Origin: Candidatus Thiodiazotropha sp. (ex Monitilora ramsayi)
GTDB lineage: Bacteria > Pseudomonadota > Gammaproteobacteria > Chromatiales > Chromatiaceae
NCBI GenBank assembly: GCA_025655595.1
Contig: JAHXIO010000001.1
Coordinates: forward strand, 496,001-560,000
Reading direction: 5' to 3'
DNA: 64,000 nt
The position numbers and the translations under genes are program-made. Position 1 is the first letter of the stretch, and the number at the start of each line of letters is the position of its first letter. The notes below the pieces were generated by a model. It had not been told where the DNA came from. It did not search any database and saw only the letters and a program-made list of their open reading frames with translations. Shown piece by piece: positions 1 through 64,000 of this stretch.

Positions 1-2902
1 TAATCTTTTCTTTACCTCGGATCGCTACGATCTCTCCGCCGTGGGCCGTATGAAGTTCAACCGGCGCCTGGGCAGAGAGGATGAAGAGGGAGAGGGCGTA
101 CTCTCCAAAGAGGATATCGTCGATGTCCTGAGAGAGCTGATCGACATCCGTAACGGCAATGGTGTGGTGGATGACATCGATCACCTGGGCAATCGCCGTA
201 TCCGTTGTGTCGGTGAGATGGCGGAAAATCAGTTCCGCGTCGGTTTGGTCCGTGTGGAGCGTGCTGTAAAAGAGCGTCTGACGCAGGCTGAGTCAGAGGG
301 GTTGATGCCTCAGGAGATGATCAACGCCAAACCGGTTTCAGCCGCGATCAAGGAGTTTTTCGGTTCCAGCCAGTTGTCCCAGTTCATGGATCAGAACAAT
401 CCGCTTTCCGAGGTGACGCACAAGCGTCGCGTCTCGGCCTTGGGCCCGGGCGGCCTTGCTCGTGAGCGTGCCGGCTTCGAGGTGCGTGACGTGCATCCCA
501 CCCATTACGGTCGAGTCTGTCCCATCGAGACCCCTGAGGGTCCCAACATCGGTTTGATCAATTCGTTGGCTGTTTATGCCAGGACCAACAGATACGGTTT
601 TCTGGAAACCCCTTATCGCAAGGTTGTGGACGGTAAGGTTACCGACCAGATCGACTATCTCTCGGCCATCGAAGAGGGGCGTTTCGTCATCGCGCAGGCC
701 AACGCGCAACTCGATACCAAAGGTAAACTGACTGACGAGCTCGTCTCCTCACGTTTCCAGAATGAGTTCACCCTGTCCACACCGGACAAGGTGCAGTATA
801 TGGACGTATCGCCCAAGCAGATCGTATCCGTGGCGGCTGCGTTGATCCCCTTCCTGGAACATGATGATGCCAACCGCGCACTCATGGGTTCAAACATGCA
901 GCGTCAGGCGGTGCCGGTATTGCGCGCTGAAAAGCCCCTGGTGGGTACCGGTATCGAACGCGTTGTGGCAGTCGATTCAGGTGTCACCGTCGTAGCCAAA
1001 CGTGGCGGTGAGATCGAGTCGGTCGATGCTGCGCGTATCGTTGTACGGGTCAATGATGATGAGACGGAAGCCGGTGAGCCCGGCGTCGATATCTACAATC
1101 TGACCAAGTATACCCGTTCCAACCAGAATACCTGTATCAACCAGCGTCCGCTGGTCAACGTGGGTGACATGATCGCACGCGGTGACGTCTTGGCGGATGG
1201 CCCGTCAACAGATATGGGTGAGTTGGCCCTGGGTCAGAACCTGCGTGTCGCCTTCATGCCCTGGAATGGATACAACTTTGAGGACTCCATTCTCATCTCT
1301 GAGCGCGTGGTGGAAGAGGATCGTTTCACCTCTATCCATATCGAAGAGATGACCTGTATGGCCCGCGACACCAAGCTGGGTCCGGAGGAGATCACCGGCG
1401 ATATCCCGAATGTGGGTGAGGCTGCGCTCTCCAAACTGGACGAGTCAGGTATCGTCTATATCGGTGCCGAAGTGCGTGAGGGCGATATTCTAGTTGGTAA
1501 AGTAACACCCAAGGGTGAGTCGCAGCTGACACCGGAAGAGAAGTTGCTCCGCGCCATCTTCGGTGAAAAAGCCTCCGACGTGAAGGATACCTCCTTGCGA
1601 GTCTCGTCCGGCATGGTCGGTACGGTGATCGATGTTCAGGTCTTTACCCGCGATGGTGTTGAAAAAGATGCCCGTGCCCTGCAGATCGAAGAGGTCGAGC
1701 TGGATCGGGTGCGCAAGGATCTGGATGACCAGTTGCGCATCATGGAAGACGACACCTTCAGCCGTATCGAGAAGATGCTGTTGAGCAAGATCGTCGACGG
1801 CGGCCCCAATAAGATCAAGGCTGGCACCAAAGTTACCAAGAACTATCTCTCTGAGCTCGAGCGTGATAAGTGGTTGGAGATCCGTCTTCGCAATGAAGAA
1901 GCGGCGGCTCAGCTGGAGACGATCGCCGAGCAGATCAGGGCGCAACGGGAAGAGTTCCGCAATAAGTTTGAAGAGAAGAAACGTAAGTTGACCGCTGGTG
2001 ACGACCTGGCGCCGGGCGTCTTGAAAATGGTCAAGGTCTACGTGGCGGTCAAGCGCCGTGTGCAACCGGGTGACAAAATGGCCGGCCGTCACGGTAACAA
2101 GGGTGTTATCTCCACTATTGTGCCAGTCGAGGATATGCCGTTCGATGAGAACGGTGAACCTGTGGATATCGTTTTGAATCCGCTGGGCGTACCTTCCCGA
2201 ATGAATGTCGGCCAGGTACTGGAGACCCATCTGGGGTTTGCCGCCAAGGGCGTAGGTCGTCGTATCGGCGCCATGCTGGAAGAGCAGGCAAAGATGACCG
2301 AACTGCGTAAGTTCCTGGACAAGGTTTACAACACCAGCGGTAAGCGGGAAGACATCAAATCCCTCACTGACGATGAGGTGGTGGCCATGTGTCGGAACCT
2401 GCGTGGCGGCGTACCCATGGCAACACCGGTCTTTGACGGTGCGCACGAGACCGAAGTGAAGCAGATGTTGGAACTGGCAGGGCTACCTGAAAGCGGACAG
2501 TGCAAGCTGTTCGACGGTCGTACCGGCGAGTCCTTTGAGCGCGATGTCACGGTTGGCTATATGTATATGCTCAAGCTCAACCATCTGGTCGATGACAAGA
2601 TGCACGCCCGTTCAACCGGTCCGTACAGCCTGGTCACCCAGCAACCCCTGGGCGGTAAGGCGCAGTTCGGCGGTCAGCGTTTCGGTGAGATGGAGGTCTG
2701 GGCCCTGGAAGCCTATGGTGCCGCCTACACCTTGCAGGAGATGCTCACCGTCAAGTCGGACGACGTCAACGGACGTACCCGTATGTACAAGAACATCGTT
2801 GACGGCAACCATCAGATGGAAGCCGGTATGCCCGAATCGTTCAATGTACTGGTCAAAGAGATTCGATCTCTGGCCATCAATATCGAATTGGAACAGGACT
2901 GA
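1..2902 (+). CDS. rpoB: RNA polymerase beta subunit (3' part, start outside window)
   Basis: The gene encodes the beta subunit of RNA polymerase, which forms one side of the catalytic cleft and holds the rifampicin pocket. The frame is open from base 2, so the start lies upstream; about 966 residues are visible of the roughly 1,350 usual in this class. The rifampicin cluster near bases 362-460 ([17 protein letters not shown], then [13 protein letters not shown]) carries the drug-sensitive E. coli residues. The [11 protein letters not shown] motif, the [12 protein letters not shown] motif and the C-terminal [18 protein letters not shown] clamp segment are all present. rpoC follows after 42 bases, the usual rpoBC arrangement. 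Confidence 0.98.
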
Positions 2903-2944
2903 GGCACTGACTCAGGTCAGTAACCGAATGCAGGAGAGACGATC

Positions 2945-7159
<4,215 letters not shown>

Positions 7160-7185
7160 ACCGACAGGGACAGTCAGTCAGTCCC

Positions 7186-7214
7186 TTGACAAGCGTATGG
7201 AGCAGGCATAGAAT
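7186..7214 (+). promoter_or_regulatory. sigma70-type promoter of the str operon
   Basis: A full-consensus -35 box TTGACA (7186-7191) is followed by a 17-base spacer and the -10 box TAGAAT (7209-7214). Both spacing and sequence are near ideal. Transcription would start near 7221, about 200 bases upstream of rpsL and only about 25 bases after the rpoC stop codon. Confidence 0.8.
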
Positions 7215-7227
7215 GCGCGCTCCCTAG

Positions 7228-7251
7228 ACAGGCCGGCCCTCGCCGGCCTGT
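7228..7251 (+). terminator. GC-rich hairpin: rpoBC terminator or 5' stem of the str leader
   Basis: A perfect 10-base-pair stem (ACAGGCCGGC with GCCGGCCTGT) closes a 4-base loop (CCTC) and is followed by CGTTTCTG, a weak U tract. It may terminate rpoBC transcripts. It also lies just downstream of the predicted start of the str promoter, so it would form the first structure in that RNA. The sequence does not decide between the two roles. Confidence 0.55.
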
Positions 7252-7419
7252 CGTTTCTGATACACAAAGCAGCGGCTAAGCCGTTGTTGGGTAAAGCTAT
7301 TTCAGCCAGAGAAATCGGGCTGCCCTGAGTGCAAAGCACGAGAGCATGGGTAGGTCGTCGTTCTTCGGCTTTTTTTAATGCTTTATCACAAACATCAACG
7401 TCCCTGGAGACGGAGTTAG

Positions 7420-7794
7420 ATGGCGACAATTAACCAACTGGTGCGTAAGCCCAGGAAACGTAAAGTCCAGAAGAGTAACGTACCGGCACTGGAGGCCTGT
7501 CCGCAGCGTCGCGGCGTCTGTACGCGTGTCTATACCACGACACCGAAAAAGCCGAACTCAGCCTTGCGTAAGGTTGCGCGTGTGCGTTTGACCAATGGTT
7601 ACGAAGTGACCAGCTATATCGGTGGTGAGGGACATAACCTTCAGGAGCACTCGGTGGTGTTGATTCGTGGTGGTCGTGTAAAGGATCTGCCTGGTGTCCG
7701 CTACCACACGGTGCGCGGCAGCCTGGATACGTCGGGTGTAGAGAAACGTCGTCAAGGACGTTCCAAGTACGGCGCCAAGCGACCGAAAGGTTAA
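7420..7794 (+). CDS. rpsL: 30S ribosomal protein S12
   Basis: S12 sits at the decoding centre of the 30S subunit and affects translational accuracy. The 124 residues equal the E. coli length. The loops [11 protein letters not shown] and [13 protein letters not shown] are intact, with lysines at both classical streptomycin-resistance positions, so the protein looks streptomycin-sensitive. The ATG start has GGAGACGGAG upstream at 7407-7415. It is the first gene of the str operon, with a leader of about 200 bases behind a strong promoter. Confidence 0.99.
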
Positions 7795-7829
7795 CGGTTT
7801 CTAAGTACAAGATTTATTGACAGGGTTGA

Positions 7830-8309
<480 letters not shown>

Positions 8310-8356
8310 GCATAACCCTTAACCCTAACTTAGCTCTTTAAAAACAGGTTTGTAAC

Positions 8357-10453
<2,097 letters not shown>

Positions 10454-10472
10454 CGGGTATAGGGGTAGCACT

Positions 10473-11663
10473 GTGTCCAAGGAAAAATTCGAACGCACAA
10501 AGCCGCATGTCAATGTGGGCACGATTGGTCACGTAGACCACGGCAAGACCACGCTGACAGCGGCCATCACCACGGTACAAGCTTCCAAGTTTGGCGGCGA
10601 GCAGCGTGCCTTTGACCAGATTGACAACGCCCCGGAAGAGCGTGAGCGTGGTATTACCATCGCGACCTCTCACGTGGAATACGAGTCAGATACCCGCCAC
10701 TATGCCCATGTGGATTGCCCGGGCCATGCGGACTACGTCAAGAACATGATCACGGGTGCGGCGCAGATGGACGGTGCGATCCTGGTGGTATCGGCGGCGG
10801 ACGGCCCCATGCCTCAGACCCGTGAGCACATCCTGCTGTCGCGTCAGGTCGGCGTACCCTACATCGTGGTCTACCTGAACAAGGCGGACATGGTGGACGA
10901 CGAAGAGCTGCTGGAGCTGGTGGAGATGGAAGTGCGCGAGCTGCTCGACAGCTACGAATTTCCGGGAGACGACACCCCGATCATCACGGGTTCGGCGCTG
11001 AAAGCGCTCGAGGGCGACACCTCCGAGATCGGCAGTCAGTCGATCGACAAGCTGGTCGAGGCGCTGGACACTTACATTCCTGAGCCTGAGCGTGCGGTAG
11101 ACGGCGCGTTCCTGATGCCGATCGAGGACGTGTTCTCGATCTCCGGTCGCGGCACCGTAGTCACCGGTCGTGTAGAGCGCGGCGTGATCAAAGTGGGTGA
11201 AGAGATCGAGATTGTCGGCATCAAAGAGACCACCAAGACCACCTGTACGGGTGTAGAGATGTTCCGCAAGCTGCTGGACCAGGGCGAAGCGGGCGACAAC
11301 GTCGGTGTGCTGTTGCGTGGAACCAAGCGTGACGAAGTGGAGCGTGGTCAGGTACTGGCGCATCCGGGCAGCATTACCCCGCACACCCATTTTGAGTGTG
11401 AAGTGTACGTACTGAGCAAGGAAGAGGGTGGCCGTCATACGCCGTTCTTCAGCAACTACCGTCCGCAGTTCTACTTCCGTACGACGGACGTGACCGGCGC
11501 CTGTGACCTGCCTGAGGGCGTGGAGATGGTGATGCCGGGTGACAACGTGAAGATGGTCGTGAAGTTGATTGCGCCGATCGCGATGGAAGAGGGTCTTCGA
11601 TTTGCGATCCGCGAAGGCGGCCGGACCGTGGGTGCCGGTGTGGTATCCAAAATTATCGAGTAA
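10473..11663 (+). CDS. tuf: Elongation factor Tu
   Basis: EF-Tu delivers aminoacyl-tRNA to the ribosomal A site as a GTP complex. The start is GTG ([20 protein letters not shown]) and the length is 396 residues. The P loop [23 protein letters not shown] and NKADMVDD are seen; E. coli has NKCDMVDD at the last site. Codon use is strongly biased, as expected for a highly expressed gene. Only 6 bases separate its stop from rpsJ. A second tuf copy may exist elsewhere but cannot be judged from this window. Confidence 0.99.
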
Positions 11664-11669
11664 GTGATA

Positions 11670-11981
11670 ATGGCAAACCAGAGAATACGAATTCGTCTGA
11701 AAGCGTTTGATCATCGTCTGATCGATCAATCCGCACGTGAGATTGTAGAAACTGCCAAGCGCACGGGCGCGCAGGTACGCGGACCGATTCCGTTGCCGAC
11801 CAAAAATGAACGTTTCACCATACTCATCTCACCACACGTCAATAAAGACGCAAGAGACCAGTATGAGATCCGTACCCACAAGCGGCTGTTGGATATCGTT
11901 GAGCCGACAGACAAGACCGTGGATGCGCTGATGAAACTCGATTTGGCCGCCGGCGTTGACGTGCAGATCAAACTGAACTGA
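11670..11981 (+). CDS. rpsJ: 30S ribosomal protein S10 (NusE)
   Basis: S10 is a 30S head protein and, as NusE, a partner of NusB and NusG in antitermination. I chose the ATG at 11670 rather than the in-frame GTG at 11664, because [19 protein letters not shown] then gives the family-standard 103 residues. Six bases follow the tuf stop, leaving no room for a separate promoter and L4-sensitive leader such as E. coli has. rplC follows after 10 bases. Confidence 0.98.
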
Positions 11982-11991
11982 GGTTAAGAAG

Positions 11992-12642
11992 ATGGCGATT
12001 GGAATAGTCGGCCGCAAGGCGGGAATGACCCGGGTCTTCACTGACGAGGGTGTCTCGGTTCCTGTTACCGTGATTGAGGTGACACCAAACCGTGTAGCAC
12101 AGCTCAAGCAAGAAGAGAGTGATGGCTATCTGTCCGTACAGGTAACGGCCGGTGCAAGGAAAACTTCCCGGGTGAATAAGCCTAAAACCGGACACTATGC
12201 CAAGGCTGGTGTAGAGGCTGGGCGAGGACTGTGGGAATTCCGTGCCGAGGCTTCGGATCTCGAGGATATCGAGGTCGGCAGTGAGATTAAAGTGGATCGG
12301 TTTGAAGCCGGTCAGATGGTGGATGTTCGTGGACGCACCCAGGGTAAGGGTTTTCAGGGTGGCGTAAAACGCCACAACTTTCGTACACAGGATGCCACCC
12401 ACGGTAACTCGCTTTCACATCGTGCTCCCGGTTCCATCGGCCAGTGTCAGACACCGGGCCGTGTCTTCAAAGGCAAGAAGATGGCGGGCCATATGGGTGC
12501 GGCGCAAAGATGCCAGCAGAATCTCGAAGTTGTACGTGTCGATGTTGAGAGAAATTTACTGCTGGTCAAGGGTGCTGTTCCTGGGTCGAAAGGCGGAGAC
12601 GTAGTCGTTACGCCTGCCGTGAAGATGAAGAATAAAGGGTGA
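11992..12642 (+). CDS. rplC: 50S ribosomal protein L3
   Basis: L3 is an early assembly protein of the 50S subunit whose long loop reaches the peptidyl transferase centre. The protein has 216 residues, slightly longer than the 209 of E. coli. The loop segment [20 protein letters not shown] contains the glutamine that PrmB methylates in relatives. The ATG follows GAGGTTAAGA. The stop lies 5 bases before the rplD ATG, consistent with translational coupling. Confidence 0.98.
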
Positions 12643-12647
12643 CTCTA

Positions 12648-13259
12648 ATGGATCTCAATGTACAAACAGCCGTAGGTGCACAGACGCTTCAGGTGTCAGA
12701 CGAGGTCTTTGGCGCTGACTTTAAGGAAGCGCTGATTCATCAGGTGGTAACTGCGCATATGGCGGCCGCCCGAGCGGGCACAAAAGCACAAAAGAACCGT
12801 GCTGCAGTGCGCGGTGGCGGTGCGAAGCCCTTCCGTCAGAAAGGTACGGGACGTGCGCGTGCAGGTACCAGCAGAAGCCCGATCTGGCGCAGTGGTGGTG
12901 TGAATTTCGCAGCTTCGCCCCGCAATTTCGCACAAAAGGTCAATCGTAAGATGTTCCGCGGCGCGATCCGCTCGATTCTTTCCGAGCTGAATCGTCAGGA
13001 GCGCCTGGTGGTAGTGGATGACATCAAGGTCTCCGCACCCAAGACCAAAGAGTTGGTCGGTAAGCTGAAAGATATGGAGCTCAGTGACGTGCTGATCGTC
13101 ACGCATGATACGGATGAGAATCTCTATCTCGCGTCCCGAAATCTCTACGGTGTCGATGTCTGCGATGTCAGTGAGATCGATCCGGTCAGCCTGGTCGCCT
13201 ATGAGAAGGTCATGGTCACCGAGGCTGCGGTGAAAAAACTCGAGGAGCGTCTGGCATGA
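12648..13259 (+). CDS. rplD: 50S ribosomal protein L4
   Basis: L4 binds domain I of 23S rRNA and lines the exit tunnel. The ATG at 12648 gives 203 residues starting [12 protein letters not shown]; an upstream GTG at 12639 would overlap rplC and is less likely. The basic tunnel loop ([18 protein letters not shown]) is clear. In E. coli L4 also represses the S10 operon through its leader. That leader is missing here because rpsJ follows tuf directly. The stop overlaps rplW by 4 bases. Confidence 0.97.
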
Positions 13260-13552
13260 ATAACGAACGTCTCATGAATGTCCTGTTGAGCCCGCTCGTT
13301 TCCGAAAAGAGCAGTGTAATTGCAGACGCCAATCAGCAGTACACTTTTCGCGTTACAACCGATGCGACCAAACGTGAAATTGCCAAGGCCGTCGAAAAAC
13401 TTTTCGAAGTTCAGGTTGATTCGGTTCAGGTTGTCAACGTGAAGGGCAAGCGGAAACGCTTTGGTGCCGTTCAAGGCAAGCGTTCCGACTGGAAAAAGGC
13501 ATATGTTCGTCTCAAGCCCGGTAGCGAAATCGATTTCGCGGCTGGTGCCTGA
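13256..13552 (+). CDS. rplW: 50S ribosomal protein L23
   Basis: L23 lies at the mouth of the exit tunnel and docks trigger factor and the signal recognition particle. The 98-residue protein begins [19 protein letters not shown] and keeps the basic loop VKGKRKRFG. It starts inside the rplD stop (ATGA overlap at 13256-13259), so translation is probably coupled. rplB follows after 24 bases. Confidence 0.98.
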
Positions 13553-13576
13553 GCTAAATAATACGGGATTGGGATT

Positions 13577-14404
13577 ATGGCAGTCGTAAAATCTAAACCG
13601 ACTTCTGCAGGCCGCAGGTTTGTGGTCAAGGTTGTCAATGCCGACCTGCATAAGGGGCAGCCTTATGGGCCGCTGCTGGCAAAGAAAAGTAAGACAGGTG
13701 GGCGAAACAACAATGGTCACATTACCACTCGCCATCGCGGCGGTGGCCATAAGCAGCGCTATCGTATCATCGATTTTAAGCGCAATAAGGAAGGTATATC
13801 CGCGGTGGTTGAGCGCCTGGAGTATGATCCGAACCGAACCGCACATATCGCTCTGATCCGCTACGCGGATGGTGAGCGTTCTTACATCATCGCTCCCAAC
13901 AACCTGCGTGCAGGTGATGTAATCGAGTCCGGTAGCAGTGCCCCGATCAAGACAGGTAACTGTCTGCCCTTGAGGAATATCCCTATGGGTTCCGTGGTTC
14001 ACTGCATCGAAATGAAGCCGGGTAAGGGTGCGCAGATGGCGCGTTCTGCTGGTGCTTCAGTTCAGCTGGTTGCACGTGAGGGCGAGCATGCCACTTTGCG
14101 TCTGCGTTCCGGCGAAATGCGGAAAGTGCCGGCGGATTGCCGGGCCGTTATCGGTGAAGTGTCTAACTCGGAGCACAATCTCCGCTCGCTGGGTAAGGCT
14201 GGCGCAAAGCGTTGGAAGGGTGTTCGCCCGACCGTACGTGGTGTGGCCATGAATCCGGTCGATCATCCGCATGGTGGTGGTGAGGGCCGTACATCCGGTG
14301 GCCGTCATCCGGTTTCTCCATGGGGAACACCGACCAAGGGTTATAAGACCCGCACAAACAAGCGTACGAACAAAATGATCGTACGTCGTAGAAATCGTAA
14401 ATAA
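13577..14404 (+). CDS. rplB: 50S ribosomal protein L2
   Basis: L2 is needed for subunit joining and for peptidyl transferase activity. The 275 residues agree with the usual 273-276. The RNA-binding region has [18 protein letters not shown]. The C-terminal loop [18 protein letters not shown] contains the conserved histidine (H229 in E. coli) implicated near the peptidyl transferase centre. It is mid-operon between rplW and rpsS. Confidence 0.99.
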
Positions 14405-14423
14405 ATGATTAGGGGTTAGAGTC

Positions 14424-14696
14424 GTGCCACGTTCAATCAGAAAAGGGCCGTTTGTCGACCACCATCTTGCGAAAAAAGTGGAAGATGCCGTTGCGCAGAA
14501 CAACAAGCGTCCGATCAAGACCTGGTCGCGCAGATCGTTGGTTCTACCTGAAATGGTCGGCCTGACCATAGCTGTGCACAACGGTAAGCAGCATGTACCC
14601 GTGTTGATCTCCGAGAACATGGTGGGACATAAACTGGGCGAATTCGCGCTGACACGTACTTACCGTGGTCATGCAGCGGACAAAAAGTCCAAGTAG
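14424..14696 (+). CDS. rpsS: 30S ribosomal protein S19
   Basis: S19 is a 30S head protein that pairs with S13 and contacts the A-site finger. It starts at GTG ([15 protein letters not shown]) and has 90 residues. The motif [20 protein letters not shown] is typical. It lies 19 bases after rplB and 11 bases before rplV in the standard S10-operon order. Confidence 0.98.
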
Positions 14697-14707
14697 AGGA
14701 TTAGACG

Positions 14708-15040
14708 ATGCAGACAACAGCAAAATTGCGTCATGCCCGTATCTCTGCTCAGAAGGGGCGCCTGGTCGCTGACCAGATTCGCGGTTTACCTGTCGAGCAG
14801 GCGCTTAACATTCTTGCCTTCAGCAAGAAAAAGGGTGCCGTGTTGGTGAAGAAAGTGCTGGAATCGGCCATTGCCAATGCCGAGCATAATGAAGGCGCCG
14901 ATATCGATGAACTCAAGGTCTCTGCCGTCAGTGTTGATGAGGGCCCGACCATGAAACGCATACGTGCGCGGGCTAAAGGCCGCGCATCCCGGATTCTCAA
15001 GCGTACCAGTCACATTAACGTGACTGTCGCAGACAAGTAA
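14708..15040 (+). CDS. rplV: 50S ribosomal protein L22
   Basis: L22 is an early assembly protein whose beta-hairpin forms part of the exit-tunnel constriction and the macrolide site. The 110 residues equal the E. coli length. The hairpin sequence [18 protein letters not shown] is intact, with no sign of the deletions seen in macrolide-resistant forms. rpsC follows after 18 bases. Confidence 0.98.
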
Positions 15041-15058
15041 CAGGCAAGAGAGGCCGCA

Positions 15059-15754
15059 ATGGGTCAGAAAGTACATCCAACCGGTATACGTCTCGGTATC
15101 GTTAAAGACTGGACGTCCAAATGGTATGCAGATTCTAAGAATTTTGCCAACCTGCTGAATAACGATCTCGAAGTCCGTGAGTTCTTGAAGAAGCGTCTGT
15201 CGCAGGCCTCTGTCAGTCGTATTCAGATTGATCGTCCGGCCAACAATGCGCATATCACCGTACACACCGCACGTCCGGGCCTTGTGATCGGAAAGAAGGG
15301 TGAAGATATCGATGCGTTGCGCGCTGAGGTCTCAGGCATGATGGGTATTCCCGTCCACATGAGCATTGAGGAGATCCGCAAGCCCGAGCTCGATGCCCAG
15401 TTGGTGGCTGAGAGTATCGCGCAACAGTTAGAGCGTCGTGTCATGTTCCGTCGCGCAATGAAGCGATCAGTACAGAACGCCATGCGTTTAGGCGCTGGCG
15501 GCATCAAAGTCAATATCGGTGGTCGACTGAATGGTGCGGAAATCGCGCGCTCCGAGTGGTATCGCGAAGGCCGTGTGCCGCTGCATACTCTCCGCGCTGA
15601 TATCGATTACGGTTTTGCCGAAGCGAATACCACTTACGGCATCATCGGAGTGAAGGTTTGGGTCTTCAAAGGCGAAGTCTTTGGTGATCAGGAAGAAGTG
15701 GAAGCCGAGCCGAAGTCAAAAAGCAAGGCTGCGCCGGCTGGAAAGAGGTCGTAA
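15059..15754 (+). CDS. rpsC: 30S ribosomal protein S3
   Basis: S3 guards the mRNA entry channel and contributes to helicase activity of the ribosome. The 231 residues contain an N-terminal KH domain with [17 protein letters not shown] (GxxG loop GKKG) and the C-terminal domain around [21 protein letters not shown]. The lysine- and glutamate-rich tail ([13 protein letters not shown]) is a normal variable end. rplP starts 3 bases after the stop. Confidence 0.98.
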
Positions 15755-15757
15755 GTC

Positions 15758-16171
15758 ATGTTACAGCCAAAGCGAACTAAATTTCGTAAGCAACACAAGG
15801 GTCGCAATCGCGGTCTTGCCTTTGCCGGCAGTGACGTCTCCTTTGGAGAATATGGACTCAAGTCTACCGGTCGGGGGCGAATTACAGCACGCCAGATCGA
15901 AGCGGCGCGTCGCGCAATCACACGTCACGTAAAACGTGGCGGAAAGATCTGGATCCGTATTTTTCCCGACAAGCCGATTACCAAGAAACCGCTTGAAGTT
16001 CGGCAGGGTAAAGGCAAGGGTAACGTAGAGTACTGGGTGGCACAGATCCAGCCAGGCCGCATGTTGTATGAAATCGAAGGTATATCCGAAGAGTTGGCGC
16101 GTGAGGCATTTGCACTTGCTTCTGCGAAGCTGCCTGTCTCGACCACTTTTGTGAAGCGGACGGTGATGTAA
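15758..16171 (+). CDS. rplP: 50S ribosomal protein L16
   Basis: L16 positions A-site tRNA on the large subunit. The 137 residues begin [19 protein letters not shown]. The loop [19 protein letters not shown] is the one that contacts tRNA and, in E. coli, carries the hydroxylated arginine. The stop overlaps the rpmC start by one base (TAATG at 16169-16173), indicating coupled translation. Confidence 0.98.
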
Positions 16172-16371
16172 TGAAAGCAACAGAATTGCGTGAAAAGTCG
16201 CAGGATGAACTGAATTCGACACTCGATGAGTTGTTGAAAGAGCAGTTTAATCTGCGCATGCAGCAAGGTACGGGGCAGCTGTCGCGTCCGTCCCGCATGA
16301 AAGAGGTGCGTAAAGATATTGCGCGCATCAAGACACTTATGAACGAAAAGCAGTTGGGTGATGCATCATGA
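16171..16371 (+). CDS. rpmC: 50S ribosomal protein L29
   Basis: L29 is a small two-helix protein near the exit tunnel that interacts with L23. The 66 residues ([20 protein letters not shown]) fit the family, with the conserved [12 protein letters not shown] segment. It overlaps rplP by one base and rpsQ by four, the usual tight packing of this operon. Confidence 0.97.
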
Positions 16372-16628
16372 GCGAACAGGAATCCAACAACCGCACTCTG
16401 GTAGGACAGGTAACCAGCGATGCGATGGATAAATCAATCACGGTTTCCGTTGAGCGCCGCGTCAAGCATCCGGTCTATGGCAAATTTCTGCGTCGTTCCA
16501 CTAAGGTTCACGCGCATGACGAAGCGAATGAATGCCATGTTGGCGATACAGTGATGGTTGAACAGTGCCGTCCGTTGTCGAAAACAAAGACATGGCGCTT
16601 GGTGAAAGTGCTGGAGCGCGCTAGCTGA
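16368..16628 (+). CDS. rpsQ: 30S ribosomal protein S17
   Basis: S17 is a primary 16S rRNA-binding protein of the 30S body with an OB fold. The 86 residues contain [20 protein letters not shown] and [19 protein letters not shown]. It starts in the rpmC stop (ATGA). It is the last gene of the S10 group. The 53-base gap to rplN shows no convincing promoter, so the spc genes are probably read through. Confidence 0.98.
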
Positions 16629-16681
16629 CAATCACTGTCAAGCAGGCGACCAATCTAACTATTTGGAATTAGGGCAATACC

Positions 16682-17050
16682 ATGATTCAGATGCAGACCA
16701 ACCTTAGTGTGGCTGACAACAGCGGTGCGAAGCGTGTTCAGTGCATAAAGGTGCTTGGTGGTTCTCATCGCCGCTATGCTGGTATCGGAGACATTGTGAA
16801 GGTCAGTGTCAAAGATGCTATTCCCCGCGGTAAGGTTAAAAAAGGCGATGTGTATAACGCAGTCGTCGTGAGGACCAGGAAGGGCGTACGTCGTCCGGAC
16901 GGTTCAGTGATCCGTTTTGATACGAATGCTGCAGTGCTTCTCAATAATGCCCTGCAGCCGATCGGTACACGTATTTTCGGCCCTGTTACCCGTGAATTGA
17001 GGAGTGAGCGATTTATGAAAATCATATCGCTGGCTCCTGAAGTTTTGTGA
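16682..17050 (+). CDS. rplN: 50S ribosomal protein L14
   Basis: L14 lies at the subunit interface, forms bridge B8 and is the docking point of the silencing factor RsfS. The 122-residue protein ([20 protein letters not shown]) is typical. It heads the spc set, 53 bases after rpsQ and 10 bases before rplX. Conserved elements include [20 protein letters not shown] and the C-terminal [12 protein letters not shown]. Confidence 0.98.
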
Positions 17051-17060
17051 GGCGGCTCCA

Positions 17061-17381
17061 ATGGCAAACAAGATTAAAAAGGGTGATGAGGTAATCGTCA
17101 CAGCAGGCAAAGACAAGGGTAAGCGCGGAACCGTTACCAGGGTTCTCGATGATGACCATCTGATTGTCGAAAATGTGAATATGGTGAAAAAGCACACCAA
17201 GCCGAATCCTAACAAAGGCGAGCCGGGCGGTATCCTGGACAAGGAGATGCCGCTACACATCTCAAACGTGGCCCTCTACAACCCGACTACCGGCAAAGGC
17301 GATCGTGTGGGCTTTAAAACACTTGAAGACGGCAAAAAGGTTCGGATCTACAAATCGAACCAAGAAGTCGTAGATATCTAA
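17061..17381 (+). CDS. rplX: 50S ribosomal protein L24
   Basis: L24 is one of the two assembly-initiator proteins of the 50S subunit. The 106 residues have an N-terminal KOW motif ([20 protein letters not shown]). [14 protein letters not shown] follows. It lies 10 bases after rplN and 13 bases before rplE. Confidence 0.98.
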
Positions 17382-17394
17382 GGCGTGATATGAC

Positions 17395-17934
17395 ATGGCT
17401 AGGTTAGAGCAACACTACAAAGAGAAGGTTGTCCAGGATTTGATGGACAAGTTTCAGTTCAAGAGCGTCATGCAAGTGCCGAAAATCACCAAAATCACCT
17501 TGAACATGGGTGTTGGCGAGGCAATCGGCGACAAAAAAATTCTCGAGCACGCAGTTGGTGATATGGAAAAAATCGCCGGGCAAAAGGCAGTGATCACGCA
17601 TGCCCGTAAGTCCATCGCCGGATTCAAGGTCAGGGAAGGGTGGCCAATTGGATGTAAGGTGACGCTCCGTAGAGAGCAGATGTACGAGTTTCTCGACCGC
17701 CTTATCAGCGTCGCTATTCCCCGTATCCGGGATTTTCGTGGTCTGAGCGCAAAGGCATTCGATGGTCGTGGAAACTACTCCATGGGTGTTAAGGAGCAGA
17801 TCATCTTCCCGGAGATCGATTACGACAAAATTGACGCCCTGCGCGGTATGGACATCACGATTACCACCACGGCAAAAACTGACGAGGAAGGCCGTGCCCT
17901 CCTTGAGGCCTTTAAATTTCCTTTCAAGAACTGA
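17395..17934 (+). CDS. rplE: 50S ribosomal protein L5
   Basis: L5 binds 5S rRNA together with L18 and contacts P-site tRNA and S13. The 179 residues match the E. coli length exactly. Conserved segments are [31 protein letters not shown] and [19 protein letters not shown]. In E. coli the S8 repressor binds mRNA near the start of this gene. I could not identify that structure here by eye. Confidence 0.98.
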
Positions 17935-17942
17935 GTTCAGAT

Positions 17943-18248
17943 ATGGCTAAAAAGAGCATGATCGCACGTGAAGTAAAGCGTGCAAAAACCGCAAGCCGCT
18001 TCGCAGCCAAGCGTGAGGCGCTAAAAGCAGTGATCAAGAACCCCGACAGCACCTTCGAGCAGATCGAAGAGGCGACGCTGAAATTGCAGAAGTTACCCCG
18101 TGATGCCAGCCCCGCCAGAAAGCACAATCGTTGCCGGGTGACTGGACGTCCACATGGTTTTTACCGCAAATTCGGCCTCTGCAGGAACAAGCTGCGTGAG
18201 GCTGCCATGCGGGGTGACGTACCCGGTCTTGTAAAAGCCAGTTGGTAA
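17943..18248 (+). CDS. rpsN: 30S ribosomal protein S14 (zinc-free long form)
   Basis: S14 is a late-assembling 30S head protein. The 101-residue product is the long form without the CxxC zinc pairs found in the short form, as usual in Gammaproteobacteria. The C-terminal block [20 protein letters not shown] is conserved. A candidate promoter (-35 at 18229-18234) overlaps the final codons. The next gene starts 93 bases downstream, the largest gap inside the spc group. Confidence 0.98.
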
Positions 18249-18257
18249 CAGTATAAT
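18229..18257 (+). promoter_or_regulatory. internal spc-operon promoter ahead of rpsH
   Basis: TTGTAA (18229-18234), a 17-base spacer and a perfect TATAAT box (18252-18257) straddle the end of rpsN. Initiation is predicted near 18264. It would give extra transcription of rpsH through rpmJ independent of the upstream genes. The -35 box matches consensus at 4 of 6 positions. Confidence 0.6.
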
Positions 18258-18267
18258 TTCGCGCTTT

Positions 18268-18299
18268 TCCGGGTCAGATGGCCCGGATTTGTTATTTTT
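18268..18299 (+). terminator. hairpin with U-rich tail between rpsN and rpsH
   Basis: An 8-base-pair stem (TCCGGGTC at 18268-18275 with GGCCCGGA at 18280-18287, one G-U pair) has the loop AGAT and is followed by TTTGTTATTTTT. It has the form of an intrinsic terminator or attenuator inside an operon that must be read through. It begins a few bases after the predicted start of the internal promoter. Confidence 0.55.
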
Positions 18300-18341
18300 C
18301 GGTATCGCGTCGTAAAGGCGGACTGACCTAGGAGCTCATCA

Positions 18342-18737
18342 ATGAGTATGTCGGATCCCATCGCGGATATGCTTACGCGCATCCGTAACGGACAGGCAGC
18401 TAAAAAGACGACAGTCGAGCTGCCTTCATCCAAGCAGAAACTGGCAATCGCCAACCTTCTGAAAAACGAAGGTTTTCTTCAGGAAGTGAATGTAACAGAC
18501 AAGGCGGGTAAGCCGACCTTGGTGTTGGAGCTTCGCTATTTTCAAGGTCGCCCGGTGATCGATCTGATCAAGCGTGTCAGCCGCCCAGGCCTGCGGGTCT
18601 ATAAAGGCAGAGATGAGCTGCCGAAGGTGCGCGACGGTTTAGGCGTGGCAATTATTTCCACCTCCAAGGGTGTGATGACAGACCGTGCTGCCCGCGATAT
18701 CGGCCAGGGCGGTGAAGTTGTCGCCTTCGTCGCTTAA
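18342..18737 (+). CDS. rpsH: 30S ribosomal protein S8
   Basis: S8 binds the central domain of 16S rRNA and in E. coli is the repressor of the spc operon. The 131 residues begin [18 protein letters not shown], so the first ATG, placed 8 bases after AGGAGC, is kept although a second ATG lies 6 bases downstream. The C-terminal [17 protein letters not shown] block that contacts rRNA is present. It follows a 93-base gap holding a promoter and a hairpin. Confidence 0.98.
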
Positions 18738-18749
18738 GGGGGGCTAAAA

Positions 18750-19283
18750 ATGTCACGTGTTGCAAAAAGTCCAATTTCCCTGCCCTCTGGCGTCACAGTC
18801 AAACAGGACGGTCAGTCCTTGTCTGTTAAAGGTCCCAAAGGTGAGCTGGGCATGGATATTCACCCGTCTGTGGAGCTCAGCGAGGAAGACAGTATTTTGA
18901 CTGTAAAGCCCCTTGCGGAGGACAAGCAGTCATGGGCAATGGCCGGCACCATGCGGGCTCTGGTCAATAACATGATTACCGGCGTTACACAGGGTTTCGA
19001 ACGGAAACTTCAGCTGATCGGTGTTGGCTACAGAGCGCAGGCAGGCGGCAAGGCGCTGAATCTTAATCTGGGCTTCTCGCACCCAATCGATTATCCAGTA
19101 CCGGAGGGCATCAGTATCGCGACGCCATCCGCGACGGAAATCGTTATCAGTGGCAGTGATAAGCAGAAAGTTGGTCAGGTGGCTGCGGAAATCCGCGCCT
19201 TTCGTCCGCCTGAGCCCTATAAGGGTAAGGGCGTTCGCTACGACGATGAGCATGTCGTACGCAAAGAAGCCAAGAAGAAATAG
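18750..19283 (+). CDS. rplF: 50S ribosomal protein L6
   Basis: L6 lies near the sarcin-ricin loop and supports factor binding. The 177 residues equal E. coli L6 in length and contain two related domains, with [20 protein letters not shown] and the C-terminal [20 protein letters not shown]. It starts 12 bases after rpsH and ends 8 bases before rplR. Confidence 0.98.
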
Positions 19284-19291
19284 GTATTACG

Positions 19292-19648
19292 ATGGACAAG
19301 AAAGAATCACGTATTCGGCGCAGTCGTCGCACCCGTTCCAAGATTCGCGAGCTGGGTGTGCACAGACTCTCGGTTTTTCGTACCCCTCGTCACATCTATG
19401 CGCAGGTTATCAGTCCAGACGGATCGCAGGTACTCGCCAGTGCTTCGACACTGGACAAGGCGGTCCAAGGTGAGATCTCCGGCGCTACTGGCAATGCAAG
19501 TGCAGCATCCGTAGTCGGTAAGTATATTGCCGAACGCGCAAAAACCGCAGGTATCGAATCTGTGGCATTTGATCGTTCCGGTTTCCGTTTCCACGGGCGC
19601 GTTAAGGCGCTTGCTGATGCCGCGCGTGAAGCCGGTCTTCAATTCTAA
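19292..19648 (+). CDS. rplR: 50S ribosomal protein L18
   Basis: L18 binds 5S rRNA and brings it to the large subunit with L5. The 118 residues start with a basic tail ([20 protein letters not shown]), followed by [16 protein letters not shown] and the C-terminal [20 protein letters not shown]. It sits in normal order between rplF and rpsE. Confidence 0.98.
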
Positions 19649-19659
19649 AGGTCAGGATT

Positions 19660-20166
19660 ATGGCAAATTTCAACGCAAAGCCTGAGGGTGACGAGCTTCT
19701 GGAAAAGCTGGTCAATGTCAACCGGGTTGCAAAAGTGGTTAAGGGTGGCCGTCAATTCGGTTTTTCAGCATTGACTGTGGTCGGTGATGGTAAAGGCCGG
19801 GTCGGTTTCGGTACCGGTAAGGCGCGTGAAGTGCCGATTGCCATTCAGAAGGCAATGGAGACCGCTCGTAAGAATATGGTTGATGTGAAGCTGTCCGGTT
19901 CAACCTTGCAGTACTCGCTTGTCGGCAGACATGGTGCTGCCAAGGTCTACATGCAGCCTGCCTCTGAAGGTACCGGCATCATCGCTGGTGGTGCCATGCG
20001 TGCGGTATTCGAGGTCTTGGGTGTACATAACGTACTGGCGAAATGTATCGGCACGAATAATCCAATCAATGTGGTACGCGCAACCATCAATGGGCTGAGC
20101 GAGATGACTGACGCTGAGTCTGTTGCACTGAAGCGCGGCAAGTCCGTCGAAGAGATTCTGGGGTAA
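19660..20166 (+). CDS. rpsE: 30S ribosomal protein S5
   Basis: S5 acts at the mRNA entry channel and in decoding accuracy. The 168 residues have an N-terminal double-stranded RNA-binding domain ([19 protein letters not shown]) and a C-terminal domain ([19 protein letters not shown]). The loop [11 protein letters not shown], where spectinomycin-resistance changes occur in E. coli, looks wild type. It is 11 bases after rplR and 5 bases before rpmD. Confidence 0.98.
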
Positions 20167-20171
20167 TAGTC

Positions 20172-20360
20172 ATGGCTGGCAAGAAAATGATGCAGGTCAC
20201 CTTGGTGCGCAGTACGAACGGTCGCCTCGAAAGCCATAAGGCCTGTGTGAGAGGTTTGGGCCTTCGACGCATACACCAAACGGTTGAAGTTGAGGACACG
20301 CCTTGCACACGCGGCATGGTGAATAAGGTCAATTATATGGTCAGGGTCGAGGAGGCCTAA
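20172..20360 (+). CDS. rpmD: 50S ribosomal protein L30
   Basis: L30 is a small structural protein of the 50S subunit. The 62 residues ([19 protein letters not shown]) show the family signature around [20 protein letters not shown]. One base separates it from rplO, so translation is likely coupled. Confidence 0.97.
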
Positions 20361-20361
20361 G

Positions 20362-20793
20362 ATGCGTCTGAATACGTTACAGCCCGCCACGGGCAGCAAA
20401 ACGGATCGCAAGCGGGTCGGCCGTGGTATCGGCAGCGGCCTTGGCAAGACCTGTGGTCGCGGCCATAAAGGACAAAAGTCCCGATCCGGTGGTTTCCACA
20501 AGGTTGGTTTCGAAGGCGGACAGATGCCGCTGCAGCGTCGGTTGCCGAAAGTCGGGTTTGTTTCCCGGGTTTCACTAGTGGCGGCCGAGGTTCGCTTGGG
20601 TGAGTTGGCAAAGGTCGAGGGTGATGAAATCAATCTCGATACGCTGAAGAAAGCGGGCCTTGTTTCCAAAGCCACCAAGCAGGTGAAGATTTTCGCCTCT
20701 GGCGAAGTGACTCGTGCCGTCAAGGTAACCGGTGTGCGCGTCAGCAAAGGCGCTAAAGCGGCGATTGAAGCGGCAGGCGGTACGGTAGAGTAA
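20362..20793 (+). CDS. rplO: 50S ribosomal protein L15
   Basis: L15 is a late assembly protein of the 50S subunit. The 143 residues begin [20 protein letters not shown] and carry the glycine-rich extension [20 protein letters not shown] that threads into rRNA. secY begins 2 bases after the stop, as in the classical spc operon. Confidence 0.98.
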
Positions 20794-20795
20794 TC

Positions 20796-22148
20796 ATGGC
20801 CAAACAAGGCGCGCAAATGATGGGAGCACTGAGCGGTATGGGGCGACTGACCGAGTTGCGTCAGCGCTTGCTGTTTGTGGCTGGTGCGCTTTTGGTCTTT
20901 CGTATCGGTACATTCATTCCTGTTCCAGGCGTCAACCCGGTAGCGCTGGCTGCGCTTTTCGAGCAGGCACAAGGCTCGATTCTGGACATGTTCAACATGT
21001 TTTCCGGTGGGGCGCTGGAGCGGGCCAGTCTGTTTGCATTGGGCATTATGCCCTATATCTCTGCGTCCATTATCATGCAGCTGATGTCTGCAGTGGTACC
21101 CACGCTGGAGCAGTTGAAGAAAGAAGGTGAGTCGGGCCGCAGAAAAATTACCCAGTACACCCGCTACGGCACGGTGGTTTTGGCGACTTTTCAGGCTGTC
21201 GGCATATCAATCGCCTTGCAAAGCCAGACAGTGGGTGGTGAAACGGTTGTTATCCATCAGGGTGTCGGTTTTATCGTTACCGCTACAGTCTCTCTGGTCA
21301 CCGGCACCATGTTTTTGATGTGGCTCGGTGAGCAGATTACAGAACGCGGAATCGGCAATGGTATCTCGATGATCATCTTTGCCGGTATTGTTGCGGGTCT
21401 TCCTTCAGCCATAGGCGGTACTCTCGAGCTGGCCAGAACCGGAGAGATGAATGCTTTGACCATTCTTCTGTTGTTCGTGCTCGCCATCGCAGTGACCGCG
21501 TTTGTCGTCTTCGTGGAGAGAGGCCAGCGCCGCATCACGATCAACTATGCCAAGCGGCAGCAAGGTAGAAAAATGTTGGCTGCGCAGAGCACGCATCTAC
21601 CCTTGAAGTTGAATATGGCGGGTGTAATTCCTCCGATCTTCGCATCCAGTATTATTCTGTTTCCTGCCACGCTCGGGCAGTGGTTCGGCAATACGGAAGG
21701 GACCCGTTGGATCCAGGACATTTTTTCCAAGCTGTCTCCCGGTGAGCCGGTCTATGTGATGGCATATGCGGCGGCAATCATCTTTTTCTGTTTCTTCTAC
21801 ACGGCGTTGGTCTTCAACTCCCGAGAGACAGCAGATAATTTGAAGCGATCAGGTGCGTTTATTCCTGGAATACGACCTGGTGAACAGACCGCAAAATATA
21901 TCGACGGTGTCATGTCCCGTTTAACACTGGCCGGCGCTATTTACATCACGGCGGTTTGTTTGTTGCCGGAGTTTCTGATCGTGGGTTGGAATGTACCTTT
22001 CTACTTCGGAGGTACATCTTTGCTGATCATCGTGGTGGTAGTGATGGATTTCATGGCTCAGGTGCAGGCGCATCTGATGTCACATCAATATGAAGGCTTG
22101 ATGAAGAAGGCGAATCTGAAAGGCAGCGGTGCCGGTCTGATACGCTGA
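20796..22148 (+). CDS. secY: Protein translocase subunit SecY
   Basis: SecY is the channel subunit of the SecYEG inner-membrane translocase. The 450 residues carry about ten hydrophobic segments, from [20 protein letters not shown] near the N-terminus to the last helices around [19 protein letters not shown]. Signature stretches are [17 protein letters not shown] and the cytoplasmic loop [16 protein letters not shown], which contacts SecA and the ribosome. It starts 2 bases after rplO, and rpmJ follows after 39 bases. Confidence 0.98.
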
Positions 22149-22187
22149 TTCGAGTCTGAATTTAAGACAACGACTGGAGTTGATTTC

Positions 22188-22301
22188 ATGAAAGTGCGTG
22201 CATCAGTAAAAAAGATCTGCCGCAATTGCAAGATCGTGCGTCGTAACGGCGTGGTTCGTGTGATTTGTAAAGAAGGCCGCCATAAACAGCGCCAGGGTTG
22301 A
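22188..22301 (+). CDS. rpmJ: 50S ribosomal protein L36 (zinc-binding form)
   Basis: This 37-residue gene encodes L36, the smallest 50S protein, beginning [20 protein letters not shown]. The zinc ligands are visible as C11, C14, C27 and a histidine at 32, so it is the zinc-containing form. The ATG has ACTGGAGTTG upstream. It lies 39 bases after secY and ends the spc group, 106 bases before rpsM. Confidence 0.96.
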
Positions 22302-22326
22302 TTGTCGATTTTTAATCAGCGGTGCC

Positions 22327-22355
22327 TTGATAGAGGCTGCCGCCTAGAGTAATAT
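22327..22355 (+). promoter_or_regulatory. sigma70-type promoter of the alpha operon
   Basis: TTGATA (22327-22332), a 17-base spacer and TAATAT (22350-22355) lie in the rpmJ-rpsM gap. Each box has 5 and 4 consensus bases respectively, with ideal spacing. Transcription would start near 22362, leaving a leader of about 45 bases with an AGGAG ribosome site before rpsM. In E. coli S4 represses this operon through a pseudoknot in the leader. No such fold was identified here. Confidence 0.6.
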
Positions 22356-22407
22356 TGCGCGTTTCCCTTCGGTGGGTTACCGCTAGGGTTGTTCAGGAGA
22401 CTATACA

Positions 22408-22764
22408 ATGGCTCGAATTGCTGGGGTCAACATTCCGGACCGTAAACATGCTGTCATCGCATTGACATCGATTTACGGTATCGGCCGCACACGTGCCACC
22501 GATATCTGTAAAGAGGCTGGTATCGAGCCGCAGGTCAAAATTCAGGAATTGAGCGAAGATCAGATCGAAAAGATCCGCTCGATTGTCGCCCGCTATACGC
22601 TTGAGGGTGATCTGCGTCGTGAAATCTCAATGAACATCAAGCGTTTGATGGATCTCGGTTGTAACCGTGGTATCCGTCATCGTCGTGGTCTTCCGCTTCG
22701 TGGCCAGCGTACTCGCACCAATGCGCGTACACGTAAGGGCCCGCGTCGCCCGATCAAACGTTAA
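22408..22764 (+). CDS. rpsM: 30S ribosomal protein S13
   Basis: S13 is at the top of the 30S head and forms bridges to L5. The 118 residues match E. coli. The conserved segments are [14 protein letters not shown], the helix-two-turn-helix region [17 protein letters not shown] and the basic tail [20 protein letters not shown]. It is the first gene of the alpha operon and has a clear AGGAG site. Confidence 0.98.
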
Positions 22765-22799
22765 CAGAAAACTTATTTTCGAATCTGTAGGTACAGAAG

Positions 22800-23189
22800 A
22801 TGGCAAAACCCAGTAGCCGTGCCAAGAAGAAGGTCAAGAAGAGTGTCACAGATGGTGTCGCTCACATTCATGCCTCCTTCAATAACACCATCATTACTAT
22901 CAGCGATCGCCAAGGCAATGCGCTTGCATGGGCCACCGCAGGTGGTTCAGGCTTCCGTGGATCGCGCAAAAGCACGCCTTTTGCCGCGCAGGTTGCTGCA
23001 GACCGGGTGGGCCAGATGGTCAAGGAGTACGGCGTGAAAAATCTGGACGTCAACGTCAAAGGCCCTGGCCCTGGACGCGAGTCGGCTGTACGTGCACTGA
23101 ACAATGCGGGATTCAAGATCACCAGCATCTCGGATGTCACACCGATCCCTCACAACGGTTGCCGTCCGCCCAAGAAGCGCCGCGTCTAA
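22800..23189 (+). CDS. rpsK: 30S ribosomal protein S11
   Basis: S11 lies on the 30S platform and shapes the E site. The 129 residues include [20 protein letters not shown] and the C-terminal [18 protein letters not shown], the usual signature. The gene lies 35 bases after rpsM and 16 bases before rpsD. Confidence 0.98.
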
Positions 23190-23205
23190 TTTCTGGAGTT
23201 AAATC

Positions 23206-23826
23206 ATGGCAAGGTACATCGGACCAAAATGCAAACTGAGCCGGAGAGAAGGCACGGACCTGTTTCTCAAGAGTCGAGTGCGTTCTCTCGATTCCAAGTG
23301 CAACATGGAGAAGGTGCCGGGACAGGCGGGCGACCGTAGACGTCGTGTTTCCGACTACGGTCTACAGCTGCGTGAAAAGCAGAAAGTACGTCGAATCTAT
23401 GGCGTTATGGAAAAGCAGTTCCGAAACTACTACAAGGCTGCCGCTCAGACGAAAGGTGCTACCGGTGAAAACCTGCTGCAGCTCCTTGAGATGCGTCTCG
23501 ATAACGTTGTCTACCGCATGGGCTTCGGTTCCACACGAGCTGAAGCTCGCCAACTGGTGAGCCATAAAGCCATCGAAGTGAATGGGAAGATCGTCAATAT
23601 CCCATCCTTCAACGTAAAGGCAGATGATGAAATCTCTATTCGCGAAAAAGCGAAAAAACAGCTGAGGATTCAGGGAGCGCTCGAGTTACAGGGTCAATAC
23701 GGCTTTGTCGACTGGGTAGAGGTGGATCCCAAGGCGATGAAGGGTAAGCTGAAACGCATACCTGACCGTTCAGATCTTTCCGCAGAAATCAACGAACAGC
23801 TGGTCGTCGAGCTCTACTCCAAGTAG
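23206..23826 (+). CDS. rpsD: 30S ribosomal protein S4
   Basis: S4 starts assembly of the 30S body and is the translational repressor of the alpha operon in E. coli. The 206 residues equal E. coli S4. The S4 RNA-binding domain has [20 protein letters not shown] and [15 protein letters not shown]. The N-terminal region is cysteine-poor, so it is not the zinc form. rpoA follows after 24 bases. Confidence 0.98.
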
Positions 23827-23850
23827 TAGACACTGACGAGAGGAAAATAC

Positions 23851-24849
23851 ATGACCGAAAGCGTTACGGAGTTTCTCAAACCTCGCATCGTGAATGTTCA
23901 ACAGATCACCGGCACGCGTGCAAAGGTGACACTGGAACCGCTTGAAAGAGGGTTTGGACATACCTTGGGTAATGCCTTGAGACGCATTCTGCTCTCATCG
24001 ATGCCTGGTAGTGCGATCACTGAAGTCGAGATAGCTGATGTGCTTCATGAGTACACCACAATGGAGGGTGTACAAGAGGATGTGCTTGATGTGCTGCTGA
24101 ACCTGAAACAGGTTGCCATCGTCATGCATACCCGTGATGAAGCGACCTTGAGATTGCAGAAAAAGGGGCCTGGTCAGGTGCTGGCGAGCGATATCACCAT
24201 CGATCACGATGTGGAAATCGCCAACCCGGATCTTGTTCTTGCAACACTGACGAAATCCGGCGAAATCAATATGACGCTGAATGTCAAACGCGGACGTGGC
24301 TATCAGCCGGCTGCCGTACGACAGAGTTCAGCAGGAGACGATCGCCCCATCGGTATGTTGCAGGTGGATGCATCGTTCAGCCCGGTACGAAACGTGGCCT
24401 ATTCGGTGGAGTCTGCGCGTGTTGAGCAGAACACAGATCTGGACCGGCTGGTGATCGAACTGGAGACGAACGGAACAATCGATCCCGAAGAGGCGATCAG
24501 ACGTTCTGCCAATATCCTGCGTGATCAGTTATCCGTATTTGTTGATCTCGAAGCAGAGGCGGCGGAATCCGTCGCAGAGCCGGAGGAGCCGGCAATCGAT
24601 CCGATCCTACTGCGGCCGGTCGATGACCTTGAGCTCACAGTTCGCTCTGCCAACTGTCTCAAGGCTGAGAATATATTCCTGATCGGTGACTTGATTCAGC
24701 GCACTGAGGTTGAGCTGCTGAAAACCCCGAACCTGGGTAAGAAGTCACTCACTGAGATCAAGGATGTGCTGGCCCGTCGTGGTCTTTCGCTCGGTATGCG
24801 TCTGGAGCGTTGGCCGCCGGAGAATATTGAGGAACAGCTGGCTCACTAG
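23851..24849 (+). CDS. rpoA: RNA polymerase alpha subunit
   Basis: The alpha dimer scaffolds RNA polymerase assembly, and its C-terminal domain contacts UP elements and activators. The 332 residues contain the N-terminal dimerisation domain ([20 protein letters not shown]) and the C-terminal domain ([20 protein letters not shown], then [20 protein letters not shown]). The start has an AGAGGAAAA site. It lies between rpsD and rplQ, as in most bacteria. Confidence 0.99.
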
Positions 24850-24899
24850 AGCAAATTGTTTCTGGCGTTAATAAACTTTGAATTTAGGAAAGTCGACCC

Positions 24900-25304
24900 A
24901 TGCGTCATCGCAAATCAGGACGGCAGTTAAACCGTAACAGCAGTCATCGCAGTGCCATGTTCAAGAATATGGCGGTCTCTTTGATCAAACATGAGTTGAT
25001 CAAAACCACTGTGCCGAAGGCAAAAGAGCTGCGCCGGGTAGCTGAGCCGCTTATCACCATGTCGAAAACCGATAGTGTGGATAAACGCCGCCTGGCCTTC
25101 GCCCGTCTGCGCGACAAGGCTGCGGTGGGTAAACTTTTTGCTGAGCTAGGTCCCAGGTACAAAGAGCGACAGGGTGGCTATCTACGGATCCTGAAGTGCG
25201 GCTATCGTCCCGGTGACCAGGCCCCGATGGCCTATGTGGAACTGGTTGATCGTCCGGTTGAGGAAATTGCAGAAGAGGACGTAGAGGAAGTGTCAGAAGA
25301 CTGA
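24900..25304 (+). CDS. rplQ: 50S ribosomal protein L17
   Basis: L17 is found near the exit tunnel. The 134 residues are slightly longer than the 127 of E. coli because of an acidic tail ([14 protein letters not shown]). The conserved start is [17 protein letters not shown], with [16 protein letters not shown] near the end. It is the last gene of the block and is followed by a strong intrinsic terminator. Confidence 0.98.
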
Positions 25305-25335
25305 TCTTTCAGTTCACTTTCGGATTCCTGCATAA

Positions 25336-25365
25336 AAGGCCCGCACATGATGTGCGGGTTTTTTT
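25336..25365 (+). terminator. intrinsic terminator after rplQ
   Basis: An 8-base-pair GC-rich stem (CCCGCACA at 25340-25347 with TGTGCGGG at 25351-25358) has a 3-base loop. It is flanked by AAAAGG before and seven T residues after (25359-25365). It closes the ribosomal-protein block, and the A-rich 5' side may also serve the converging cytochrome gene. Confidence 0.9.
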
Positions 25366-25455
25366 ATGTGTCAGGAAAACTGAGATGCCTGCATCCGATG
25401 AAGTATGGTTGTGCTCGATCGGCAATTGATCGAGATGATCAGTTATTGTGAGAAT

Positions 25456-26118
25456 CTACTGTTTGAGCGTTTTGATGAGGTTTTCCAAAGGGATAGTCTG
25501 TTCTCCGGGATTTTGATTTGTTGTTAACTCAGAGATTTCAAATTGCCTAAAACCATTGATCATGGCCGAGATGTCACCCGCCCTATTTGAAGTGTCGTGT
25601 GCAAAAACCGCGATCATGTGCAGGACGGTAAATGTCAGGATGAAGTAGAAGCTCAGTAAGTGCAGGTCCAGCATGCTGATGCCGACCGCAAAAAACATGT
25701 TGTTGAGTATGAATAGGCCGCTTGCAGCCGATAGTATGAGAAAGAAAAAAAGCGCCAGATAAATAGGTCCCCACAAAGGATTGTGGCTGTACCATTTGGG
25801 CAGCGGCAACTTACCGAGGGTAAGGTAAAAACGAATCACTTCCCATGCTTGTGAGAGGCGATGGAGATTCGGCTCACAATCCTCGAGAAGGTCTGTGCCG
25901 CTGCCGAAAAAAAGCAGATACAGGCGCAGCAACAGGGCGGGTAAAAAAACACCACTGAGAAGATAGTGAAGATCGGTGATAATTGTGGAGTACCCGGTGT
26001 CCAGGCCTATTAACCAACCTGTCATTAAGAGCCCGAGTGTGGCGATGCCAAGTGACCAATGGGAGAGTCTGAGCCAGCGGCTCCAGACCAGTACTCGGGT
26101 GACTGTTTGAACTTGCAT
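25456..26118 (-). CDS. Cytochrome b561-like membrane protein
   Basis: The 220-residue protein has four or more hydrophobic segments and resembles the cytochrome b561 / hydrogenase b-type cytochrome family. Those proteins carry two haems and pass electrons between quinone and a partner protein. Candidate haem-ligand histidines are H20 (RLSHWS), H51 (LHYLLSG), H153 (DLHLLS) and H167 (VLHM). The ATG has an AGAGGAA site. No hydrogenase, dehydrogenase or c-type cytochrome partner lies next to it, so its electron donor and acceptor are unknown. It converges on rplQ. Confidence 0.8.
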   Translation of the reverse strand: MQVQTVTRVLVWSRWLRLSHWSLGIATLGLLMTGWLIGLDTGYSTIITDLHYLLSGVFLPALLLRLYLLFFGSGTDLLEDCEPNLHRLSQAWEVIRFYLTLGKLPLPKWYSHNPLWGPIYLALFFFLILSAASGLFILNNMFFAVGISMLDLHLLSFYFILTFTVLHMIAVFAHDTSNRAGDISAMINGFRQFEISELTTNQNPGEQTIPLENLIKTLKQ

Positions 26119-26242
26119 GATACTATTCCTCTCTATTCATGAGATTAATGCTCCCTAGACAGATAGACCACCCTCAATTTTTGGCATTATTGCCGTGACC
26201 GACTATTCATCTATCCATTCAACCTGTTAATTAAGCCTATCC

Positions 26243-26800
26243 ATGTTACGCCAGAGAAAAAGTAAACGTGAACGCCGGGAGGCGAGGGATCAGGCGTTGT
26301 TGCGCTATACCAAACAGCGACAACGGAACTTGCTGGCCAATCCAGGATGCCATGACTTCATCGTGGTACTCGATCATATGAAGGCAGGGTTCAACGTGGC
26401 AAAGATATTTCGCAGTGCGGAGGTGTTTGGCGCAAATGAGGTCCATCTCATCGATATTGGGCCTTTCGATCCGGCCGCAGGTAAGGGGGGGTTCAAGAAG
26501 GTACCGGCAAAGTTTTTCAGTAGTTTTGCCGACAGCTATTCTGATCTGAAAGCGCGAGGATACGAGGTCTTTATGCTCAAATCTGGCTGTGAGTCCGCAT
26601 TGATATCGAGCCGGCTACCCTTGAAATCGGCTTTCGTGTTGGGACATGAAGAGTGGGGGCACAGTTTTCAGCAGGAGGATTATCCTGACATTGGTTGCCT
26701 CTCGATCCCGCAATTCGGTGAGATAGAGAGTCTGAACGTCTCAGTGGCAGCGTCTGTGGTTATGTACGAGTATGTCAGGCAGCGGCAGGGCGGCAACTGA
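26243..26800 (+). CDS. SpoU/TrmH-family RNA methyltransferase
   Basis: The 185-residue protein carries the three motifs of the SPOUT class of 2'-O-ribose methyltransferases. These are motif 1 around FNVAKIFRSAEVFGA, motif 2 around FVLGHEEWGHS, and motif 3 around LSIPQFGEIESLNVSVAASV with the catalytic-knot asparagine. The basic N-terminus (MLRQRKSKRERREARDQ) may help bind RNA. SAM is the expected methyl donor, and the target is a tRNA or rRNA ribose that cannot be named from sequence alone. It appears monocistronic, divergent from the cytochrome gene. Confidence 0.85.
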   Translation: MLRQRKSKRERREARDQALLRYTKQRQRNLLANPGCHDFIVVLDHMKAGFNVAKIFRSAEVFGANEVHLIDIGPFDPAAGKGGFKKVPAKFFSSFADSYSDLKARGYEVFMLKSGCESALISSRLPLKSAFVLGHEEWGHSFQQEDYPDIGCLSIPQFGEIESLNVSVAASVVMYEYVRQRQGGN

Positions 26801-26837
26801 ATCGCTGCTCGCTGTGAACCAAATGCTTGACGACGTT

Positions 26838-26921
26838 TTACGAAGGAATTTTAAATTTCTCAGTAACTAACAAGGAAATAATGATGCCTGCCAGGGCGGG
26901 TAGTACAAGTAGCCATATCAT
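26838..26921 (-). CDS. Possible 27-residue single-helix membrane peptide
   Basis: A 27-codon frame starts at ATG 26921 with an excellent GAGGAG ribosome site seven bases upstream. It encodes one hydrophobic helix (MIWLLVLPALAGIIISLLV) followed by a short basic-polar tail, the shape of known bacterial small membrane proteins. It lies about 100 bases downstream of the phosphatase gene on the same strand, so it could be the last cistron of that operon. I do not recognise a family. Its reality rests on the ribosome site and the membrane profile. Confidence 0.4.
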   Translation of the reverse strand: MIWLLVLPALAGIIISLLVTEKFKIPS

Positions 26922-27026
26922 GGGTCGTCTCCTCATCAGTGTGAAGGCGTCCGTTCCCTTAGGTCTTTTTTATTTTATACGAGACATTGTGGGCAACAGA
27001 TTCCCATAAGGACTGTGATTCAGATC

Positions 27027-27638
27027 TCACTTTTGATCCGACAGGCGCCTTCTTCCCATGAAAACCAGGGTTGCCGGTCGCTCGTCATCGATTTGAATTC
27101 GTGAGAGCCTCGCTGTTTCGATTGATAACCGGTACATGGTGTTGATAGGTGCGGCAAGTGTCTGAGTAAGAATACTTCTTATTACGCCTGCGTGTGCGAT
27201 GATCAGGATGTGTTTCCCTTGGTGTTTATGGACCGCATCTGTGTAAGCGTTATTGACCCTGGAGTTAAACGTTGCAAGAGGCTCCGCTCCCTCAGGTCTG
27301 TTGTTGGCTGGATCCCGGTAGAATCGTTTCAGAATATCCTTGTCATTTGCTCTGAGTTGATCTCTGGTTAACCCCTCCCATGTGCCAAATCCCACCTCTT
27401 TGAAGCGCTCGTCTATATCAAGAGGGAGGGAAAGTTGCTCACTTAAATAACAGGCAAACTCACTGCAACGTCGGAGTGGAGAGCTGATGATAGCCTCCCA
27501 AGGGGTTTCCGCGGATACCGCGAATTTCATCTCCCCCCAGCCCCGCTCGCTGAGTGGGTCATCGAGCTGCCCTCTATAGCGCTTACCGCCGACCGGTTCT
27601 CCGTGGCGTAGTAGATCGATGGTGGTTTTTGTCGTCAC
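27027..27638 (-). CDS. Histidine phosphatase family protein (CobC/phosphoglycerate-mutase-like)
   Basis: The protein carries the RHGEP motif near its N-terminus (LLRHGEP, residues 10-16), the SSPLRR segment and the second histidine in IIAHAGVIRS, as in histidine acid phosphatases. CobC (alpha-ribazole phosphatase) is the nearest named group, but no cobalamin genes are nearby, so the substrate is open. I chose GTG at 27638, five bases after the stop of the AmpE-like gene, giving 203 residues. A longer frame would run into that gene and adds non-conserved residues. Confidence 0.85.
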   Translation of the reverse strand: MTTKTTIDLLRHGEPVGGKRYRGQLDDPLSERGWGEMKFAVSAETPWEAIISSPLRRCSEFACYLSEQLSLPLDIDERFKEVGFGTWEGLTRDQLRANDKDILKRFYRDPANNRPEGAEPLATFNSRVNNAYTDAVHKHQGKHILIIAHAGVIRSILTQTLAAPINTMYRLSIETARLSRIQIDDERPATLVFMGRRRLSDQK

Positions 27639-27643
27639 CTGGT

Positions 27644-28531
27644 TTAGAAAACACCGGTAAAAGTCAGAATGGCAACGATGATCAGAAAGACCACCAGAGA
27701 GCGCCATACGAGTGCCATGGCGGCCTGAGGCAGATGACAGTAGTCGTGGGCAGACTCTTCCGTCTCATCCAAGAGAGTGGTGAGTCGCATGGCGCCAGCA
27801 CCCGTGCAGATAAGAATGCCGCTGTTACTGTCATTGAAATCGTCGAATCGCCGATCCTGAAAACTCCGCCAGCCGTAAAGTGCATCCTCGAAGCTGCCGG
27901 CAATGGCATAGCAAAGTGCTGTTATTCGTGCAGGTAACCAGTCGAGTATTATGATCAATTGGCCGGCGCTGAGATGAAAGTCCAGGTCTTTGTTGGCACG
28001 CTCAAGCAGGGGCAGTCGGGTGGCCAGGCGATAGAGCAGGGCGCCTAAAGGCCCTAGCAGTAAAAACCAGAACAGTACGGCAAAGATCCGCCGGTTGGCC
28101 TGAAATAGAGTCCCCTCAGCGACTGCCTGTGAGCGTGCGGGTTCACTGGTTGGGGGCTCGTCCTCGATTATCTCTCGAGCGATGCTTTTGATCGACTCGT
28201 CGTCATCCTCTTCAGTAGATTGCGTATAGGCCTCTATACGGCTGTCCAGGTCTTCCGGTCCCAGTGTGTAGAGGAGAACCAAACCTGCGAAAATTACACT
28301 CAACAGCCCGAACAGTCCGTCGGAAAACAGTTGCTGCAGGATGCCGGCAACCAGCAGGGGTGGAAGCAGCAGTATAAGGATCTGCATGATCCCCTGGTTC
28401 ATCCATGCCACATACTTCTGCTGCGACAGCCAAAGGCTGTAGCGATCCAGCCAGTGCATTTGCCGCAGGTGCTGGTGTTCGAGAAGAAAACGTTCTGCAA
28501 TCAGGCAGAAGACAATAACCATAAGACTCAT
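27644..28531 (-). CDS. ampE: AmpE-like integral membrane protein
   Basis: The 295-residue protein has several transmembrane segments (for example IMQILILLLPPLLVAG and IFAVLFWFLLLGPLGALLY). It has the GPLGALLYRLATRLP signature shared by AmpE and the CobD/CbiB family. It stands directly after ampD, the usual partner of ampE in Gammaproteobacteria. AmpE has been linked to beta-lactamase induction, but its biochemical role is unclear. A long acidic loop near residues 105-130 (EEDDDESIKS) lies between helices. Confidence 0.8.
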   Translation of the reverse strand: MSLMVIVFCLIAERFLLEHQHLRQMHWLDRYSLWLSQQKYVAWMNQGIMQILILLLPPLLVAGILQQLFSDGLFGLLSVIFAGLVLLYTLGPEDLDSRIEAYTQSTEEDDDESIKSIAREIIEDEPPTSEPARSQAVAEGTLFQANRRIFAVLFWFLLLGPLGALLYRLATRLPLLERANKDLDFHLSAGQLIIILDWLPARITALCYAIAGSFEDALYGWRSFQDRRFDDFNDSNSGILICTGAGAMRLTTLLDETEESAHDYCHLPQAAMALVWRSLVVFLIIVAILTFTGVF

Positions 28532-28609
28532 CGGACAAGTTTCGGGTAATTGGAAAAAACTTTCAAGCGACTGGAGCTTGTTTGCACGTAGGTGATTAAA
28601 GCAATAGCG

Positions 28610-29167
28610 CTAGGCAAGGTTCGAGTTTAGTGATGCCAGATACTTGGACCAATCAAACAAAGGACCGGGATCTGTTTTTCGACCGGGAGAGATGGCGGCA
28701 TGACTTGTTATCCTGCTTTGGTCTATAGCCGGAAAGTGGGTGATGATAGCCCGTGTAGCCCGAGTCAATGTTCGGTACTGCTCTTCTGTGAAGGGCTGGC
28801 CGTCCGCTCCTTCCAGTTCGATACCGATAGAGAAGTCGTTGCACTGCTCCCTGCCACAATAGTTAGAGATACCCGCATGCCATGCGCGTTGGTTGAGGGG
28901 GACGTACTGTATGAGCCTGCCGTCACGACGTATCAGGAGATGGCAGGAGACCTTTAACTGGTGGATCTCCCGGAAATAGGGGTGTGCATCGGGGTCGAGT
29001 CGATTCATAAAAAAATCATCGATCCATGGCCCGCCGAATTCACCGGGTGGCAGGCTGATGCTGTGGATCACCAACAGGTCGATCTGTGTGCCTGACGGCC
29101 GTTCATCCCTGTTTTCACACAATCGGTACTCGGCTTGATCGAGTAAAATATCTTTATTACCGATCAA
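28610..29167 (-). CDS. ampD: 1,6-anhydro-N-acetylmuramyl-L-alanine amidase AmpD
   Basis: AmpD is a cytoplasmic zinc amidase that splits anhydro-muropeptides during cell-wall recycling. The 185 residues keep the zinc ligands H35, H156 and D166 and the catalytic glutamate E117 (GIELEG). The ISLPPGEFGGPWID, RAWHAG and PGRKTDPGP segments are also present. The start must be TTG at 29167, because its bases overlap the CBS-gene stop (TTGA) and the next ATG would cut off H35. This makes it translationally coupled to the upstream genes. ampE lies 78 bases downstream. Confidence 0.95.
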   Translation of the reverse strand: MIGNKDILLDQAEYRLCENRDERPSGTQIDLLVIHSISLPPGEFGGPWIDDFFMNRLDPDAHPYFREIHQLKVSCHLLIRRDGRLIQYVPLNQRAWHAGISNYCGREQCNDFSIGIELEGADGQPFTEEQYRTLTRATRAIITHFPAIDQSRITSHAAISPGRKTDPGPLFDWSKYLASLNSNLA

Positions 29168-29580
29168 GTTGCCGTCCGTTTGCGATTGAGCCCTTTCAGC
29201 ACCATGTCGGTGTAGCTGACGATACCCACCACTTCGCCATTTTTAACCACAGGCGCACGCGAAAGATCAAAACGGCTGAATATCCTGGCGCAGTAGCGGA
29301 TGTCCATATCGGGTGAGACGGTCAGTGCAGGCTTTGTCATGATCTCGTAGATATTGACCCGTTCTGGAGCCCGATCCACGGCAAGAACCTGACGTGCGAT
29401 ATCCGACAATGTCACCAGACCGAACTCATCGTCCTCATTGCGTTTTTTCACAATCAGGCATTTCGTCTCAACGTGCAGCATGTTTTTGTCCAACGCCATT
29501 TGTACCGTATCCATGCCATCGACCATGTCAAAATCGGCTTTCATGACATCCCTGACCCGAATGACTTCATGCTCGCTCAT
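29164..29580 (-). CDS. CBS-domain pair protein
   Basis: The 138-residue soluble protein is almost wholly a CBS pair. The first repeat is about residues 8-65 (VRDVMKADFDMVDGMDTVQM, then GLVTLSDIARQV) and the second about 75-132 (IYEIMTKPALTVSPDMDI, then GIVSYTDMVLKGL). Such pairs bind adenosyl ligands (AMP, ATP, SAM) and control partner proteins, often ion transporters. It overlaps both the PII-like gene upstream and ampD downstream by 4 bases. This placement suggests it senses a nucleotide for the DUF1538 transporter, which is inference. Confidence 0.88.
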   Translation of the reverse strand: MSEHEVIRVRDVMKADFDMVDGMDTVQMALDKNMLHVETKCLIVKKRNEDDEFGLVTLSDIARQVLAVDRAPERVNIYEIMTKPALTVSPDMDIRYCARIFSRFDLSRAPVVKNGEVVGIVSYTDMVLKGLNRKRTAT

Positions 29581-29927
29581 AGCTCCTCCTCGATAACTTG
29601 TGACAGTGTCTGGATCTGGTGGCTGACGCCTACCGCATCCTCGATGTCGATTTGAAAGGCAATACCGGTGCCGGGCTGTTCGTCAAAATGGCCGGCCTCT
29701 GCGATCTCTTCCAGGATGGTTCGACAGAGATGCTCCTCGACCAGCAGCATGAGCACGTCCCTCTGGGTCTCCAGTGTTAGGCCAAAAAATGTTTTCGACT
29801 GGCTTACGCCTTCACCTCTTGCCTGGTTGATGACCGTAGACCCGGTTGCACCGGCCGCCCGGGCGGCCTCCAGCACCTTGTCGGTAGTGCTATCCTCCAC
29901 CAGGGCGATGATGAGTTTAAAGTGCAT
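29577..29927 (-). CDS. PII-like (GlnB-fold) regulatory protein
   Basis: The 116 residues resemble the PII superfamily: MHFKLIIALVEDSTTDKVLE, then AARAAGATGSTVINQARGEG and VLMLLVEEHLCRTILEEI. The classical T-loop uridylylation tyrosine region is not recognisable, so it is a PII-like relative rather than GlnB or GlnK. Such proteins usually bind to and gate a membrane transporter encoded beside them. Here the neighbours are two DUF1538 membrane proteins 19 bases upstream and a CBS protein overlapping downstream. Confidence 0.82.
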   Translation of the reverse strand: MHFKLIIALVEDSTTDKVLEAARAAGATGSTVINQARGEGVSQSKTFFGLTLETQRDVLMLLVEEHLCRTILEEIAEAGHFDEQPGTGIAFQIDIEDAVGVSHQIQTLSQVIEEEL

Positions 29928-29945
29928 GATGATTTCCTCGAAATA

Positions 29946-30716
29946 TCACTGTTTACGCTTATTAGATCGCCATTCGCTCAATTGTGCGTATGCCATGACG
30001 GACATGATGGGAAATAGGCTGGCAAATGCGATCAGGCCGAAGCCGTCCAGTAGCGGGTTGCGACCGGGAATGTTACTCGAAAGTCCCAGTCCCAGGGCTG
30101 CGACCAGCGGTACCGTGACAGTGGATGTGGTGACACCGCCGGAATCGTAGGCAAGCGCGATAATAGTGCGTGGGGCGAACAGGGTTTGTATGATCACCAC
30201 CACATAGCCGGCCATGATATACCAGTGCAGCGGTGTGCCGCTGATGATGCGGTAGCTGCCTAGAGCAATTCCCAGGGCCACCCCTATCGCGACAGAGATG
30301 CGCAGTCCCCACTGGCTGATGGCACCGCCCGAAACCTGGTTGGCCTTGATTGCCACGGCGATCAGCGAGGGTTCCGCGATGGTCGTCGAGAAACCGATAC
30401 TGGCTGCAAACAGGTAGACCCAGAAATAGTGGTGCCAACTGACTGTTATCGTCTCTTTGCCAATACCGAGGAGCTCCGGAGATGTCAGCTGAGCGGCCAT
30501 CAACTTGCCCAGTGGGAACAGCGCCAGATCGAGACCCTCCAGAAAAAACACCAGGCCCAACAAGACCATTAGCAGGCCGATCATGACCTCTTTGGGGTTC
30601 TTTACCGGGCGCCTGAGTACAAGGAACTGAAAGCCGAACAATATGCCGGCGATGGGAAGCACATCGAGTATCGTGTCGGCCAGGACCTGAAGAAAGTGGA
30701 TCAGTATCTCACTCAT
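29946..30716 (-). CDS. DUF1538 membrane protein, second subunit (UmpB-like)
   Basis: The 256-residue polytopic membrane protein belongs to DUF1538. It has the family block [20 protein letters not shown] followed by [16 protein letters not shown], and a shorter block [17 protein letters not shown]. It is a paralogue of the gene just upstream, with which it overlaps by 4 bases (30713-30716). From memory, a DUF1538 pair called UmpA/UmpB from Halomonas was reported as a two-component sodium/proton antiporter. The ion specificity here is unknown. Confidence 0.85.
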
Positions 30717-31444
30717 AGCAGCATGCCGTAACCCATGACGAAGATCATTGGTGTCAAAGAGGCAAAAGCGATCAGACCGAAACCGTCGGTCATGGGATTT
30801 CTACCCTTGATACTCGATGCCAGTCCAACGCCAAGCGCCGTAACCAGCGGTACGGTGATGGTTGACGTGGTGACCCCTCCGGAGTCATAAGCGATGCCGA
30901 TAATCTCTTCCGGCGCCAGTGCTGTCATGATGACCACGCCCAGGTAGCCGACAATGATTAAATACTGTACCGGCCAGCCTTTGATGATACGAAGCACTCC
31001 CAGCACGATGGCAAAGCCCACAGAGACTGCAACCGTATAGCGAAGACCATTCGCGTAGTCATCCTGTGATTCTAGATCTGGCTCGATCATGCCGCCATTG
31101 GCAGCTATTATTGAGGCTTCTTCGGCGATCTTGATAAGCGCGGGTTCGGCGACCGTGGTTCCGAAACCCAATGCAAAGGCAAATACAAGGAGCCAGCTCA
31201 GGCTCCCTTTACGGGCAAAATCCCAGGCCATGCCTTCTCCAAGGGGAAAAAGGGCCATATTCAGTCCCTGGATGAACAGGCTCAGTCCGAGCACAACCAG
31301 GAGGGTGCCTGCCAGGAGAGCACCGAGATTGGGTATAGGTTGTTGCAGGACGAAGAGCTGAAAGAAACCGATTACAGCCACTATCGGCGCCAAATCTCGA
31401 AGACTGTCCAGGAGAGATCTGCCGAAGTGCCTGAGCAAATGCAT
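30713..31444 (-). CDS. DUF1538 membrane protein, first subunit (UmpA-like)
   Basis: The 243-residue membrane protein is the first gene of the minus-strand operon. It carries [36 protein letters not shown] and [19 protein letters not shown], the same three blocks as its neighbour. The two genes probably encode the two halves that are fused in double-domain DUF1538 proteins elsewhere. No clear ribosome site precedes the ATG at 31444. The conserved glutamate in the AEP motif and the DSGG aspartate are candidate ion ligands, which is inference. Confidence 0.85.
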
Positions 31445-31880
31445 GTGGGTCTAGTGATTCTTATGAATTTGGCAGGCCAGACGATACAGTAGATATGGAC
31501 TCCTGTGCAATGACAGTGAAGAGGCCTTAGGAGCCGTCTCCATGACCGGATAAATCGTGGCAGGGTGGTCGATTCAGTCTTTTCATTCCCAAAAGGCCGT
31601 CTGGATCACCGTTTATGATGATGCGAAAGAGCTACAGTGGGTATCGGAGGGGCTTTTTAACATCCCGTCAGACTTACAATTTGTTGAATGTACGGGGGGT
31701 TAGTGCTAATTTTTAGGTACAGTTGCGAAATCGCGATGTGCAAACACAAGGCACAGGCCCCGTCTTTTGTGAGGGTATTCTCAGTCACAGGGTGCGGTGT
31801 GGCGTACCTTAATCAATAGGTGCGGGTGAAAGATCCTGTTGCAACGGGTCTTTAATGGTGGTTTTTACTAGTGTCTACAG
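31445..31880. other. 436-base intergenic region between divergent genes
   Basis: This gap separates the divergent DUF1538 operon and the DUF1631 gene and should hold both promoters. I saw no convincing protein frame. A hairpin lies at 31829-31853 (AAAGATCC with GGGTCTTT, 9-base loop), followed by AATGGTGGTTTTT, within the likely 5' leader of the DUF1631 gene. No known riboswitch class was recognised. Confidence 0.5.
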
Positions 31881-34220
31881 ATGTCAGGACAAGACAACAT
31901 TATTACATTCGGCTCAGCAGTGCCTCGTCGAAACAACATTTCACTTGACGTCAACGGACGCAGGATTGCGGCCGAGTGCCGTAATCTGATTGCGCAGACG
32001 CTGCCCAAGCTCATGGGTGGCCTGTTTGAAAATCTCGATGATGCCCTCTACGAGATGGCCAACAAGTCTGACAGTAACACCCTGCAGAATATCTATTTCG
32101 ACTCCATGCGCGAACTGCGCAAACAGCGCAATAATATTGATCGCGCTCTGAACCAGGAGATCCTTAGAGTCTATGATCGCTTTTGGGAAACGGGCGAAGT
32201 CAGCGTCTCACAACCCAGTCTGGATGAGCTTAGCCACGATACGGAGATGGCGCTGCTCGACAATGAAGAGCTCGAGGACTCCTTAGCCATCACCAACATG
32301 GTCTCCAAGGCGGAGAATCGCTTCACTCGTGAAATCTACGCCATGGGCCAGCGATTTGCCTACATCATCGGTGGCGGTCATATCGATGAACGTTTTGCCC
32401 AGCAGACACCGCTGTCCCCTGCGGTCCTCTGCGGTGCATTTCAGAATGCCATGAGCAACGTGCCAGTGGAGTTACCCGTAAAACTGGTCGTCTACAAGCT
32501 GTTTGACCGTCATATCATGCACTTTATCGGCGGGCTCTATGACGAGATCAATATCCTGCTGGGCAAAGCAGGAGTGATTCCCAAGCTGACGCCCAAGGTT
32601 CGACGCAATCCCGTATCCCCTGTGATGGTGCGTGGGGATGGCGGTGAGAGTCAGCTTGCAGGGGAGTCGTCCTATCTGACGGATCATGCAAGTCAGTCGG
32701 TCTACACCACCTCGCCACAGAGTACTGAAGTGCAGGGTGAAGTCTTCAACGCTCTCCAGCAGCTGCTTGGTGTGCGGCGTGCCCGGGTATCCGATAGTGG
32801 TGCCGCTTCCAGTTTGATGCTCACGGCACCTCAAGGCACCGTGCCGGTAATCGATACGGGTGAGTTGCTGGGCGCACTGAATGCGATTCAGCAATCAAAT
32901 GTGGTGATGCTGCCCCAGGGCAGGCGTGCCACACAGCCCCTGAGCCCGGATCAGATGCGTGCTCAACTGGTCAGTGATCTACAGATTGCTAAAGAAGGTC
33001 ATGTTACCCGGGCCTTGGGAGATGCGGACAACGACACCATCGATGTCATCTCCATGCTGTTCGAATTCATCCTGGATGACTACAGCCTGCCGGATGCCAT
33101 GAAGGCGCTGATCAGCCGCTTGCAGATACCGATGCTCAAAGTGGCCATCATCGACAAGACATTCTTCAGTAAGAAGATCCACCCGGCCCGCCGGCTTCTC
33201 AATACCCTGGCGCAGGCAGCCGTCGGCTGGAACGATACGGGTGACCGGGCAAACGATGTCCTCTACAACAAGATAGAGTCTGTCGTAAAACGTGTGCTCA
33301 ACGAGTTTCAGGATGATCCCGCGATCTTCTCGGAACTGGATGATGAGTTCAGTGCCTGGTGGCAGCAGGAACAGCGCGGGGCGCAGATCGCCGAGCAACG
33401 TACCAATCAGGTAACCCGTGGCAAGGAGCAATTGAGATCTGCCAAGCAGACGGTTGTTCATGAGTTGAATGAACGTTTGCGAGTCCAGCAGGTAGTGCCT
33501 GAGGCTGTGATGTCGCTGTTGGAAGATGGCTGGAAAGATGTTTTATTGCTGAACTATCTAAGACAGGGGGCTGACAGCAAGGAGTGGAAGGAATCACTGG
33601 AAGTGGTCGATCGGTTGCTCTGGAGCGTACAACCCAAATCGGACTATGCGGAACGTCAGAAATTGCTGCGTGGCATCCCTGAACTGTTGAGGAATTTGCG
33701 TGAGCGCCTCAACAGTATCTCATTCGACCAGCATAAAATGGCACGCCTGTTTAAAGAGCTGCAGAATTGCCATATCGGCTGTTTGCGGGGGGGCGATCCC
33801 AATCTCATGGGGGGTGCGGGCACTAATCCCTCCCCATCAAGCGAAGTCCATTTTCCCGATAGCCAGATGGTTTCAGGTGAAAGCCAAATGAGTCAGCTGG
33901 CGGACGAAGCAGTCGATGAGCAGGACGAGTTCTCCCGTCAGGCGAGTGAACTGAAGATCGGCACATGGCTGGAGATGCAGGACGGATCCGTGAAGAATCG
34001 CGTCAAGCTCTCCTGGAAAAGTAACGTGACCGATACCTATATATTCGTCAACCGGAAGGGTATGAAGGCCATGGAATTGACCTCTGCCGGCCTGGCGAAA
34101 CGATTCCGTGAAGAGACCGCACAGCTGGTCGAAGTGTCGGATACACCGATTATCGACCGTGCGTTGGATGCTATGCTCACTGCTTTGAAAAACACTTCCC
34201 CATCTTCCGCTTCAGCCTAG
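31881..34220 (+). CDS. DUF1631 family protein
   Basis: This 779-residue cytoplasmic protein matches the DUF1631 family. The start region reads NGRRIAAECRNLIAQTLPKL, the central part is largely helical, and the C-terminus has a beta-rich PilZ-like segment (LKIGTWLEMQDGSVKNRVKL, then YIFVNRKGMKAMELTSAGLA). The PilZ RxxxR and DxSxxG signature is not obvious, so cyclic-di-GMP binding is uncertain. There is no signal peptide or membrane helix. The ATG at 31881 lacks a strong ribosome site. The gene is followed by a separate promoter for the FKBP-nadC pair. Confidence 0.8.
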   Translation: MSGQDNIITFGSAVPRRNNISLDVNGRRIAAECRNLIAQTLPKLMGGLFENLDDALYEMANKSDSNTLQNIYFDSMRELRKQRNNIDRALNQEILRVYDRFWETGEVSVSQPSLDELSHDTEMALLDNEELEDSLAITNMVSKAENRFTREIYAMGQRFAYIIGGGHIDERFAQQTPLSPAVLCGAFQNAMSNVPVELPVKLVVYKLFDRHIMHFIGGLYDEINILLGKAGVIPKLTPKVRRNPVSPVMVRGDGGESQLAGESSYLTDHASQSVYTTSPQSTEVQGEVFNALQQLLGVRRARVSDSGAASSLMLTAPQGTVPVIDTGELLGALNAIQQSNVVMLPQGRRATQPLSPDQMRAQLVSDLQIAKEGHVTRALGDADNDTIDVISMLFEFILDDYSLPDAMKALISRLQIPMLKVAIIDKTFFSKKIHPARRLLNTLAQAAVGWNDTGDRANDVLYNKIESVVKRVLNEFQDDPAIFSELDDEFSAWWQQEQRGAQIAEQRTNQVTRGKEQLRSAKQTVVHELNERLRVQQVVPEAVMSLLEDGWKDVLLLNYLRQGADSKEWKESLEVVDRLLWSVQPKSDYAERQKLLRGIPELLRNLRERLNSISFDQHKMARLFKELQNCHIGCLRGGDPNLMGGAGTNPSPSSEVHFPDSQMVSGESQMSQLADEAVDEQDEFSRQASELKIGTWLEMQDGSVKNRVKLSWKSNVTDTYIFVNRKGMKAMELTSAGLAKRFREETAQLVEVSDTPIIDRALDAMLTALKNTSPSSASA

Positions 34221-34246
34221 GGCATATTCACAGCCTTAGTCACGCA

Positions 34247-34274
34247 TTGACAGCCACCTGATCCCCGATAAACT
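34247..34274 (+). promoter_or_regulatory. candidate promoter for fkpA-type gene and nadC
   Basis: A consensus TTGACA (34247-34252) is followed after 16 bases by TAAACT (34269-34274, 4 of 6 matches). It lies 61 bases upstream of the FKBP start, between that gene and the DUF1631 gene. The match is moderate. Confidence 0.45.
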
Positions 34275-34334
34275 GCTGACTTTTGCCCGTCAGGCATCAT
34301 GCTTTGTCTGATTGACCCATAAGAGGATTTCCGT

Positions 34335-34682
34335 ATGAGTGAAAAGATCACAGATTCCGGTCTGAAGTACGAAGACCTGAGTGAAGGTGAAGGGGAACAG
34401 GCCGCGGCCGGTCATCGCGTTTCCGTTCACTACACAGGCTGGTTGTTGGATGGAGTAAAATTTGACTCATCCCTGGACCGCAACCAACCTTTCGATTTTT
34501 CGCTCGGCAAAGGCATGGTGATACAAGGCTGGGATGAGGGGGTTGCCGGGATGAAGGTCGGTGGTAAGCGCCGACTAACCATACCGCCTCACCTGGGATA
34601 CGGGCAGCGGGGCGCAGGTGGTGTGATTCCCCCCAATGCCACCCTGGTGTTCGAAGTTGAGCTGCTCGCGATCTCCGCATGA
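34335..34682 (+). CDS. FKBP-type peptidyl-prolyl cis-trans isomerase
   Basis: The 115-residue protein is a single FKBP domain without signal peptide, so it is probably cytoplasmic. Conserved segments are [40 protein letters not shown] and [20 protein letters not shown]. The aromatic pocket residues (Y, F, W) are kept, so isomerase activity is expected. The ATG has an AGAGGATTT site. The stop overlaps the nadC start by 4 bases (ATGA), coupling the two. Confidence 0.95.
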
Positions 34683-35518
34683 GCACCGTGCCGACTCAGG
34701 AAGACCTGTATCGGCAGGTCTCCCTGGCTTTAAAAGAAGATCTGGGTAGCGGTGATCTTACCGCTGCACTGATCGATGCGAATGCCCAGTCAAAGGTTGA
34801 GATAGTCTGTCGAGAGGCTGCGGTACTTTGCGGTACGGCTTGGTTTGATGAAGTGTTTCGTCAGCTTGACGAAGAGATCGAGATTGAGTGGCGTGCGCGG
34901 GATGGCGATCGCCTGGCGGTGACACAGGTTGTTTGTACTCTGGCAGGTAAGACGCGTCCCCTGTTGAGTGGTGAACGGACGGCATTGAATTATCTGCAGA
35001 CACTCTCAGGTACTGCAACGCTGGCGCGACAGTATGCGGATAGTGTTGCGGGTACAGGCGTGCGAATTCTCGATACACGGAAGACTGTGCCGGGCCTTCG
35101 TCTGCAACAGAAATATGCGGTCAGTTGCGGTGGATGTGATAATCACCGGAGCGGTCTTTATGACGCCATACTGATCAAGGAGAATCATATCCATGCTGCG
35201 GGGTCGATTGCAGCCGCCCTGCGAGTGGCGAAGGAAACCGCACCGGCCGGAGTCACCATTGAGATAGAAGTTGAGTCCCTCGATCAGATGGAGGAGGCGC
35301 TTGCGAACGGCGCCACGCGTGTACTCCTGGATAATTTCGACCTGGAGACAATGCGGGCTGCGGTCGCGATGAATGCCGGCCGGGCCAGACTGGAGGCCTC
35401 CGGCAATGTCAATCTGCAGACGGTTCGCGCAATCGCTGAGACGGGTGTGGACGACATTTCAGTCGGTGCTTTGACCAAGGATGTCAAAGCCGTTGATCTA
35501 TCGATGCTGTTTGTTTGA
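34679..35518 (+). CDS. nadC: Nicotinate-nucleotide pyrophosphorylase (carboxylating)
   Basis: NadC converts quinolinate and phosphoribosyl pyrophosphate to nicotinate mononucleotide in NAD synthesis. The 279 residues have the EDLGSGDLT start, [20 protein letters not shown], the substrate-binding [12 protein letters not shown], and [20 protein letters not shown]. The final block [20 protein letters not shown] completes the barrel. It overlaps the FKBP gene by 4 bases. The nadA and nadB genes are not in this window. Confidence 0.97.
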
Positions 35519-35597
35519 AACCGGTAAATGGAAGCCGAGGTGCCTGAAAGACGGCAATAATGCGGATGGCTTAGGGCTGTCTTGTATGAGCGGTGTC

Positions 35598-35834
35598 TCA
35601 GGCGCGTTCGTCAAGCAGCGTGCCCAATACATCATCTGCGGCCTGTAGCGCTTTGACCGATGCCTTGGTCTGATGAGCGTGGACTTTCATTTCCACCATA
35701 GCACGCGAGAGATCTGTCGGTTTAGCCTGCTGTGTTTGCTGGGTGCTCGCGATCTCTGAAGCGACACGACGCATCCCCTGCATCCCTTTCTGGATACCCA
35801 GTGTCGCCGGTCCCATGATCGAATTGATAGCCAT
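35598..35834 (-). CDS. Small protein with flagellar-rod-like ends
   Basis: The 78-residue protein starts MAINSIMGPATLGIQKGMQG and ends ASVKALQAADDVLGTLLDER. Both ends resemble the helical termini of flagellar rod and hook proteins, whose C-termini read roughly like VEM..A...Y.ANV..L...D.ML..LL. The central body of those proteins is missing. No flagellar gene lies nearby. Function is unknown and the resemblance is by eye only. The gene is alone, between nadC (converging) and the EgtB-like gene. Confidence 0.65.
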   Translation of the reverse strand: MAINSIMGPATLGIQKGMQGMRRVASEIASTQQTQQAKPTDLSRAMVEMKVHAHQTKASVKALQAADDVLGTLLDERA

Positions 35835-35959
35835 ACTGCGCCTTGCTGATGGGTGAATCGAGTCTCTCTAACCCGGTTGTTGGCAGATAACAGGGATACT
35901 TTAATCGATTAGGTCTTGGGTGTGCGTTGTGTCGCGAATTTCATGAACCGGATTCCTGC

Positions 35960-37150
35960 TCAGCTCCACTGGTGCCTGGGCGGGAAGACCAGGCGTGTAC
36001 CCGTGAAGTGGAAACGTTCCGCCGGTGCTGCCCAGTGGCGAAAACTCGATCGTCGCAACACCCTTTGTGTATGGATGCTAGCGCCACGCATGACCTGTCC
36101 TGATGTCTGGCTTGTACTATGCTCATCCGGATATGGGGTGTATTCGGGATAGGTGTGATATGAGTTGCCGCACCACTCCCAGGCCCGTCCTGACTGTTTC
36201 AGTACACCGCTTCTTGCCGCAACCTCCCACTGGTATTCATGTTGCAGGATGGCGCCCTCGTACTCTGCCGTCGACTGGCCTGCCCACTGGGCAAAGGCCT
36301 CGGCTTCGAAATGGTTGATGCCCACTACGGGTTCGTCGGGCGGTAGGTCACCCTGTCCATTGAGGGCGATTCCGTACCATTGGCCTTTCGAATCCTGACG
36401 CCAGAACTCCGGTCGATAGTGAGGATTCTCCCGCAGCCAGTCCTGGCCATGTTCGCTCCAATATGAGGAATCTTCATAACCTCCAGCTTGCATAAAGGTG
36501 AGGTACTGAGCGTTACTGACGGGTGTGAGGGCGATACGATAACTGCTCAGCTCCACTGCCTGGGGCGGCAATTCGTTGTCATATGCCTTGGGCTCATCTC
36601 TGGCTCCGATTCGGTAGTGGCCTTGGGAGATCTCGCGTATCTCCCAGTCCGGCTCCGCCGCTATCAGGGGGCGCTCACAGACAAATCCTGCATCCAGGGT
36701 ATTGAGACTGCGTTGATTCAACACCTCAAGCATCGATTCATAGATTTTTGCCTGTTCCTGCAGTAGGAACCACTGCAAGCGGTCATCAGTCGTTAATGAA
36801 TGGTCGGGCAGCGCCCCCGGGGTTGCCAGTCTTCTCAGATGCTCATCTCGAATCTCCCTGGCCCATTGCAGTAGGTGTGATCTGGGGGGAAGTTGTTGAC
36901 ACTGCTCCTGACGTGAAAGCGCTCCCACCTCGAAGAGATGTCTGACACGCCGGCTCAGGTCGTTTTCCTGTTCCAGTTTTTCTCTCAGCCAATAGAGTTC
37001 CAGGTAGACACCTCGACCAAAATACCAGTTGAGTGAGGGAAGCTGTGGATGAAACTGCCTAGCGGATTCCGATTCGGATACCGATTCCAACAGTTGCTGT
37101 TGCAGCTCATACAGACCGTTGAGCTGGCCGAGAATCATGGGTGTGGTCAT
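35960..37150 (-). CDS. EgtB-like DinB/FGE-sulfatase protein without iron ligands
   Basis: The 396-residue protein has the layout of EgtB sulfoxide synthases: an N-terminal DinB-like four-helix domain (about 1-150) and a C-terminal FGE-sulfatase domain (about 165-390). The latter shows ALTPVSNAQYLTFM, INHFEAEAFAQWAG, RAWEWCGNSYH and PAERFHFTGTRLVFP. The three iron-binding histidines of EgtB are absent. The first falls at R46 (NWYFGRGVYLELYWL), and the HxxxH pair falls at E132 and I136 (QEQAKIYESML). It is therefore unlikely to be an ergothioneine synthase; a binding or structural role is possible. No egtD lies beside it. Confidence 0.78.
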   Translation of the reverse strand: MTTPMILGQLNGLYELQQQLLESVSESESARQFHPQLPSLNWYFGRGVYLELYWLREKLEQENDLSRRVRHLFEVGALSRQEQCQQLPPRSHLLQWAREIRDEHLRRLATPGALPDHSLTTDDRLQWFLLQEQAKIYESMLEVLNQRSLNTLDAGFVCERPLIAAEPDWEIREISQGHYRIGARDEPKAYDNELPPQAVELSSYRIALTPVSNAQYLTFMQAGGYEDSSYWSEHGQDWLRENPHYRPEFWRQDSKGQWYGIALNGQGDLPPDEPVVGINHFEAEAFAQWAGQSTAEYEGAILQHEYQWEVAARSGVLKQSGRAWEWCGNSYHTYPEYTPYPDEHSTSQTSGQVMRGASIHTQRVLRRSSFRHWAAPAERFHFTGTRLVFPPRHQWS

Positions 37151-37225
37151 TGGCCAACTCCGGTCAACAAAAGGCGGATATGTTAACCAAGCCGGAGGGT
37201 TGGGAAAAGCTCAGACTGCAAGACG

Positions 37226-37260
37226 GCATGGAAGGGCGGTGATTTACCCGCCCTCCCATA
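37226..37260 (-). terminator. hairpin downstream of the DsrC/TusE-like gene
   Basis: A 7-base-pair stem (AGGGCGG at 37233-37239 with CCGCCCT at 37248-37254) has an 8-base loop, and further GG/CC pairing extends it past a one-base bulge. It lies just after the stop of the sulfur-relay gene on the minus strand. No U tract follows, so it may stabilise or slow the transcript rather than terminate it alone. Confidence 0.4.
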
Positions 37261-37274
37261 CCCAGGGGTAGGGG

Positions 37275-37574
37275 TCAGACGCAACCGGTGGGTTTCGGTA
37301 AACCGCCATATTTGGTGATCGGTTTCATCGGTCCTGTCAGCCAGAGTTTGAACATCGCCTTCTGGTCTGCACCGAGATATTTAGAAAACTTGCGTATCGG
37401 AGGTACGACATTGAACTCGTCATAGTACTCACGCGCTTTGACGATCTGTTCCCATTTTTCGTCATTCAGCTCAAAATCGTCCGAATCGGCCATTGCTCTG
37501 GCGATTTCAGGTGTCCATGCATTCATATCCGTGAGGTAGCCGTCACCATCGCGTTCAGGAATTACAACACTCAT
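37275..37574 (-). CDS. DsrC/TusE family sulfur-relay protein, single-cysteine form
   Basis: The 99-residue protein ends in GGLPKPTGCV, the flexible DsrC arm with the penultimate cysteine (C98) that carries persulfide sulfur. The second DsrC cysteine, 11 residues earlier, is threonine here (T87), as in TusE. The rest matches the family (GYLTDMNAWTPEIARAMA, EFNVVPPIRKFSKYL). About seven residues of the usual loop before the GP motif are missing, so it is shorter than the 105-112 residues normal for DsrC. The ATG has an AGGAG site. It is not in a dsr or tus cluster, so it is likely an orphan paralogue in a sulfur oxidiser. Confidence 0.9.
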   Translation of the reverse strand: MSVVIPERDGDGYLTDMNAWTPEIARAMADSDDFELNDEKWEQIVKAREYYDEFNVVPPIRKFSKYLGADQKAMFKLWLTGPMKPITKYGGLPKPTGCV

Positions 37575-37700
37575 CGAAAAACTCCTATTACCAAGTAATT
37601 TGCTAGGTTATTTTGGTAGGGAAGTCTACGATTAACTGCCGTTGGGAATCCACCCCTGAAATATTCCGGTTATTCTCCGGGGTCTGTTTACCGTGCCGGT

Positions 37701-38399
37701 CTAGCTGCTCTCTATCATTGAAAGAAAACTTCGCTCATCCCGAACAGGAGAGTCGAAATGTAGTCGTAGCAATCGGTCTCCCTGTCGGATATCCAGTCCA
37801 ACCAGGTCGGCGCCAACGGCCTGGACAGAGTCATCGGAATCAATCTGTCTGTGGTTAAGATAGGTTTTCAGGAGTTGCTGTTCCTGGGCATTGAGTTGAT
37901 AAAGAATCTCCAGTTCACTGGCGGCCGGCAGGTGGCCTTTCTCAAGTAATCGGCTGACATCGAACCAACGGGCCGAGCCGAAACCCGCAATTAAGTAGAA
38001 ATGTCTGGGTTGCAGTCGATAGAGTTGGAAGTTGAGCTCTTTGTGGTAGCGTCTGCCATCGGGATAGTACCGGCAATACCTTTCCATGGATGCATTTGAT
38101 GTCACGGGCTCGACATCTGCGAGACAGGTAAGGCGTCCCCACTGCAGGACATCAGCATGGGTGGGCTGGGTCAGGGTCAGTGAGCAACGGGGGTCCGCAT
38201 CCAGATTGCGTGTGTGCTGGGCCAGGTGCGAGATCATTATCAGTGGACGGCCCCGGCTGTCGAGGCAGATGGGTAGCAGTGAGCCGAATGGATAGCCTTC
38301 GTATTTCAGGGAGTGGGTAGAGAGCAGGCCATGAAAGCTCTCGTGCCACATTCGTTGCACGGCCTTGAGCAGATCTTCCGACAAAGATTCATGGTTCAT
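37701..38399 (-). CDS. HugZ-like pyridoxamine-phosphate-oxidase-fold protein
   Basis: The 232-residue protein has an N-terminal split-barrel FMN-binding fold of the pyridoxamine 5'-phosphate oxidase superfamily (THSLKYEGYPFGSLLPICLD, MISHLAQHTRNLDADPRCSL). A C-terminal DUF2470-like part follows (VGADLVGLDIRQGDRLLRL). This arrangement is that of HugZ haem-utilisation proteins. FYLIAGFGSARWFDV is typical of the group. No haem uptake genes adjoin it, so a general flavin or haem-binding role is the safest description. Confidence 0.85.
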   Translation of the reverse strand: MNHESLSEDLLKAVQRMWHESFHGLLSTHSLKYEGYPFGSLLPICLDSRGRPLIMISHLAQHTRNLDADPRCSLTLTQPTHADVLQWGRLTCLADVEPVTSNASMERYCRYYPDGRRYHKELNFQLYRLQPRHFYLIAGFGSARWFDVSRLLEKGHLPAASELEILYQLNAQEQQLLKTYLNHRQIDSDDSVQAVGADLVGLDIRQGDRLLRLHFDSPVRDERSFLSMIESS

Positions 38400-38470
38400 C
38401 GATATCCCCTAAATCACTTTTGAGCTGATTTTCGTGCCAGGTGAGTTCAGTCCGGAATGCAGTGGCGTCG

Positions 38471-38794
38471 TTATTCTTGATTTGTGGAAACCGTACCTAT
38501 TCGGTTTTCCACTGAGTGAATTTTTCCTGCCAGCCGTCCCATTTCACCTTGGCGAATATCCAGCTTGATCGACGAGTAGATTCGCCTGGCGCCTAATTGT
38601 TGCAAAAGCTCACTCGATTGTTTGACCAGTTCGAGTGCCTGTTCAGTGGTTTCAGACTCAATGACGGTGCCCATGGGGGTGAGTTGATAACTGACACCGC
38701 TATCACGGATCAGTTTGATCACCTGGCTGACAGGACCGCTTACACTCTCACCCTTATCCATGGGAAAGATGCTGAACTCAAGTAAAACTGACAT
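38471..38794 (-). CDS. MTH1187/YkoF-type thiamine-binding protein
   Basis: The 107-residue protein fits the MTH1187 family (DUF77) of small ferredoxin-like-fold proteins, some of which bind thiamine. It begins MSVLLEFSIFPMDKGESVS and has SYQLTPMGTVIESE, a family hallmark, then RRIYSSIKLDIRQG. The ATG has a GAGGAG site upstream. It lies about 70 bases upstream of the HugZ-like gene on the same strand; a joint transcript is possible. No thiamine genes are adjacent. Confidence 0.88.
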   Translation of the reverse strand: MSVLLEFSIFPMDKGESVSGPVSQVIKLIRDSGVSYQLTPMGTVIESETTEQALELVKQSSELLQQLGARRIYSSIKLDIRQGEMGRLAGKIHSVENRIGTVSTNQE

Positions 38795-39260
38795 CGAAAT
38801 TCATACTCCTCTGATGGGTTGCTTCCAATAGCTTAGCTGAAAAGGTTTGTCTCAAACGAAGAGGCGTTTTTGAGCGGTCTATGGCCGCTGACTGACAAAT
38901 TGTCACTTCGAGTTAACAATTCTTAACAGGCATCGGCTTTATTGTCACACGAGAACGTCATAAGCTGCTTTTGCCGATGGGAGAGGACGTTTTGTACATT
39001 CAGAAGTCCACCTATCTTCCTATCTACTCACGGGTGATCCTCATGAGTATCTATTCCTCGAGTAGAGGCAGGTCGGCAAAAACATTATTTATTTAAGGTA
39101 TATGATTCGAGATTTTTGTTATAACAGGTGACGACCGCACGGTCCGCAGGGGAAGTAGGGCGGATCTTAATGGCAGCCAGATCGGTGATACGGCTGTGGG
39201 GGGGCGGTCTGCTCCGCTGAGGATAAACAACAAAATCAATTGAACAATAAGGAGTTCATC
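38795..39260. other. 466-base intergenic region upstream of mscS
   Basis: This gap separates the divergent thiamine-binding gene and the mscS gene. It contains no convincing coding frame. A weak promoter-like pair, TTGCCG and TACATT with an 18-base spacer, lies around 38972-39001. Short imperfect stems such as AGCGGTC-TAT-GGCCGCT are present. A long leader before mscS is possible. Confidence 0.4.
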
Positions 39261-40079
39261 GTGGAACTTTCGCTCGAAACAATCCTGAATGCTTACATTA
39301 TTCCATGGGGTACCAAGATCGTTCTTGCGCTGCTGGTCTTCATGGTCGGTCGCTGGATTGCAAAGCTACTGGTCAAGGCGCTGCAAAAAGTGATGACCAA
39401 AGGGAAGGTCGACCAGATGCTGGTCAGCTTTCTTGGCAACATCGCCTACTCAGCATTGCTGGCGGTTGTCGTTCTCGCCGCCCTGGAGCAACTTGGAGTC
39501 AACACCACATCCGCACTTGCCATACTGGGTGCTGCCGGTCTGGCTGTCGGTTTAGCCCTGAAGGATTCGCTGACCAGCTTTGCTTCAGGCGTAATGTTGA
39601 TCATATTCCGTCCTTTCAAATTGGGCGATTTCGTTGAGGCCGGTGGAGAGGCAGGCGTGGTTGAAGATATTCGAATCTTTCACACCGTGCTTAAAACCGG
39701 CGATAACCGCGAGGTGACCATGCCCAACGCGCAGATCTACAGCGGTACGATCATCAACTACTCTGCGCGGGATAAACGCCGCATCGATCTTGTCATCGGT
39801 ATCGGATACGACGATGACATCAAAAAGGCACGAGACCTGATCAATCAGGTATTGGCAGCGGATACAACCGTTCTCAAGGATCCGGCACCGACCGTTATGT
39901 TGCTGGAGCTTGGTGCCAGCAGTGTCGATTTCGCCGTGCGGCCCTGGGTGAACACCAGCGATTACTGGACTACGAGAGCTGCGTTGTTAGAGGCCATCAA
40001 GGATGCCTTTGATAAGGAAGGCGTCTCCATTCCCTATCCGCAACAGGATATCCACGTATTTCAACCGAGTGCTGGCTAA
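39261..40079 (+). CDS. mscS: Small-conductance mechanosensitive channel MscS
   Basis: MscS opens under membrane tension to release solutes after osmotic downshock. I chose GTG at 39261 because AAGGAG lies 6 bases upstream; an in-frame TTG at 39240 would contain that site. The 272 residues have three transmembrane segments, the pore helix glycine-alanine pattern (ILGAAGLAVGLALKDSLTSF), then the beta domain VTMPNAQIYSGTIINYSARD and a C-terminal cytoplasmic vestibule. The OmpA-family gene follows after 63 bases, suggesting joint expression in envelope or osmotic stress. Confidence 0.95.
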   Translation: MELSLETILNAYIIPWGTKIVLALLVFMVGRWIAKLLVKALQKVMTKGKVDQMLVSFLGNIAYSALLAVVVLAALEQLGVNTTSALAILGAAGLAVGLALKDSLTSFASGVMLIIFRPFKLGDFVEAGGEAGVVEDIRIFHTVLKTGDNREVTMPNAQIYSGTIINYSARDKRRIDLVIGIGYDDDIKKARDLINQVLAADTTVLKDPAPTVMLLELGASSVDFAVRPWVNTSDYWTTRAALLEAIKDAFDKEGVSIPYPQQDIHVFQPSAG

Positions 40080-40142
40080 CTGTGCTTGGCGTAACTTATT
40101 TTATTTGACCATGAACCCGAAAAGCTTTCCGGAGGTACGGAT

Positions 40143-40952
40143 ATGCAGATGAGAAAAATCACAATTGCTTTGGCGTTGGTGCCAATGTTTTTCAGCACCG
40201 CGGCAATGGCGGAGAAAGGCCTGGCATATGATGCCACCAATAGCGGATGGCGCACTGGTTACGGTGAATGCTGGACCACCACTTTCCGTGACAAGGATCC
40301 GGCAAGTACCGGCTGTTTCGGTGAGCCTGTGGCTATGACGGAAGGCGATGCGGATGGTGATGGCGTGGTCGACAGTAAAGATCAATGCCCAGGTACGCCT
40401 GCCGGTACTCAGGTGGATGCCAAGGGGTGTGCGCTGGACAGTGATGGCGATGGCGTAGTGGATGCCAAAGATAAGTGTCCCGGTACACCGGCCGGTGCAA
40501 AAGTGGATGCCAATGGCTGTGAACTCGATAGCGATGGCGACGGCGTGGTGGACAGCCGCGATAAGTGTGCAAACACGCCTGCAGGCGCCACGGTCGACAG
40601 CAAAGGCTGTGCTCTGGGAATCGTGTTGCGGGATGTGCGCTTCAAGCTCAACAGCGGAGAGCTGACCGCAGATTCCAAGGCGACGCTTGATAAGGTGGCG
40701 GCATCACTGAAAGCGCGTCCGGACATCACCTCGGTGGCCGTCATTGGTCATACTGATTCATCCGGCGCTGCATCCTACAACCAGAGCCTGTCAGAGAAGC
40801 GCGCCAAGGCTGTAGCTGACTATCTTGTCAGTCAGGGTGTTGATGGCGATATCCTCAGCTCCAAGGGGATGGGGGAAAGCTCACCCGTAGCTGATAACAA
40901 GACAGCCGAAGGTCGTGCTCAGAATCGCCGCGTTGAGTTGAAACTCAACTGA
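40143..40952 (+). CDS. OmpA-family outer-membrane protein with thrombospondin type 3 repeats
   Basis: The 269-residue protein has a signal peptide (cleavage after AAMA, near residue 23), a short cysteine-containing segment and three 30-residue calcium-binding type 3 repeats (residues 69-158). A C-terminal OmpA peptidoglycan-binding domain (about 160-269) follows. The OmpA domain shows VAVIGHTDSSGAASYNQSLS and GRAQNRRVELKL. There is no obvious eight-strand barrel, so it is likely periplasmic or loosely membrane-attached. The ATG has a GGAGGTACGG site. A strong terminator follows. Confidence 0.93.
   Translation: MQMRKITIALALVPMFFSTAAMAEKGLAYDATNSGWRTGYGECWTTTFRDKDPASTGCFGEPVAMTEGDADGDGVVDSKDQCPGTPAGTQVDAKGCALDSDGDGVVDAKDKCPGTPAGAKVDANGCELDSDGDGVVDSRDKCANTPAGATVDSKGCALGIVLRDVRFKLNSGELTADSKATLDKVAASLKARPDITSVAVIGHTDSSGAASYNQSLSEKRAKAVADYLVSQGVDGDILSSKGMGESSPVADNKTAEGRAQNRRVELKLN
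40347..40616 (+). repeat. three tandem 90-base repeats (thrombospondin type 3)
   Basis: Three in-frame 90-base units encode 30-residue repeats of the form DSDGDGVVDxKDKCPGTPAG followed by xxVDxxGCxL. The middle unit is closest to consensus, and the third has CANTPAG in place of CPGTPAG. The aspartate-rich start of each unit is a calcium site. Such repeats can gain or lose copies by recombination. Confidence 0.9.
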
Positions 40953-40975
40953 TTCCACGACTGTCATGAGTGATG

Positions 40976-41012
40976 AAAAGGCAACAGCGAGTCCATCCGC
41001 TGTTGCCTTTTT
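40976..41012 (+). terminator. intrinsic terminator after the OmpA-family gene
   Basis: A 14-base-pair perfect stem (AAAAGGCAACAGCG at 40976-40989 with CGCTGTTGCCTTTT at 40998-41011) has an 8-base loop and ends in five T residues. It lies 24 bases after the stop codon. Being nearly symmetric, it could work on both strands. Confidence 0.93.
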
Positions 41013-41081
41013 GCTTATGCCTGGAGCACTCAATTGTTTTCAGAGACGATCATAGTGCTTACGGGCCCTAAATAGAAAAGC

Positions 41082-41801
41082 GTGAAACGATCCATGCGTA
41101 TTGCTTATCTGGAAGACGACAAAGTCCAAGCGGCTGTAATGAAAGAGTGGTTGGAGAGTGAGGGGTTCATCTGCCATGAATTCAGTGACGCCGACAGTTT
41201 TATGCGTGAACTCCGACACGAGACCTATGATCTTCTGATCATGGACTGGGAGTTGCCCGGAAAGAGTGGCGTTGAGGTACTCTCCTGGTTACGTGATGAG
41301 CGGGAATGGGATCTGCCCGTGTTCTTTATCACGCACCGGGACGGTGAGTCTGATATTGTTGAGGCGCTGGAGAAGGGTGCTGATGACTATCTGACCAAAC
41401 CGGTAAACCGGGAGATCATGCTGGCTCGGGTCAAGGCCTTGGTGCGACGCCACAGCGCACGAAGGGACAGCCTCGATATCGGGCCTTTCCAGTTGTTCAA
41501 AGACACCAAATCTCTGCTGTTCAAGGGAGAGGGAGTGGAGATGACAGAGAAGGAGTTCCAGTTGGCCTGGATGCTTTTCAGCAATATCGGCCGGCTGCTG
41601 TCGCGGGACCATCTGCTGGAGTCAATCTGGGGTTTTGGCCCAGGGCTGATGACACGTACAGTGGATACCCACATCAGTCGCCTGCGTCGAAAACTGCTCT
41701 TAACGCCCGAACATGGGTGGCGTTTGAAGGCTGTTTACCACCAGGGATATAGATTGGAACAGCTGGAGGAGGCCGCTGAATCACCAGCCGGAGACTCTTA
41801 G
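41082..41801 (+). CDS. OmpR-family response regulator
   Basis: The 239-residue regulator has a receiver domain (acidic pocket D12/D13, phospho-acceptor D55 in IMDWELPG, T84, K106) and a winged-helix DNA-binding domain (MTEKEFQLAWMLFSNIGRLL, TRTVDTHISRLRRKL). The start may be GTG 41082 or ATG 41094 (MRIAYLEDD); neither has a clear ribosome site. It is followed by a FecR/LysM protein and a CHASE2 histidine kinase on the same strand, so the kinase is its likely partner. The output genes are unknown. Confidence 0.92.
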   Translation: MKRSMRIAYLEDDKVQAAVMKEWLESEGFICHEFSDADSFMRELRHETYDLLIMDWELPGKSGVEVLSWLRDEREWDLPVFFITHRDGESDIVEALEKGADDYLTKPVNREIMLARVKALVRRHSARRDSLDIGPFQLFKDTKSLLFKGEGVEMTEKEFQLAWMLFSNIGRLLSRDHLLESIWGFGPGLMTRTVDTHISRLRRKLLLTPEHGWRLKAVYHQGYRLEQLEEAAESPAGDS

Positions 41802-41876
41802 TGGCGCACTAAGGGAGTAGAATCACACATTTCAGAGTTGTTGACCGATCCTGACAGCGCCTATGCCGATGGATGA

Positions 41877-43208
41877 GTGATCGCCATGTTGAGAAGAAAT
41901 CTGTTACCGATCATCTGCCTTTATCTTGTGTTTCTGTTCCCGGCAGTTGCAGCAGAGGATTGGGTATATCGTATGCATCAGGGCGATACTCTCACCCAGG
42001 TCGCAGAGCGATTCCTGAAACCGGAATTCACACCCGAACAACTCCAAGTCTATAACGGTATCATCAAAGATAGGGCGATCCCCGTCGGCACCGAGATCCG
42101 TGTGCCCATCGATTGGATGGATCAGGAACTTGCTGGGGTGGAAGTGCGTTTTGTCTTTGGCGAGGCCGCGCTGTTTCGTCGCGGGGAGAGTGAGTCCGTG
42201 GAAATGGCGCTCGGTACTGTTCTGAATGCCGGCGACAGAGTGGTGACGGCAGAGAAGTCTGCGGTTTCACTGGCTTTTGCCGATGGTTCTCATCTCTTGA
42301 TCGGGCCGGAAAGCGAAGTTGTTTTCGACGCGCTGTCTACCTTCAAAGGAAAGGGTATTCTGGATACCCGCATACGTCTCCAACGAGGCCGGGTGGAGAA
42401 TCGCATCAAACCGGTCAGAGGTTCCGGTTCACGTTATGAAATTCATACACCGGCGGCCGTGACAGTGGTGAGGGGTACAGATTTTCGCGTCGCCGTGGAT
42501 GCACAAAATCAATTTTCCCGTAATGAGGTGACGGAGGGTGAGGTGAACGTCACCGCTTCGGGTGAAACGGTAGCGGTGGCAGCGGGTGAAGGTACCCTGG
42601 TCGAACCGGGTCAGCCGCCGTCACCACCTCGCCGACTGTTGGACCCTCCGGATCTGTCCGGGCTGGACGCAAGTTATACGTTACCGATGCCGGGAATCGA
42701 ATGGCCGGCATTGTCGGGTGCGGTCAGTTATCGGGCTCAACTCCTGGATTCCGGGTTATCGGTGGTCTTCTCGCAGCTTGTCAATGACAGGTTCCTGACC
42801 CTACCCGAACAACCGGAGGGCAGTTACCAGTTACGTGTTCGCGGCATTGACGAGCTGGGCTTCGAGGGGCTCTCCGCAAAACACGATATCGAACTGAAAA
42901 TACAACCGCCCCCCGATCCTGAGCCGGTACAGAATGCCACACCGGTGCTGCACCCCCCCGTTTTCGCCGGGCCTTGGTTGAATCTTCACTGGCAGCCAGC
43001 CGATGATGCCTGGTCACATCGGTTGATTCTGGCACGGGATGCGGAGCTGAAAGTATTGGTCTTTGATCAGTTGACCCAGGCCGTCGGCGCTCTTTTGCCA
43101 GTACCTCAACCAGGCCAGTACTTTATCGCCGTGGAGGCCCTCTTCAACGATGCCGAGTCTACCTCTCGCTCTCAAATCTATCGGTTGGAGGTACCCGGTT
43201 GGCGGTGA
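41877..43208 (+). CDS. Secreted LysM and FecR-domain protein
   Basis: The 443-residue protein starts with a signal peptide (LLPIICLYLVFLFPAVAA). A LysM-like peptidoglycan-binding segment follows (about 30-78: VYRMHQGDTLTQVAERFL, then GTEIRVPIDWM), then a FecR-type domain (about 110-225: AVSLAFADGSHLLIGPESEV, TPAAVTVVRGTDFRVAV). The rest looks like fibronectin-type repeats (SYQLRVRGIDELGFEG). It can start at GTG 41877 or ATG 41886. Its place between the regulator and kinase genes suggests it senses or relays an envelope signal. Confidence 0.88.
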   Translation: MIAMLRRNLLPIICLYLVFLFPAVAAEDWVYRMHQGDTLTQVAERFLKPEFTPEQLQVYNGIIKDRAIPVGTEIRVPIDWMDQELAGVEVRFVFGEAALFRRGESESVEMALGTVLNAGDRVVTAEKSAVSLAFADGSHLLIGPESEVVFDALSTFKGKGILDTRIRLQRGRVENRIKPVRGSGSRYEIHTPAAVTVVRGTDFRVAVDAQNQFSRNEVTEGEVNVTASGETVAVAAGEGTLVEPGQPPSPPRRLLDPPDLSGLDASYTLPMPGIEWPALSGAVSYRAQLLDSGLSVVFSQLVNDRFLTLPEQPEGSYQLRVRGIDELGFEGLSAKHDIELKIQPPPDPEPVQNATPVLHPPVFAGPWLNLHWQPADDAWSHRLILARDAELKVLVFDQLTQAVGALLPVPQPGQYFIAVEALFNDAESTSRSQIYRLEVPGWR

Positions 43209-43371
43209 GTATGCCGGTGGTGTTTATAGAGGTTGATGGTCTTTCATGTTTCGGTATGTGTAAGGTAAAAGTGGTTTTTCACAGAAACACGGATCGAGGT
43301 GGCGATATCCATCAGAGTGCGATATGTTGCGAAAAAGCCCTTTTTAATGAATTCCCTTAGGTGGCCTGTCG

Positions 43372-45990
43372 ATGAGTAGAGGCTCCCAGGGCCTGCCCGA
43401 ACGCTTTCGTAGCGCCCTAATCCTAATGCTGTTTACCTGCCTGATTGCGGCCAGTGGTTGGCTGTGGCGGTGGGATCAGGTGCTATACGACCTGCAGCTG
43501 GGCTTTATGTCCACTGATCCATCGGAAGATATTGTGATCGTAGCGGTGGATGAGAAGAGCCTGGAAGCGCTTGGCCGATGGCCTTGGTCGAGAAGTGTCC
43601 ATGCCCGACTGGTTGAAAAGCTGTCTCTGGCAGGGGCCAGGGCGATCGTACTCGATGTGTTGTTTGCCGAGCCGGATCGCACCGACCCTGAAGGGGATAT
43701 CCAGTTGATCCATGCCATAGCCGCCAGCGACCGGGTCTTTATGCCGGTCATCCTCGAACAGCAGAGGCTGGGTGGTATGCTTGTGGAGTCGATGCCTCTG
43801 CCAGCTATGTCCAATGTGGCTGCGGGTTTGGGGCATGTCCATATGGACCTGGATGCCGACGGTATCGGACGGGGTATCTACCTCTACGAGGGATTAGGTC
43901 AAGCCTATTGGCCCCATCTGATGCTGGCTGTCCAGCAATGGCTCGAATCCGATAAGGCGCAGACTGAGCCGGTACCGGTGATGACCCAGGCACCCAATGT
44001 ACATATCATCAGCCGGCGTTCTCACCGACTGATCCCCTTTACCGGTCCCGCCGGTAACTACCCCCGGTACTCCTACAGCGAAGTGCTCGAGGGCGCATAT
44101 ATGCAGGATCTGTTTCGAGACAGGATCGTGCTGGTCGGGGTCACCGCGACCGGTCTTGGAGATGCTTTGCCGACACCTGTCTCCGGTCACGGGGTGCCGA
44201 TGCCCGGCGTGGAGATCAATGCCAACGTTTTCGACAGTCTCAGGCGGGGGACATCCATTGAGCAGGTCGGCTTTATCCCGCACATGATCGGTAGCGGGTT
44301 GATCGTGATGATTCCGTTCCTGCTCTATGCCTACTTTCCCACGCGTTTCGCACCCTTGGTATCCCTGACGGCTCTCATTGGCTTTGTTTTATTCAATTGG
44401 ATATTGCTGCAGGGTGCGCATGTCTGGTTTCCTCCCTCATCCGCGGTCCTGGGCCTGGTGTTGAGTTATCCATTCTGGAGCTGGCGCCGCCTCGACCAGG
44501 CCGTTCGATATCTCAATGACCAGTTGGAACGGATGCAGTATGAGCAGAAGCATCTATCCGCACAGCAGCCCGAAGGCGATCTGGTGGGCGCAATCCGTTT
44601 CCTCTCGCACCTGATGCCGTTGAGCGGTTGGGCCTTGCATGACGCCAATGGACGGTTGTTGATGCATGGTGGTGAGTCTTTGAACGAACCGATAGACGGC
44701 CTCGTGCAGGGGGAGTGGAGACGATCCGGCGCGGAGCTCTGGACGCGCATCCCGAGACAGGAAAATGAATGGCAAGTGGGTATGCTCTGGCCAAGAACCC
44801 AGGTTCCACAAGGTCGTTCCCTGAATCTACTTGACGATTTCGCACAGCAGTTCGTGGTGGACCCGGAAGAGGATCACGACAGTGTGTTGGAGCGGGTTGA
44901 GTTGCGCATGCAGAAAATGCAGCAGGTGAATGTCAAGTTGCAGCGTTTTCGTCATCTGATCAGCAGCGCAGTGGGTCAGATGGATGACGGACTGATGGTC
45001 ATCAACAGTCTGGGGCAGGTGGTGATGTCCAATCCTCGCGCTGCTTTCTATCTGGGACGTGAGAAAGAGGCGGACCTGCTGGGTGAAGAGGCCGACAAGC
45101 TGTTGCAGGTATTGGAGATCCGCGATGCCTGGCAATGGCCCGAGGTCTTCCAGCATGTGTTGCTGAAGGGTGAGCCGATCCGCTTCGAGGCGTTTAGAGC
45201 ACCGGACACGGAGCTCTTCGTACAGCTAAAGCCGCTGGATGAGTCGGGCGCGGGTATGCATGGGGTTGTGGTCAATATCTCCTATATCGGTACCCTGAAA
45301 CGCTCCGAGCGTACCCGGGTGAAGATGCTCAATTTTCTCTCCCATGATATTCGCTCACCCATCACTTCGCTGCTCTCTCTGACCCAGTCACGCAAAATGC
45401 ACGAGCGCACAGCCACAGAGTTGGCGGAACAGATACAACCTCTGGCAAGGCGTTCTTTGAAACTGGCAGACAACTTTCTCCAACTGGCCCGTGCGGAAGC
45501 CGTGGATACGACCCGTTTCGAAGATACCGATTTCATCTCTGTGGCGCACAATGCGATTGATGAAGCCTATGTCCAGGCAAAAGCGGCCGGAATCACTCTG
45601 CGTCGACAGTTCGAGGAGGATGAGATATGGCTTCAGGGTGACCTGGGATTGCTGGAGAGGGCGCTGTTCAATCTCTTGGAGAATGCGATTAAATTTTCTC
45701 CATCCGGTAGTGAGGTGGTGATGGATGTCCGCCGTGAAGATGGTTTTGTGGTCTGTTCCATCCGGGATCAGGGGCCTGGTATTCCACAGGATCAGCTTAC
45801 AAATGTTTTTCTGCCCTTTACCTATGCCGAGACAGAGAATACCTCCCAGGGAAATGGGGTGGGTCTGGGGCTGAGCTTCGTCAAAGTGGTTGCAGACAAA
45901 CACCGGGGAACCATCGAAGCCGCCAATGGAGGAGATGGTGGTGCGGTATTCATCCTACGAATACCCTGCGAGTCTGAGAGCCCTGTCTGA
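43372..45990 (+). CDS. CHASE2-domain sensor histidine kinase
   Basis: The 872-residue membrane kinase has an N-terminal helix (about 15-35) and a periplasmic CHASE2 sensor domain (about 38-310, with VAVDEKSLEALGRWPWSRSV and AIVLDVLFAEPD). Three further helices (about 305-365), a PAS-like segment (about 540-640), a HisKA domain (LSHDIRSPITSLLSL, H658) and an HATPase domain (LLENAIKFS, DQGPGIPQDQ, GVGLGLSFVKVV) follow. It presumably phosphorylates the OmpR-type regulator two genes upstream. The gap of 163 bases from the FecR gene may hold its own promoter. The ligand is unknown. Confidence 0.93.
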   Translation: MSRGSQGLPERFRSALILMLFTCLIAASGWLWRWDQVLYDLQLGFMSTDPSEDIVIVAVDEKSLEALGRWPWSRSVHARLVEKLSLAGARAIVLDVLFAEPDRTDPEGDIQLIHAIAASDRVFMPVILEQQRLGGMLVESMPLPAMSNVAAGLGHVHMDLDADGIGRGIYLYEGLGQAYWPHLMLAVQQWLESDKAQTEPVPVMTQAPNVHIISRRSHRLIPFTGPAGNYPRYSYSEVLEGAYMQDLFRDRIVLVGVTATGLGDALPTPVSGHGVPMPGVEINANVFDSLRRGTSIEQVGFIPHMIGSGLIVMIPFLLYAYFPTRFAPLVSLTALIGFVLFNWILLQGAHVWFPPSSAVLGLVLSYPFWSWRRLDQAVRYLNDQLERMQYEQKHLSAQQPEGDLVGAIRFLSHLMPLSGWALHDANGRLLMHGGESLNEPIDGLVQGEWRRSGAELWTRIPRQENEWQVGMLWPRTQVPQGRSLNLLDDFAQQFVVDPEEDHDSVLERVELRMQKMQQVNVKLQRFRHLISSAVGQMDDGLMVINSLGQVVMSNPRAAFYLGREKEADLLGEEADKLLQVLEIRDAWQWPEVFQHVLLKGEPIRFEAFRAPDTELFVQLKPLDESGAGMHGVVVNISYIGTLKRSERTRVKMLNFLSHDIRSPITSLLSLTQSRKMHERTATELAEQIQPLARRSLKLADNFLQLARAEAVDTTRFEDTDFISVAHNAIDEAYVQAKAAGITLRRQFEEDEIWLQGDLGLLERALFNLLENAIKFSPSGSEVVMDVRREDGFVVCSIRDQGPGIPQDQLTNVFLPFTYAETENTSQGNGVGLGLSFVKVVADKHRGTIEAANGGDGGAVFILRIPCESESPV

Positions 45991-46074
45991 ATTTCCTTGC
46001 CGCTAACGGGTTTGTGGAGTTCTAAGTCATGCGTGCATAATGGGCAATTGATAGACAGTTTTTCGGAGTTACAG

Positions 46075-47925
46075 ATGCCGCAATACCGCTCCCATACGAC
46101 CACCCATGGACGCAACATGGCCGGCGCCCGCGCCCTATGGCGTGCAACCGGCATGAAAGATGACGATTTCAACAAGCCGATTATCGCCGTTGCCAACTCT
46201 TTCACCCAGTTCGTGCCGGGTCATGTCCATCTCAAGGATCTGGGGCAGCTGGTGGCGAGGGAAATCGAGGCGGCCGGCGGCGTGGCAAAGGAGTTCAATA
46301 CCATCGCGGTGGATGACGGTATCGCCATGGGTCACGGCGGAATGCTCTATTCCCTGCCCTCAAGGGATATCATCGCCGATTCGGTGGAATACATGGTCAA
46401 TGCGCACTGTGCCGATGCGCTGGTCTGCATCTCCAACTGTGACAAGATCACCCCCGGTATGCTGATGGCCGCACTGCGGTTGAATATCCCCACTGTCTTC
46501 GTTTCCGGAGGACCGATGGAGGCAGGCAAGGTGACACTCTCCGGCAAGGGGGAGCTCAAGCTGGATCTGGTGGATGCCATGGTCTCTGCCGCAGATCCCG
46601 AGGAGAGCGATGCGGATGTGGAACAGATCGAACGCTCAGCCTGTCCCACCTGCGGCTCCTGCTCGGGGATGTTTACCGCCAACTCCATGAATTGCCTTAC
46701 CGAAGCGTTGGGCCTCTCACTGCCTGGGAACGGTTCGCTTTTGGCCACCCATGCCGACCGTGAGGCCTTATTCCTCGAAGCCGGACGTCGTGTGGTGGAG
46801 CTGGCCAGGCGCTGGTATGAAAAGGATGACGAGCGTGCGCTTCCCCGACACATTGCGACCTTCGAGGCCTTCGAGAACGCCATGAGCCTGGATATCGCCA
46901 TGGGCGGTTCGACCAACACCGTACTCCATCTGCTGGCAGCCGCCCACGAGGCGGAAGTTGACTTCACCATGGCGGATATCGATCGTCTCAGCCGCCAGGT
47001 CCCCAATCTCTGCAAGGTGGCGCCGGCCACCCAGCAGTACCATATGGAGGATGTCCATCGTGCAGGTGGCGTGATCGGTATTCTGGGCGAACTTGATCGG
47101 GCCGACTTGATCCACCGGAAGGTACCGACAGTCCACTCAGCCACGCTGGGTGAGGCGCTCGATCTCTGGGATATCATCCTCAGCGCCGAAGAGGAGACGA
47201 CTGCGCGCTATCTTGCCGCACCCGGCGGTGTTCCCACCCAAGTGGCCTTCAGTCAGAATGCCCGCTGGCCAGACCTTGACCTGGACCGGTCGAACGGCTG
47301 TATTCGCGATCTGGAACATGCCTACTCCAAGGATGGCGGGCTGGCGGTCCTTTATGGCAATCTGGCTGAACAGGGCTGTATCGTCAAGACGGCCGGTGTG
47401 GATGAGTCGATTCTGCGTTTTTCCGGGCCGGCCCGGATATTCGAGAGTCAGGATGCGGCGGTGGAAGCCATTCTGGGGGATCGCATTCAGGCGGGTGACG
47501 TGGTCATCATACGTTACGAGGGGCCTAAGGGCGGACCGGGTATGCAGGAGATGCTCTATCCCACGAGTTATTTGAAATCGAAGGGGTTGGGTAAGTCCTG
47601 TGCGCTGATCACCGACGGCCGTTTCTCCGGCGGGACATCCGGCCTCTCCATCGGCCACTGCTCTCCCGAAGCCGCCGAGGGAGGCAACATCGGTTTGGTG
47701 GAAGAGGGTGATACCATCGAAATCGATATTCCGGAGCGAGTCATTCGTGCTGTTCTATCGGAGGATACGTTGAAAAAACGCAGGGAGGCGATGTCCGCGC
47801 GTGGGGACTCAGCCTGGCAGCCTGTGGCGCGGGAACGGGTGGTTTCAAAGGCCCTGCGAGCCTACGCGGCACTCACCACGTCGGCGGCTAAAGGTGCAGT
47901 TAGGGACCTTGGTCAGCTCGATTGA
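46075..47925 (+). CDS. ilvD: Dihydroxy-acid dehydratase
   Basis: IlvD is the iron-sulfur dehydratase of branched-chain amino acid and pantothenate synthesis. The ATG at 46075 with GGAG six bases upstream gives 616 residues, the E. coli length. Longer in-frame starts add unrelated residues. Cysteine ligands are in [10 protein letters not shown] and [19 protein letters not shown]. The C-terminal [15 protein letters not shown] block is present. The gene stands alone, 84 bases after the kinase gene; no other ilv gene is nearby. Confidence 0.97.
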
Positions 47926-47935
47926 TAGGTGTGAT

Positions 47936-48355
47936 TTGTCTTTTGCCCGTTATTGTTGGGTCCTGTCGGCACTACTGGTCGGTTGCGGCGGTGATCCTAC
48001 CGCCACGGACCCGGAATTACTCTATGAAGACGGGTTCGTGACTCCAGCCGCCGAGGTGAAGATTCTCGCGGAGGGAGGCACAATGGTAAAGGGCCTCGAT
48101 GCCTGGCTGAAACTGCAACCGGTACAGGCTGAAATCGAGCCGAGAAAGTCCGATACCTATCGTTTTCGTGACTGTGCTGAGCCCTTGGCCTGGTTTCAGG
48201 ATGTCACGGGAGATCAGGAACTGAAACCGGGGTATAGCGGTCTGCTCTGTCAGGAAGCAGTTGAGCCGCGTTTCGATTTCGATAACGGTCGTTGGTTGAT
48301 TACTGACCGTAACAGGGGCATTGTCTTCTATCGGATCTGGAAGAAGTTCAAATAG
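47936..48355 (+). CDS. Small predicted lipoprotein of unknown function
   Basis: I place the start at TTG 47936, 10 bases after the ilvD stop with AGG upstream. This gives a short signal peptide (MSFARYCWVLSALLVGC) with a lipobox ending in LLVGC. The mature protein is about 120 residues and has two more cysteines (RFRDCAEPLAWF, SGLLCQEAVEPRFDF) that could pair. Earlier starts would lie inside ilvD. I do not recognise a family. It is likely co-transcribed with ilvD, though a functional link is not evident. Confidence 0.65.
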   Translation: MSFARYCWVLSALLVGCGGDPTATDPELLYEDGFVTPAAEVKILAEGGTMVKGLDAWLKLQPVQAEIEPRKSDTYRFRDCAEPLAWFQDVTGDQELKPGYSGLLCQEAVEPRFDFDNGRWLITDRNRGIVFYRIWKKFK

Positions 48356-48425
48356 TGTCATAATCAGACAACCGGACAGTATTAATCGATTCAGTATCAG
48401 TGAGTCGCAGTATCTATAAGCGGAA

Positions 48426-49118
48426 GTGCCAGTGCCATTTAATCTAAGAAGCTATGTACTGTTTTCCCACCTGGATGATCGTCAACTTCAGATCACCGAA
48501 AGTATGGCGCGTGAGGTTAAGCTGCGGGACGGCCAGCTCTTTTTTCAGGCAGGCGATCCCGCAACCCGCTTTTTTCTCGTCTTGGAAGGCCAGATAAAGC
48601 TATCCAAGCTCTCCTTGAAGGGTAGCGAGAAGGTGATCGAGATTATTCCTGCCGGGGAGACTTTTGCCGAGGCGCTGATGTTCGGTGAGCAGCCTGCCTA
48701 TCCGGTCAATGCAACGGCTATCGGGTCGACCCGGCTGCTCAGCTTCGACAGCGCTTCATATCTTGAGGTGCTGCGAGGTTCCAACGAGACCTGTTTCAGA
48801 CTCATGGCCGATATGAGTCAGCGGCTCAAACATCTGATCAGCGAGATCGAACTGCTTAGTCTGCAAAATGCCGCCTTTCGCCTGGCCAACTTTCTCTGGA
48901 AACGGTGGGAAAAGCTGGATCCGGCGGACGGTTGTATTGAGCTGCAGGCGCCAAAGGGTGTCATAGCATCCCGTTTGTCCGTGACACCGGAGACCTTTTC
49001 CCGGACGCTCCACGATTTCTCAGAGCAGGGACTGATCCGGGTGGATGGAAACCGGGTTGAGATTCTCAATCCCGAAGGTCTGAGGGCAATTGCAGACCCG
49101 CTGGATCTGGGCGACTAG
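48426..49118 (+). CDS. Crp/Fnr-family transcriptional regulator
   Basis: The 230-residue regulator has an N-terminal cyclic-nucleotide-like sensor domain (FFQAGDPATRFFLVLEGQIK) and a C-terminal winged helix (SRLSVTPETFSRTLHDFSEQ). The FNR-type N-terminal cysteine cluster is missing, so it does not hold an iron-sulfur centre. It resembles the Dnr/Nnr group that senses nitric oxide through haem, but that is only a possibility. The start is GTG at 48426 or 48432. It stands alone, between the lipoprotein gene and purK. Confidence 0.9.
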   Translation: MPVPFNLRSYVLFSHLDDRQLQITESMAREVKLRDGQLFFQAGDPATRFFLVLEGQIKLSKLSLKGSEKVIEIIPAGETFAEALMFGEQPAYPVNATAIGSTRLLSFDSASYLEVLRGSNETCFRLMADMSQRLKHLISEIELLSLQNAAFRLANFLWKRWEKLDPADGCIELQAPKGVIASRLSVTPETFSRTLHDFSEQGLIRVDGNRVEILNPEGLRAIADPLDLGD

Positions 49119-49216
49119 TATTCGTTGCGGTTTTGCCGATTTACGGGAGGCAATTCCTCCGTCAGGCAGTTATACTCTGCAATCCTCAGCATTCAGCCAA
49201 CCCGAACAGTCAAGAA

Positions 49217-50374
49217 ATGAAGGACGCTTACCCCTATCCCGTTGCCCGTATCGGCCTGATCGGCGGCGGCCAACTGGGCCGTATGATGGTCAAGGCCGCA
49301 AAACGTATCGGCTGCACTTGTGTAGTGCTCGATCCCTATCCCATGTCTCCGGCCGGACAGGTGGCGGGGCATCAGATCATTGGCGGGTATCACGATCCGG
49401 CCAAATTACGAGAGCTGGCGGAATCCTCCGACGTGGTGACCTTTGAACTGGAGGATATCGATACGGATACCTTGGTTCAGCTGGAGCGGGAGGGACATCA
49501 GATCCATCCGGCACCGGCGTTGCTGGCCACATTGCAGGATAAATTGACTCAAAAACGGTTTTTACAGGATGCGGATATTCCGACTGCCGATTTCGAGGAA
49601 ATGCCGGAGGCCGATCCTGAAGCTTTTGCCGCCTTTGGCTATCCATTGGTGCAGAAGGCGCGACGCGGCGGCTACGATGGTCGTGGTGTCTCTGTCATGC
49701 AGACCGAAAACGATTTTACACAGCACTTGCCAGTGCCGTCCCTGGTGGAGCGTTTCGTCTCAGCGAAAAAAGAGCTTGCGGTGATGGTTGCACGCAACCG
49801 GAGGGGGGATTGCCGTGCCTATCCCACCGTGGAGATGTGTTTCCGTTCCGGTGAGAATGTGCTCGATATGCTGCTTTGTCCTGCTGCCATCCCTGAGGAT
49901 GTAGCCAGTGCCGCCGAGGCCCTGGCCGTGCGCACCATCGAGGCGCTGGATGGGGTCGGTGTCTTCGGTGTCGAGATGTTTCTCACCGAGGATGACCGCA
50001 TATTGGTGAATGAGATCGCGCCACGTACGCACAATTCAGGGCATCACACCATAGAAGCCTGTATTACTGACCAATTTGAACAACATTTACGCGCCATTCT
50101 GGGTCTGCCCCTGGGGGCGACAGACCTGCTAACCCCAGCGGCTATGATCAATCTGCTGGGTGATGCCGGCTCCGACGGCAGACCGGTCATTAACGGCATG
50201 TCCGCTGCGATGGAGATCCCCGGTGTCTGCCTGCATATCTACGGTAAGGCGGAGACCAAGCCCCATCGCAAGATGGGACACGTCACAGTACTCGATAGAA
50301 ATATCGAAGAGGCCCAGAATAAAGCCGAACGTGTGCGCGATTTAATTACAATCACGGGAGAGCAACATCCATGA
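49217..50374 (+). CDS. purK: 5-(carboxyamino)imidazole ribonucleotide synthase
   Basis: PurK uses ATP and bicarbonate to convert AIR to N5-CAIR in purine synthesis. The ATG at 49217 gives 385 residues; upstream in-frame residues are not family-like. The N-terminal [23 protein letters not shown]-grasp residues around [18 protein letters not shown], and the C-terminal [20 protein letters not shown] are clear. The stop overlaps purE by 4 bases, the classical purK-purE coupling in reversed order relative to E. coli purEK. Confidence 0.97.
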
Positions 50375-50871
50375 GCAATCCGTCGGTAGGCATTATCATG
50401 GGCAGCGATTCAGATCTGCCTGTGATGCAGGAGGCGGCCAAGGTATTGGGAGAACTGGGAGTCTCTTACGAGATGACGATAGTGTCTGCCCACCGGACGC
50501 CTGCGAGACTCTACGAGTATGCACAGAGCGCGGTCGACAGAGGCCTGCAAGTGATAATTGCCGGTGCCGGCGGAGCGGCCCATCTGCCGGGTATGGTGGC
50601 GGCTATCTCCCCCTTGCCTGTGATTGGCGTACCGGTAAAGAGCGCTGCGTTAAGCGGGGAGGACTCCCTTCTCTCCATCGTCCAGATGCCTCCCGGTGTG
50701 CCTGTAGCGACTGTGGCCATCAACGGTGCCCGGAATGCAGGAATTCTCGCTACTCAGATCCTCGGTACTGCACAGCCTGAGCTACGTGAGCGGGTGACTG
50801 CGTTTAAAAGGGCGCTGGAGACGATGGTGTTGCAGAAGGCGGCGAAAATGGAAGCTGAGCAGTCTAACTAA
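50371..50871 (+). CDS. purE: N5-carboxyaminoimidazole ribonucleotide mutase
   Basis: PurE moves the carboxyl group of N5-CAIR to form CAIR. The 166 residues have [27 protein letters not shown] and [16 protein letters not shown], the class I PurE signatures that pair with PurK. It starts in the purK stop (ATGA). It converges on the GGDEF/EAL gene, with an imperfect hairpin between them. Confidence 0.97.
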
Positions 50872-50877
50872 GTTCCG

Positions 50878-50920
50878 GATAAGCGGGAGAACCAGACCCG
50901 CAGGGCCCAACTTATCTTTC
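50878..50920 (+). terminator. possible terminator after purE
   Basis: An inner stem GCGGG/CCCGC (50883-50887 with 50897-50901) is enclosed by GATAAG/CTTATC (50878-50883 with 50911-50916, sharing base 50883) with an unpaired 3' segment, followed by TTTC. It lies between converging genes. The stem is interrupted, so confidence is low. Confidence 0.3.
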
Positions 50921-50940
50921 TCTGTCGGAAAATTTAAACC

Positions 50941-53583
50941 CTAATGGCCGCCTATGACTTTTTGGGGCAGGTGATTATGGATCACCGCCAACGGTCTGGG
51001 ATGCTCGATGCCATGACCCTGACCGTAATCGATGCCGATCATTTTCAGGTGTTCCAGTATCTGGTCGTTTTCCACGTATTCCGCTACCGTCTTTATCTTC
51101 ATACTGGTGGCGACATCCTGAATTGCCTTGACCATGGCATAGTTGATCGAATCATCCACGATATCTTCGATGAAACTACCGTCGATCTTTAAATGGTCGA
51201 CCGGCAGATGCTTCAAATAGCCGAAAGATGACATGCCGCTGCCGAAGTCATCAAGGGCGAATCGGCATCCCAATTCCCGAATATGTTCGATGAAGGTCTG
51301 AGCTTTTTGCAGATGGGTGATGGCGGCTGTCTCAGTGACTTCAAACAATAGCTGACCCGGATGGGTCAGGGTACTGCATAGCATGGTGAAAACCTCATCA
51401 AGAAAATGAGGATCAGTCATCGACTGAGCTGAGAGGTTGATGGAGACAAGCCCGGTGTAGTGGCTCTCCTGTAACCAGGCCAGCGTCTTTTTAATCACCA
51501 TGCGATCCAGATCGATCATCATGCCATAGCGTTCTGCGGCGGGGATGAAGGCGCCTGGCATGATCATCTCTTCGTCCGCCCCTTTCAGTCTGAGCAATAT
51601 TTCGATGTGATCGTTTTCCACCAGGCGGTCGTTAAGCGGAATGATTCGCTGGCCGAAGAGTACGAAGTCATCATTATCCAAAGCTTGGCGCAGGCGTGAA
51701 ACCCATTGCATCTCACCAAATCGTTGTTCGATAGCCTTGTCATCTTCAGCATAGAGATGAACTCGATTTCTGCCTGCGTCCTTTGCCGCATAACAGGCGC
51801 TGTCTGCTGCGCTCAGTATTTGGGTTAAACCATTGAAACTGGCGTTGAAAGAGACCACGCCAATACTGACACCCAGGGCGAAGGGCTTGTCATCCCAGGT
51901 GAAGCGAAAATCACGAATCGCATTGCGCACATCCTCTGCCAGTGAGAGCGCACGCTCCGTAGGACAGTATTCGAGGAGTATGGCGAACTCGTCACCGCCC
52001 AATCGCGCAACCGTGTCATTGCGTCTGGCAGTTTGATTCAACAGGTGTGATATCTGTTTTAGCAATTCATCGCCGGCAATGTGTCCGCAGGTATCGTTGA
52101 CAACCTTGAACTGATCCAAGTCGAGATACATAAGGACATGATCCGCAAGATCGGAGCGGCTGCGTTCCAGTGCATCCTTGAGCCGGTTCTCAAATTCAAG
52201 CCGGTTAATCAGACCAGTCAATGCATCGTGTGTGGCCTGCCACGATATGCGGTGTGTCAGGTGATGCGCGTCCGTGATATCGCGCACGACGAGGACATTA
52301 CCAACGACGGATTGGTCATGGCTTTTGATTTCCGAGATAGAGAGCTGAACAACACGATTCTGCCCGTCGGCACAACATAATTCGAGCGGTTCCTGGTTCA
52401 GGCTCTGGATTTCATCTGAGTTGAGACATCTATTCGTCGGCAGGCTGCAGGGGGTCTCGCTTGAAATATTGGACAGTTGAAGAACATCTTTGAGTGAACA
52501 GCCGTTGGTATGTGAATGGTTCCATCCTGTCAACACTTCTGCAGTTCTGTTCAGGGCGGTGACAACACCCATGACATTGGTGGTGATGACTCCATCACTG
52601 ATGGAAGAGAGCGTGATCTCTGCCAGGTCTTTACTCTCTCTCAACTCCTGCGTCCGCTCTTCGATCTCATATTCAAGACGACCTTTTGCCGCCAACAGTT
52701 CGGCCTCGGCAAACTTACGTCGATGTTTGTTTCTCGATGTCAGCCAGGCCATGGCGACACTGAATATGAGAAAGACAATGAATACGGAGACTGCCTGTTC
52801 AATTATCTCGCGACTGTAGCCGGTGAACAGACCCGCATCTGCAATATCCACCAATCGCCAATAGGTGCTGGCGATCGTCTTGTGTGCCAGAATTCTCTGC
52901 TCCATTTCCTGTGTCAGCACAACCGGCATGATTTCACCAATTTCCTGGCGGCTGCCTTTCTCGGTGATCTCTATGAGATTTCCCTGGTCGGAATTGATCA
53001 GTAATAGTTGATGGTTGGGCTGGCTGGAGTTCTTCAGGCGTTCGACAATACTTTTGGTTTCAAAACCAACGAACAGAACATGCTCCGATGGCAGCTCAGT
53101 TCTTACCATAATGTCGTAGAAATACTGCTGGGGATTGGAATGAATCTGAGGCAGGTGATCCAAACCGGCGGCGAAGTTGAAGATATCGTGCTCGATTTGC
53201 AGATCAATCAATTCACTATCACTGTTGATCAGGGGTTCACCGATCGGGTTTGCCAATGTGAAGGTAAGCGCATCGGGAAAGTAGTTAATGATCTTCTCTT
53301 CCACATCCCACAGCAGAACGTGGTCTGTCGGCAGGGTTGCCAATTGCGCCAGGCTTTCTGCCTCATAATCGGAAAAGAGTGTCAGTAGACGACGCTTTTC
53401 GTCCATCAGCTGAAGGATTTCGTGGGAGACGATATCGACCGTATTCTCGGCCAGAGTCGAGTGATAGGCGCGAAAGCTATCAATCCGCTGTACCGTGATC
53501 ATGGTTAACAGCAGTGCGATCAGGAGCAAAAAGACCCCGAAAAACATCAGTGGATTGCTATCTGCGGCCAGATTGACTTTCAT
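50941..53583 (-). CDS. Membrane GGDEF/EAL protein with PAS domain
   Basis: The 880-residue protein has two membrane helices (about 12-32 and 270-290) around a periplasmic sensor region. It then has a PAS segment (about 330-440), a GGDEF domain (ARLGGDEFAILLEY) and an EAL domain. The GGDEF motif is intact and preceded by the inhibitory I-site RRND. The EAL motif reads EILLR, but ETAA, DDFGSGMSSFGYL and KIDGSFIEDIV carrying catalytic acids and the lysine-aspartate region are kept. It may both make and degrade cyclic-di-GMP. It is divergent from clpB. Confidence 0.92.
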   Translation of the reverse strand: MKVNLAADSNPLMFFGVFLLLIALLLTMITVQRIDSFRAYHSTLAENTVDIVSHEILQLMDEKRRLLTLFSDYEAESLAQLATLPTDHVLLWDVEEKIINYFPDALTFTLANPIGEPLINSDSELIDLQIEHDIFNFAAGLDHLPQIHSNPQQYFYDIMVRTELPSEHVLFVGFETKSIVERLKNSSQPNHQLLLINSDQGNLIEITEKGSRQEIGEIMPVVLTQEMEQRILAHKTIASTYWRLVDIADAGLFTGYSREIIEQAVSVFIVFLIFSVAMAWLTSRNKHRRKFAEAELLAAKGRLEYEIEERTQELRESKDLAEITLSSISDGVITTNVMGVVTALNRTAEVLTGWNHSHTNGCSLKDVLQLSNISSETPCSLPTNRCLNSDEIQSLNQEPLELCCADGQNRVVQLSISEIKSHDQSVVGNVLVVRDITDAHHLTHRISWQATHDALTGLINRLEFENRLKDALERSRSDLADHVLMYLDLDQFKVVNDTCGHIAGDELLKQISHLLNQTARRNDTVARLGGDEFAILLEYCPTERALSLAEDVRNAIRDFRFTWDDKPFALGVSIGVVSFNASFNGLTQILSAADSACYAAKDAGRNRVHLYAEDDKAIEQRFGEMQWVSRLRQALDNDDFVLFGQRIIPLNDRLVENDHIEILLRLKGADEEMIMPGAFIPAAERYGMMIDLDRMVIKKTLAWLQESHYTGLVSINLSAQSMTDPHFLDEVFTMLCSTLTHPGQLLFEVTETAAITHLQKAQTFIEHIRELGCRFALDDFGSGMSSFGYLKHLPVDHLKIDGSFIEDIVDDSINYAMVKAIQDVATSMKIKTVAEYVENDQILEHLKMIGIDYGQGHGIEHPRPLAVIHNHLPQKVIGGH

Positions 53584-53689
53584 ATAATGCAGATTGTTGC
53601 CTACGACATTGCTGTCCGGTCCCCGATTTCAATGGTGAGTAGTCTGTCGGCAGCTTACGGAAAAGATTTAAAGTTTTTTCGCCAAACTG

Positions 53690-53718
53690 CTTGAAAATAT
53701 GTGATTTCTCCCCCATTT
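53690..53718 (+). promoter_or_regulatory. sigma32 heat-shock promoter of clpB
   Basis: CTTGAA (53690-53695, continuing AA) and CCCCATTT (53711-53718) match the heat-shock consensus CTTGAAA and CCCCATNT. The 14 bases between CTTGAAA and CCCCATTT are ideal. It lies 33 bases upstream of the clpB ATG. The match is near perfect and fits the chaperone gene it precedes. Confidence 0.88.
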
Positions 53719-53750
53719 GTGGGGTATTCAGAGAGATTCGGAGTAACACC

Positions 53751-56345
<2,595 letters not shown>

Positions 56346-56392
56346 GCCGCAATATGTGAGGTGCGGATAGGTCGTCATGGGTTGGTCCTGCC

Positions 56393-56421
56393 TCAGACAC
56401 GGCGGTCGGACGGGTGTCTGA
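56393..56421 (+). terminator. hairpin downstream of clpB
   Basis: An 8-base-pair stem (TCAGACAC with GTGTCTGA) encloses a 13-base loop (GGCGGTCGGACGG). It lies about 48 bases after the clpB stop. No U tract follows, so factor-independent termination is doubtful. Confidence 0.35.
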
Positions 56422-56470
56422 CAGGAGCAACGCAATATGACAGGAATGTTGACGTATTCAAGCCAGCTGC

Positions 56471-56494
56471 AGGGTGGGGCCCCAGCCCCACCCT
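56471..56494. repeat. GC-rich palindrome of REP type
   Basis: A 10-base-pair perfect palindrome (AGGGTGGGGC with GCCCCACCCT, loop CCCA) stands between converging clpB and coaE. It has no U tract. Sequences of the form TAGGGTGGGGC...GCCCCACC are often dispersed, REP-like extragenic palindromes in Gammaproteobacteria. No second copy is seen in this window, so its repeat nature is inferred. Confidence 0.5.
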
Positions 56495-56593
56495 ACCATC
56501 CGATCTCATGGCCTATTGGTACGACAAGGCCGTATCCTACGATTTGTACGAGTCAAACCCACACGGATCGTTTGCTGACGATTCTCAGCTGAC

Positions 56594-57199
56594 TCACTCT
56601 CTATCTTTTGAAGCAAGCGCCAGATAGCGCCGATGCATCCGCTCGGTGGCCTCGATCAACTCCGACAAATTGCCATTATTCTCGATCACGTCATCGGCCC
56701 CGCTCAGGCGTGTTTCGCGATCGACCTGGGCGGCGAGAATCTGCCGGATCTGCTCCTCACTCAGGGCGTCGCGGGCAGTGACTCTTGCGATTTGTTGGGA
56801 TTCCTCGCAGTCTACAACCAGCACTCGGTCGGCGAGGTCGTGCTGACCGGTCTCAAAAAGCAGAGGGATCACCAGTACCGCATAGGGCGCTGTCTGTTGT
56901 CGTAGCCAGTTATTCATGGCTTGCCGGATACGTGGGTGAAGAATAGCCTCCAGGCATTGTCGCTTTTCCACGTTGTCAAAGACGATCTCACGCAGAGCCG
57001 CCCGATCCAGTTTTCCCTCCGCATCGACCAGATGCTTGCCGAATGCTGCCTGGATCTCTCCCAATGCCGGTGATCCGGGCTCCACCATCCGGTGGGCCAG
57101 CCGGTCAGCATCGATCACTGGTATACCAAGGGTTTCCAAATGATGGGAGACAGCACTCTTGCCACTGCCGATCCCCCCCGTGAGGGCGATCACCAGCAT
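56594..57199 (-). CDS. coaE: Dephospho-CoA kinase
   Basis: CoaE adds the 3'-phosphate in the last step of coenzyme A synthesis. The ATG at 57199 gives 201 residues, beginning MLVIALTGGIGSGKSAVSHH with the P loop GGIGSGKS. Further family segments are VIDADRLAHRMVEPGSPAL and VIPLLFETGQHDLADRVLVV. It starts within the stop of pilD (TGATG overlap), the usual pilD-coaE coupling in Gammaproteobacteria. It converges on clpB. Confidence 0.97.
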   Translation of the reverse strand: MLVIALTGGIGSGKSAVSHHLETLGIPVIDADRLAHRMVEPGSPALGEIQAAFGKHLVDAEGKLDRAALREIVFDNVEKRQCLEAILHPRIRQAMNNWLRQQTAPYAVLVIPLLFETGQHDLADRVLVVDCEESQQIARVTARDALSEEQIRQILAAQVDRETRLSGADDVIENNGNLSELIEATERMHRRYLALASKDRE

Positions 57200-58071
57200 C
57201 AGATCAGCCCGGACCAGCGTAGGTAGGCTTGATTGATCTGTTCGCCCCACATCAGGCTGATCCAGCCGGCGGCTGCCAGGTAGGGGCCGAAGGGGATAGG
57301 GATATTTCTGTCTCGTCCCCTCAACACAATTAATGAGACACCGACAATCGCACCGACGAGAGCGGACAGCAGAATAATCTGGGGCAAATATTGCCACCCC
57401 AGCCAAGCACCGAGCATGGCAAGGAGTTTAAAGTCGCCATATCCCATCCCCTCCTTACCCGTTAAGCGCTTAAACAGCTGATAAACACTCCAAAGCGAGA
57501 GATAACCGGCTGCCGCACCCAGTATGGCGGATTCGGTATCGGTAAAGAGCGCCGTCATGCTGATCAATAGACCGAGCCAAAGAAAGGGCAGGGTGATGTT
57601 GTCGGGTAGAAGTTGTGTATCGAAGTCGATCATGCTTAAGGCAATTAGCGCCCAAGTTAACAGCAAGGCTCCCAGCATGGCCCAATTGAGGCCGAAATGT
57701 AGCGCAATGGCTAAAGAGAGCAGGCCTGTAACGGCTTCGATTATGGGATAACGAGGGCTGATTGTTTTACCGCATTCCGAACAGCGGCCCTTTAATAACA
57801 GCCAGCTGAGTACTGGAATATTTTCCCATGGCCTGATTTTATGTTTGCAGTTGGGGCAATGAGAGGACGGTCGGTTTAGATTGAATGGGGCCTCGCCCGA
57901 AACATTGTCTTGCCCCAGGTGTTCACGACAATCCCTTGTCCACTGGGCTTCCATCATTATCGGCAGGCGGTAGATGACGACATTGAGAAAGCTGCCTACG
58001 GAAAGCCCCGTCAGGCAGATGAACAGCAGAAATAGCCAACTGTTTTGTTGTAGAAAGTCGAGTAGCGCCAA
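57199..58071 (-). CDS. pilD: Prepilin peptidase / N-methyltransferase
   Basis: PilD cleaves the leader of type IV prepilins and methylates the new N-terminus. The 290-residue membrane protein has the zinc cysteines C72, C75, C97 and C100 and the two catalytic aspartates in MIDFD (D149) and GYGDF (D213). About seven hydrophobic helices follow the cytoplasmic N-terminal domain. It lies 15 bases after pilC and overlaps coaE. The pilin genes it would process are at 62865-63912. Confidence 0.97.
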   Translation of the reverse strand: MALLDFLQQNSWLFLLFICLTGLSVGSFLNVVIYRLPIMMEAQWTRDCREHLGQDNVSGEAPFNLNRPSSHCPNCKHKIRPWENIPVLSWLLLKGRCSECGKTISPRYPIIEAVTGLLSLAIALHFGLNWAMLGALLLTWALIALSMIDFDTQLLPDNITLPFLWLGLLISMTALFTDTESAILGAAAGYLSLWSVYQLFKRLTGKEGMGYGDFKLLAMLGAWLGWQYLPQIILLSALVGAIVGVSLIVLRGRDRNIPIPFGPYLAAAGWISLMWGEQINQAYLRWSGLI

Positions 58072-58086
58072 GATGCTGGAACCGCG

Positions 58087-59325
58087 TTAGCCCATGACGG
58101 CCTTGCCCATACTGAATATAGGCAGATACATTGCGACAACAAGACCACCGATCAATGTGCCCAAAATGACCATGATAAGAGGCTCAAGCAGACTGCTCAT
58201 GGCGTCGACGGCATTGTCAACCTGCTCTTCGTAGAAATCTGCCACCTTAGTCAACATGTCGTCCAATGAACCGGACTCTTCACCAATGGAGACCATCTGT
58301 ATAACCATGTTGGGGAATAGGTTGCGCTGCTTCATGGAGAGTTGCAGCGACTGGCCGGTAGCGACATCTTCTCTCATGCGTAACACGGCATCACTATAGA
58401 TGACATTTCCCGTTGCACCGGAGACTGAGTCCAGTGCTTCCACCAGGGGTACGCCAGCAGCGGACATGGTGGCCAGAGTTCGTGCGAAGCGGGCGATTGC
58501 AGCCTTGTGCATAATCGGGCCGATCACCGGGATTTTCAGCAGTATTCGATCGAGGGTCTGGCGGAATTTTCTCGATCGCTTCCAGAACCCGGTAAGTGTG
58601 TAACCCGCAAGAATAGTTGCGCCGAGAATCGCCCACCACCAGTCCTGCACAAAACGCGAAATTGAAATCACGACTCGGGTGAAGGCAGGCAAGTCAGCAC
58701 CAAACCCCTTGAACAACTGTTCGAATTGGGGAATAACAAAGATCATTATGATGGCGGTGACGATAATTGCGACGATGACGACCGCTGCCGGGTAGAACAT
58801 CGCCTTCTTGATTTTTCCTTTTATCGACTCTGTTTTCTCTTTGTACAGTGCGATTTTATGCAGCAGTGATTCGAGCACGCCCGCATGTTCTCCCGCCCTG
58901 ACAAGGTTGACGAACAGGTCATCGAAATGTAGGGGATGTTTTCTCAGGGAATCAGCCAGGGATGTGCCCCCCTCCACATCCGATTTGATGGTCAGGATCA
59001 GTTCCATCATCGAGGGATTCTCGTGTCCCCTCCCCACAATATCGAAGGCCTGTACCATGGGGACGCCGGCGCTCATCATGGTCGCGAGCTGGCGGCTGAA
59101 GACGGCGATATCCCCCGTGGTGATCTTCTTCTTTCTGTTGCTGAAGATCGATGTGGCTTTCTTTCTAATCTTCAGGGGGTTGATGCCCTGACGACGGAGG
59201 TCCGCGCGTACCATGGCGATATTTGTAGCACGGCTCTCTCCTGACATTCTTGAGCCTTTCTTATCAGTACCTTCCCAGGTATACAAATTGGATTTCGGTT
59301 GGTGTTTTTTCGGTGGAGGTGCCAT
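58087..59325 (-). CDS. pilC: Type IV pilus inner-membrane platform protein
   Basis: PilC is the polytopic platform on which the pilus assembles. The 412 residues contain two T2SSF repeats (about 75-200 and 280-402: FSRQLATMMSAGVPMVQAFD and FARTLATMSAAGVPLVEALD) with three or more membrane helices. It starts at ATG 59325, three bases after the pilB stop, and precedes pilD by 15 bases in the standard pilBCD order. Confidence 0.97.
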   Translation of the reverse strand: MAPPPKKHQPKSNLYTWEGTDKKGSRMSGESRATNIAMVRADLRRQGINPLKIRKKATSIFSNRKKKITTGDIAVFSRQLATMMSAGVPMVQAFDIVGRGHENPSMMELILTIKSDVEGGTSLADSLRKHPLHFDDLFVNLVRAGEHAGVLESLLHKIALYKEKTESIKGKIKKAMFYPAAVVIVAIIVTAIIMIFVIPQFEQLFKGFGADLPAFTRVVISISRFVQDWWWAILGATILAGYTLTGFWKRSRKFRQTLDRILLKIPVIGPIMHKAAIARFARTLATMSAAGVPLVEALDSVSGATGNVIYSDAVLRMREDVATGQSLQLSMKQRNLFPNMVIQMVSIGEESGSLDDMLTKVADFYEEQVDNAVDAMSSLLEPLIMVILGTLIGGLVVAMYLPIFSMGKAVMG

Positions 59326-59328
59326 GGG

Positions 59329-61041
59329 CTAGTCCTTGGTTACCCGGTTGAGTTCTTTGAGACTGGTAATGCCTTGCATGACTTTGCGTAGTCCCGATTT
59401 CCTGAGATTGAAGACCCCTTCATTCTCAGCCTGCTCTTCCAGTTGCAGCGAAGTCCCCCCCTCCATGATGATCTTGCCCATTGCCTCGGAGACCGGCATC
59501 ACCTGAAATATACCAACACGACCTTTGTATCCGTTGGTACACAGGTCACATCCCACGGGTTTGTAGATTGTAAATCCCGAGGCGATATCGCTCTCGGTGA
59601 AACCCTCTTCCAGCAAGGCCTCTTTGGGGAGGTCGTCGGGAGCCTTGCAATGTTCACACAGGCGTCTGGCAAGACGTTGCGCCATGATCAGCAGGACTGA
59701 CGAAGCAATATTGAATGGCGGGATTCCCATATTCGCCATTCGGGTCAGCGTCTGGGGGGCGTCATTGGTGTGGAGTGTGGATAGAACCAGGTGCCCGGTC
59801 TGGGCGGCCTTGACCGCGATCTCTGCGGTTTCCAGGTCTCGGATCTCGCCGACCATCACGATGTCGGGGTCCTGTCGCAGGAATGCACGAAGCGCTTCCG
59901 CAAATGTCAGCCCGGTCTTGGGGTTAGTGTTGACCTGGTTGATGCCGGCAACCTGGATCTCAACAGGGTCTTCGGCGGTGGAGATATTGACCTCGGGTTT
60001 GTTCAGCATATTGAGGGCGGTGTAGAGACTGACGGTCTTACCGCTACCGGTTGGCCCGGTAACCAATACCATGCCGTAGGGTTTGTTGATGGCTTCCTGA
60101 AAGGCTTTTCGCTGCTCCTCTTCAAATCCCAGCGCCTCTATACCCAGTTGGGCACTGGTTGGGTCGAGGATACGCAGTACGATCTTTTCCCCGTAGAGTG
60201 TCGGGCAGGTGTTGACACGAAAATCGATGGAGCGGGATTTCGAGAGCTTCATTTTGATGCGCCCGTCCTGTGGTACGCGCCGCTCGGCGATATTCATCCG
60301 CGACATGACCTTGATTCGGCTCGAGAGGCGATTGGCCAGATTGGAGGGCGGGTTGGCCACCTCATGCAACATGCCGTCCTGTCGATAGCGGATTCGGTAG
60401 GTGTGCTCATAGGGCTCGAAGTGGACATCAGAGACCCCCTGGTTGATCGCGTCGAGCAGGATCTTATTGATGTAGCGCACGACGGGCGCTTCATCCACAT
60501 CCAGATTTGCATCGTCACCGGCCTGGTCTTCGTCTCCTGTCGAGATATCAAGATTATCCAGGTCGGCATCAAGCAGCTCGTCCATGCTGCCTTCCTGATC
60601 CTCCATGACCTTTTCGATCATTTTGGTGAGTTTCTCTTCCTCGACCAGGATGGCTTCGGATGCCAATCCGGTGCTGAATCTGATCTCATCCAAACCCTGA
60701 TGGTTGGTGGGGTCGGATACGGCGAGAAAAAGACGGTTGCCGCGCTTGAATATGGGGAGTGTGTGGTGGGTGCGAACCAACTTTTCCGCCACCAGTTCGC
60801 GGGGTATTACATCCAGGTCGATTACGTCCAGGTCAAAAATGGGTACGCCAAATCCACGTGATGCGGACAGTGCGATATCGAGGCTTTCGAGAAGATTGTT
60901 TTCAACGAGATAGGTGACAAAGGGTGTTTTTTTCTTGAGTGACGCCTCAAACGCCTTCTCGGCCTGGTCTTCCGATATTAAGTTGTCCTGAATCAGACAG
61001 CGGGCTAAACCGCTAAGATTCAGTTGAGGTTTAGTCACCAT
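59329..61041 (-). CDS. pilB: Type IV pilus assembly ATPase
   Basis: PilB powers pilus extension. The 570 residues have an N-terminal MshEN-type domain that can bind cyclic-di-GMP in relatives. The Walker A motif is GPTGSGKT (329-336), the Walker B region is RQDPDIVMVGEIRDLETAEI, and a tetracysteine zinc site lies near the C-terminus (CEHCKAP and CDLCTNGYKGR). It opens the pilBCD-coaE operon. A 350-base gap with no clear gene lies upstream. Confidence 0.97.
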   Translation of the reverse strand: MVTKPQLNLSGLARCLIQDNLISEDQAEKAFEASLKKKTPFVTYLVENNLLESLDIALSASRGFGVPIFDLDVIDLDVIPRELVAEKLVRTHHTLPIFKRGNRLFLAVSDPTNHQGLDEIRFSTGLASEAILVEEEKLTKMIEKVMEDQEGSMDELLDADLDNLDISTGDEDQAGDDANLDVDEAPVVRYINKILLDAINQGVSDVHFEPYEHTYRIRYRQDGMLHEVANPPSNLANRLSSRIKVMSRMNIAERRVPQDGRIKMKLSKSRSIDFRVNTCPTLYGEKIVLRILDPTSAQLGIEALGFEEEQRKAFQEAINKPYGMVLVTGPTGSGKTVSLYTALNMLNKPEVNISTAEDPVEIQVAGINQVNTNPKTGLTFAEALRAFLRQDPDIVMVGEIRDLETAEIAVKAAQTGHLVLSTLHTNDAPQTLTRMANMGIPPFNIASSVLLIMAQRLARRLCEHCKAPDDLPKEALLEEGFTESDIASGFTIYKPVGCDLCTNGYKGRVGIFQVMPVSEAMGKIIMEGGTSLQLEEQAENEGVFNLRKSGLRKVMQGITSLKELNRVTKD

Positions 61042-61392
61042 CAGCGGGTCCTGAATTATATATCCAGCCGATATTTTGCTGGAATTTTACCCAACGGAAA
61101 TTCATCATCGCAAGCTGTAGATAATTTGTAAATTCAATCGAGTTCACATTATAAGAATCAATAGGATACAGGCTGAAATACTAGCAGATTATCATGGCGC
61201 GTGCTCCAGTAACACTGACGAATATCGGCACAATATCTGTTTTCTTTACTTTTTTGGGCCTGGTTACTGCGATTCTGCTGATATGAATTCGTGCATCGCT
61301 GATGCATTTTTCACAAAGATCAATTCTCTGTAGCGATTGGATAGCGAGAGATATTAGATAAACTGAATATCCTTGATTTCGTAGCAAAGGTG
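61042..61392. other. 351-base intergenic region between pilB and the ligase gene
   Basis: This AT-rich gap should contain the pilB promoter on the minus strand. A 6-base-pair stem TCCAGC/GCTGGA lies around 61063-61082. A 30-codon plus-strand frame at 61194-61286 encodes a possible membrane helix (TISVFFTFLGLVTAILLI) but has no ribosome site. A 76-codon minus-strand frame overlaps the ligase gene and looks non-coding. I annotate no gene here. Confidence 0.45.
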
Positions 61393-62802
61393 CTAAGGTC
61401 GTGATATCCACCCTTGCTGCCAGAATCGAGGGTGTAGCGTGGTATGCCCATTCTCTGAATGCGTGACGATCCAGACAAATTCGTCTCTACTTAAATGCAG
61501 TACTTCGGGAAAGAGAACGGAGGTGAAACGAATCAGTATTAGAAGTACAGCGGCGACCAGAAGCCACTGCGGTTTGTTTTTTGGTTGGGAAAGACGCGCA
61601 TTCACACTGCACTTCTGATGCATCCCCAGCATGAGCCCAACGACGAGGCACATGGTGACCTGGCTGATCGGCATCACGATGGTCCCGCTGACGAGTGAAT
61701 AGATTGCGCCACAGAGCAGAGAGTATGTTAATGCGATTTCAATGGGGGTTGCGCTCGTCATACACTTTCTAATCCAGGACACGAACCCCCAAAAAAACAG
61801 AGATAGCATGATGAGCGCGGCAGGTAATCCCCATTCAGCTGCAATTTGCAACAGGCTATTGTGAGGGTGGGCGCCGAGGCCGTTATAGTGGTTGGCGTAG
61901 TGGATTGGGCCGACGCCGAGTATGGGGCTGTCTATGATGTAAGCAAATGCTTCATGCCATAATATGGCCCTGACATTGACGCTATCGCCGATGTGTGTGA
62001 GATAGCTGCTTTCATTCGATATCAGACTAAAACAGAGATAGAACCCTAGACCCAATAATAATACCTTGCCTTGAATCGATATCCATAATCTGAATTGCTT
62101 TCCACTAAGCAGCAGTGCCAGTAGCAATCCACTGACTATGAGGCTGATGGCCAACCCTTTGGCACTGTTGAAAAACGCAATACTCCACCACAAACCGGCT
62201 GCCAGATGAATTAGGTATCGATAGACAGTGTTGAGTTTTGAACCGAAAAACAGCGGTAGTGAAACCAGTGGTAGTGTCCACGCCTGGAGTTGTGCAAGCT
62301 GCCTGACATTCGATAAGCCGGGTGAAAAAGTGTTGTTACTGAATGGGAAGAGCACATTGACGTGAAAAATCACAGAGTAGGTAGCAATCGCAAAAAAAAG
62401 TATCGCTATGAGTTTTGATGTGATCGACTCTTTCCTGTGATTGACCTCAGTCGCAATGATAAGAGTCAGGAAAAACAGTAATGCGAATAGGCCTGTTTCC
62501 AGGAACGCATAACGGGGCAGCTTGGAAGATAGTGTGGATGCGACCCCCATCCCGAAAAAGAGAATAATACCGAGACGCCCTAATTCAGGAAGTGATCCGA
62601 AGACATCAGTCCACTGGTGCTGCAATCTCCTTGATAACAACAGTGTCAACAAGGCACCGCTTATGAGACATATCTCAGCGATTCTGTGAATGTTGAATAT
62701 GGAGTAATCTATGCCTGTGAGTACCCAGAAAGGAGATAGGGTGAATAGCGCAAAAAAGAGTGCGATCAGAATAAGAAGGCGACTGCCGGTATCTCTCAAC
62801 AT
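61393..62802 (-). CDS. O-antigen-ligase-family membrane protein (possible pilin glycosyltransferase)
   Basis: The 469-residue protein has about ten to twelve hydrophobic helices and a Wzy_C/O-antigen ligase signature in its large periplasmic loop (GLGAHPHNSLLQIAAEWG). This family includes WaaL O-antigen ligases and PglL/TfpO enzymes that attach glycans to pilins. Its place directly downstream of two pilin genes on the same strand favours a pilin O-oligosaccharyltransferase. WaaL or Wzy cannot be excluded from sequence alone. Confidence 0.8.
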   Translation of the reverse strand: MLRDTGSRLLILIALFFALFTLSPFWVLTGIDYSIFNIHRIAEICLISGALLTLLLSRRLQHQWTDVFGSLPELGRLGIILFFGMGVASTLSSKLPRYAFLETGLFALLFFLTLIIATEVNHRKESITSKLIAILFFAIATYSVIFHVNVLFPFSNNTFSPGLSNVRQLAQLQAWTLPLVSLPLFFGSKLNTVYRYLIHLAAGLWWSIAFFNSAKGLAISLIVSGLLLALLLSGKQFRLWISIQGKVLLLGLGFYLCFSLISNESSYLTHIGDSVNVRAILWHEAFAYIIDSPILGVGPIHYANHYNGLGAHPHNSLLQIAAEWGLPAALIMLSLFFWGFVSWIRKCMTSATPIEIALTYSLLCGAIYSLVSGTIVMPISQVTMCLVVGLMLGMHQKCSVNARLSQPKNKPQWLLVAAVLLILIRFTSVLFPEVLHLSRDEFVWIVTHSENGHTTLHPRFWQQGWISRP

Positions 62803-62864
62803 GACCCGATGCGGTTTTTCAGGCTAGGTGCAGGAACGCCACCGGCAACCCTACAGGTTGAATA

Positions 62865-63314
62865 TCATGGACAGGAGAAGGTGCCTTGTGCCTGGTTTCT
62901 GTTGCAGGTGACAGTTGCGGCTGCGTCTTGGATATGAGTGACAGTTACGGTGTAGCAGGTGGTGATTGCGCACCCTCCCGCAGCGGCTGAGACGCTATAA
63001 TTATACATGTCACCGTCACCATCCGGATGCCAGCCGATATTGGCATCCAGCGTCTGCGCGCCACCAGGGATCCAATCGCCTGTGGCATAGGTGCCGTTTT
63101 CCAAAAAGAAATCCTCAAGCGCCAATCTCAACGGCTCAACGTTTATTCTGGCACTACTGATTCGACTCTCTTCCACATAGCCGATATAGGCCGGTATGGC
63201 GATCACGGAAATGATCGATAATACGGCCAAAGCAATCATCATTTCCACGAGTGTGAAACCATTCGATGTTTTCGAATAATGATTGGTGGATGTAGATGTG
63301 GCTAAGCGTTTCAT
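62865..63314 (-). CDS. Type IV pilin-like protein (minor pilin)
   Basis: The 149-residue prepilin has a long 19-residue leader ending in SNG, then FTLVEMMIALAVLSIISVIA with the glutamate at position 5 of the mature form. The C-terminal part has CAITTC and a further cysteine pair (VTCN, TFSCP), forming likely disulfides. It resembles PilE-type minor pilins. It lies 106 bases after the major-pilin-like gene, with a strong hairpin between, and 62 bases before the ligase gene. Confidence 0.93.
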   Translation of the reverse strand: MKRLATSTSTNHYSKTSNGFTLVEMMIALAVLSIISVIAIPAYIGYVEESRISSARINVEPLRLALEDFFLENGTYATGDWIPGGAQTLDANIGWHPDGDGDMYNYSVSAAAGGCAITTCYTVTVTHIQDAAATVTCNRNQAQGTFSCP

Positions 63315-63363
63315 AACTTCATCCAGAATATTCTAATGGAAAGGGCAATCCTAAAATGCGACG

Positions 63364-63392
63364 AAGGTGACGGGAGTGATTCCCGTCACCTT
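63364..63392 (-). terminator. strong hairpin between the two pilin genes
   Basis: A 12-base-pair perfect stem (AAGGTGACGGGA with TCCCGTCACCTT) has a 5-base loop and lies 29 bases after the stop of the upstream pilin gene on the minus strand. A short U-rich run (CATTTT) follows several bases later. It probably ends or thins transcription, giving much more of the first pilin than the genes after it. Confidence 0.6.
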
Positions 63393-63420
63393 GACTTCCC
63401 CAGGTTACAGCGGTTAGGGA

Positions 63421-63912
63421 TTATGAACTATAAGTTACTGTGCTTGTGCTAGTTACAGTAGCATCATTGGCGGTTAAGTCTGAGTCGTCTGTCAGTGCGC
63501 CATTGCCGTCAGCATCGTAGTCAGGAAGCGCGATAATCACTGTTGGGTTACCTGCAGCATCAACACCCACTGACACACCAATACGGCCACCGGCGGTTCC
63601 TGCAGCGGCATCAACAAACTGATTGTTGCCATCAGGAGCGTTATTGCCATCGGGGTTAAAGATGGCAATCCAGTCAGCAGCGGCCATAGCATTGCCAGCA
63701 TTATAATTACCGCCACGAGACATAACTGTCTGACGCTTGGCCATCTCAGACTTGGCGGCACTGGTGGCTTCCGTCCATGCGGTGTTGATGCGTGTGGCAT
63801 TGGCCTCAGCAATGTAGCCGTTGTAGGCCGGGATGGCGATAGCGGCCAGGATAGCGATGATCGCGACAACGATCATCAGTTCGATAAGGGTAAAACCAGC
63901 TTGTTTTTTCAT
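63421..63912 (-). CDS. pilA: Type IV pilin (probable major pilin)
   Basis: The 163-residue prepilin has a short leader MKKQAG, then [20 protein letters not shown] with the conserved E5. The PilD cleavage and methylation site is thus clear. The later region is rich in glycine, alanine and asparagine and lacks the usual cysteine pair; the C-terminus is threonine- and serine-rich ([14 protein letters not shown]), a possible glycan target. The ATG has TGGAGCG upstream. A strong hairpin lies downstream. The promoter lies at or beyond the window end. Confidence 0.93.
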
Positions 63913-64000
63913 CAGTTAACGCTCCATTTTTGGGTTGGTGCATGGGTTATCGGTGTCATTTTCCGAAACTTTAGCCCGAGTTTTCACGGGGTTAACCAAG

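Follow-up and report, generated by a model that had tools for sequence, protein, structure and literature searches.

A DUF1538 pair of the UmpAB family encoded with PII-like and CBS-domain proteins: a putative regulated cation/proton antiporter

What do two small proteins of nucleotide-sensing kinds do when their genes are packed behind a pair of paralogous membrane protein genes? This question is raised by a locus of Candidatus Thiodiazotropha sp. (ex Monitilora ramsayi) in the 64,000 nucleotides of contig JAHXIO010000001.1 (positions 496,001 to 560,000; assembly GCA_025655595.1) that were analysed here and are termed the window. The original prediction regarded the locus as an ion transporter with two dedicated regulators. 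We prefer to read the cassette as a regulated cation/proton antiporter, on which the PII-like and CBS proteins act as nucleotide-type sensors, and give this reading a probability of roughly 0.6, the contact between the proteins, the ligand and the direction of control being presumed in it.

The cassette and its proteins

The locus comprises four cassette genes and a downstream gene:

30713..31444, minus strand: umpA-like gene, DUF1538 membrane subunit, 243 aa (PF07556, 229.9 bits)
29946..30716, minus strand: umpB-like gene, DUF1538 membrane subunit, 256 aa (PF07556, 232.0 bits)
29577..29927, minus strand: gene for a PII-like protein, 116 aa, with a short T-loop (PF00543, 46.8 bits)
29164..29580, minus strand: gene for a CBS-domain protein, 138 aa (PF00571, 68.5 bits)
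28610..29167, minus strand: ampD (1,6-anhydro-N-acetylmuramyl-L-alanine amidase), TTG start (NF008758, 270 bits)

The open reading frames and the reading of the sequence gave the order umpA-like, umpB-like, PII-like and CBS on the minus strand. All four cassette proteins scored above the Pfam cut-offs (22.6 bits for DUF1538, 25 for P-II and 24 for CBS), and the predicted set of two paralogous DUF1538 genes, a PII-like gene and a CBS gene was confirmed on both grounds. The tight packing was also found as predicted, with 4-base ATGA overlaps at the umpA/umpB and PII-like/CBS junctions, except that umpB and the PII-like gene are 18 bases apart and not 19 as claimed. As the stop codon of the CBS gene overlaps the TTG start of ampD (29167) in the form of TTGA, the transcription unit may reach as far as ampD. 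Nevertheless, an AmpD-like gene was found downstream in only 16 of the 80 named loci (see below), and we rejected ampD as a conserved member of the cassette; it is possibly a read-through member. The host genome carries only three PF00543 genes in 4.68 Mb, which, together with the recurrence of the arrangement in 75/75 testable named loci, indicates more than chance.

DUF1538 pairs are known as UmpAB, and in Halomonas zhaodongensis UmpAB was characterised as a Na+(Li+,K+)/H+ antiporter that works as a hetero-dimer (PMC5484666). There, umpA and umpB overlap, neither gene gives the full effect without the other, the two proteins co-immunoprecipitate, and Na+, Li+ and K+ are exchanged for H+ at pH 6.5 to 9.5 (PMC5484666). 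The window pair is alike in being two overlapping paralogous DUF1538 genes; with 243 and 256 aa, 50% identity and a 4-base overlap, it has the properties by which we recognised UmpAB pairs (adjacent, overlapping paralogues of roughly 240-270 aa). The closest NCBIfam models are those of UmpA and UmpB as Na,Li,K/H+ antiporter subunits, but the scores of 369.2 bits for UmpA (NF041627, curated cut-off 490) and 354.7 bits for UmpB (NF041628, curated cut-off 500) set the window pair apart from the Halomonas UmpAB equivalogs. The NF041627 cut-off was reached in none of the genomes searched, which covered a class, an order and three families and in which Halomonas was sought. Among the named relatives, the UmpA of highest identity (90%) was that of a Candidatus Thiodiazotropha genome (L034), the group being symbionts of clams. 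From family membership, we infer that the window umpAB encodes a two-part Na+(Li+,K+)/H+ exchanger. The claim of an ion transporter survives in the form of a transporter with two conserved regulator genes, while the activity itself was already known as UmpAB antiport (PMC5484666).

The AF2 model of UmpA (pLDDT 89.0, pTM 0.80) had no Foldseek match in the PDB at an E of 0.001 or better. The best E was 0.6, the TM-score to the query did not exceed 0.27 among the best 50 matches, and no fold family was assigned. As a single aligner and a single-chain input were used, we restrict the claim to the model having no solved relative found and do not propose a new fold. A comparison of the profiles of both halves of UmpA yielded no internal inverted repeat. 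Glu100 (E100) was invariant in 65/65 close and 57/57 distant DUF1538 domains, and Asp187 (D187) was found in 65/65 and 56/57 of them, respectively. Since E100 is placed at a helix break and D187 near a helix end ahead of another break in the model, the two residues are the best candidates for a putative ion site. The residues reported as conserved in the family, namely one Glu, two Asp and three Arg (main text of PMC5484666), are probably those conserved here.

For the PII-like protein, AF2 predicted, from a single chain, a PII fold (pLDDT 80.9, with low confidence in the T-loop), and the best Foldseek matches of the model were PII structures (top match 3lf0, E of 6.1e-07); no NCBIfam model matched the protein. 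The genome also encodes two canonical PII proteins, to which this protein is 21% and 26% identical and relative to which it retains the glycines of the nucleotide-binding loops and one Thr. In contrast, the T-loop region is five residues shorter than in these proteins, and the uridylylated Tyr, the Lys of the GDGKIF motif and two Arg of the C-loop are absent. The GDGKIF Lys and the C-loop Arg of PII proteins contact the ATP phosphates, and the T-loop Tyr of canonical PII is the site of uridylylation. Because these residues are missing, the protein is likely outside uridylylation control, and its preferred ligand may not be Mg-ATP/2-oxoglutarate. It is neither a canonical GlnB/GlnK, which would have a full T-loop, the uridylylated Tyr and the phosphate-holding Lys/Arg, nor an SbtB, which would be encoded with SbtA, as the gene here is flanked by DUF1538 and CBS genes. 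For the CBS protein, the score of 68.5 bits refers to the whole protein; taken separately, one stretch (residues 78-127) passes the cut-off, the other motif being below it. The Asp of the first motif (D60) is at least 90% conserved, and that of the second motif was variable by eye.

Recurrence of PII and CBS genes beside DUF1538

The original prediction was to be judged by the co-occurrence of these genes across genomes, which proved to be conserved. We collected 80 named loci by UmpA/UmpB similarity; as they are the best-scoring UmpA relatives, this sample is biased to close kin. A PII gene follows UmpB in 75/75 testable named loci (five lacked enough downstream sequence), and a CBS gene is present in 72/73 (seven were not testable), the sole exception being a locus of Magnetococcales (L107). 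The 4-base overlap was found in 65/74 named loci for PII/CBS and in 49/74 for UmpA/UmpB, where the start of the CBS gene was taken as the nearest in-frame start codon. Beyond the four cassette genes, clustering found no gene family in more than 18 of the 80 named loci.

Among 321 genomes of Gammaproteobacteria, 108 matched NF041627, and PII adjoins DUF1538 in 102 of the latter. Ninety-five of the 108 were compared by position first, with PII near UmpA in 91; the 13 further genomes included nine picked for another reason, as well as G434 and G521, with DUF1538 beside PII. In four of the six remaining matches, UmpAB is at a contig end: PII is likewise near a contig end in G328, G333 and G483, and 1.5 kb of other sequence lies ahead of PII-CBS in G327. 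The other two are a partial DUF1538 without PII (G568) and an NF041627 match that PF07556 did not confirm (G476). Of 299 genomes of Pseudomonadota, some of them shared with the first survey, 116 matched DUF1538, and 109 of these have PII beside at least one DUF1538 locus, although merely a part of PII is visible in three (G172, G248 and G281). Comparison by position covered 84 genomes, in which 83 of 87 loci were PII-adjacent and 81 genomes had at least one such locus. The remaining 32, inspected by eye, comprised 25 with PII (G272 was counted on a DUF1538 match under the cut-off), the three with partial PII, two with DUF1538 fragments (G218 and G236) and two without PII (G156 and G245). Altogether, five genomes have no PII beside DUF1538 (G084, G116, G156, G093 and G245). 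Three of them, belonging to one family (G084, G116 and G156), carry a PII-CBS pair on another contig, and other genes directly follow UmpB in G245. One genome (G121) possesses a DUF1538 locus with PII and another without.

We also examined the linkage from the side of PII. Among the 117 PII matches listed for Gammaproteobacteria, 25 were not near a listed UmpA. Twelve of the 25 adjoin DUF1538 of a second subfamily, and it should be read with this 12/12 that these loci were selected via their own PII match. Two others adjoin DUF1538 (G416) or a remnant of it (G478), four belong to the genomes with UmpAB at a contig end mentioned above (G327, G328, G333 and G483), and one is at a contig start (G601). 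The rest are a PII-CBS pair at a contig end, ahead of a Kef-like gene (G390), two decayed copies (G549 and G533), a PII adjoining a CPA2 antiporter (G535) and two PII genes without DUF1538 nearby (G510 and G584). In Pseudomonadota, 27 of the 111 PII matches listed above 94 bits were away from a listed DUF1538; four of them proved to be DUF1538-adjacent, leaving 23/111 without DUF1538 nearby. The unlinked PII-CBS pairs account for three of these, and many of the other 20 fall in two families. Some of these distant PII paralogues are beside genes recognised by eye as argB-, dus- or mutS-like. A PII of the same clade is directly ahead of a CPA2-type antiporter in locus L133 (Na_H_Exchanger 205.6 bits, TrkA_N). 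The word 'dedicated' in the original prediction therefore suits most loci, but not all: PII paralogues exist away from DUF1538, one by a CPA2 antiporter, a few DUF1538 loci have no PII, and we rejected full dedication of PII to DUF1538 as an absolute statement.

Of the 12 loci of the second DUF1538 subfamily that were fetched first, 10 encode a single fused chain; PII follows, at times twice (the second being a weak match), and no CBS was found in these loci. A tblastn search of plasmids, with selection by DUF1538 alone, gave nine records, from which seven loci were fetched (H2 and H8 were left out). The plasmid DUF1538 sequences are about 30% identical, and PII is directly after DUF1538, without CBS, in 7/7 fetched loci from Clostridia and Alphaproteobacteria. 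In all five loci of Clostridia, DUF1538 is doubled within one chain and two PII domains share another, the first PII domain being weak (24 bits) in L203. The two loci of Alphaproteobacteria have a single PII and a split DUF1538 pair, of which the first half is partial in L205. Gene order also varies: PII, CBS and fused UmpAB follow one another in this order in L147, and in L229 the entire cassette occurs twice in tandem, PII and CBS being present in both copies, behind an additional PII. As PII recurs across both subfamilies, distant groups and rearrangements, often without CBS, we conclude that the antiporter has its general partner in PII and that CBS, confined to one branch, is an addition. 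Thus, both of the two predicted regulators are conserved, but unequally, PII accompanying DUF1538 of either subfamily, in Pseudomonadota as well as in Clostridia.

Regulation of the antiporter and alternative readings

The metabolic state of the cell probably switches the exchanger, given that nearly every genome examined has a sensor of the PII kind next to the exchanger genes. As in Halomonas, transport would be the task of UmpA and UmpB together, with Na+, Li+ or K+ exchanged for H+. The PII-like protein, probably a trimer like other PII proteins, which are homotrimers that hold their ligand in the cleft between subunits, would dock on the cytoplasmic face of UmpAB. There it would restrain or tune the antiporter, depending on the adenine nucleotide or similar ligand that it carries. 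The CBS protein would provide a second nucleotide-sensing input, either on PII or on UmpAB, and sodium and pH homeostasis would be matched to the energy or second-messenger state. In E. coli, a cloned 4.2-kb fragment with one truncated and three intact ORFs, among them no PII or CBS gene, sufficed for activity of the Halomonas UmpAB (main text of PMC5484666). As the clone carried neither gene, the activity was observed in the absence of such partners, and an inhibitory or tuning role of PII and CBS is likelier than an essential one.

Four other readings were weighed against a regulated antiporter. UmpAB here might carry another solute (such as an organic anion, or bicarbonate, together with Na+) and be gated by PII as SbtA is by SbtB, the Na+/H+ activity in Halomonas being a side activity or lineage-specific. 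The SbtA-SbtB bicarbonate system is a well-studied PII-like transporter pair outside ammonium, and several named hosts (Thiodiazotropha, Sedimenticola and Methyloglobulus) are chemoautotrophs or methanotrophs; on the other hand, DUF1538-PII occurs also in Vibrio, Colwellia and Clostridia, which are heterotrophs. With Na+(Li+,K+)/H+ antiport as the measured activity of the family (PMC5484666), we regard another solute as unlikely. That PII and CBS never touch the transporter, and instead regulate another enzyme or a transcription factor that tracks antiporter expression, would agree with the PII paralogues beside argB-, dus- or mutS-like genes, with the family that keeps its PII-CBS pair unlinked from UmpAB, and with the loci examined for fusions, among which we found no natural PII-DUF1538 or PII-CBS fusion. 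However, the PII-DUF1538 linkage persists in distant groups while the neighbours vary, none of the non-cassette families exceeding 18/80 named loci, so that we find this reading quite unlikely.

The near-universal co-occurrence with overlapping genes could also mean that PII and CBS are obligatory subunits for the assembly or stability of UmpAB rather than ligand-dependent regulators. Activity of the Halomonas pair in E. coli with neither gene (PMC5484666), the DUF1538 loci lacking PII and the nucleotide-loop glycines kept by the PII-like protein make this very improbable. Finally, gene order may reflect shared ancestry or operon hitch-hiking with no function, as inheritance in a block is possible among close relatives such as the 80 best-scoring loci. 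We give this hardly any credence, since the same pairing is found on plasmids at about 30% DUF1538 identity and in both subfamilies, whether UmpAB is fused or split and also where the gene order has changed, and few DUF1538 loci without PII have been found so far.

Starting from the regulated antiporter, a broader proposal can be made, which we hold tentatively and at somewhat under even odds. DUF1538 proteins would add another class to the PII-gated transporters, with members in at least two phyla, a fold for which no solved relative was found, and the first cation/proton antiporters found among PII targets; a PII-like protein devoid of the ATP-phosphate contacts would read another adenine ligand, and one branch would add the CBS input. 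As UmpAB is reported to be a hetero-dimer, either three UmpAB pairs would assemble or the rule that PII acts on trimers would fail.

Comparison with known regulated transporters

Altogether, bacteria that are distant from one another encode a PII-like sensor alongside a characterised antiporter family, an association that the characterisation paper does not mention: PII and CBS genes follow umpAB in the window, whereas a word search of the main text of PMC5484666 found no occurrence of PII, P-II or CBS. In the open-access bacterial papers naming UmpAB, a word search likewise found no PII or CBS protein (one 'PII' was part of a sequence motif), and no title or abstract opening among the open-access papers listed joins DUF1538/UmpAB with PII/CBS; PMC13255231 contains a passage on DUF1538. 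Section 11 of the review PMC10710835 includes no PII-gated cation/proton antiporter among the PII targets. The parts are thus already known, while their pairing and its breadth appear to be undescribed within open-access main texts, which upholds the view that the combination is poorly described.

PII proteins act on the transporters AmtB, NrtABCD, UrtABCDE and SbtA, and GlnK restrains AmtB as AMP-bound SbtB restrains SbtA (passages of PMC10710835 and PMC8352866). PII control is best known for the uptake of nitrogen and carbon; if it extends to a Na+/H+ antiporter, pH and sodium homeostasis would be joined to the metabolic state, and the finding puts in question the statement that PII proteins act on trimeric transporters only. 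The window cassette resembles SbtA-SbtB in having a PII-like gene in a transporter operon, but SbtA is a trimer of another transporter family, for which the passages of PMC8352866 used here mention no CBS partner. AmtB-GlnK is alike in that a PII gene is linked to a membrane transporter gene (PMC10710835, in the part cited), but GlnK is a canonical PII, whereas the window protein has a T-loop shorter by five residues and lacks the Tyr and the C-loop Arg. In CorB/CNNM and other CBS-regulated transporters, nucleotide-binding CBS domains also regulate ion flux (passages of PMC10710835); there, the domains belong to the transporter itself, whereas the CBS protein of the window is separate and small.

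Genes flanking the cassette

The cassette in the window is bordered by the following genes:

29167-27027, minus strand (as the cassette): ampD, ampE-like and histidine-phosphatase genes, downstream of the CBS gene
31881-34220, divergent from the cassette: DUF1631 gene, upstream of the cassette

The TTG start of ampD overlaps the stop of the CBS gene (window 29167). Among the 80 named loci, which are the best-scoring UmpA relatives and thus biased to close kin, an ampD-like gene was found downstream of the cassette in 16, and a relative of the window DUF1631 gene recurred in 11.

Tandem, fused and decayed cassettes

One locus (L229:4142-9097) carries tandem cassettes, namely UmpA-UmpB-PII-CBS followed by a fused UmpAB-PII-CBS, with an additional PII gene ahead of both; a related, mixed arrangement was seen in L170. 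In the clostridial plasmid loci L203, L204, L206, L207 and L208, a double-DUF1538 chain precedes a single chain with two PII domains. The cassette copies in L134 and L135 are decayed.

PII and UmpAB apart from each other

The PII-like clade of the cassette may have more than one antiporter family as a partner. In genome G535 (contig C1, L133:4533-6912), a member of this clade lies immediately 5' of a CPA2-type cation/proton antiporter (Na_H_Exchanger and TrkA_N domains), and no DUF1538 is present at this locus. A PII-CBS pair close to a contig end in G390 (C192, L129:2025-4812) is followed by a Kef-like gene of 658 aa.

No PII match was found at one UmpAB locus of G121 (L137:1602-5786), immediately upstream of which lie two CNNM/CorC-type genes, CBS domains included. 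In one family (G116 and G084), UmpAB and the PII-CBS pair are on separate contigs (L186, L187, L189 and L190); the gene set is retained in the genome, while the linkage of UmpAB to PII-CBS is lost.

Some Pseudomonadota families also possess PII paralogues of the cassette clade apart from DUF1538 (L156, L158, L164-L166, L168 and L173-L175), often near an argB-like, dus-like or mutS-like gene (names assigned by eye). The argB product, NAGK, is a target of PII in cyanobacteria.
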